This document shows, piece after piece, positions 1 to 33,842 of a stretch of 33,842 nt of DNA (position 1 is the stretch's first letter; each line of letters begins with the position of its first letter). Under the pieces are notes generated by a model. The model was not told where the DNA came from. It saw nothing but the letters and a program-made list of their open reading frames with translations, and did not search any database. Source of the DNA: Bacillota bacterium (GTDB lineage: Bacteria; Bacillota; Bacilli; Alicyclobacillales; Alicyclobacillaceae); contig JAJZAV010000006.1 in the NCBI GenBank assembly GCA_021799255.1, forward strand, positions 1 through 33,842, in the 5' to 3' direction. A program made the position numbers and the translations under genes.

Positions 1-58
1 AGGGAGGAAATGGGGAGATGTCATCCAGTTGGTCTGCCAATTCATCGTGCTGCACCAC
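1..58 (-). CDS. 5' end of an unidentified gene running off the left edge
   Basis: Downstream of the methyltransferase gene on the same strand, an open frame begins at a GTG (position 58, with a second GTG at 55) preceded about 5 bases upstream by a GGGGG Shine-Dalgarno-like run, and continues without a stop to the window edge. Only about 19 residues are visible (VVQHDELADQLDDISPFPP), acidic and proline-rich at the end. I do not recognise the family. It would be the next gene of the yqe cluster. It could also be chance, since so few codons are visible. Confidence 0.3.
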   Translation of the reverse strand, partial: MVQHDELADQLDDISPFPP

Positions 59-117
59 GTTCACCCCCAAAGAAAATCTTGTCTTCAGAGGTTCGTCCGC
101 GATTCGAAAATTCCTTT

Positions 118-903
118 TTACTCCAAAATAAGAGGTTGATTGGATTGTGAATTTGACGAAGCCTTTGCGACGTAAACCACTCTGTCCGCATTTTTGACAT
201 CGGACGCGCCGAAATCGCCAAGCACCTCAAGCACGTCGAATCCCGATTCCTCTAACCAGTTGCAGATGGAATCCGGATCTACGTATTGTTGGAGATGCTC
301 CTCTTCAATTCTCCGGTACAGTCCGCTCGCGGATTGGAGGACGAACGCGTGCACGTCGAAGCGCACTTGACCGTCATTCGACACGCTCGTTTCGTAAAAA
401 ACTGCGGAGTCGTCTTCAATATCGTGCCATAATCCCTCTTTCAGCGCGTCGATTCGCTTGGGCCCGAGCGCGTCAAAGCAAAAGAGGCCAGACTTTTCGA
501 GGTTCGCTCGCACCGCAGCGAAGGCCAGATGCCAGTCTTTTGGCGTAAGCAAATAGTTCAGGGAATCGCACGTCGACAATATGACATCGGCTACAAAAGG
601 CAACCTCAGCTTCCTTACGTCCTGGCACAACCACGAAACGGGGGCGTCACGCTCAGCCGAACGCATCGCGGCTTCTGCGAGCATGTCTTGTGACAAATCC
701 ACGCCGACGACTTGCCGGCAACTCGAGGAGAGTTCCACGGCAAGCCATCCGGTTCCACATCCAACGTCCGCCACCCGGAGGTCCGACAGCGATGGCAACA
801 CCCCGTTTGATGAGGCAGCAAAAAGCCATGAAAGCCATTCGTCGTAAGGACCATCCGACATGAACGCATCGTACACTGTCGCAAACCCTGCGTACGGCCT
901 CAC
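118..903 (-). CDS. yqeM: Class I SAM-dependent methyltransferase, YqeM type
   Basis: A 261-residue cytoplasmic methyltransferase. The SAM-binding motif I is visible near residues 44-52 (VADVGCGTG), followed by an acidic strand end (VVGVDLS) and a late LSTCDSLNYLL region, the usual Rossmann methyltransferase layout. The N-terminus (FATVYDAFM...YDEWLSWL) matches the start of YqeM proteins. Its start codon overlaps the stop of rsfS by four bases (ATGA), so the two are translationally coupled, and the position directly after rsfS is the same as in Bacillus. The substrate is not established for this family; the neighbourhood of ribosome-assembly genes suggests, but does not prove, an RNA or ribosome link. 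Confidence 0.88.
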   Translation of the reverse strand: MRPYAGFATVYDAFMSDGPYDEWLSWLFAASSNGVLPSLSDLRVADVGCGTGWLAVELSSSCRQVVGVDLSQDMLAEAAMRSAERDAPVSWLCQDVRKLRLPFVADVILSTCDSLNYLLTPKDWHLAFAAVRANLEKSGLFCFDALGPKRIDALKEGLWHDIEDDSAVFYETSVSNDGQVRFDVHAFVLQSASGLYRRIEEEHLQQYVDPDSICNWLEESGFDVLEVLGDFGASDVKNADRVVYVAKASSNSQSNQPLILE

Positions 904-1304
904 GGTGCTTCGTATGGAACGACTCGCCCGTCTCCCCAGAGACGCTCCAGGTGATAAAAGTCGCGCTCCTCCTGGCGAAACAGATGAACCACAAGATCCC
1001 CGAAGTCCATCAATACCCAGCGCGCTTCATTCAAGCCTTCCACGCCTCTGCACCGCACGCCTAACATCGCTAATTTGTCGCGGACGGCTCTCGACACAGC
1101 CTCCATTTGTGGCCCGGAATTCGCCGAACAAATCACAAAATAATCAGCCATTGGAGTCAATTCGCGTATGTCCAGAATCACAATGTCCCGCGCCTTTTTA
1201 TCCGATGCGGCATCAGCGGCCATGACGGCAAGTTGGTCTACGGAAACGACCGTGCCTGCGATGCCAGTACCGAGTGGGCGATTCGCCTCATGTGGATTTG
1301 TCAA
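900..1304 (-). CDS. rsfS: Ribosomal silencing factor RsfS (YqeL)
   Basis: 134 residues. RsfS binds ribosomal protein uL14 on the free 50S subunit and blocks joining to 30S, lowering translation when nutrients are short. The family core is plain: AADAASDKKARDIVILDIRELTPMADYFVI, then the conserved CSANSGPQMEAVS segment, and near the C-terminus the WVLMDFGDLVVHLF signature followed by ERDFYHLERLWGD. A roughly 18-residue N-terminal extension precedes the conserved domain. It overlaps yqeK upstream (ATGA at 1301-1304) and yqeM downstream by four bases each, so the three genes look like one translational unit. Confidence 0.95.
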   Translation of the reverse strand: MTNPHEANRPLGTGIAGTVVSVDQLAVMAADAASDKKARDIVILDIRELTPMADYFVICSANSGPQMEAVSRAVRDKLAMLGVRCRGVEGLNEARWVLMDFGDLVVHLFRQEERDFYHLERLWGDGRVVPYEAP

Positions 1305-1888
1305 AGGGTTGCCTCCCTCTCTCTAGCACTGATTCGTTCCCACAAGTCATTTCTCACCATGATGGTCAGTGGGAAAATCGGTTTGTGTCGTTCTATCAGG
1401 TACCGCAGCGTGTCATCCATCGATTCGGCAAGAGCCAAGTCTAGGTCGCTGTTCGCAAGCTCTCTGATTCTGCCTACAGCATCATAGTCGCGCCCTGGTT
1501 CAATCGCGTCGGCTAAGTAGATGATTTTGTCCATGGTGGTCATCTGTACGCGGCCTGTCGTGTGAAAACGAATCGCGTTGGCCATCTCATCGTCTTCGAT
1601 GCCAAACCAGTCTCTGAGCAAAACGGCCGCAATGGGACCATGAAGCAGCTTCGGAATCCCGCCGAACCCCGCGGGCACCTCCACTTTCTCCGAGACCGCA
1701 ACGAGCGTGTCGGTCGACCACTCCCTCGCCACATCGTGCACCCAGGCTGCGATTCGCGCGCGCTCCTTGTCGATTCCGTAGATCTCCGCCAGCCGCTCGG
1801 CTGCGTGCACGACTCCGACTGTGTGTCCAAACCTCTTCGGGCTTAGTTCCGCCTGCACTCGTTTTCTGATTCCTTCTTCGTCAAACAA
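1301..1888 (-). CDS. yqeK: HD-domain diadenosine tetraphosphate (Ap4A) hydrolase YqeK
   Basis: 195 residues. YqeK enzymes are metal-dependent HD-domain phosphohydrolases that cleave Ap4A symmetrically into two ADP. Metal-ligand residues are visible: His22 (RFGHTVGV), His51-Asp52 (AAWVHDVA), the later LLHGPIAAVLL and RFHTTGR histidines, and the YLADAIEPGRDY aspartate. The start is a TTG at 1888; it places the H22 motif at the same distance from the N-terminus as in the Bacillus homologue, and a GAGG lies about 10 bases upstream. The gene is separated from nadD by 115 bases and overlaps rsfS by four bases. Confidence 0.92.
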   Translation of the reverse strand: MFDEEGIRKRVQAELSPKRFGHTVGVVHAAERLAEIYGIDKERARIAAWVHDVAREWSTDTLVAVSEKVEVPAGFGGIPKLLHGPIAAVLLRDWFGIEDDEMANAIRFHTTGRVQMTTMDKIIYLADAIEPGRDYDAVGRIRELANSDLDLALAESMDDTLRYLIERHKPIFPLTIMVRNDLWERISAREREATL

Positions 1889-2003
1889 ATCCCATCCGCC
1901 TCACGATTTCGCTTTGTTTGCACGCGGGGCGAACTGACTGTTGCTCGCCATCCGAAAACGCGTACGCCTATCATTTTCGGTTCCAACCTGCTGCTAAGAC
2001 CCG

Positions 2004-2612
2004 TCACGACAAGTACGAAGGTGGCAACAGTTTTCGCACCTCGTTCGGAACCAAACCACACACTGACAACCCATCTTGCATTCGCTGCCGGATCCACGAG
2101 GACGAAATCTCGAGTATCGGCATCACAATGCGCGTCGCTGACAGTTGCGGCAACTCGGTCTTGACCCGTTCCAAAGTCAGTTCAAAAGGAAACGAGCCCC
2201 TATCCGCCACCAAAAACTCAATCTCCGATACTAATTCAACCGCAAGATGCCACGTTGGCAGATCAAACAAGCTGTCCGATCCGATGAGAAAACGAAACTC
2301 CACGTCCGGATACCGCTGTTTATACGCCTTCACGGTGTCCACGGTAAACGATGGCCTCGCAAGTTCATCCTCCAATGTGCTCACCGAAAAACGACCAACA
2401 ACGGCCCCATCGGTGGACAACAGTGCTCGCACCATGTTTACGCGCACGTGAAAAGGAATGTGACGAACTCCTTGTTTATGCGGCGGATCCGGAGAGGGAA
2501 CAAACCACACTTCGTCCGCCTGCGCCTGTTCGAAGGCCAAAGTCGCCATGGTCAAGTGGCCAAGGTGCGGCGGACTGAACGTTCCCCCGAAAAGAATCAC
2601 CGAGCGAGTCAC
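2004..2612 (-). CDS. nadD: Nicotinate-nucleotide adenylyltransferase
   Basis: About 202 residues from the GTG at 2612. NadD adenylates nicotinate mononucleotide with ATP to give deamido-NAD, a step of NAD synthesis. The nucleotidyltransferase signature GGTFSPPHLGHL is at the N-terminus, followed by VWFVPSPDPPHKQG, the FLIGSDSLFDLPTWH motif, and near the C-terminus ISSSWIRQRM, the ISSTxIR-type ATP-binding motif. I chose GTG 2612 over the longer frame to 2645 because AGGAAG sits 7 bases upstream and because homologues begin just before the nucleotide-binding strand. It follows aroE after 68 bases; the small RNA-binding gene that separates these two in Bacillus is not there. Confidence 0.93.
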   Translation of the reverse strand: MTRSVILFGGTFSPPHLGHLTMATLAFEQAQADEVWFVPSPDPPHKQGVRHIPFHVRVNMVRALLSTDGAVVGRFSVSTLEDELARPSFTVDTVKAYKQRYPDVEFRFLIGSDSLFDLPTWHLAVELVSEIEFLVADRGSFPFELTLERVKTELPQLSATRIVMPILEISSSWIRQRMQDGLSVCGLVPNEVRKLLPPSYLS

Positions 2613-2680
2613 AAGGAATCTTCCTTTCGAACTCCAGTATACCATTTTCGAATCAAACCACCGACGGAAAAGGCTTGAAG

Positions 2681-3529
2681 CTACTTTCGCTCCCCCAAAA
2701 ACGCGAGGGCCGCAGATCTCATGATCCTCCCGTCCGGCTCTTGCGAGAGCCAGTATTCCACGGCCGCCTTACCCTGGTTCACCAGCATCCACAAACCATC
2801 TACCGCGGTGGCTCCCGCTTCCCGAGCTTGCTGTAGAAAGCGCGTTTCTAAGGGCCGGTAAACAAGGTCCGATACCACCTGATTTGGGCCCAAGCAGGAA
2901 GGGTCATCGATGGGAGACTCCAGCGGGTGGGGCCACATGCCAATCGGGGTGGTGTTCACCACCATTTGTGCCGTCCGTACTGCATCGTGTCTATCCTCCC
3001 ATGGAATCGCCACGATTGCCGGTGTCGAGTCAAACATCGAGACGAGTTCCATCGCCTGTTCCACTCGCCTCGAAACCAGCCGAATCTCCCAGTTGGGCCG
3101 ATTCATCCGTATTGCGGCAAGAATGGCACGGCTCGCTCCGCCGGCGCCGAGAACGGTCACAACGCCGCGCTGGTTTGCAACGTGCTTTGAAATGCTAGTC
3201 CACCACCCAACGATGTCCGTGTTATGACCGAAAAGTCGACCGTTCTCTGAATCCACCCGCACGGTGTTGACCGCTCCGGTCAATCGGGCCTCCTCCGAGA
3301 GTACGTCGACGGCCTTTGCCACCGCCTGCTTGTGCGGAATCGTCACGTTGATTCCCCGCACGCCGAGCGCCACCACACCTCGCAACGCGTCAAGCACATC
3401 GGTCGGTTTGACCGCGAATGACACATAGGTGGCATCGATGCCCATGTGGGAGAATGCTGCGTTCATCATTGCAGGAGACGCGGAGTGTCCTATCGGCCAG
3501 CCGATGACCCCAAAGACTGACGTTGTCAC
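2681..3529 (-). CDS. aroE: Shikimate dehydrogenase (NADP+)
   Basis: About 282 residues. AroE reduces 3-dehydroshikimate to shikimate with NADPH in the chorismate pathway. Visible elements: the shikimate pocket GWPIGHSASPAMMNAAF at the N-terminus, the catalytic lysine in NVTIPHKQAV, the NTDIVGW aspartate, the dinucleotide-binding VLGAGGASRA loop, VNTTPIGMWP, and the C-terminal MLVNQGKAAVEYW glutamine. The start is the GTG at 3529: GGAGG lies 7 bases upstream, and the stop codon of yqeH (TAA at 3531-3533) sits between that Shine-Dalgarno and the start, implying tight coupling. The frame stays open to 3565 but that extension lies inside yqeH. Confidence 0.95.
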   Translation of the reverse strand: MTTSVFGVIGWPIGHSASPAMMNAAFSHMGIDATYVSFAVKPTDVLDALRGVVALGVRGINVTIPHKQAVAKAVDVLSEEARLTGAVNTVRVDSENGRLFGHNTDIVGWWTSISKHVANQRGVVTVLGAGGASRAILAAIRMNRPNWEIRLVSRRVEQAMELVSMFDSTPAIVAIPWEDRHDAVRTAQMVVNTTPIGMWPHPLESPIDDPSCLGPNQVVSDLVYRPLETRFLQQAREAGATAVDGLWMLVNQGKAAVEYWLSQEPDGRIMRSAALAFLGERK

Positions 3530-3530
3530 G

Positions 3531-4736
3531 TTATCCCCTCCGCATGTCGCGGCGTCCTCTTGCACTTACACCGCCGATAAGTTTTCTTCTCGTAGAAACG
3601 TGAATATTGTCGGGAATCCACAGAGTCCCGCGAAAGAATGTCCCAGCCAAGGTGATCCAACCGAGTCCGGCGAGCACGAGGTCAGTTCCACCGGCCTGAA
3701 CGACGAACTCCCGAGCCCCCAAGCGATTTGCCGTCCGTCGCTGCGACGTCACGGGAACGTCGACAAAATCCTTCAGTTTGGTTCTGCACTTTCGACATGG
3801 CACTTGAAGAATCTCGTCTGCGCGCTCATTGTAAATGACCTCTGCGCGTTCCAACTTGGTTCTATGAACAACCAACCGGCTGCTGACGTAGCACACGACC
3901 GATTGGTGGTTCCCCGCTTCGAAGTCGAGTCGCGCAAATGCGCCCAACCATAGGGATTGACCAGGATCCAGCTGATAAACGCGCGCCTTGATCCTCTCGT
4001 CGGGTACGACCGTTTTGAGACAGTCTGCACAAAGGGAATCGGTGACGCGATTCCCGTGAATGAGCCCCGGTGTGTCAACGACCAAGAGCGTTTTTCCGAA
4101 GGGCGTCTTCACTCGTGTTCCCACGGCGCGCAGCGTGGTTCCCGGAACGCGCGAGGCGGTGAAAACTGTTCCCTGGCCAAATCGACTCGTCAATTCGTTC
4201 AGTACGCTAGACTTGCCAACGTTCGCCATGCCGACCGCGTACACGATGTTCTCCCCATAGGATTCTACCTTGGAAGCAAGTTCCTCAATGCCCAGTGAGC
4301 GTTTGGCGCTCACGAACACGACGTCAAAAGGCGTGATCCCGGTTGCCTTCACAACGGAGATCACCCAGGACCGAAGGGACTCCGGTGCGACCTCAGGGGG
4401 CAGAACATCCGTCTTATTCACGACGACGACGACCTTGCTCCCACCCACGTACTGTGCGAGCCCGGGAACCAACGAGCCTGACATATCCCAAACGTCCATC
4501 ACGTAGAGAACCAATCCGGGATTGTTGACGATGCGGGCCACTTCGGCCGCGTACTCGTCTGATGATACTTCCACGCGCGAAAACTCGCCGTAGTTCCGAA
4601 TTCGAAAACAGCGCCGACAAAGTGGCTCGTCCAACGCGGCTGCTGACGATGGCACATACCCTGGCGCGTCTTTGTGTTCGCTCTGCAAGGGTGCTCCACA
4701 CCCCATGCACTGCACTGCCTGCACGACTTTCACCAC
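3531..4736 (-). CDS. yqeH: Ribosome biogenesis GTPase YqeH (circularly permuted)
   Basis: 401 residues. YqeH is needed for 30S subunit assembly. The N-terminal zinc finger is visible (CMGCGAPLQ...CRRCFRIRNY). The GTPase motifs are in permuted order, typical of the family: G4 NKTD first, then the VSAK G5 region, then G1 GMANVGKSSVLNE, the G2 threonine in VPGTTL, and G3 DTPG. A C-terminal region with a second CRKC pair follows. The start is GTG at 4736 (second GTG at 4733); the Shine-Dalgarno there is weak, so a slightly later start is possible. yqeG lies 60 bases upstream and aroE one base downstream. Confidence 0.95.
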   Translation of the reverse strand: MVKVVQAVQCMGCGAPLQSEHKDAPGYVPSSAAALDEPLCRRCFRIRNYGEFSRVEVSSDEYAAEVARIVNNPGLVLYVMDVWDMSGSLVPGLAQYVGGSKVVVVVNKTDVLPPEVAPESLRSWVISVVKATGITPFDVVFVSAKRSLGIEELASKVESYGENIVYAVGMANVGKSSVLNELTSRFGQGTVFTASRVPGTTLRAVGTRVKTPFGKTLLVVDTPGLIHGNRVTDSLCADCLKTVVPDERIKARVYQLDPGQSLWLGAFARLDFEAGNHQSVVCYVSSRLVVHRTKLERAEVIYNERADEILQVPCRKCRTKLKDFVDVPVTSQRRTANRLGAREFVVQAGGTDLVLAGLGWITLAGTFFRGTLWIPDNIHVSTRRKLIGGVSARGRRDMRRG

Positions 4737-4796
4737 GCTTCAACAGAATGACAAGCAAAGGCGGAGATCATGGATCTCGGCGGCTAGTTCGAAACG

Positions 4797-5333
4797 TCAT
4801 TGCGTTCTCGGATGGGGTCTTCGTACTCGACCGCTTCGAACGAGTCTCAAAAGGACGATTCGCTCGGCAAGTCTGACCAGACGAGTTCCCCACCATTCCC
4901 GAGGATTTATCGGTAGCACCAGTATCGTGTAGACGCCAAGTCGACGAGCCCCTTGGATGTCTGTAAACAGTTGATCTCCGACCATCACGGTTTCGGGAAC
5001 CGAACGGTCAAACATCTTCATGGCGCGCCAAAATGCGGCAGGTCGCGGTTTGCGGGCCGCGCCCACCGCAACGATTCCCGTGCGCTTCGCAAACGTTTCA
5101 ACTCGCTCGTCACCGTTGTTCGATACGATGCAGACGTCAAACCCCAGATCCATCGCTGCCTTAATCCACGCTGTCAGTTCCAGCGGGGCTTCGGGAGCAT
5201 TCCACGGTACCAGCGTATTGTCAAGATCGGTGAGTATCAGTCTTTTCCCGTTGTTCCACAACTTTGACAAATCGATGTCGTACACCGACGACACGTATTC
5301 ATCCGGGGTAAACCAGTCCAAGAACGTCGCCAT
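4797..5333 (-). CDS. yqeG: HAD-family phosphatase YqeG (PGP-phosphatase-like)
   Basis: 178 residues. HAD subfamily IIIA phosphatase; relatives of this protein (yeast Gep4 and plant/cyanobacterial homologues) dephosphorylate phosphatidylglycerol phosphate, so a role in phosphatidylglycerol synthesis is the best guess. HAD motif I is DLDNTLVPWN with both aspartates, motif II is the serine in VCIVSNNG, and motifs III/IV are the lysine in GAARKPRPAAF and VMVGDQLFTDIQGA. The C-terminus (REWWGTRLVRLAER...) is basic, fitting association with the membrane surface. It heads the yqe cluster, 48 bases after the sigK stop. Confidence 0.92.
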   Translation of the reverse strand: MATFLDWFTPDEYVSSVYDIDLSKLWNNGKRLILTDLDNTLVPWNAPEAPLELTAWIKAAMDLGFDVCIVSNNGDERVETFAKRTGIVAVGAARKPRPAAFWRAMKMFDRSVPETVMVGDQLFTDIQGARRLGVYTILVLPINPREWWGTRLVRLAERIVLLRLVRSGRVRRPHPRTQ

Positions 5334-5381
5334 GAAACCACTCTATCACAAGCGCCGTGTCTGGCAAAGCATGGCGACCTA

Positions 5382-6101
5382 CTAGGTCGCCGGGCCCGCG
5401 TGACCGACTCGGTTGCTGCGCATTTCCTGATACAACTTGGTGAGCGCTTTGCGTTCAATGCGTGAGACGTAACTGCGTGAGATGCCGAGCTCGCAGGCAA
5501 TCTCACGCTGCGTCTTTTCTTCTCCGTCCGGAATTCCGAAACGCTTGCAAATCACTTCTCTCTCGCGGCTTTGCAGATGAGGCAGGTTTTGATACACCTT
5601 TTCTCGTTCCCACGAGAAGTCAACCTGATTGACAATTTCGTCGGCTTCCGTGCCGAGCAAGTCGACGAGCGTCATTTCGTTTCCTTCCTTGTCGTAACCA
5701 ATCGGATCGTACAAATAGGCGTCGCGTTTGAACTTGCGAGAGCTGCGCAGGTACATGAGGATTTCGTTCTCGACGCAACGCGCCGCGAACGTGGCCAGTT
5801 TCGTGCCGCGCCCTGGATGATAGTTCTCGACAGCTTTGATGAGCCCAATGGTGCCGATGGAGATGAGATCGTCGGAATCTTCACCCGTGGATTCAAACTT
5901 CTTAGCCAGGTGAGCCACAAGTCGAAGGTTATGCTCAATGAGCTGGTTACGGGCTTCGGTGTCACCGTCCATCATGCGAGCGATGCACTCTTTCTCCTCA
6001 TCCGGCGACAGGGGCAAAGGAAAGGCGTTGTTCTTGACGTACGAGACGAAGACGGATACGTCCTTGAGAACCAAAGCTAAGAGGGTGAACAATCCGGGCA
6101 C
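5382..6101 (-). CDS. sigK: Sporulation sigma factor SigK (pro-sigma K)
   Basis: 239 residues from the GTG at 6101. SigK directs late mother-cell transcription (coat, cortex, lysis). The start is supported by GGAG 8 bases upstream and by alignment of the N-terminus: [19 protein letters not shown] matches the roughly 20-residue hydrophobic pro-sequence removed by SpoIVFB, and SYVKNNAFP is the known mature N-terminus. Region 2 is clear ([35 protein letters not shown], then [19 protein letters not shown]) and region 4 ends in a helix-turn-helix ([22 protein letters not shown]). The gene is continuous, so no skin-type prophage excision is needed. A SigE-like promoter sits 70-95 bases upstream. Confidence 0.97.
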
Positions 6102-6168
6102 TTCATCATCTCCCGTGACCCGCCATGGCGAATCGTGGATTATGACGCGGCTTTCGCGCCGTGGTAGA

Positions 6169-6197
6169 TGTGTATGAACCACCCTGCCAGAATCTGC
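6169..6197 (-). promoter_or_regulatory. Putative SigE-type promoter of sigK
   Basis: On the minus strand GCAGATT (6197-6191), 14 bases, then CATACACA (6176-6169). Against the SigE consensus KMATATT-N14-CATACAHT this is 6 of 7 and 7 of 8 matches at the right spacing. The predicted start is about 60 bases before the sigK GTG. In Bacillus sigK is first transcribed by SigE with SpoIIID; a GGGACA just upstream of the -35 (about 6199-6204) could be a SpoIIID half-site, but that is weak. Confidence 0.6.
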
Positions 6198-6215
6198 ATG
6201 TCCCCCCTTACTGCC

Positions 6216-7652
6216 CTATTTCAGCCCCCGAAGGACGGCCCTCGTCATCGCAAACACCTGGTGATGCGCGAGCTTCGACGGGGCGTCTCCCACGTACACC
6301 GCAAAGGCGATGGTCGGGTTCCGATAAGGAGCAAACCCGATGATCCAAGCGTTCACATTCGTCGTTCCCCCAAGTTCGGCCGTCCCGGTCTTGACCGCAA
6401 TTTCCGTGGGTGCATCATCCAGAGCGTGAGCGGTGCCGAGAGGAGAAGTCACGGCCTCACGCATCGCGTTGGCAAGTTCCGTCGCGGCGTCGCGGCGAAT
6501 GGCCTGACGAGAGACCGAGGGAAACCAGCGGATCGCTCGCCCATCCTTCTGTGCATCCATAATCAGTTGCGCGTCTTCGTACCTGCCGCCGTCCGCGACG
6601 ACCGCGGCAAGGTTCGCGGCACCGAGCGGAGAAAGGGAGACGTCCTGTTGACCGATGGCCGTATTGGCCAGTTCTCCAGGAGTCCATGGGCCCTTGGAAT
6701 TTCCGGCAAAGACCTCTCCCGCTCGAGCGGCTTTTAGCACCAGATGACCGTCAATCCGCTGCAGCCCCGGGCCCGTGCACCCGATGGCGGACGCCACATT
6801 TGCGATTGCGTGACCGCCAACCATTAGCCCCACGTTCGCGAAGGTCACGTCGCACGATTGCGCGATGGCCTCTGCAAAAGACAGTCGCCCATGCACGCGC
6901 CAGCATCGCATGCCAACGCCATGGATGGACGAATGCCCATCGCAGAGAAACGGTTGATCGCTTCGGACCTCGTAGCTCTCCAGCGCAGCCGCGGCCGTGA
7001 CTAGCTTGAAGATGGAACCCGGTGTCCTTGGGGTGACGGCGGGAAGATAGGAAGCGTGACCACTTCGGACTCCGGAGAGCGCCAAAACCTCATGGCTGCG
7101 CGCGCTCAAGATGACGACGGCCCCGTTTTTCACGTGCGCCGCTTCCAGTGCCCTTTCGGCACGTGCCTCCCATGAGGCGTCCACCGTAGTTCTGACGTCC
7201 GCACCACGGCTCATGGGAACGTGATAACGAACCGAAGAGGCTTGCCTTCCCGTCACATCAGCGAGCGTTCCAATGAATCCTGGACGCCCCTGCAACCACG
7301 AGTCAAACGTGTCTTCGAGACCCTCTCTACCCTGTTCGCGCACCATCCTCGTCTTCGCGGGCCACACGTCCGGAAGCCCCACCCACCCGACGAGTTGAGA
7401 TCTTCGAGGAGGAAAAATCCGGCCGTCGCGATACAGGATGTGTCCTCTTCCATCCTGTATCGACTGGATCTTGAAGTGCTCAAGATCCGCGCGCGTCCGA
7501 ACGTCTCGCAGTACCCCACTGCCGCCGGCACCACCGATAACGCGATTCGGGAACAAGCTGATGAGGGAAACGCGCATCAGAAGCAGACCCGTCCCACACA
7601 TATAAAGTACAGCCAGAACAGCCATCCGCCGTCGCAAGCATCGCACTTCCAA
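6216..7652 (-). CDS. Class B penicillin-binding protein transpeptidase
   Basis: 478 residues. A membrane-anchored DD-transpeptidase that cross-links peptidoglycan. An N-terminal membrane segment lies at about residues 9-30 (MAVLAVLYMCGTGLLLMRVSL). The acyl-enzyme serine is in TPGSIFKLV (SxxK), the second motif is SCD in AQSCDVTFANVG (the SxD form also found in MrdA-type PBP2), and the third is KTGTAE. The N-terminal non-catalytic region is short and there are no PASTA repeats. The start is TTG at 7652 or the later ATG at codon 10; neither has a strong ribosome site. It lies 62 bases after mltG and before sigK, so a role in spore cortex or elongation is possible; the exact orthologue is not clear to me. 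Confidence 0.88.
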   Translation of the reverse strand: MEVRCLRRRMAVLAVLYMCGTGLLLMRVSLISLFPNRVIGGAGGSGVLRDVRTRADLEHFKIQSIQDGRGHILYRDGRIFPPRRSQLVGWVGLPDVWPAKTRMVREQGREGLEDTFDSWLQGRPGFIGTLADVTGRQASSVRYHVPMSRGADVRTTVDASWEARAERALEAAHVKNGAVVILSARSHEVLALSGVRSGHASYLPAVTPRTPGSIFKLVTAAAALESYEVRSDQPFLCDGHSSIHGVGMRCWRVHGRLSFAEAIAQSCDVTFANVGLMVGGHAIANVASAIGCTGPGLQRIDGHLVLKAARAGEVFAGNSKGPWTPGELANTAIGQQDVSLSPLGAANLAAVVADGGRYEDAQLIMDAQKDGRAIRWFPSVSRQAIRRDAATELANAMREAVTSPLGTAHALDDAPTEIAVKTGTAELGGTTNVNAWIIGFAPYRNPTIAFAVYVGDAPSKLAHHQVFAMTRAVLRGLK

Positions 7653-7714
7653 TCTTGTCCATACGGGTCATTCGAGCCAAGTCGTCCATCGTAGTGTGTG
7701 AGCTAGAATCCCGT

Positions 7715-8854
7715 TCATTCCATCGCACGCGACTGTCCCTGACGATGGAGATAATCGCGCAGATTCGCTTCGCTGCGGGCGATATTCGCCAAGTGGGTGC
7801 GATAGCTTTTTGCAAAGTAATTTCTGCCGCTGCCATCGTTTCGCACCACATAATAGAGGTAGGGAGTTTTTGCGGGATGCATCGCCGCCAGAATGCTGGC
7901 CATTCCAGGGTTTGCAATGGGTCCAGGAGGCAGTCCCCGATGGAGGTATGTGTTGAAGGGATCTCGAATCCGAACGTCCGTTGGGGAAGGCGATTCCACT
8001 TTTCCCACCGCGTACTGGACGCTGGCGTCGACTTGGAGGGGCATGTTCAATTTCAAACGGTTCTCAATGATGCCGGCGATAATCGGTCGTTCGCTCTCGA
8101 CTTTCGCCTCGCGTTCTACCAGCGATGCTTTCGTCACAATTCTCTTCAAATCCAGTCCTTTTGCGGTGGTGGACGTCACCAACACGTGGCTTATAAAGTC
8201 ACTCACCATCTGACGAACAACGGCAGAGGCCGGTTCATCACGCACCATATCGTAGGTATCGGGGAACAAGTATCCCTCGAGAGGATACTTGACGCGCGCG
8301 TCTGGCCCTATTCCGGGGAAAAATTTCGAAAGAAGCCGAAAGGCGGAACGGTCCGTTCTTTCTTCGCGGAAAAAGGCTGCCGCCGAACAAACCCCCATGC
8401 TCTGCAGGCGCTGCCCTATCTGCTTCACCGTAAAGCCCTCGGGAATGGTGACCCGAACCATTTGGGAGCCGTCTACGCCGTCGGTGAGGCGCCTCGCGAC
8501 GTCTCTAAACGAATCGCCCGTCGGAAGGCGATAGAATCCCGCCTGAATGCGCCCTCCTTGGCCGGTCCAACGCAAGAACTCCCGAAACCAAAAGGCGCTA
8601 CCGATAATCCTCTTGCGGGCTAGCTCTGCGGCTACCTCCTTCGCGCTTTCGCCTCGATGGACGATGACAACCGTCTGGCTTGGCGCACCATGCACTTTGG
8701 GCCGATGAAGAAGCCAGACAACAATCCCTGTGCAAACGAGTGCGCCGCAACCAAACAGAACGCCACGATAGAGACCTGACGCGAGCCTTCCGTGTGAAGC
8801 ACCGACTTTCCGAAACCCCAAGACTCCTCGAAGCCTCCCATGACCTATATCCAT
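7715..8854 (-). CDS. mltG: Endolytic murein transglycosylase MltG
   Basis: 379 residues. MltG cleaves nascent glycan strands at the membrane and is thought to set strand length. A single membrane segment is at about residues 30-50 (GVLFGCGALVCTGIVVWLL), followed by a LysM-like region (VVIVHRGESAKEVAAELARKRII) and the YceG catalytic domain. The catalytic glutamate is in KASLVEREAK, and the family hallmarks LKLNMPLQVDASVQYAVGK, YNTYLHRGLPPGPIANPG-like (here FNTYLHRGLPPGPIANPG) and YLYYVVRNDGSGRNYFAK follow. The gene lies 32 bases after ruvX, as in Bacillus. The N-terminal start is uncertain by about 10 codons. Confidence 0.95.
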   Translation of the reverse strand: MDIGHGRLRGVLGFRKVGASHGRLASGLYRGVLFGCGALVCTGIVVWLLHRPKVHGAPSQTVVIVHRGESAKEVAAELARKRIIGSAFWFREFLRWTGQGGRIQAGFYRLPTGDSFRDVARRLTDGVDGSQMVRVTIPEGFTVKQIGQRLQSMGVCSAAAFFREERTDRSAFRLLSKFFPGIGPDARVKYPLEGYLFPDTYDMVRDEPASAVVRQMVSDFISHVLVTSTTAKGLDLKRIVTKASLVEREAKVESERPIIAGIIENRLKLNMPLQVDASVQYAVGKVESPSPTDVRIRDPFNTYLHRGLPPGPIANPGMASILAAMHPAKTPYLYYVVRNDGSGRNYFAKSYRTHLANIARSEANLRDYLHRQGQSRAME

Positions 8855-8886
8855 CCGTCTCTATTGGTGCTCCGGATTGTGGAAAA

Positions 8887-9336
8887 TCATTCTTCGGATC
8901 TTGGGGAGGACCCTTGCGCGGTTTCCTGGCGTCGCCTGTCGAGGTATCCTTGAAGCATGATGGAGGCAGCGAGTGCGTCAATCACTTTCTTGCGATTCTT
9001 GCGGTTCACCTCCGCGCTGATGAGCAGCCTCTCGGCCGCAACCGTGGTTAGCCTCTCGTCGTACAAATCCACCGGCAATCCCGTCGTCTCTCTCAACAAG
9101 TCGGCGAATTGCACGCAGGACAGTGCGCCAGGGCCCACCGATCCGTTCATGTTCCGCGGCCATCCCACCACTATCCTCGACGCTTCCAGCTCGATGGCAA
9201 GCCTCGCAATTTCATTTGCAGACAGTTCGTCCGTCTTTCGGCGCAACACCAAGTGGGGCTCTGCGATGAGCCCCGTAGGATCGCTTTTCGCAACCCCGAT
9301 GCGCGCTTGTCCGTAATCAATCCCTAGGATTCTCAT
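8887..9336 (-). CDS. ruvX: Putative Holliday junction resolvase RuvX (YqgF/YrrK)
   Basis: 149 residues with an RNase H-like fold. The N-terminal strand [17 protein letters not shown] carries the first catalytic aspartate, [15 protein letters not shown] is the conserved middle motif, and [14 protein letters not shown] holds the DERLTT signature. The family is credited with Holliday-junction resolution and with pre-16S rRNA 5'-end processing. The gene overlaps the end of ireB by 20 bases, pointing to coupled translation. The C-terminus ([13 protein letters not shown]) is a short polar tail. Confidence 0.93.
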
Positions 9337-9601
9337 TGTTCACCAATTCGGCGTACGCGCGCACTAGTTCTTCAATCAAGTCGTCTCGTTCCACGCGGCG
9401 AATTGTATTGCGCGCGTCCAGGTGATTCGTGATGTAGGCGGGGTCCCCAGAGATGAGGTACCCAGCAATTTGGTGAATCGGGTGATACCCCTTCTCCGCC
9501 AATGCTCGGTACGCCAATCGAAAAGCCCTCCTGACGTCGTGATTCACCAGCTTGACGTCCACCCGCATCGTTTCGTCAAAACCAGACTCCATACCGCTCA
9601 C
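9317..9601 (-). CDS. ireB: IreB family regulatory phosphoprotein (YrzL)
   Basis: 94 residues. In Enterococcus, IreB is a small dimer phosphorylated by the PASTA kinase IreK and is a negative regulator of cell-wall stress and cephalosporin resistance. The phosphoacceptor FDETM motif is at residues 8-12 and the conserved core is plain: [28 protein letters not shown], then [22 protein letters not shown]. Position between alaS and ruvX is the same as in Bacillus. Upstream, 203 bases separate it from alaS; they contain a TATGAT (9755-9760 region, minus) that could be a -10 but no good -35, so read-through from the alaS promoter is as likely. Confidence 0.93.
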
Positions 9602-9804
9602 CCCGCTCCCCGAAGACGTCTCGGCGCAGCCTGCCCCACTCTCGTCTATTTAGTATCGGTCACCCGCACCTCGCCGTGAGCTTCAACGCATGCCCGGCGT
9701 TTATCTAGTACCGCTCTCGACTTCAACATGAACGTGTTTTCATACTCAGTGTATCATACCGTCATCCATCATGTGCACCATGGGCTTTCCAAGCATTGCG
9801 AATT

Positions 9805-12459
9805 TTATGCGTCGGCCGCGGCTTCCTTAACTAAGCGAGGCACCTCTGCGACGGCTTTCGAAATCCCGCCGACATCGTTGCCTCCCGCCTGCGCCATGTC
9901 TGCACGACCGCCGCCCTTGCCCCCGGTCATAGGCGCCAAGCGTTTCACCAGTTCGCCGGCATGCAGACCCCGTTTCTGTAGCTCCGGCGCCACGGAAACC
10001 ACCCACGCAACCTTATCCGACGTCGCGCTGGCTAGCACGATGATTGAAGGCGGGAGCAACACCTTCAGCTGATCCACAAGATTTCGCATCTCCGGAGCGC
10101 TGAGATCCTTCAGAGAGGCGGACAGCACGGGGATTCCCCCTACGTCTTGCACATCGCGGACAAGCTCGCCGGCCCGGTTCTTGTGAAGTCTCGCCGTCGC
10201 GGACTCCAATTCAGACCTCTGTTTCTGCATCTCTTCCTGCAAACGGGAGATCCGCGCAGGCAACTCCGCCGGGTTCGTCTTCAACTGCGACGCTGCCTCA
10301 GCAAGCAGGGCCTCCCGCTCCTTAACGTACAGATAAGCTCCCTTACCCGTGACGGCCTCAATGCGGCGGACCCCTGAGCCGATTCCGGTCTCCGCGGTGA
10401 TGCAGAACATTCCAATCTGCCCCGTCGACGTGACGTGACACCCACCGCAAAGCTCGATGCTGTAGTCTCCCGCCTTGACGACCCGCACCCGATTTCCGTA
10501 TTTCTCGCCGAAGAGCGCCATGGCGCCGAGGGCTTTTGCTTTGTCGAGGTCCGTCTCGAAGATCTCGACGACGTCGTCGCGCCAAATGGCCTCGTTAACC
10601 CTGCGTTCAACTTCGCGCAGCTCATCGTCGTGAACTGGGCCAAAGTGGGAGAAGTCGAACCGGAGTCTTTCCGGTTCCACAAGCGATCCCGCTTGAGCGA
10701 CATGCGTTCCCAGAACTTCGCGCAAAGCCTTGTGCAAAAGGTGGGTGGCCGTGTGGTTCTTAGTCGTATCTTGCCGAAGGCTCTTGTCCACCTTCGCGAG
10801 CACGTGTTGTCCACGAAGGAGAACTCCCGACTCAATTCGAACGTGATGGAGATTCTGCCCATGAGGGGCTTTCGACACGTCCTCTACGAGGACTGTAACC
10901 CCATCGCCCGACAAGGTGCCCCTGTCGGCGATTTGACCGCCGCTTTGGGCATAAAACGGGGTTTTGTCGAGCAGAAGCTCGCCTTCTTCGCCCGCCTTCA
11001 ATTCTTGAACCTCGACGCCATCTCGGACAAGCGCGGTCACCACGCTCTGGGCCTCGAAGTCATGGTACCCCACAAATTGGCTCTTCGTCGTGAGATTCTC
11101 AAGAGCGCCTCGCAGGGCGTTCATTCCCTCCGCCGTTTGGCGGGCGTTGCGGGCACGTTCGCGTTGGGCGTCAAGCTCCCTCTCGAAAGCTTCTCTGTCC
11201 ACCGTCACGCCCTGTTCTGCAGCTATCTCTTCCGTAATGTCGATGGGAAATCCGTACGTGTCGTACAGGCGGAAGGCGTCTTCCCCTGATAGAGATTGGC
11301 CTGTTTCGGTAAGCCCCTCCAACACTCGCATCAACAAGGCTTCGCCTTCCGAGAGAGTCTCATGGAACCGTTCTTCCTCGAGACGCACCACGCGCATAAT
11401 GAACTCGCGCTTTTCGCGGATGTCCGGATAATCCTCACCCATGATCTCGTCCACGATGGGGACGAGGCCATGCAAAAATGGCTTCTCGATGCCGAGTCGC
11501 TTGCCGCTGCGCACGGCGCGACGCAACAGTCGGCGGATGATGTAGCTGCGCCCTTCGTTGCCTGGAAGAACTCCGTCCCCGATGGCAAAGGTGACGGTAC
11601 GAATATGGTCCGCGATGATTTTAAAGTCCGCAGCCTTCGAGGTATGGTGCGACGCGTCAGAGGAAGACTCCGGATAGGGAACTCCGCACAATCGGCTTGT
11701 CTCATCCATCAATGGGCGAAACAAGTCGGTCTCAAAATTGTTTGGGACGTCTTGCAGAATCGAGGCTACGCGCTCAAGTCCCATGCCCGTGTCGATGTTT
11801 CGCTTGGGAAGCGGCGTATAAGAACCGTCCGGCTCCTTGTTGTACTGGGTGAACACCAGGTTCCAGACCTCAAGGAAGCGATCGCAGTCGCATCCCGGCT
11901 GGCACGTCTCGCTGCCGCACCCGTACTCCTCACCCCTGTCGTAGAAGATCTCGGAGCAAGGCCCGCACGGTCCCTCACCAATCTCCCAAAAGTTATCCTC
12001 CGTCCCGCGAAAGATCCTCTCGCTTGGAAGCCCGACGTTCTTGTTCCAGAGTTCATAGGCCTCGTCGTCTTCGACGTGCACCGTTACCGACAGTCTCTCG
12101 GGGCTAAATTCCAAGTAACGGGTGAGGAAGTCCCACGCCCAGGCGATGGCATCCTGCTTAAAGTAATCCCCGAACGAGAAGTTCCCTAGCATCTCAAAAA
12201 ACGTTTGGTGTCTCGCGGTGTGTCCGACGTTCTCGATGTCGTTGGTCCGGATGCACTTCTGTGACGACACGATTCTCGGCTTCTCCGGAATCTCGCGCCC
12301 GTCAAAATAGGGCTTCAGCGGGGCCATACCGGCGTTGATCCAAAGCAGCGTCGGATCGTCCCTCGGAACGAGGCTCGCGCTCGGAAAGACCAGGTGTCCT
12401 CGTTCGGCAAAGAACTGTTTGTACAAGTTTCGGATTTGTGCGCCCGAGAGCGACTTCAT
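9805..12459 (-). CDS. alaS: Alanyl-tRNA synthetase
   Basis: 884 residues from the ATG at 12459, which has GGAGGG about 6 bases upstream; the frame stays open further 5' only because it reads through the T-box leader. The enzyme charges tRNA-Ala and edits Ser/Gly mischarging. The class II catalytic core begins at IRNLYKQFFAERGHLVFPSASLVP. A zinc-type cysteine cluster (EYGCGSETCQPGCDCDRFLEVWN) follows. The editing domain shows NHTATHLLHKALREVLG (HxxxH) and ELCGGCHV, and the C-Ala region ends in MTGGKGGGRADMAQAGG. It is preceded by a T-box leader and a strong-looking promoter and is likely the first gene of the alaS-ireB-ruvX-mltG-PBP unit. Confidence 0.97.
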   Translation of the reverse strand: MKSLSGAQIRNLYKQFFAERGHLVFPSASLVPRDDPTLLWINAGMAPLKPYFDGREIPEKPRIVSSQKCIRTNDIENVGHTARHQTFFEMLGNFSFGDYFKQDAIAWAWDFLTRYLEFSPERLSVTVHVEDDEAYELWNKNVGLPSERIFRGTEDNFWEIGEGPCGPCSEIFYDRGEEYGCGSETCQPGCDCDRFLEVWNLVFTQYNKEPDGSYTPLPKRNIDTGMGLERVASILQDVPNNFETDLFRPLMDETSRLCGVPYPESSSDASHHTSKAADFKIIADHIRTVTFAIGDGVLPGNEGRSYIIRRLLRRAVRSGKRLGIEKPFLHGLVPIVDEIMGEDYPDIREKREFIMRVVRLEEERFHETLSEGEALLMRVLEGLTETGQSLSGEDAFRLYDTYGFPIDITEEIAAEQGVTVDREAFERELDAQRERARNARQTAEGMNALRGALENLTTKSQFVGYHDFEAQSVVTALVRDGVEVQELKAGEEGELLLDKTPFYAQSGGQIADRGTLSGDGVTVLVEDVSKAPHGQNLHHVRIESGVLLRGQHVLAKVDKSLRQDTTKNHTATHLLHKALREVLGTHVAQAGSLVEPERLRFDFSHFGPVHDDELREVERRVNEAIWRDDVVEIFETDLDKAKALGAMALFGEKYGNRVRVVKAGDYSIELCGGCHVTSTGQIGMFCITAETGIGSGVRRIEAVTGKGAYLYVKEREALLAEAASQLKTNPAELPARISRLQEEMQKQRSELESATARLHKNRAGELVRDVQDVGGIPVLSASLKDLSAPEMRNLVDQLKVLLPPSIIVLASATSDKVAWVVSVAPELQKRGLHAGELVKRLAPMTGGKGGGRADMAQAGGNDVGGISKAVAEVPRLVKEAAADA

Positions 12460-12553
12460 GGGTGATCCCTCCAACGATTTTGAATCGGCGTCCGATAAGG
12501 ATGGCTTCAACGCGAAGGCGTTTGACGGCGGTCGGGCGGCACTTGCAACACGT

Positions 12554-12585
12554 AAAAAAGCCCCCATCCCAACAGGGACGAGAGC
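12554..12585 (-). terminator. T-box-controlled terminator before alaS
   Basis: An 11-pair stem (12585-12575 with 12570-12560, loop TGTT) is followed by six T on the minus strand (12559-12554). The pairing includes G-U pairs. It is the terminator alternative to the T-box antiterminator. Confidence 0.9.
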
Positions 12586-12840
12586 GTTGTCTCGCGGTAC
12601 CACCCTGATTACGGCCAGCCCCAAAAACGTGGGGTCAAAGACCGTCACTCTATCGCTGTAACGGGCGATCCCGTCGCCTATGCGCACTCCGGACTGGCTT
12701 CGACCGTTTCGGCGGCGGAGTCTCTCAGCCTTGGACCCCGTTTCTGTACGTCCGATGATTCCGGTCTACTTGGTTCCGTCATCGTCTTGCCCTATCGTTT
12801 CCATCCGATGATCACTAGGCCAACTGGCACAACGCTTCGC
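12554..12840 (-). promoter_or_regulatory. T-box riboswitch leader of alaS
   Basis: The 14-base T-box AGGGTGGTACCGCG is at 12606-12593 and is followed by an intrinsic terminator (12585-12554). Upstream, typical stem-I elements are visible: an AAGTAGA S-turn-like motif (about 12771-12765), GGCTGAGAG (12730-12722) and GAAGCCAGTC (about 12702-12692). A stem CCGTTAC...GTGACGG forms the conserved CCGUUA element (about 12665-12643). By position the specifier would be GCG (12685-12683), an alanine codon, but I place it by analogy only. The leader should read through when uncharged tRNA-Ala is high. Confidence 0.93.
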
Positions 12841-12846
12841 GAGGCC

Positions 12847-12876
12847 ATTCTAGCGGAGATGAGGCCGAATTGTCAA
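12847..12876 (-). promoter_or_regulatory. Promoter of the alaS leader
   Basis: Minus-strand TTGACA (12876-12871), 18 bases, TAGAAT (12852-12847): a near-consensus housekeeping promoter just after the stop of the AI-2E family gene. Transcription would start near 12840, giving a leader of about 380 bases. Confidence 0.75.
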
Positions 12877-12893
12877 ACCCTGATTGCCCATTT

Positions 12894-13952
12894 CTACGGA
12901 CTCGCCTTCGGATTTCGTACGTGCAGCCAAACGACCTTGCCCACGGCGAGCACGGGAACGGCGGCAATGAGACCCAGGATTCCGCCGATTTCTCCTCCCA
13001 ACAGCAGCGCCGCCACGATGGACATGGGATGCAGGTCCAAGGTTTTGCCCATGATTTGTGGCGAAATCAAGTTCCCTTCGCACTGCTGCACGACGACGTT
13101 TACGATGAGGACCTTCAACGCCATCTGCGGGCTCATCGACAATGCAAGCAAGAGAGCGGGCGCGGAGCCGATGAACGGTCCAAGGTATGGAATCACATTC
13201 GTGAGGGAGACAAACAGCGCCAGCAACAAAGCGTAGGGCATCCGGACGATGAGCAGACCCGCGTAAGTCAAGATGCCTACGGCGAGCATCACCATGAGTT
13301 GGCCGCGCACGTACCGCCCAAGCGTGCCGTCGATGCCCGTAAGGATCTCGCGAAATTGATTGCGATGCCGCCTCGGCGCCAGGCGTACCAAGCCATTCCC
13401 GATGGTTTTCGCGTCCTTGAGCATATAGAACACGAGAAAAGGAACAACGAATGCCGCCATGACTGCACTAAACGTGGAGGTCAGCACCGCCAGGATATTT
13501 CCTGCGTAGGCGACGACGTTTTGCTGAGCCTGGTTCAAAGCCGACTCGAGTCCTTTTCGCATCGGGTCCGGCAAATACTGCTTCTGCCTGGATACCTGGT
13601 CAATCCACGTGTTTAATTGGTTGATCAGGCTCGGCAAATGCTCCGTCAGCGAAGCAATCTGGCGAGACACCACAGGAATCGCGTTAAGAACCGCCACGGC
13701 AATCAAGACGACGAACGCCAAGTAGATGATGAGGATGGATATGCCTCTCGGAACGCGTCGGCGAACGAGCATGTCCACGACGGGAGAGAGTACGTACGTC
13801 ACAATCATCGCCGAGAGAAAAGGGAGCAACAGGGCTTTGATGACGGCCCACACGTCCAGCAAGAAACCGCGCAATTGACCAAATAAATAGATGCTCATCA
13901 GCGTGATAAGGACCATGAGCATGATCTTTAGATACCTATCCTTGGCGTCCAC
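12894..13952 (-). CDS. AI-2E family transporter (YrrI type)
   Basis: 352 residues from the GTG at 13952 (an AGGGGG run lies about 8 bases upstream; a longer frame to 14018 is less likely). An integral membrane protein: helices near the N-terminus (IMLMVLITLMSIYLFGQL; IKALLLPFLSAMIVTYVLSPVVD; GISILIIYLAFVVLIAVAVL), a long soluble loop with the TEHLPSLINQLNTWID segment, then a second helical block containing FVSLTNVIPYLGPFIGSAPALLLAL and VVQQCEGNLISPQIMGKTLDLHP, the family hallmark. Members export AI-2 in E. coli or act as Na+/H+ antiporters in some Bacillales; the substrate here is unknown. It is directly upstream of the alaS promoter, as in Bacillus. Confidence 0.88.
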   Translation of the reverse strand: MDAKDRYLKIMLMVLITLMSIYLFGQLRGFLLDVWAVIKALLLPFLSAMIVTYVLSPVVDMLVRRRVPRGISILIIYLAFVVLIAVAVLNAIPVVSRQIASLTEHLPSLINQLNTWIDQVSRQKQYLPDPMRKGLESALNQAQQNVVAYAGNILAVLTSTFSAVMAAFVVPFLVFYMLKDAKTIGNGLVRLAPRRHRNQFREILTGIDGTLGRYVRGQLMVMLAVGILTYAGLLIVRMPYALLLALFVSLTNVIPYLGPFIGSAPALLLALSMSPQMALKVLIVNVVVQQCEGNLISPQIMGKTLDLHPMSIVAALLLGGEIGGILGLIAAVPVLAVGKVVWLHVRNPKASP

Positions 13953-14050
13953 GAAGCGAACCCCCTCATCCCCATCATTGCCACTTCGTAAACGTGCTAC
14001 CCGGATCAGTATATGCACGCACGTCCAAACTCATCGCATAAGAAGGATGG

Positions 14051-14080
14051 TTGCCCTTTCTTCGGACGAACTTTTATACT
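14051..14080 (+). promoter_or_regulatory. Putative promoter of the fluoride channel pair
   Basis: TTGCCC (14051-14056), 18 bases, TATACT (14075-14080). Transcription would start near 14087, about 50 bases before the first channel gene. No fluoride riboswitch is recognisable in this leader. Confidence 0.5.
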
Positions 14081-14139
14081 AGGTTGGAGACGAGCCTATG
14101 GGTCAGCACGGGGCTTGAATGGTGAGAGGAGTATCGAGA

Positions 14140-14544
14140 TTGCCTTACCTTGCAGTGGCTATTGGCGGTTTACTAGGAGCATTGGCCCGCTATGGGGTGA
14201 GCCTTATCGTTTATCAGCCAAACGGGTTTCCGCTCGGAACCCTTCTCATCAATGTGACGGGTAGCCTGTTTCTCACTTGGTTCTACACGCTTACTCAGGA
14301 GAGAATTCACATTCATCCCCACCTGCGGCTAGCTGTTGGCACGGGGTTTGTTGGGGCCTTTACCACGTTTTCCACGTTCACTGTAGAAACGTGGACGCTA
14401 TACACCTCAGGGCGAGGTTTAGAGGCGCTCCTTTACGTCGGTCTGTCCACGGTAGGGGGCTTACTCGGCGCATTCCTCGGGTATCTCTTAGCCGTGCGTC
14501 AATCTTCCCTCCGGTTTGCCGATTCTATCAGTGAAGACTCCTGA
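14140..14544 (+). CDS. crcB1: Fluoride channel FluC/CrcB, first paralogue
   Basis: About 134 residues from a TTG at 14140; an in-frame ATG at 14119 would add seven residues. TTG is preferred because AGAGGAG lies 8 bases upstream and the product then starts PYLAVAIGGLLGALARY, the usual CrcB N-terminus. Four membrane segments. Conserved motifs: GALARY, GTLLINVTGS (pore asparagine) and GFVGAFTTFSTF (the phenylalanine/threonine fluoride track). Fluc channels are dual-topology dimers that export fluoride. Positive charges lie in the TM2-TM3 loop (ERIHIHPHLR) and the C-terminus, predicting N-in/C-in. The partner gene follows 62 bases downstream. Confidence 0.93.
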   Translation: MPYLAVAIGGLLGALARYGVSLIVYQPNGFPLGTLLINVTGSLFLTWFYTLTQERIHIHPHLRLAVGTGFVGAFTTFSTFTVETWTLYTSGRGLEALLYVGLSTVGGLLGAFLGYLLAVRQSSLRFADSISEDS

Positions 14545-14606
14545 GATCTCGAGCACTTTTCTGACGTGAATCGAAGGAGACTTACGCAAAGGGAGCTGTG
14601 CGGGGA

Positions 14607-14990
14607 ATGAATTTTGCTTGGGTTGGAGTGGGAGGCATAATTGGCGCGCTGATGAGGTTCCAGCTCTCCCGCTGGATTGGCGAGAAGTTAGCAGTCTCTT
14701 TCCCTCTTGCGACCCTATTCATCAACGTCAGCGGAGCCTTTTTGCTCGGGTACTTGACGCGAAACATCACGCTCTGGATTCACGATTCCGCCGCGGCAGA
14801 GCACGCCATGCTGCTGCTTGGAACCGGACTATGCGGTGCGTACACCACCTTTTCTACCTTTAACTACGAACTCGTTATCCTCGCGCGCGAACGACGCATC
14901 GGCACGGCGCTGGTCTACTTTTTGTCCTCCGTTCTCTTTGGTTTTGCGGCGTGTGCCATCGGACTGTACGGGTTGCCCGTCAGCCGCTGA
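14607..14990 (+). CDS. crcB2: Fluoride channel FluC/CrcB, second paralogue
   Basis: 127 residues from ATG 14607 (GTG 14598 is an alternative, but too close to the GGGAG at 14591). Same family motifs: GALMRF, ATLFINVSGAF, GLCGAYTTFSTF. Four membrane segments. Positive charges lie in the TM1-TM2 loop (LSRWIGEK) and TM3-TM4 loop (ARERR), the reverse of the upstream gene, predicting N-out/C-out. The two products therefore probably form the antiparallel heterodimer expected of two-gene Fluc systems, as in the paired Bacillus genes. The pair is most likely one transcript. Confidence 0.93.
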   Translation: MNFAWVGVGGIIGALMRFQLSRWIGEKLAVSFPLATLFINVSGAFLLGYLTRNITLWIHDSAAAEHAMLLLGTGLCGAYTTFSTFNYELVILARERRIGTALVYFLSSVLFGFAACAIGLYGLPVSR

Positions 14991-15021
14991 CGCTAGACGT
15001 CCAGAATCGAGTCCAGAAACT

Positions 15022-15055
15022 AAAAACCCGTTGCGGTGCGTAGCACCACAGCGGG
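15022..15055 (-). terminator. Intrinsic terminator of the zinc-ribbon gene
   Basis: A 13-pair hairpin with one mismatch (15027-15039 with 15043-15055, loop GTA/TAC) is followed on the minus strand by five T (15026-15022). It lies 50 bases after the stop of the minus-strand small gene. The hairpin may also serve the plus-strand crcB genes, but without a T tract in that direction. Confidence 0.7.
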
Positions 15056-15105
15056 GTAGCATTCAAGGTTTACACAACTCTAAACTGAAAACTTCGTTTT
15101 ATGCG

Positions 15106-15297
15106 TTAGCCTACAGCTTCAGCACCCATATCCAAACCTGCCACTTCATCCACAGCGACTAACGAACCATCCTCCGCGACCTCAAACACCTTAACTTCGT
15201 CCCCAGAGACGTTGAATTCCATGAAACAGCCCCAGCAGTAAAACTGATTTGCCCCAATTTTCCCGATGTCTCTGCAGTTGCAGTGAGGGCACCTCAT
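15106..15297 (-). CDS. Small zinc-ribbon-like protein, unknown function
   Basis: 63 residues from ATG 15297, chosen because GAGAGGAG lies 7 bases upstream (the frame is open to 15342). The N-terminal half has two CxxC knuckles, CPHC at residues 3-6 and CWGC about 18 residues later, fitting one zinc site; the segment RDIGKIGANQFYCWGCFMEF resembles short Bacillales zinc-ribbon proteins of unknown function. The C-terminal half is acidic (DEVKVFEVAEDGSLVAVDEV). It is monocistronic, with its own terminator downstream and an inverted repeat upstream (15357-15373). The function is not known to me. Confidence 0.72.
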   Translation of the reverse strand: MRCPHCNCRDIGKIGANQFYCWGCFMEFNVSGDEVKVFEVAEDGSLVAVDEVAGLDMGAEAVG

Positions 15298-15356
15298 GTT
15301 CCCACTCCTCTCGTGTGTTAATGTCGGCTTCATCTTGTCCACTTCCTACAAAAACT

Positions 15357-15373
15357 AAACCAAAAGTTGGTTT
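15357..15373. repeat. Perfect inverted repeat, possible operator
   Basis: AAACCAA-AAG-TTGGTTT, 7-base arms with a 3-base centre. On the minus strand it directly follows a TTGACA-like hexamer (15378-15373 overlap) upstream of the zinc-ribbon gene, so it would lie in the promoter spacer, a usual place for a repressor site. No good -10 is seen, which lowers confidence. Confidence 0.35.
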
Positions 15374-15717
15374 GTCAAGCATGCATTTGCGTTGCCTTCA
15401 AGCAAAAGCAAGCCGTATCGCGCGGTCCCAAGCGCAATACGGATAGGACGTGCGTAACCGAAGGCTTCCAATCAAAGATTACAAAGAAGCAATCATAGAA
15501 GGCTTGAAGCCCAATTCAACTAACCTAAATATAGTGTCTACGAAATACTCGTCACTTCATTGCCGTCCATTATAGTACTTCAAGCGGAACCCTCCTGCAA
15601 TGCAATATATACCAATTGAGGAATATGTGAAGCGTCGCACAGGAGTGTTCGAAATTTGTTTGATTCTGTTACCGAAACTTTTTGGGGTTTGTTCCACCGG
15701 CTACTGCTCCCGCGTCC
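15374..15717. other. AT-richer gap with no convincing gene
   Basis: Base composition is visibly richer in A/T than the neighbours. On the plus strand one frame holds a 41-codon stretch from GTG 15450 to a TAG at 15573-15575 (Lys-rich, with RRLPIKDYKEAIIEGLKP) and, in the same frame after the stop, a second stretch from ATG 15600 (MQYIPIEEYVKRRTGVFE) running into the end of the cysteine desulfurase gene. Neither has a good ribosome site. They could be the remains of one gene broken by a nonsense change, or chance. In Bacillus the tRNA thiolase gene mnmA follows the desulfurase here; it is absent. Confidence 0.3.
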
Positions 15718-16932
15718 CTACCCGTCTTTTCGCAGCGTTGACAGGACGCCGCGGATGATCCGTGCCGCTTCATCGATTTCTTCGGCAGTATTCCGTTCGC
15801 CGACGCTGAAGCGAATGGACTGTTGCGCTTCTTCGACGGTGCGTCCACACGCGATGAGCACGTGGCTGGGTGTCAGCGAACCAGCGGAGCACGCCGCACC
15901 GGCCGACGCCGCTATTCCCTCCAGATCCAGCCTCGCGAGCAACTGGTGACTCTTGAACCCGCGAAACGAAACATTCAAGATGCTATCTGCAGCCTCGGAC
16001 ATCGGCGTGTTGCGATGCACTCCAGCGATGGCTGACAAGTGCCACCAAAGCCTATCGCGCAAGGTCCTCAAATGCTCTTTTCGTTCCTCGAAGCCCATGC
16101 GCAACCGCCTCGCCGCAGAGCCGAACCCCACGATTCCGGCGACGTTTTCGGTTCCCGCCCTCTTGCCCCGTTCTTGCGCTCCGCCTGGCAGTACCGGAAC
16201 CCAAAGAGCATCTTCTCGGAGGTACGCGGCCCCGACCCCTTGCGGTCCATGAATCTTGTGGGCGGAGAATGCCGCAGAATCCAGTGCGCTGTCCTTTAGC
16301 CTCATCTGCGTAACGCCCATGGCTTGAACCATGTCCGAATGAACGTGAATTCCAGGGAACTCGCGCTTCACGGACGCGGCTGTTTCCATGACGGGCAGCA
16401 TGGTTCCAATCTCGTTGTTCACGGCCATCATCGCAACGATGGCCGTGTCGTCACGAATGGCATCGAGGACGCTCTCCACTTTGACGCGTCCCTCGAAGTC
16501 TGGCGGAACGAGGGTCACCGTCGCTCCCAGCTTTTCAAGCCAACTGCACGTCTCGAGAACGCAAGGATGCTCTACCGCCGTCGCGACGATGTGTCTCCTC
16601 TTGGGATGGCCGAGGGGGTTGGCGGACTCGCCGCCCTGGGACGGTGATTGCGCAAAACCCTCATCACTTCTCGCGAGGTATGCCCCGAACAGAAGAGCAT
16701 GGTTCGATTCCGTTCCTCCACTTGTGAAGAATACGGACGATTCATTCGCGCCAATCAGCAAAGCCAATTCTCGGCGGGCTTGGTCCACCGCCCGCCGCGC
16801 CATTCGACCAAAATGATGAACGCTTGACGCATTGCCTTCGAATTCGAGTAAGTACGGTTCCATCTCGAGGCGGACTTCGGGGTTAAGCGCGGTGTCCGCC
16901 GCGTTGTCTAGGTAAATTCGGCGCTGGTCCAC
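15718..16932 (-). CDS. Cysteine desulfurase (IscS/NifS family)
   Basis: 404 residues from the GTG at 16932, with a GGGGGG run about 9 bases upstream and the usual start of the family ([13 protein letters not shown]). The frame stays open upstream to 17280 but that part is antisense to the SASP gene. A PLP enzyme that moves sulfur from cysteine to an enzyme persulfide. PLP lysine in [12 protein letters not shown]; catalytic cysteine in [18 protein letters not shown], on the long loop of IscS-like enzymes; histidine motif TSGGTESNH. In Bacillus the matching gene (yrvO) works with mnmA in tRNA 2-thiouridine synthesis and sits under CymR's neighbour; here mnmA is missing next door, so the sulfur acceptor is open. 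Confidence 0.93.
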
Positions 16933-17064
16933 GACCTGGCACCCCCCAATCCTGCCGCATATTTTCCATATCATACTACCTTGGGTGAGGACGAGTATAA
17001 GATTTGCGACAAAGGAGACCATAGAAGTCGTGCAAGACAATCCGTCACATGGAGGATGATCCAA

Positions 17065-17256
17065 TTGGCGAACAGAAACCAGTATGTGACTCCCAAGGCG
17101 CAGGGCGCGCTCGAACAGATGAAGTATGAGATTTCGAACGAGTTCGGCGTCCAACTCGGTGCCGACACGACAGCCCGTCAGAATGGTTCCGTGGGTGGAG
17201 AAATCACCAAACGCTTGGTGTCCTTCGCGGAAACCCAACTCTCTGGCGGACGGTAA
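17065..17256 (+). CDS. Alpha/beta-type small acid-soluble spore protein (SASP)
   Basis: 63 residues. SASPs coat and protect DNA in the dormant spore and are degraded by the GPR protease at germination. The two family signatures are nearly intact: [14 protein letters not shown] (GPR-site region) and [18 protein letters not shown]. The start is taken as TTG at 17065 because GGAGG lies 9 bases upstream; an ATG at 17056 abuts that Shine-Dalgarno. A GTATA (about 16994) with a CATAGAA 20 bases on could be a poor SigG promoter. The gene lies on the opposite strand between cymR and the cysteine desulfurase, convergent with cymR. Confidence 0.93.
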
Positions 17257-17289
17257 AAAAGGCCACTCATTCGCAGTCATTTTAGTCTG

Positions 17290-17326
17290 GACGAAAGCCT
17301 GCGCGACGCTTGCGCAGGCTTTCGTC
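17290..17326. terminator. Strong hairpin between convergent SASP and cymR genes
   Basis: A perfect 15-pair stem (17290-17304 with 17312-17326) with a 7-base loop. It overlaps the cymR stop codon (17325-17327). Neither side has an immediate T tract, although a run of A (17256-17261) gives a T tract about 30 bases further on the minus strand. It probably ends or stabilises transcripts from both sides. Confidence 0.55.
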
Positions 17327-17735
17327 AGATATAGAACATGTATTCGTGGTTGTCGCGCTGACGCATTTCTACGAGATCTGCCAGCGTAAGAGAATCCAGT
17401 ACGCCGAGAATCGCGTTCTCAAGCTGGTCCCAGAGTTGCGTCAACCCGTCCTCTATCTCCGCATCGACGATTTGCAGCGGTCCCTCCAAGGTCAAAATGA
17501 TCTCCTTCACCGTGATCTCCGACTTCGGCCGATTCAATACGTATCCCCCGTACGCCCCTCGGACGCTGCGAACGAGACCGACGTTGCGAAGAGGGGCAAT
17601 CAACTGCTCCAAGTAGTGCTCGGACAAGCCCTGACGTTCCGCGATGGACTTGAGGGAGATGGGGGTTTGCGACTCCATTAAAGCGAGATCCACCAGCAAC
17701 ATCAACCCGTAGCGCCCCTTGGTGGAGATCTTCAT
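17325..17735 (-). CDS. cymR: Rrf2-family regulator, CymR-like
   Basis: 136 residues. CymR represses cysteine and sulfur-uptake genes in Bacillus, with CysK as corepressor. The Rrf2 winged helix is clear: MKISTKGRYGLMLLVDLAL, the recognition helix around SLKSIAERQGLSEHYLEQLIAPLRNVGLVRSVRGAYGGYVL. The Fe-S cysteine triplet of IscR/NsrR is absent, which fits CymR. Its start overlaps the rarA stop by four bases (ATGA). Position between rarA and a cysteine desulfurase is the same as in Bacillus, except for the intervening SASP gene. Confidence 0.9.
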   Translation of the reverse strand: MKISTKGRYGLMLLVDLALMESQTPISLKSIAERQGLSEHYLEQLIAPLRNVGLVRSVRGAYGGYVLNRPKSEITVKEIILTLEGPLQIVDAEIEDGLTQLWDQLENAILGVLDSLTLADLVEMRQRDNHEYMFYI

Positions 17736-19009
17736 GGCTTATCCTCCTCTGGTAGATAATACGTCTTTGGTTCCACCCCAACGGGCCAGTAATTCTGCTC
17801 CACGAAGTGATTCGGGTAATCGTGGGGGTATAGGTATCCTGCCCCACTGCCGAGCCGCGCGGCTCCCGCGTACCCGGTCCCACGCAAGTGCGAAGGAACC
17901 GTGAGTTTGATTCCCGCTTGCACATCGTCCATCGCTCGATTAATCGCGTTGTAGGCCGCGTTAGACTTCTTGGCCGTAGCGAGATAGGTGGTGCATTGGG
18001 CGAGCGCGATGCGGCCTTCGGGCATCCCGATGGAAACCACCGTCTGGTGGGTCGCTTGAGCCAAAACCAGCGCGTGCGGATCTGCGTTTCCGATGTCCTC
18101 CGAAGCGAGGATCATGAGGCGGCGCGCGATGAACGCGGGATCTTCACCAGCAACAAGCATCTTCGCGAGCCACAAAATGGCCGCGTCGGCATCCGAGCCG
18201 CGGACGGACTTTATAAAAGCGGAGATGGTGTCGTAGTGCTCGTCCCCCGACTTGTCGTAAACGACCAAACGGTCCTGAACGGCTCCCCGCACCGCTTCCT
18301 CGTCCACCATCACGGTGCCGTCCGGGCCAACCTCCGCCGCCAGAACGGCCAATTCCAGGGCGTTCAGGGCGCGTCTTGCGTCGCCCGCCGCATGCTGAAT
18401 CAAAAGGTTGATAGCATTCTCCGTGACATGCGGAGACTGCAGTCCCAGCCCGCGTTCCTCATCAGTCAAAGCACGAGAAATCAGGGTCCTGACGTCGCTT
18501 GGTTCCAACGGCTGCAGGCGAAAAATCTGCGACCGAGACATCAGGGCGGAGTTCACCGCAAAGTACGGATTCTCCGTGGTCGCGCCGACGAGCGCGACTA
18601 AACCGGCTTCAACGTGCGGCAACAGCGCGTCTTGCTGAGCCTTATTGAAGCGGTGAATCTCATCGATAAAGAGAACCGTCTTCCTTCCGTACATGGAAAG
18701 CTCGTCCTTCGCAACCGAGATCACCTGACGAATATCGGCAACACCGGCCGTCACCGCGTTCAGCTTCTCGAAGCGGGACTTGGTGGCGTGAGCAATCACC
18801 TCGGCCAGCGTCGTCTTTCCGGTGCCCGGCGGGCCGAAGAGCACGATGGAAAACAACCTGTCCGTCTCAATCATTCGACGCAGCAACGTGTTTGGGCCGA
18901 TGACGTCGTTCTGACCCACCATTTCATCCAGGGATTTGGGTCTCATCCGATACGCAAGCGGGGCTCCCGACTTCTCCTCGTCGGCGGCCCTGGCACTGAA
19001 CAAATCCAT
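17732..19009 (-). CDS. rarA: Replication-associated recombination protein RarA (MgsA)
   Basis: About 425 residues from ATG 19009 (AGGAG 4 bases upstream); ATG 19021 is an alternative. A tetrameric AAA+ ATPase acting at stalled forks. The layout is clear-cut: LAYRMRPKSLDEMVGQ, Walker A GPPGTGKTTL, Walker B VLFIDEIHRFNKAQQD, sensor 1 VGATTENPYFAVNSAL, arginine finger region SRSQIF, sensor 2 AAGDARRALNALE, and the C-terminal RarA tetramerisation domain (GSDADAAILWLAKMLVAGEDP...ASEDIGNADP...LRGTGYAGA). A good promoter lies 40-70 bases upstream, so rarA and cymR look like one transcript. Confidence 0.95.
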   Translation of the reverse strand: MDLFSARAADEEKSGAPLAYRMRPKSLDEMVGQNDVIGPNTLLRRMIETDRLFSIVLFGPPGTGKTTLAEVIAHATKSRFEKLNAVTAGVADIRQVISVAKDELSMYGRKTVLFIDEIHRFNKAQQDALLPHVEAGLVALVGATTENPYFAVNSALMSRSQIFRLQPLEPSDVRTLISRALTDEERGLGLQSPHVTENAINLLIQHAAGDARRALNALELAVLAAEVGPDGTVMVDEEAVRGAVQDRLVVYDKSGDEHYDTISAFIKSVRGSDADAAILWLAKMLVAGEDPAFIARRLMILASEDIGNADPHALVLAQATHQTVVSIGMPEGRIALAQCTTYLATAKKSNAAYNAINRAMDDVQAGIKLTVPSHLRGTGYAGAARLGSGAGYLYPHDYPNHFVEQNYWPVGVEPKTYYLPEEDKP

Positions 19010-19050
19010 TGGGCTCCTCATTTCCTACTGAATTACTCGACATTAATCTT

Positions 19051-19079
19051 ATTATAGGGGACACTGCGCTCCGTTTCAA
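19051..19079 (-). promoter_or_regulatory. Promoter of rarA-cymR
   Basis: Minus-strand TTGAAA (19079-19074), 17 bases, TATAAT (19056-19051): a near-perfect housekeeping promoter. Transcription would start near 19044, about 25-35 bases before the rarA start codon. Confidence 0.8.
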
Positions 19080-19168
19080 TCTCACTGTTCAATGTCGCTG
19101 TTCGTCTTTCCACGCGAAAAAGGCGCCGCAGGAAGCGACGCTTCGTGATTCGTGATTCGCGCTATCGC

Positions 19169-19367
19169 GCGCCCCGCAAATGCCGTGAAACCCATGGGTT
19201 TTGAACCTGCTCTCGCAGGTGGGTGCCCTGCTCATCCAGGAAGCAAATCCGCCTCTTGGCTTTCACCAATAAGGTGGCGGCATGTGCGCTGGTAGAGACG
19301 CCGGACTCCCGATTATCAAAGGTGTTGGCTCAAAACACAAAGGGCTTACACCAACAGCGCAGGGCGC
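19169..19367 (-). ncRNA. ssrS: 6S RNA (SsrS/BsrA type)
   Basis: About 199 bases. 6S RNA mimics an open promoter and sequesters RNA polymerase holoenzyme. The 5' end GCGCCCTGCGC (from 19367) can pair with the 3' end GCGGGGCGC (to about 19169), the long closing stem. Typical Firmicute 6S elements are visible in order: GTGTTTTGAGCC, ACACCTTTGATAATCGGGAG, CCTGGATGAGCAGG and CGGCATTTGCGGGGC. The location between aspS and rarA matches bsrA of Bacillus. The exact ends are estimated from base pairing. A small GC hairpin (CGCGC-GATA-GCGCG) and a T tract (about 19113-19119) follow. Confidence 0.85.
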
Positions 19368-19395
19368 TTCGTAACGCAACGTGTTCCGTGAACTC

Positions 19396-19424
19396 ATGGT
19401 ATCACGCGGTTTCGCACGCCGCAA
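19396..19424 (-). promoter_or_regulatory. Putative promoter of 6S RNA
   Basis: Minus-strand TTGCGG (19424-19419), 17 bases, TACCAT (19401-19396) with an extended -10 TGA before it. The predicted start near 19389 leaves about 22 bases to be trimmed before the mature 6S 5' end. Confidence 0.5.
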
Positions 19425-19508
19425 CCTGTTGAACGATGGTCGCATTCCCAGAGCACTGCCAGTTCCCTGGATCCTAGCCGCCTTCTAGCCAGCGGCACCC
19501 TAATCCGT

Positions 19509-21320
19509 TTATTTCACGGGAGTGGCTGCTCGACCCTTCTTGGCGACGGATAACCGCAGGATGGACAGCTGTTCCTCGCTGATTTGGGAAGGCGCGTCCG
19601 TCATCACGTCGGTGCCGCTCGACGTCTTCGGGAACGCGATGCAGTCGCGAAGCGACGTGCCTTTCCCCATAATCATGACAAGCCTATCCAGCCCAAACGC
19701 AATCCCACCGTGCGGCGGAGTTCCGTACTCAAACGCACTCAGCAAAAAGCCGAACTTCTCCTCAGCCTCTTCCGGAGAAAACCCAAGGGCCGCAAACATC
19801 CTCTCCTGAATGTCGCGCTTAAAAATACGCATGCTGCCGGAGGACAGCTCGTAGCCATTGAGAACGAGATCGTAGGCTTGCGCTCTGGTGGAGCCAGGAT
19901 CCGTCTCCAGCTTGTCGATGTCTTCCCACTTTGGCATGGTGAACGGATGATGCTCGGCCACGTATCGCCCAAGCTCTTCGTCATAGCTGAATAGCGGGAA
20001 GTCGACGACCCAGAGGAAGCGATACTCCTCTTCGTTGATGAGACCCAGCTCCTGAGCGAATTTGACCCGCAGTGCTCCCAGCGCAGTGAGCGCCTTTTTC
20101 CACTCGGACGCGGCGATGAGGATGAGATCCCCGTCCTTGGCGCCGGTGTGCTCGGCGATTTCGCGCAGGGTCTCTTCGGAGAAGAACTTCGCGATAGGAG
20201 ACACGATTTTGCCATCCATCAGGGCGACGGGTGCCACGCCTTTGAGGCCGAAGGGAGCCACGAACCCATTGAGATCGTCCAATTGCTTGCGGGAGTATCC
20301 GGCGCAGCCAGGGGCCACCAAAGCGCGGATGGCGCCCCCTTTGGCGAGTACGTCCTGGAACACGCGAAACTCCGTTCCTGCGACGATGTGAGCGATGTTG
20401 TGAATGGGCAATTCGAAGCGAAGATCTGGCTTGTCGGAGCCGTAGGTCTCCATCGCATCTTGGTACGTCATGCGCATGAACGGGCGTTCAATGCTCGCGC
20501 CAAGCGTTTCTTGGAAAACACGGACAAACATCTCCTCCATGAGAGCGAGAAAGTCATCAAGGCGCATGAACGACATCTCGATGTCGAGCTGCGTGAACTC
20601 CGGTTGCCTGTCCGCGCGCAGATCCTCGTCGCGAAAACAGCGAGCAATCTGGTAGTAGCGTTCCATCCCGCCCACCATCAGCAACTGCTTAAAAATCTGC
20701 GGCGATTGGGGCAGCGCGTAGAATTCTCCCGGCTGCAAGCGGCTCGGCACGACGTAGTCGCGCGCGCCTTCCGGCGTGCTCTTGGTAAGTATCGGCGTCT
20801 CCACCTCCACGAACTGGTTGTCGTCGAGGAAATTGCGAAACGCGCGAAACACGCGGTGTCGCAGCATGAGCATCTGCTGCATCTCTGGGCGGCGGAGATC
20901 CAAGTAGCGATAACGCAACCGGACCATTTCGTCCACGTCAATGCCGTCCTGAATGTAAAACGGCGGGTTCTTCGCCGCGTTGAGAACCTCGAGATCGGTA
21001 ACGACAACCTCGATGGAACCCGTCTCTATCTTCGGATTCACCGTGTCCTCGTCGCGCAGGACAACGCGGCCCTTGGCGGTGAATACGTACTCGTTGCGAA
21101 GTTGCTCAGCCTCGTGATGGATCTGTTTCGGCGTGCCTTTCGCCTCTTCGAAAACGAGCTGGACCACGCCGCTTCTGTCGCGCAAGTCGATGAAGATGAT
21201 GCTCCCCAAGTCTCGCCGACGCTGCATCCAACCGGAAACAATGACCTCGGTTCCGGATGGAGCCTCTAATAGGTCCATCACGCGGTGGGTGCGGTACAAC
21301 CTGGTTTCAAGCGGATGCAT
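19509..21320 (-). CDS. aspS: Aspartyl-tRNA synthetase
   Basis: 603 residues, a normal bacterial length including the GAD insertion domain. N-terminal OB-fold anticodon domain (VIVSGWMQRRRDLGSIIFIDLRD); class II motif 2 FRDEDLRADRQPEFTQLD; motif 3 GIAFGLDRLVMI. In the RRRDLG segment the residue after RRRD is leucine; Pseudomonas-type non-discriminating enzymes have histidine there, so this protein leans to the tRNA-Asp-specific type (inference from one position). AGGGG lies 8 bases before ATG 21320. It follows hisS by 44 bases with no promoter or terminator between, so both genes depend on the hisS T-box leader. Confidence 0.97.
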   Translation of the reverse strand: MHPLETRLYRTHRVMDLLEAPSGTEVIVSGWMQRRRDLGSIIFIDLRDRSGVVQLVFEEAKGTPKQIHHEAEQLRNEYVFTAKGRVVLRDEDTVNPKIETGSIEVVVTDLEVLNAAKNPPFYIQDGIDVDEMVRLRYRYLDLRRPEMQQMLMLRHRVFRAFRNFLDDNQFVEVETPILTKSTPEGARDYVVPSRLQPGEFYALPQSPQIFKQLLMVGGMERYYQIARCFRDEDLRADRQPEFTQLDIEMSFMRLDDFLALMEEMFVRVFQETLGASIERPFMRMTYQDAMETYGSDKPDLRFELPIHNIAHIVAGTEFRVFQDVLAKGGAIRALVAPGCAGYSRKQLDDLNGFVAPFGLKGVAPVALMDGKIVSPIAKFFSEETLREIAEHTGAKDGDLILIAASEWKKALTALGALRVKFAQELGLINEEEYRFLWVVDFPLFSYDEELGRYVAEHHPFTMPKWEDIDKLETDPGSTRAQAYDLVLNGYELSSGSMRIFKRDIQERMFAALGFSPEEAEEKFGFLLSAFEYGTPPHGGIAFGLDRLVMIMGKGTSLRDCIAFPKTSSGTDVMTDAPSQISEEQLSILRLSVAKKGRAATPVK

Positions 21321-21364
21321 GTGACATACCCCTGCCCTTCTGCTTCTAATCGTTGAAACATGGT

Positions 21365-22630
21365 TCAGATCTCTTGTCGTGCCTGGTTCGTGAGGAACTG
21401 AATCGCCTCGTGTTCCGGAATCTCCTGCTGCACGCCAGTCGAGAGATCCTTGATGGACACGGTGTTATGCAGTAGCTCATCGCCGCCGAACACGGCAACA
21501 AAGCGGGCGTGTTCCCTATCCGCCGCCTTAAACTGAGCCTTCATCCCCTTGCCCTGATAGTCCTTGTCGGCCCTGATGCCGTTCTTTCGCAAACGGTGAA
21601 CGAACTTTTGCGCCGTGATTGCCGCCGCCTCGTCTGCAACCGCCACGAACACGTCGAGACCGCTCTTTTGACTGGGTTCGCCACCGTTGGACTTTCTCAT
21701 CAAGATGGCCCGTTCCATGCCAATAGCGAAGCCTATTCCTGGCGTCGGAGGACCGTCGAGTTGCTCCACCAGCCCATTGTAGCGGCCACCTCCGCCGAGG
21801 CTGCCGCTGCCTGGATAGGTCAGTTCCCACGCCGTGCGCGTGTAGTAGTCAAGGCCTCGAACGAGGAGAGGATTCACCTCGTAACGCACCTCAAAGGCGT
21901 CGAGCAAGGCTTTCGTGCCCTCGAAGTGCTGGCGGCAGTCGGAGCAAAGCGAATCGAGGATGGTTGGCGCGCCAACTTCCTCAAGGACGGCCTGACACCC
22001 GCGCTTGCAATCGAAGATGCGCAGCGGGTTCTTGTCGATGCGCCGACTACAATCCGAGCACAATTTATCCCGAACCGGATCAAGCGCCTCCAGCATCCGC
22101 TCCTTGTGCACAGCGCGACAAACGGGGCAGCCGACGCTGTTCAACTCGACGCTGACGCCTTCGAGCCCGAACTCGTGGAGGACATCCACAGACAGCGCGA
22201 TGATCTCGGCATCAATGTCCGGCCCGTCCGCTCCGAGGGCCTCGCACCCAAGTTGATAAAACTGCCGTTGTCGACCGGCCTGTGGGTTCTCGTACCGGAA
22301 CATGGGCCCTACGTAATACAGTTTCGACACACCGGGATTCGCGTACAGCTTGTTCTCCACGTACGCCCGAATCACGCCTGCCGTCCCCTCCGGGCGAAGC
22401 GTCATGCTGCGCCCCTTCTTGTCTGGGAACGTGTACATCTCCTTCTCGACAATGTCGGTGGTCTCCCCAACGGATCTGACAAACACCTCGGTGTGCTCGA
22501 AGGCTGGCGTCCGAATCTCTTGAAAGTGATACGCCCGAAACAGGCGTCTCGCGACCGTCTCAAGATTCTCCCACCAGTCCGTTTCACCGGGCAGCAAATC
22601 CACCGTGCCGCGCGGCCTTTGATACGCCAT
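21365..22630 (-). CDS. hisS: Histidyl-tRNA synthetase
   Basis: 421 residues from ATG 22630 with GGGGGG 8 bases upstream; the frame extends to 22963 only because it runs through the T-box leader. Class II features: RPRGTVDLLP at the N-terminus, motif 2 MFRYENPQAGRQRQFYQLG, histidine-A motif LVRGLDYYTRTAWE, and motif 3 GIGFAIGMERAIL. The insertion domain carries cysteine pairs (CPVC, CSDC, CKRGC, CSDC), typical of Firmicute HisRS. The C-terminal anticodon domain ends near QFLTNQARQEI. First gene of the hisS-aspS operon. Confidence 0.97.
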   Translation of the reverse strand: MAYQRPRGTVDLLPGETDWWENLETVARRLFRAYHFQEIRTPAFEHTEVFVRSVGETTDIVEKEMYTFPDKKGRSMTLRPEGTAGVIRAYVENKLYANPGVSKLYYVGPMFRYENPQAGRQRQFYQLGCEALGADGPDIDAEIIALSVDVLHEFGLEGVSVELNSVGCPVCRAVHKERMLEALDPVRDKLCSDCSRRIDKNPLRIFDCKRGCQAVLEEVGAPTILDSLCSDCRQHFEGTKALLDAFEVRYEVNPLLVRGLDYYTRTAWELTYPGSGSLGGGGRYNGLVEQLDGPPTPGIGFAIGMERAILMRKSNGGEPSQKSGLDVFVAVADEAAAITAQKFVHRLRKNGIRADKDYQGKGMKAQFKAADREHARFVAVFGGDELLHNTVSIKDLSTGVQQEIPEHEAIQFLTNQARQEI

Positions 22631-22670
22631 GATGTCATCCCCCCATAAACCCACAAGACATCGAACACAC

Positions 22671-22716
22671 AAAACGCCTTCCATCCCCGTCGATTCCTCG
22701 ACAGGGACGAAAGGCG
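22671..22716 (-). terminator. T-box-controlled terminator before hisS
   Basis: A long hairpin (22716 to 22675, about 18 pairs with three mismatches, GAA-type loop) followed by TTTT on the minus strand (22674-22671). It is the terminator alternative of the leader. Confidence 0.88.
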
Positions 22717-22996
22717 ATGTCTTCCGCGGTGCCACCCTGTTTGAGAGCCATTCGCTCGATGAACGACGAAAAATCTCGCGTTGCTCTCCACTTTGCGCGC
22801 GTAACGTGCGCTTTGCGCCTCCATTCGGAAAAGCCTCACCCTTGCCCGCAGTTCCCATGGGGGTAAGCATCCAAATGTCAGTTCTTCGGGGTTGTCCCGT
22901 GGCACGCCTCTCGGACTCGCTTCCACCAGCACGAATCTCTCTGTGCGAAGGGCCTTGTGCCACCTGTTCCTCGGCATCGAATCGTTGTGAAGTTTG
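22671..22996 (-). promoter_or_regulatory. T-box riboswitch leader of hisS-aspS
   Basis: The T-box AGGGTGGCACCGCGGAAG is at 22738-22721 and a terminator follows. Stem-I landmarks upstream include GAGGAACAGGT (about 22972-22962), CACAGAGAGA (about 22944-22935) and GCTGGTGGAAGCGAGTC (about 22930-22914). The specifier region reads GAACTGACATTTGG (about 22884-22871): GAC (22879-22877, Asp) and CAT (22877-22875, His) overlap by one base. The operon downstream encodes HisRS and AspRS, so a leader able to sense both tRNAs is the likely explanation. Confidence 0.9.
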
Positions 22997-23002
22997 GAAG
23001 GT

Positions 23003-23031
23003 ATTATACGGATGCGAAAGGATTTAGTCAA
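23003..23031 (-). promoter_or_regulatory. Promoter of the hisS-aspS leader
   Basis: Minus-strand TTGACT (23031-23026), 17 bases, TATAAT (23008-23003). Eleven of twelve consensus bases at ideal spacing; transcription should begin near 22996. Confidence 0.87.
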
Positions 23032-23143
23032 TGACTAGGAGCAAATTCGACGCAAACCTCGCCAGGATACTCGCATTCGTATGTGCAAGTCCGTTACACT
23101 GATGGATGTCCAATCCGAGCCGTCCATCGGCGGTAGTCCTACT

Positions 23144-23171
23144 TTGAGCGGCTCGTACCCACTGGTATGAA
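23144..23171 (+). promoter_or_regulatory. Putative promoter of hemQ
   Basis: TTGAGC (23144-23149), 16 bases, TATGAA (23166-23171) with an extended -10 TGG. The predicted start near 23178 is 30 bases before the hemQ ATG. It is divergent from the hisS promoter. Confidence 0.45.
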
Positions 23172-23207
23172 TCTTACAAGAATACAAAATCACACGAACG
23201 GAGTTGG

Positions 23208-23975
23208 ATGACGATGGAACATCAATTCACGAGTCCGGCCCCGCAAACCTTGGATGGTTGGTTTGCGCTCCACGACTTTCGGATCATCGACTGGCAGAGA
23301 TGGAAGGGGCTATCCTCTGACGAAAAGCGTACGGCAATGCGAGAGCTGTCCATGCTAAATCAGGGGTTCAGCGAAGATGAATCCGTGAATAAAGCAGGAT
23401 TCGGGATGTTTGCCGTCGTTGGCCATAAAGCGGATCTTCTGTTTTTGCACTTTCGTCCGTCGGTGGAAGAACTGATAGAGGCCAAGTATCGCTTAAACCA
23501 AACGCGGTTTGCTGACTTTCTCTCCTCCCCGTACTCCTACTTCTCCGTGGTCGAACTGAGTTCGCATTTGGCGAAACCAGGGGTGGATCCCCTCGAGAAC
23601 CCCGCGACGCGCGAGCGGCTCCAGCCCAAGGTTCCCGCGGCGGATTTCGTTTGTTTCTACCCCATGAACAAGAAACGGGTGCACCACGACAATTGGTATA
23701 CCCTAAGCGAAGAGGAGCGGCGTGAGTATCTCATGGCCCATGGGACCATCGGGCGAACTTACGCCGGGCGCGTGAAGCAAATCATCACGGGTTCCATGGG
23801 GCTTGACGACTGGGAATGGGGAGTCACATTGTTCGCCGACGATCCGCTTCAGTTCAAGAAGCTAGTCTACGAAATGCGTTTTGACGAAGGAAGCGCCCGG
23901 TTTGGCGAGTTTGGGCCGTTTCTGGTTGGCGAGCGCATCAAAGATTCCAACCTCTCCAGGTTGCTACGGGCATAG
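23208..23975 (+). CDS. hemQ: Coproheme decarboxylase HemQ (chlorite dismutase family)
   Basis: 255 residues. HemQ catalyses the last step of the coproporphyrin-dependent heme pathway, decarboxylating coproheme III to heme b with peroxide. Two ferredoxin-like halves; the active-site residues are in place: Tyr151 and Lys155 in FYPMNKKR and the proximal His178 in MAHGTIGRTYAG, each exactly six later than Tyr145, Lys149 and His172 of the Geobacillus enzyme. The N-terminus GWFALHDFRIIDW and DWEWGVTLFADDPLQFKKLVYEMRFDEGSARFGEFGPF are typical. ATG 23208 has GGAG 4 bases upstream; ATG 23214 has better spacing. It pairs with hemL downstream in heme synthesis. Confidence 0.96.
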   Translation: MTMEHQFTSPAPQTLDGWFALHDFRIIDWQRWKGLSSDEKRTAMRELSMLNQGFSEDESVNKAGFGMFAVVGHKADLLFLHFRPSVEELIEAKYRLNQTRFADFLSSPYSYFSVVELSSHLAKPGVDPLENPATRERLQPKVPAADFVCFYPMNKKRVHHDNWYTLSEEERREYLMAHGTIGRTYAGRVKQIITGSMGLDDWEWGVTLFADDPLQFKKLVYEMRFDEGSARFGEFGPFLVGERIKDSNLSRLLRA

Positions 23976-24031
23976 GTTGCGCACCATGTCGGTGCAGGAC
24001 TGCCCTCGACGAGGGACAGGACGGGAGCAAG

Positions 24032-24059
24032 AAAAGCGCGGCGTGTTCAGCGCCGCGCT
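24032..24059 (-). terminator. Terminator overlapping the end of the small minus-strand gene
   Basis: Perfect 9-pair GC-rich stem (24059-24051 with 24043-24035), 7-base loop, then TTTTC-type tract on the minus strand. The stop codon of the small gene (24047-24049) lies in the loop. On the plus strand (hemQ side) no T tract follows. Confidence 0.6.
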
Positions 24060-24223
24060 AACTTGGCTCGCCACAGCAAAACCGTGCGATTGTCCACGTG
24101 CAGATTCTCGGCGGATTCGGACTCGTCAGTCAACGCCGTCATCGGCGAGAATTCGTGGAAATGAGTAAGAAAACCGTTTTGACTCAGTTGTTCGCGACAC
24201 GTGTCGGCGTCCGTACGACGCAT
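24047..24223 (-). CDS. Small protein of unknown function between hemQ and hemL
   Basis: 58 residues from ATG 24223, which has GGAGGG 6 bases upstream, and it ends in the loop of an intrinsic terminator; both signals argue for a real gene although it is short. The sequence MRRTDADTCREQLSQNGFL is followed by a short His/acidic stretch (THFHEFSPMTALTDESESAENLH) and a basic C-terminus (LLWRAKLARR). The HFHEFxxxT pattern faintly recalls YmaF-type short proteins, but the rest does not match, so I assign no function. It is divergent from hemL and convergent with hemQ. Confidence 0.5.
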   Translation of the reverse strand: MRRTDADTCREQLSQNGFLTHFHEFSPMTALTDESESAENLHVDNRTVLLWRAKLARR

Positions 24224-24314
24224 GAACATCCCTCCATAGCGTAGACTGCACTGCAGCGTTCGCGGGTATACAGAACCCTCACGTGTCGCAAAGGACAACC
24301 CTTGGAGGTTAGTC

Positions 24315-25610
24315 ATGACAAGGACGAATTCTGAACATTGGCAGGCGCGCGCCAATCGCGCCATCCTGGGCGGAGTGAACAGCCCATCCCGAAGTTACAA
24401 ATCGGTGGGCGGCGGGGTGCCCGTTGTAATGCAGCGCGCCAAGGGGAGCCGATTTTGGGACGTAGACGGAAACGAATACGTTGACTATCTCGCCGCCTAC
24501 GGACCTTTGGTGTTAGGGCACGCGCACGAGGCGGTCATGGAGGCGATTCGCGAGGCCACACGGGACGGAATCCTGTACGGAACGCCTACGACGTGGGAGG
24601 TGGAATTCGCAGAATCTCTGCAGCGTGCGATACCCGACATGGAGAGAATCCGCTTCGTGAATTCGGGTACGGAAGCGGTAATGACCACGGTGCGGGTTGC
24701 CCGGGGCGTGACCGGACGAGACAAGATCATCAAATTTGCAGGGTGCTACCACGGGCACACGGATTTGATGCTGGTGGCAGCGGGATCCGGCCCTTCCAGC
24801 ATGGGTGTCCCGGACAGCGCTGGAGTGACGTCAAGCACCGCGAGTGAGGTGATTACGGTACCTTACAACGACATTCACGCCTTGGAGGAGGCGTTCACCC
24901 ATCACCCCGACGAGGTAGCCGCGGTCCTGGTGGAGCCCATCGTGGGGAACTTCGGGATTGTGGCCCCCTCCACCGACGCGTACCTGGGTGAAATCATCAA
25001 CATCGCCCATCAGTTCGGGGCTCTGGTCATTTTCGACGAAGTCATCACGGCCTTTCGCTTCCACTACGGTACGGCAGCCCAAATATACGGCGTGCATCCC
25101 GACCTGTACGCTCTAGGAAAGATCATTGGCGGAGGACTCCCCATCGGCCTGTACGGAGGCAGCGCGCCCCTCATGGAGAGCGTCGCTCCACTCGGCCCCG
25201 TTTATCAGGCTGGGACGATGGCCGGAAACCCGGCATCCATTCGAGCGGGCATCGCGTGCCTCTCCGTCCTCGCACAGCGTGATGTGTACGCACGCATGGA
25301 CGCGCTGGGAGAACGCCTCGAGGCAGGGATCCTCGACTCGGCAAGAAGACATGACGTTCGTATCACCATCAACCGCGTCGGCGGTGCCTTCACGGTGTTT
25401 TTTGGAAATCATCGGGTAACGAACTACGACGACGCCCAACGGACGGACGGAGAGAGGTTCGCCAAGTTCTTTCATCTTCTGTTGGAAAGGGGAATTAACA
25501 CAGCCCCGTCCAAGTACGAAGCGTGGTTCGTCTCCGCCGCGCACACGACCGAAGATATCGACAGGACGCTCGAAGCCGTGGACGAGTCCTTTAGAGCCAT
25601 GAGGCCTTAA
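24315..25610 (+). CDS. hemL: Glutamate-1-semialdehyde 2,1-aminomutase
   Basis: 431 residues. A PLP enzyme converting glutamate-1-semialdehyde to 5-aminolevulinate, early in heme synthesis. Features: [18 protein letters not shown] and the substrate-side [29 protein letters not shown] at the N-terminus, [18 protein letters not shown], the CYHGHTD motif, the PLP aspartate in [11 protein letters not shown], and the PLP lysine in [20 protein letters not shown] lies 6 bases before ATG 24315. Class-III aminotransferase relatives exist, but the motifs and full-length fit favour HemL; some Bacillales carry two copies (HemL/GsaB), and which one this is cannot be told. A terminator follows at 25617. Confidence 0.94.
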
Positions 25611-25616
25611 GACGCA

Positions 25617-25656
25617 AAACGAGCGGCCCGCCATCCCCAGCGGGTCCCGCTCGTTT
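25617..25656. terminator. Bidirectional terminator between hemL and trxA
   Basis: A hairpin with arms of 10 plus 5 pairs (25617-25631 with 25640-25656, a TC bulge), loop of 8 bases, flanked by AAAA and TTT tracts on the two sides. It serves the convergent hemL (plus) and trxA (minus) genes. Confidence 0.8.
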
Positions 25657-25710
25657 CGCAATCGTCACAGGTTATCCTGTTTTAGCCTTCCGGTTTTAAG
25701 CTTTGCGAGG

Positions 25711-26028
25711 TTAAATCACTCCGGCTAGTTGGGCCACCAAATCGGACTTCGGCTTATAGCCTATCAACTGCTTCACAACTTGGCCATTCTTGAATACAAG
25801 TAGCGTCGGTATGCTCATAATGCCATATCTCTGCGCGGTTTCGGGGTTCTCGTCGACGTCAAGCTTGCCGACGGTCAGCTTATCCTTGTATTCTTCAGAT
25901 ACTTCCTCAAGCACGGGCGCCATCATCTTACACGGGCCGCACCACGGCACCCATAATTCTACCACGACTGCCTTATCGGACTGCAGAAAAGCAGTAAATG
26001 TCTTATCCGTGACTACTTGTGATGCCAT
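25711..26028 (-). CDS. trxA: Thioredoxin
   Basis: 105 residues from ATG 26028, with GGAGG 7 bases upstream. A cytoplasmic disulfide reductase; the active site WCGPC is at about residues 28-32 (WVPWCGPCKMMAPVLEE), the cis-proline is in MSIPTLLVFKNG, and the fold ends with IGYKPKSDLVAQLAGVI. Length and motifs are those of the main TrxA. Tryptophan-valine-proline before the CGPC replaces the common W-A-x. The longer frame to 26193 is not needed. Confidence 0.96.
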   Translation of the reverse strand: MASQVVTDKTFTAFLQSDKAVVVELWVPWCGPCKMMAPVLEEVSEEYKDKLTVGKLDVDENPETAQRYGIMSIPTLLVFKNGQVVKQLIGYKPKSDLVAQLAGVI

Positions 26029-26174
26029 GAAAAATCCTCCTCTATCTATTGAGCTCGACGCCATTTCTCCCCTCAAAAAAAGGGTCCGCACGCGCAACCC
26101 GCCTTGGGGAAACAAGCAAATGACGTCCGACGCGGACGACTTATGGCTATTTTGCCAACTCATCCCGCTTGTAT

Positions 26175-26204
26175 ATTGTATCAACTCAGCCACCGACGCC
26201 GCAA
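26175..26204 (-). promoter_or_regulatory. Putative promoter of trxA
   Basis: Minus-strand TTGCGG (26204-26199), 18 bases, TACAAT (26180-26175) with an extended -10 TGA. It would give a leader of about 140 bases before trxA. The leader holds a run of seven T (about 26076-26082), and no clear attenuator was found. Confidence 0.5.
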
Positions 26205-26226
26205 CTTTCCATTCTCCTGCAACCCG

Positions 26227-27333
26227 CTATTTGCTCCGATAGCGAAGCCCAAATCGAACCGAAGCCACCGACAGCAAAAGCACGATGGAGCATCCCCACC
26301 AATAGACCGTCCGGTTATGCCATAGGGCCGCAAGGGCCTGTATCGGCAACACCCAATAGAGCATCGAGGCCGAAAGCAGAATGGCCGGGATGAGGGTTCC
26401 GAGCCATCGATACATCCCGAATATGTATGCGGCGGCCCCCAGGGTCAGACACCCAATGAGCATGGCCTCGGGCGTGAGATGCCAGGGAGTCATCCAAATC
26501 CCAAGCGCCGGCACCAGCGTGCTCTGAAAGACCATCGCTCCGGTCACGTTGCCGAGGGCCAAACCGTCCTTGTTGCGCCGAATCCACACCACGCTGTTCA
26601 GCGTTTCCGGCAATTCCGTCGTCAGAGGAATCAAGATGGCGGACAAAACGAATGCCGGAATTGTAAACCAGGTCGCCACTTGCTCGACCGCGCTCGTCAA
26701 CAGTTGCGCTCCTCCTACGATACATGCGAGCGCTAAGAAGAGCTGTACGAGTACCAAGGGCACGGCTGGGTTGTCCGCATGGTTCTGAATGTACAAAGGG
26801 TGAAGATGACCGTCGTCGGTGTCCGTTGCCTTCTCACGCAGCGTGACGATGAGGAAAACGCCGTATATCCCGAGCAGCATGAGCGGCACAACGCGGTGGA
26901 CCAACGGACTGGAGATGCACCCCGCCGCGATAGCCACGCCATAGGCGAACAAAAAAAAGCCCATGTCGCGCGAAAACGCCTGGGAACCAACCTTCAGTTG
27001 ATATGTCGAATGAGTCCTGCGAACTAGCAACAGGGAGATTGCCAACACCAAGCTACCCAAGGTCGCGAGTAGAAACGGAGCGCCTAGTATGCCTCCAATC
27101 CCTACCTCGTGGGCACTCGCTTTCCCGTGTCCGAATAGGATTGCGGTTACCGGCACCGCGGTCTCCGGCAAGGCTGTTCCGAGCGCAGCCAAAACGCTGC
27201 CAACGGCACTCTGCCCGAGGCCAAGTTTTCGGCCCAACCACTCGATGGAATTGGTGAATAGTTCGGCGCCGAACAGAATCAAGGCCAGGGCCAGCACCAG
27301 GGTCACCGCCAAGCGCAACTGCGACACCTCCAT
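26227..27333 (-). CDS. CaCA-family Ca2+/cation exchanger membrane protein
   Basis: About 368 residues from ATG 27333; a TTG at 27318 with GGAGG 8 bases upstream is an attractive alternative, and an ATG at 27345 also exists. A polytopic membrane protein with about ten helices in two inverted halves. The alpha-repeat signatures are visible: GSVLAALGTALPETAVPVTAI in the first half and LSAILIPLTTELPETLNSVVW in the second, both with the acidic residue of Na+/Ca2+ exchangers. A cytoplasmic loop is rich in histidine and aspartate (ATDTDDGHLHPLYIQNHADN). The transported ion is not determined by sequence. Confidence 0.87.
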   Translation of the reverse strand: MEVSQLRLAVTLVLALALILFGAELFTNSIEWLGRKLGLGQSAVGSVLAALGTALPETAVPVTAILFGHGKASAHEVGIGGILGAPFLLATLGSLVLAISLLLVRRTHSTYQLKVGSQAFSRDMGFFLFAYGVAIAAGCISSPLVHRVVPLMLLGIYGVFLIVTLREKATDTDDGHLHPLYIQNHADNPAVPLVLVQLFLALACIVGGAQLLTSAVEQVATWFTIPAFVLSAILIPLTTELPETLNSVVWIRRNKDGLALGNVTGAMVFQSTLVPALGIWMTPWHLTPEAMLIGCLTLGAAAYIFGMYRWLGTLIPAILLSASMLYWVLPIQALAALWHNRTVYWWGCSIVLLLSVASVRFGLRYRSK

Positions 27334-27503
27334 AGCGTGAGCCATCCATAAGACTCTACGCCATGAAGTGTGCAGATATGCGGACAAGGATTGCCTTGGT
27401 GTTACTTTCGTGGAAGGGTCGCAGGGCCCAGCACCCATCGACCACTCCCTTGACTGTGCGCCAGTGCGTCGCAGACCCACCGGCTTGGTTCACCAAACGG
27501 GCT

Positions 27504-28220
27504 TTACTTTGCGTCGGACCCTTGGCGAACGGCATCCAACATGCGGGCGGTGACGGAGGCGGCATCCGTCTGTCTGTCCATGAACAGGGCAAGCCACGCG
27601 TCGTCCACCGCCGTGATCATCCAAACTTGACCCTCGTCTCCCACGATGGACGTCTCGTGGATAGAAGCCATCCCCACTTCGCGGCGCAGTTTCTCCACGG
27701 TACGCCGATAGGATCGAAGGACTTCGAGAAACGGTTGATCGTATTCCCTATCGCACGCGCCCACGCTCTCCCCCGAAAACGCAATCCAACCAAGGACCAA
27801 GTCGTCCTCCGTCAGCTGGAGAAAGACGTTTTGCCACTTGTCCTCTGCGAACGCCGGGACTTGGTGCTCAAAGAGCTTGAAGGGATGAAGCGGCCGTTCA
27901 AACACGCTCTTCTGCTTCTGTGGTTCGTCGTGCACCACTTCCACGGTGTGCGCGGTTCCCACGGTTCCTGTCTCCTCGCTGGGCGCGGCGAAATCCAGGG
28001 AAGCTGAAGGTTGCACTGTGTCCTTGCTGTCTGTCTGATCCTTCGCGGACGCCCTTCTGCTTCTCAGCGGCCCGGACGTTTGCGGTTCGGGCGCGTTTGC
28101 CTTGGTCTGCGACGAATCCTTTGGCTTTCGTTCACTTGAATTCGGACGTAGCCAAAGTAGATTCATCCATACGAGCATGGAGAGCAGGACCACAACTACG
28201 ACAACGATGGCCACCACCAA
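27504..28220 (-). CDS. Membrane-anchored protein with roadblock/LC7-like domain
   Basis: 238 residues from a TTG at 28220 with GGTGAT 6 bases upstream. Residues 2-24 form one hydrophobic anchor (VVAIVVVVVVLLSMLVWMNLLWL), followed by a long polar, Ser/Lys/Pro-rich linker (about residues 25-100) and then a C-terminal domain of about 110 residues. That domain has the order of roadblock/LC7 proteins: DDLVLGWIAFSGESVGACD, a helix with LEVLRSYRRTVEKLRREVG, then SIVGDEGQVWMITAVDDAWLALFMDRQT. Roadblock proteins usually regulate small GTPases or act as scaffolds; none is nearby. It closes the five-gene cassette, 30 bases after the HlyD-like gene. The fold is inferred from pattern only. Confidence 0.55.
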   Translation of the reverse strand: MVVAIVVVVVVLLSMLVWMNLLWLRPNSSERKPKDSSQTKANAPEPQTSGPLRSRRASAKDQTDSKDTVQPSASLDFAAPSEETGTVGTAHTVEVVHDEPQKQKSVFERPLHPFKLFEHQVPAFAEDKWQNVFLQLTEDDLVLGWIAFSGESVGACDREYDQPFLEVLRSYRRTVEKLRREVGMASIHETSIVGDEGQVWMITAVDDAWLALFMDRQTDAASVTARMLDAVRQGSDAK

Positions 28221-28250
28221 CTGCTCATCACCCGTCTTCCTGTATCAATC

Positions 28251-28901
28251 TCATGGGTTGTTACGGTGAATCCGAACGCTGGCGTTCATCCCCGGCACCA
28301 CGAGCTTTCCTTCGTTGCCGGAGATGGAAATCCGCACGGGAATCCTCTGAACTTCCTTGGTAAAGTTGCCCGCAGACTGGCTTGACGGGATGAGCGACGA
28401 ATACGAGGCCGCCAATGCCCCGACGTTCTGGACGACACCCGAAAACGTCGTTCCAGGGTAGGCGTCGAGGTAAATATCCACCGTCTGCCCCACGCTCACG
28501 TGGCGAATGTCCGTCTCCGGAACGTACGCGACGATGTACTCCTTTGATAGGTTCGCCAATTCGGCTAGCAGATCACCAGGGGCGACAACCTCACCAGTTA
28601 CGGCGTCCTGCTTCAGTACCTCTCCATTGATGGGGGAAGTGAGGTTCATTGTTTGCCCAGTGGGTGTCGTCTCTACGCCGATGACTTGCCCCTTGCTGAC
28701 GGTATCTCCGTCATGCAGAGTCCAACTCGTGAGCTTGCCCGACGCAAGTGCGACGATTGAGGTCGATTGCACCGATACGCTGGCATCGTTCGTCGATACA
28801 TATTTCGAACGATTTGAAAAGTAAATATAGCCAGCAATCAGAAGGCCGAAGATCACGATGAACCCCAGCACGTTGAGGAGAAACATCTGTCGAACGCGCA
28901 T
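28251..28901 (-). CDS. HlyD/EmrA-like membrane fusion protein, short form
   Basis: About 216 residues from ATG 28901; an ATG at 28922 would add seven. A single anchor near the N-terminus (MFLLNVLGFIVIFGLLIAGYIYF) is followed by an extracytoplasmic biotinyl-lipoyl-like barrel: VSVQSTSIVALASGKLTSWTLHDGDTVSKGQVIGVE, then TSPINGEVLKQDAVTGEVVAPGDLLAELANLS, and a beta-barrel region IVAYVPETDIRHVSVGQTVDIYLDAYPGTTFSGVVQNVG. The coiled-coil hairpin between the lipoyl halves is missing, so it is shorter than classic HlyD. It lies 93 bases after the ABC permease, suggesting that it works with that transporter. Confidence 0.82.
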   Translation of the reverse strand: MRVRQMFLLNVLGFIVIFGLLIAGYIYFSNRSKYVSTNDASVSVQSTSIVALASGKLTSWTLHDGDTVSKGQVIGVETTPTGQTMNLTSPINGEVLKQDAVTGEVVAPGDLLAELANLSKEYIVAYVPETDIRHVSVGQTVDIYLDAYPGTTFSGVVQNVGALAASYSSLIPSSQSAGNFTKEVQRIPVRISISGNEGKLVVPGMNASVRIHRNNP

Positions 28902-28994
28902 CAACCTCAACCCTTCATCCATAGAATTCAATCGCCACCGATTTTACCGTGCAAAGCAGGAAAAGGAAAGTCGGCGCGAACCAATGATGGGTTT

Positions 28995-29846
28995 TCAGAG
29001 CCGGGACGAATCCCTTTCTTTGGGCTGCAGAGGACGACGAGAACGCTTCGTCCATCCGCGGGGACGCAGCCTGTATAGGGCCGGGATTAAAAGTACCGCG
29101 CACACCAGCAGATAGAACCCCACAAACACCACCCAGGATCCAGGGCTTCCGGTTTCCGCGTTCTCGAGGCTCGCCTCAATCCACAGGGGATTCAAATTCA
29201 GCAATTGGTCGCCCCATCCTGCCGCAAATGCGTCAATCGCGTTGTGCAAGGCGAGCAGCCGCAGTCCGTACCCGACCACCCCTGACACGATGAGCATGAA
29301 CGAGACCATTCCGTACGACAACACGGTGCTCCAAGCCGACTGAAGGGCGATGCTGGAAAACATCACGCTGATGGAAGCAATCACGAAAATGGAGAACAAT
29401 TGGAACGCAAAAACGGACAAGACCTCTTGAGGTACTGCGCCGCCAAAGAGAAATACCAAACTGTACAGGGGCAACGTGACGACGAGCAACAGGACGACGA
29501 GGGCCGACGACGACAGGATCTTCCCCACAATAACCCCAAGGGGAGTCAGGGGCGTGGTCATCAACACTGGAAGCGTGCGCCGCTCCCGCTCCCCGCTTAC
29601 GCTGCCCGCGGCAAAGGCCGGCGTGAGGAACGCGGCGATGGCCATTTGTAACCAACTCAGCGCCACGAAGATCTGCTCGCTACGCACCGTCAGAGAAATA
29701 ATGGTCTGACCCTGCAGGCTTTCGTATAGGAGGCCGAAGGTGAGCGCCACCATAAAGAGAAGATAGCCAGTGATGACAAACGGCGCGCGCTTGGTGCGCA
29801 TTCTCTGGCGGAATTCCTTTTGCAAAAGCGGGTTCGTGAGTATCAT
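28995..29846 (-). CDS. ABC-2 type transporter permease
   Basis: 283 residues with about six membrane helices (for example VITGYLLFMVALTFGLLY and SALVVLLLVVTLPLYSLVFLF). The cytoplasmic loop has the ABC-2 signature GSVSGERERRTLPVLMTTPLTPLGVIVGKIL, typical of GldF/NosY-like permeases. Its start overlaps the ATPase stop by four bases (ATGA), so the two subunits are translationally coupled. The C-terminus is basic (RPRGWTKRSRRPLQPKERD). The substrate cannot be read from sequence. Confidence 0.9.
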   Translation of the reverse strand: MILTNPLLQKEFRQRMRTKRAPFVITGYLLFMVALTFGLLYESLQGQTIISLTVRSEQIFVALSWLQMAIAAFLTPAFAAGSVSGERERRTLPVLMTTPLTPLGVIVGKILSSSALVVLLLVVTLPLYSLVFLFGGAVPQEVLSVFAFQLFSIFVIASISVMFSSIALQSAWSTVLSYGMVSFMLIVSGVVGYGLRLLALHNAIDAFAAGWGDQLLNLNPLWIEASLENAETGSPGSWVVFVGFYLLVCAVLLIPALYRLRPRGWTKRSRRPLQPKERDSSRL

Positions 29847-30772
29847 GACCGCACCGTCCGTTCCGTCAGCCGCAAAAACAGCGCCTCGATGTCGGTGGGC
29901 CGCTCGGCGAATTGGTACAACGTGATGCCTTGCGCGATGATGCGCTCCATCAATTCTGCCTGCTGGTGAAGCGTTCCCGCATAGACCACTTCAACGCCAT
30001 CCGCTCTCGGAGAGAATTCAAGAATATGCGGATCCGACTGCAGCACGGCGGTCCATTTCGACCACTCGGCTTGCCCCGCAAGCCATAGCGTTCGGTGTGC
30101 GCTCGTATGGGACATCATCACATTGATGGCCGCCACTGCGGCGACTTCTCCGCCTCGTATGATCCCGATTTCATCCGCCACCTCGGCGAGCTCTTGGAGG
30201 ATATGCGAACTGATGACGACCGTCTTCCCGGATGCACGCAACCGGGAAAGAACGGATCGCATCTCTATTCGAGATCTCGGATCCAATCCGGACGACGGCT
30301 CGTCCAAGATCAGAACCGCCGGGTCGTGCATAAGGCAACGCGCAATCTCGAGGCGCTGCTGCATCCCGCGCGAAAGGGAATTGACGTAGAAACGGCGCTT
30401 GTCGACGAGGTCTACCGATTCCAGCAGTTCATCGGCTCGCGTGCGCCACACGCGCTTTTGCACCCCGTAGCATTCGGCATAGAACTGCAGGTATTCATAA
30501 GCCGTCAACTCGTCGTACACGCCAAATGCGTCCGGCATGTAGCCGATGGACCTGCGCACTTTCTTGGCCTCGCGTCTCAGCTCGAATCCGTTCACAAGCG
30601 CCTTCCCGGAACTTGGCGTCACCAATGTGGCGAGCATCGAGAGCGTTGTCGTCTTGCCCGCCCCGTTTTCGCCTACGATGCCGAAAATCGTGCCGGATCG
30701 AATGTTCAGGTTCAGGTTGTTCACGGCGTTGACCTTGCCATAGCGCTTGCATAGATTCTGCGTGATAATCAA
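29843..30772 (-). CDS. ABC transporter ATP-binding protein
   Basis: 309 residues. Walker A GENGAGKTTT at residues 34-43, Q-loop region GYMPDAFGVYDELTAYEYL, signature LSRGMQQRLEIARCL, Walker B VLILDEPSSGLDP, and the H-loop in VVISSHILQEL. A C-terminal extension of about 90 residues follows, usual for ABC-2 export ATPases (GldA/CcmA/NatA type). The signature is LSRGM rather than LSGGQ, common in this group. It lies 7 bases after the large exported protein gene and overlaps the permease by four bases. Confidence 0.95.
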   Translation of the reverse strand: MIITQNLCKRYGKVNAVNNLNLNIRSGTIFGIVGENGAGKTTTLSMLATLVTPSSGKALVNGFELRREAKKVRRSIGYMPDAFGVYDELTAYEYLQFYAECYGVQKRVWRTRADELLESVDLVDKRRFYVNSLSRGMQQRLEIARCLMHDPAVLILDEPSSGLDPRSRIEMRSVLSRLRASGKTVVISSHILQELAEVADEIGIIRGGEVAAVAAINVMMSHTSAHRTLWLAGQAEWSKWTAVLQSDPHILEFSPRADGVEVVYAGTLHQQAELMERIIAQGITLYQFAERPTDIEALFLRLTERTVRS

Positions 30773-30779
30773 GAGATTC

Positions 30780-32771
30780 TCACCCCAACGGATAATCGGC
30801 TACGTTGACGATTTGGCGAACGAGCGTCAACGTCGTTGACGAAGCGGTCTTGCCATTATGCGCGGTAAGCCGTGGCAGCGTCGGTGGGCGCTCGGTCGTG
30901 GTCGCAACGATGAGTGCCTGGTTTTGATTCAGGGTCAAATTGATGAGAGGGGCGCTATATTCCCCAAGCCGCCGGCCAACCCCGTGAAGGATATCGTGGT
31001 TGTACGCGCTGTACGCCAAAAGCCAACTCGGAGTGCTCACAAAGGGCGCCGACTCGGGCTCCTTCAGCATCACCCGTCGTCCTGGAGCCATGTCGCCGAT
31101 GGGGAACATCTTGTCGTTCCAAAACACCGCGACGTCGTGCAGCGTGTACGGGGTTCGGTTCTGAATCGTGCCCGTAAAATAGTACGTCGAATCAAGCGTG
31201 GTGTTGAACTCTCCCTGACCGGTGATGGAACCCGCGGAATACAGATAGCGCATCCCCCATCTCCCAACCGCGTCAAACGACGCGAAAGAACTCTTGTGCA
31301 TCTGCGTGATGGTCGCCGTGCCGATACGCCGAATGCCTTCTTGCGCCAGGGGCAAGAGGAGCGTTGGCTGAGACGTATGCGCCGTCACGTCCACGGTATG
31401 CGGGGACATGAAGGCGGAGATCCCGTACGACTCCGCCTGCGAGTTCCCGACGAGATCCACCACGGCGACCCCCTCCGTGAGCATTCCTTCGGGGCGTTTC
31501 GTCTCTCCGAACGAATAGATGGAAACCGTGGTTACCACGCTAAGCAAAGGCAATACCCCCCATGCGAGCGACTGTTTCCGAAGTCGCTTCAACACGAAGA
31601 ACGCCAGAGGTCCCACCAAAAAGATGTACGCGCTGAAAATCATCCCCCAGTAACGCAGGGACGGCACCCGCAACGGCGACAGGGAGTCGCTCGCGCGACT
31701 CAGCGTGAGAATGCCGTTCGGATCCAGCAGATTCTGCACCGCGTTGAGGCTGGTGTTGTCCATCTGCTTGAGCAAGGTGGACCATAAAGACACGTCGCCC
31801 GGCCACTGAAGCAGAACGGATTGGGTCGGAAAAAACGACGTCTGGACAACCGCTCCCCGCCCCACCGTCATGGAGGCAATGAGCGGCAGGGTTTTCGATC
31901 CCGCTATAATCCGCGCCCCCTGGCGAATCCCTTCCCCTTCCATGAGCAGCGTCCGGTGAAGCGGGGTCTTTGGAACCAGGTTCGCGAACAAGCTGCCGGA
32001 TACCCAATGATCGGGGCCGGCGACGATGGGGAGCGCAGGGGTTGTACCGCCCCATTTAACCCCCGTTACAAACAGCATCCCACCCATTCGAACCCACGTC
32101 CAGAGCGCTTCCTGCTGGTCCTTTTTCAGGCCGAACAGGGTGGTCGGAGTGGTAACGACGGCGGTTAACGTGTCAAGGAGGTTGGGCCTGTCCGGAAAAT
32201 CGGCAGGATATAGGGCGAACGGCAAGACGGGATTGTTGGCAGGCGAAGGCCCCGTGGTTCCCGTCAAGAATTGAGCGTTTATGGCTTGCGTTGACAAAAC
32301 GGCCACCAGGTCGTTGTTGTCAATCCGAGTCGCATTCAGATAGGTCTTAGCAATGATGCGGCCATTGCTAACGCAGTCCACCTCGGGACTCGTCAGCTTG
32401 GACAGGATGTTTCCTGGCACCGCGATGACCTTTTTGCTCCAACCTGTAGGAATGTGAAGGGGCCACTCGACTCGTCCGTTTTGCGACGGCCCAGAGGGGG
32501 TAAACCCGTTGACGGAGAGCACGAGGCGAGCGGACACGGGTTTACCCACGTTGTCGATGGAGATGTTCACCGGAATCCAATGATTCTCGTTAAAATAACC
32601 GGCGTATCCGACCGCTGCAGTCATGGTTACTGGATGAGTAGGGGTAGCCGCCTCAGCGCTCGACTCAGGCATTGCCACCGTCGCAACCATCGCTAAGGTG
32701 GCAATCACACTGGCCGTATAGATACTTCGCACAGGCTGAAAAGAACCCCGCTTGAGAGGCCGAAATGTCAT
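30780..32771 (-). CDS. Large extracytoplasmic membrane protein, GldG-like partner of the ABC transporter
   Basis: 663 residues. A signal peptide is likely at residues 17-42 (SIYTASVIATLAMVATVAM..AEAA). Residues 45-370 look extracytoplasmic: a beta-rich part, then FPDRPNLLDTLTAVVTTPTTLFGLKKDQQEALWTWVRMGG MLFVTG (residues 192-236), the pattern of the amidotransferase-like domain in GldG/DUF4350-type ABC partners. Two helices follow (about 375-394 and 402-420), joined by a basic loop, and residues 421-663 return outside and look beta-rich. GAGAGGAA precedes ATG 32771 by 11 bases. It ends 7 bases before the ATPase, so it is very likely a subunit of that transporter. No enzymatic residues are obvious. 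Confidence 0.65.
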   Translation of the reverse strand: MTFRPLKRGSFQPVRSIYTASVIATLAMVATVAMPESSAEAATPTHPVTMTAAVGYAGYFNENHWIPVNISIDNVGKPVSARLVLSVNGFTPSGPSQNGRVEWPLHIPTGWSKKVIAVPGNILSKLTSPEVDCVSNGRIIAKTYLNATRIDNNDLVAVLSTQAINAQFLTGTTGPSPANNPVLPFALYPADFPDRPNLLDTLTAVVTTPTTLFGLKKDQQEALWTWVRMGGMLFVTGVKWGGTTPALPIVAGPDHWVSGSLFANLVPKTPLHRTLLMEGEGIRQGARIIAGSKTLPLIASMTVGRGAVVQTSFFPTQSVLLQWPGDVSLWSTLLKQMDNTSLNAVQNLLDPNGILTLSRASDSLSPLRVPSLRYWGMIFSAYIFLVGPLAFFVLKRLRKQSLAWGVLPLLSVVTTVSIYSFGETKRPEGMLTEGVAVVDLVGNSQAESYGISAFMSPHTVDVTAHTSQPTLLLPLAQEGIRRIGTATITQMHKSSFASFDAVGRWGMRYLYSAGSITGQGEFNTTLDSTYYFTGTIQNRTPYTLHDVAVFWNDKMFPIGDMAPGRRVMLKEPESAPFVSTPSWLLAYSAYNHDILHGVGRRLGEYSAPLINLTLNQNQALIVATTTERPPTLPRLTAHNGKTASSTTLTLVRQIVNVADYPLG

Positions 32772-32842
32772 GAGTCAAACCATTCCTCTCGTTCACTACC
32801 AAGACTAGCCTAGGTCAACAGTGGTCCCATTCACTATGCCGA

Positions 32843-33842
32843 TTATAGCATTTCGACTAGACGCGCGTTTCGTGGTCGAACTGTTTGCTCAGGTCCTGGA
32901 ATCTTTGTGGTTCTACTTCGATGCAAAGGAGATTCTCGAACTTGCTGTGGGTGCTTAGCGAGCCAAACCGCGAACTGAGCCTGGGTCTTCGCCAACGTTG
33001 CCCGCATTTCGGCAGTCATGAGACTGCGTGCCGGTTTAGGATTCATCTCAATGACCCAGACTTTCCCGTCTTTGTCGACGCCGAGATCGAACCCGGCGAG
33101 CCCCACGTGGGAATTTCGCTGGCTGAGGAGCGTAGCGACATTGATGGCGCACTCAGAGAGTTCCCGCACCGGAAGCCGTTTCCCCTCGCGTCGGGCCATG
33201 AGAATCGCTCGCTCAAGCGAAAGCCGCTCTCCTCCCGCAATCAAGTTGGTCACGACCCCGTCGGCAGCCGCCTGCTTGGGCACGATGCCGATGAGTTGCC
33301 ACTTGCCTTCGCCATCCCGATGCACGACAACACGAAAGTCGAGCCTGCGGCCGCCCACCGTCATCAAATCGATACCCTTTTGCACCAGGTGCAGAGGCTG
33401 TTTGCGCCTCGCCAACCTGCGAAGTAGTTCAGCGTTAGAAATGACCTCGCGGATCCCCTTGACTTTGCCGTTGATCCTATCGATGGACATTCTAAAATTG
33501 CCATCTCTCAGATACTCGACTCGAGTGACCCCGTTGCCGCCGTAGCCGCCACTCGGCTTTACATAGGCCACTTTCCACTCTTGAATCAAGGAGGCGGCAC
33601 GTCGGACATCGGTCAGCTGCTCCGTCGGCGGCAGGTAATCCTTGTGAATACTTGGCTTGAGCAGACGAACCATCTGCCACTTGCCCGGCATTATGGGATT
33701 GAAAAGTGGAAGGTTGTTCTGTCTGGCCATCCTCCGCAGTTCTTCGGAATACCCGCTCACGGACAAGTGGACGTACACATTCTCATAGAATACATTAGGT
33801 AGCGGGACGATTCTCTTCGTCCAATTGCCAAACGGATCGTTC
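32843..33842 (-). CDS. YheC/YheD family ATP-grasp, spore-coat-associated protein (5' end outside window)
   Basis: The frame remains open to the right edge (visible end ...LPNVFYENVYVHLSVSGYSEEL), so the start is outside; YheC/D proteins are longer, usually with a D/NVxYxx motif here. ATP-grasp features: WKVAYVKPSGGYGGNGVTRV, RRKQPLHLVQKGIDL, RRLDFRVVVHRDGEGKWQLIGIVPKQA, and GLAGFDLGVDKDGKVWVIEMNPKPARS, with the Mg-binding N-P at the end. Family members are produced in sporulation and found with the coat; the reaction is not established. The exported membrane-protein gene starts 71 bases downstream of its stop. Confidence 0.9.
   Translation of the reverse strand, partial: NDPFGNWTKRIVPLPNVFYENVYVHLSVSGYSEELRRMARQNNLPLFNPIMPGKWQMVRLLKPSIHKDYLPPTEQLTDVRRAASLIQEWKVAYVKPSGGYGGNGVTRVEYLRDGNFRMSIDRINGKVKGIREVISNAELLRRLARRKQPLHLVQKGIDLMTVGGRRLDFRVVVHRDGEGKWQLIGIVPKQAAADGVVTNLIAGGERLSLERAILMARREGKRLPVRELSECAINVATLLSQRNSHVGLAGFDLGVDKDGKVWVIEMNPKPARSLMTAEMRATLAKTQAQFAVWLAKHPQQVRESPLHRSRTTKIPGPEQTVRPRNARLVEML

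Follow-up and report, generated by a model that had tools for sequence, protein, structure and literature searches.

In the Alicyclobacillaceae, the genes of a putative ABC-2 exporter and its auxiliary membrane protein (genes 1 to 3) form a conserved core, behind which many genera carry a gene (gene 5) whose product is identified by sequence, through its orthologues, as a membrane-tethered roadblock protein. In the window, that is, the whole analysed stretch of 33,842 nucleotides, a short HlyD-like gene (gene 4) stands between the two; the five genes do not always occur together. Roadblock proteins are GTPase regulators and occur as parts of dynein and Ragulator. They are hardly known in Bacillota, and the tethered form behind an exporter suggests a service to transporters.

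The initial annotation described five genes in close succession on one strand, and their order and spacing are borne out by the open reading frame coordinates, all on the minus strand (Table 1): genes 1 and 2 are 7 bases apart, genes 2 and 3 overlap by 4, and gaps of 93 and 30 bases precede genes 4 and 5, the former counted from the ATG at 28901, a start backed by the MRARQ start of the gene-4 orthologues. Its statement that no terminator is visible between the genes also stands, as a terminator scan placed no terminator-like site in any gap of the cassette (9 sites in the region in total, compared with a shuffle expectation of 8.5). The ABC_tran, ABC2_membrane_2 and HlyD domains were confirmed by Pfam in genes 2, 3 and 4, respectively; the gene-1 and gene-5 proteins, searched as single sequences, have no Pfam match over the cut-off. 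The conserved neighbourhood is wider than first noted, with a YheC/D-type gene often upstream and an exchanger-type gene directly downstream.

Table 1. Features of the cassette and its flanks in the window
Feature	Coordinates	Strand	Description	Evidence or remark
YheC/D-type ATP-grasp gene, upstream of gene 1	32843..33778	-		ATPgrasp_YheCD E 1.8e-52
Gene 1	30780..32771	-	663 aa	ORF calls
Gene 2	29843..30772	-	ABC ATPase, DrrA/GldA-like	ABC_tran 2e-32
Gene 3	28995..29846	-	ABC-2 permease (PF12679), 6 predicted TM	Pfam, hydropathy
Gene 4	28251..28901	-	Short hairpin-less EmrA-like HlyD, one TM, 216 aa	HlyD_D23 8.6e-18
Gene 5	27504..28220	-	N-terminal TM helix, low-complexity linker, C-terminal roadblock domain (predicted)	TTG start, 238 aa
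Gene-5 roadblock domain (predicted)	27522-27869	-	About residues 118-235	
Na/Ca-exchanger-family gene, downstream of gene 5	26227..27480	-		Na_Ca_ex 1.3e-27

The window's gene-5 protein alone does not match Robl_LC7 (PF03259). Of the 42 order genomes searched with this model, three contain a match over its cut-off. These three belong to the sister family, and in each the match is a protein with a transmembrane (TM) helix and linker encoded between the permease and hemL. At E ≤ 0.1, 9 of the 16 sister-family domains match Robl_LC7, the best with 6.9e-6 (26.1 bits vs a cut-off of 23), and the family gene-5 profile, built from 22 sequences with none from the sister family, aligns to the sister-family domain profile with 97.6% probability (E = 4e-12). 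When compared with a reference alignment of seven known roadblock sequences, six from PDB alignments and one from locus L155 described below, the combined profile reaches an E-value of 1.9e-5 and the sister-family profile 2.7e-5, vs 0.15 and 0.62 for control profiles of genes 4 and 1. The roadblock identification rests on the sister-family intermediates, because the family-only profile falls short of significance in the same comparison (0.046). On these grounds the earlier proposal that a roadblock domain is joined to a membrane anchor holds up. A search of the PDB with the sister-family profile ranked dynein roadblock chains first, at E-values (0.03-0.17) that are suggestive only, and with the family gene-5 profile it returned low-complexity linker matches only. 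The single-sequence AlphaFold model of gene 5 is of low confidence (mean pLDDT 46), with strands and helices in the order expected for a roadblock domain (alpha-beta-beta-alpha-beta-beta-beta-alpha).

Hydropathy analysis places a helix in the gene-5 members, in nearly all of them with little or no charge before it and 3-8 basic residues after it, and in members seemingly without the helix it was recovered with the full open reading frame; by the positive-inside rule, the roadblock domain is predicted to be cytosolic. Robl_LC7 is matched over the cut-off in just 1 of 299 genomes drawn across Bacillota, and the gene-5 profile finds matches in 16 of 300 genomes of the class, all within the order.

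The conservation of the cassette was examined in 41 family genomes from 16 genera, namely the window's assembly and 40 further genomes in 15 other genera, by searching the regions around gene 1 in all 40 relatives with the window's proteins. Gene 1 is present as one copy in every family genome and was detected in 58 of the 59 genomes searched across the order, and genes 1, 2 and 3 are adjacent and co-directional in 41/41 family genomes. An exchanger-family gene follows the cassette in every family locus that is long enough, usually with a convergent hemL beyond it. What varies is the interval between permease and exchanger, which holds genes 4 and 5 in 14 genomes (7 genera, the window included), gene 5 alone in 9 and neither gene in 18, the last being all 15 genomes of one genus (g2), the single genome of another (g9) and two of the three of a third (g5). 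No family genome was seen to have gene 4 but lack gene 5. In the sister family genes 1, 2, 3 and 5 follow one another and a convergent hemL comes next, often with a YheCD gene upstream of the run; gene 4 and the exchanger were not seen at this locus. In one genome the cassette is split over two contigs (L110/L122), and in another the contig ends within gene 5 (L121). Since the sister family keeps gene 5 in place without the exchanger, it is the exporter that is the constant neighbour of gene 5, which was found behind it in about 20 genera. These linkages argue for a cassette rather than a chance neighbourhood, as first supposed, with genes 1-2-3 linked throughout the family and at the sister-family loci. 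The conserved co-occurrence of all five families, which the initial annotation had suggested searching for, is only partly seen: the triple is found everywhere in the family, while gene 5 (23/41 genomes) and gene 4 (7/16 genera) are not universal. The YheC/D-type ATP-grasp gene recurs upstream of gene 1, in the window as well as in sister-family loci L105-L120, and is a frequent neighbour in both families rather than an established component.

A quick tree was built from the concatenated genes 1-3 (58 rows); some of its deeper forks have weak support, and the window's row sits on a long branch. Parsimony on this tree gives three changes each for gene 5 and gene 4. Because gene 5 is present in the sister family, its changes are most readily taken as losses, so that gene 5 was probably lost about three times while the exporter stayed.

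Genes 2 and 3 have the makeup of an ABC-2 exporter, with ATPase and permease genes adjacent. Gene 2 matches TIGR01188 with an E-value of 1e-73, under that model's cut-off, and gene 3 weakly matches the GldF model (1.4e-7). The gene-1 protein is predicted to have an N-terminal helix, a beta-rich and alpha/beta ectodomain, one or two TM helices near residues 376-422 (from hydropathy) and a C-terminal beta-rich region, a layout of an exported or membrane-anchored protein of the DUF7408/DUF4350 type. At E ≤ 1, DUF4350 is matched by 13 of 33 gene-1 family members and DUF7408 by 5 of 33 (best 1.2e-5), and a homologue from elsewhere in the class (L123) exceeds the DUF7408 cut-off with 47.5 bits; membership is thus reached through relatives and not by the window's protein. 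The structure model of gene 1, predicted together with one relative, is poor (mean pLDDT 34). The 'GldG-like' label of the initial annotation survives at most at the level of architecture or fold. By sequence, membership of the GldG family is ruled out, with no match to PF09822 (ABC_transp_aux) at E ≤ 1 among the 33 gene-1 members or in the window's genome, and a 10% probability over 71 columns when gene 1 was compared with real PF09822 proteins by hhalign; the GldG model TIGR03521 does not match gene 1 either.

Homologues of gene 1 were found in 91 of 250 genomes of the class. Twenty class loci outside the order (L123-L142), chosen among the high-scoring matches and not at random, all carry genes 1, 2 and 3 together, and in 14 of them genes for a membrane protein with coiled coils and for MoxR come next; wherever the contig continues, DUF58 and BatA-vWA genes lie beyond. 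This MoxR/DUF58/vWA module is absent beside the triple from all order loci examined; the window's genome has MoxR and DUF58 genes elsewhere, away from the triple. A literature search for the triple and the coiled-coil/MoxR/DUF58/BatA-vWA cluster with an ABC exporter found no description.

Gene 4 exceeds the cut-offs of HlyD_D23 and HlyD_3 (barrel-sandwich and beta-barrel domains) and matches EmrA structures at 1.9e-22 to 1.9e-23. The EmrA model aligns to it in two stretches, the second beginning at residue 95, which corresponds to model position 205, and about 110 model positions, including the alpha-helical hairpin, have no counterpart. All operon copies are 213-233 aa long. Against the profile built from them they reach 356-391 bits, and no other protein in these genomes exceeds 232. 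They form a single clade with 100/100 support; gene 4 was thus recruited a single time, later than the triple.

The missing hairpin, to which the initial annotation had drawn attention, is thus real, and the special meaning given to it is rejected, as short hairpin-less HlyDs occur elsewhere in all 41 family genomes. Among 20 such proteins outside the operon, 14 belong to a group that lies mostly beside multi-TM transporters (3/3 tested were MFS). The other six (L182, L189, L190, L191, L192 and L199; about 235-243 aa) are not beside an MFS gene and form a second clade, which groups in the tree with the operon HlyDs and not with the MFS-linked ones; an O-antigen ligase-like (Wzy_C) gene lies near the one at L191.

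Relatives of the gene-5 domain are also found beside other exporters. Soluble paralogues occur in five genomes (L176:7899-8990, L177:7711-8757, L178:7263-8249, L179:7563-8405 and L180:3433-4476). In four of these the gene immediately upstream encodes an 11-12-TM transporter, which is MFS in the three tested (L176, L177 and L178), and in the fifth (L180) it is a membrane-protein gene that is cut off. The sole Robl_LC7 match over the cut-off among the 299 Bacillota genomes, in genome G441 from outside the order's class, is a protein with predicted N-terminal TM helices (L155:1405-3240, on G441:C61) whose gene follows that of a MATE exporter with a 15-base gap. This recurrent pairing, in a small sample, is the strongest hint that the domain serves transporters. 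No link of a roadblock domain with a transporter, or with an ABC transporter and permease in particular, was found in the literature searched, in line with the earlier remark that no described system of such composition is known.

The model that we infer from these observations covers complex formation, regulation, partners and substrate. Genes 1-3 would encode an ABC-2 exporter together with an extracellular auxiliary subunit of its own. This machine is found Bacilli-wide and outside the order is usually followed by the MoxR AAA+/DUF58/BatA-vWA helper module, whose place gene 5 takes in this order. The single membrane helix and long flexible linker would keep the roadblock domain in the cytosol beside the ATPase, where a roadblock dimer may set when or where the exporter works by recruiting or regulating an NTPase, which could be the ABC ATPase itself or a soluble partner. 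The gene-4 adaptor, in the genera that have it, might stabilise the exporter on its outer face or guide the substrate, most likely a cell-envelope component, into the wall. For this module as a whole, that is, a tethered roadblock regulating an ABC-2 exporter with an optional adaptor and an envelope substrate, we see about an even chance of being correct; the dispensability of gene 5, with the exporter staying on after its losses, speaks against it, as do the family-only gene-5 profile that falls short of significance, the low confidence of both structure models and the lack of a linked NTPase partner besides gene 2. If correct, the model would hint at an undescribed way of exporter control, the new element being an exporter variant with a roadblock protein in the helper's place, and the lineages with and without each helper make this uncharacterised Bacilli-wide exporter testable by comparison. 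A bolder version, which we regard as doubtful, holds that roadblock domains in Bacillota regulate transporters directly and without a Ras-like GTPase, through a tethered dimer on the ABC ATPase here and through relatives on MFS and MATE exporters, having taken over the role of the MoxR/DUF58/vWA module.

Other explanations place the partner of gene 5 elsewhere or deny the coupling. Roadblock proteins classically regulate GTPases, and gene 5 could be an orphan MglB-like regulator whose Ras-like GTPase is encoded at another site, with the exporter merely serving as its membrane landing site. Many prokaryotic MglB homologues do indeed lie away from MglA (328 of 749 are not encoded next to it; PMC4316618). 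However, the family, sister-family and paralogue loci examined show no small GTPase gene next to gene 5 or to its paralogues; exporters adjoin instead, and no NTPase gene other than gene 2 is linked to the cassette. Coupling to a classic MglA-type GTPase is unsupported because no GTPase gene is adjacent, and we consider an orphan regulator unlikely.

The neighbourhood might also exist without functional coupling, genes 4 and 5 being passengers among housekeeping genes (hemL, exchanger, ATP-grasp), as would fit their dispensability and the conservation of the flanking hemL. This is distinctly unlikely, given that gene 5 keeps its permease neighbour across two families, in one of which the exchanger is absent, that roadblock genes recur behind other exporters and that the spacing is tight and co-directional. 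A different profilin-like or longin-like fold for the gene-5 domain, with a structural role as a scaffold in exporter assembly, is in our view very unlikely: the lack of a Robl_LC7 match in the window's protein and the weak family-only profile would agree with such a fold, but sister-family orthologues at the same locus do match Robl_LC7, the best over the cut-off, and the combined profile scores 1.9e-5, with the controls at 0.15 and 0.62. The tethered roadblock at the exporter remains our preferred reading.

The cassette can be compared with several known systems. The archaeal combination of DUF4350, MoxR and vWA proteins (arCOG01314) has been proposed, with a remote resemblance to GldG, as a secretion or membrane-remodelling system (PMC5898192), and it shares with the cassette a membrane-anchored extracellular DUF4350-like subunit. 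MoxR/DUF58/vWA genes also follow the cassette's exporter in other Bacilli; unlike the cassette, the archaeal version is presented without an ABC transporter in the account of it considered here (PMC5898192), and the order's locus has a roadblock gene where the MoxR/vWA module is absent. With GldA-GldF-GldG of Bacteroidota gliding the cassette has in common an ATPase, an ABC-2 permease and an auxiliary membrane subunit with an alpha/beta ectodomain, from which gene 1 differs by its lack of a PF09822/GldG match and its extra C-terminal region. The C-terminal domain of gene 5 resembles the Roadblock/LC7 proteins MglB, CvnB and dynein LC7 by profile, through the sister-family orthologues, and gene 5 departs from them in its predicted TM anchor and long linker, the lack of an adjacent GTPase gene and its setting in an exporter operon. 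YhbJ represents the short HlyD adaptors of Gram-positive bacteria. Gene 4 shares its domains with such EmrA/YhbJ-type short HlyDs, likewise without the hairpin, and while its paralogues in the family lie mostly beside MFS-type exporters, the operon copies form a clade of their own that is linked to an ABC-2 exporter.
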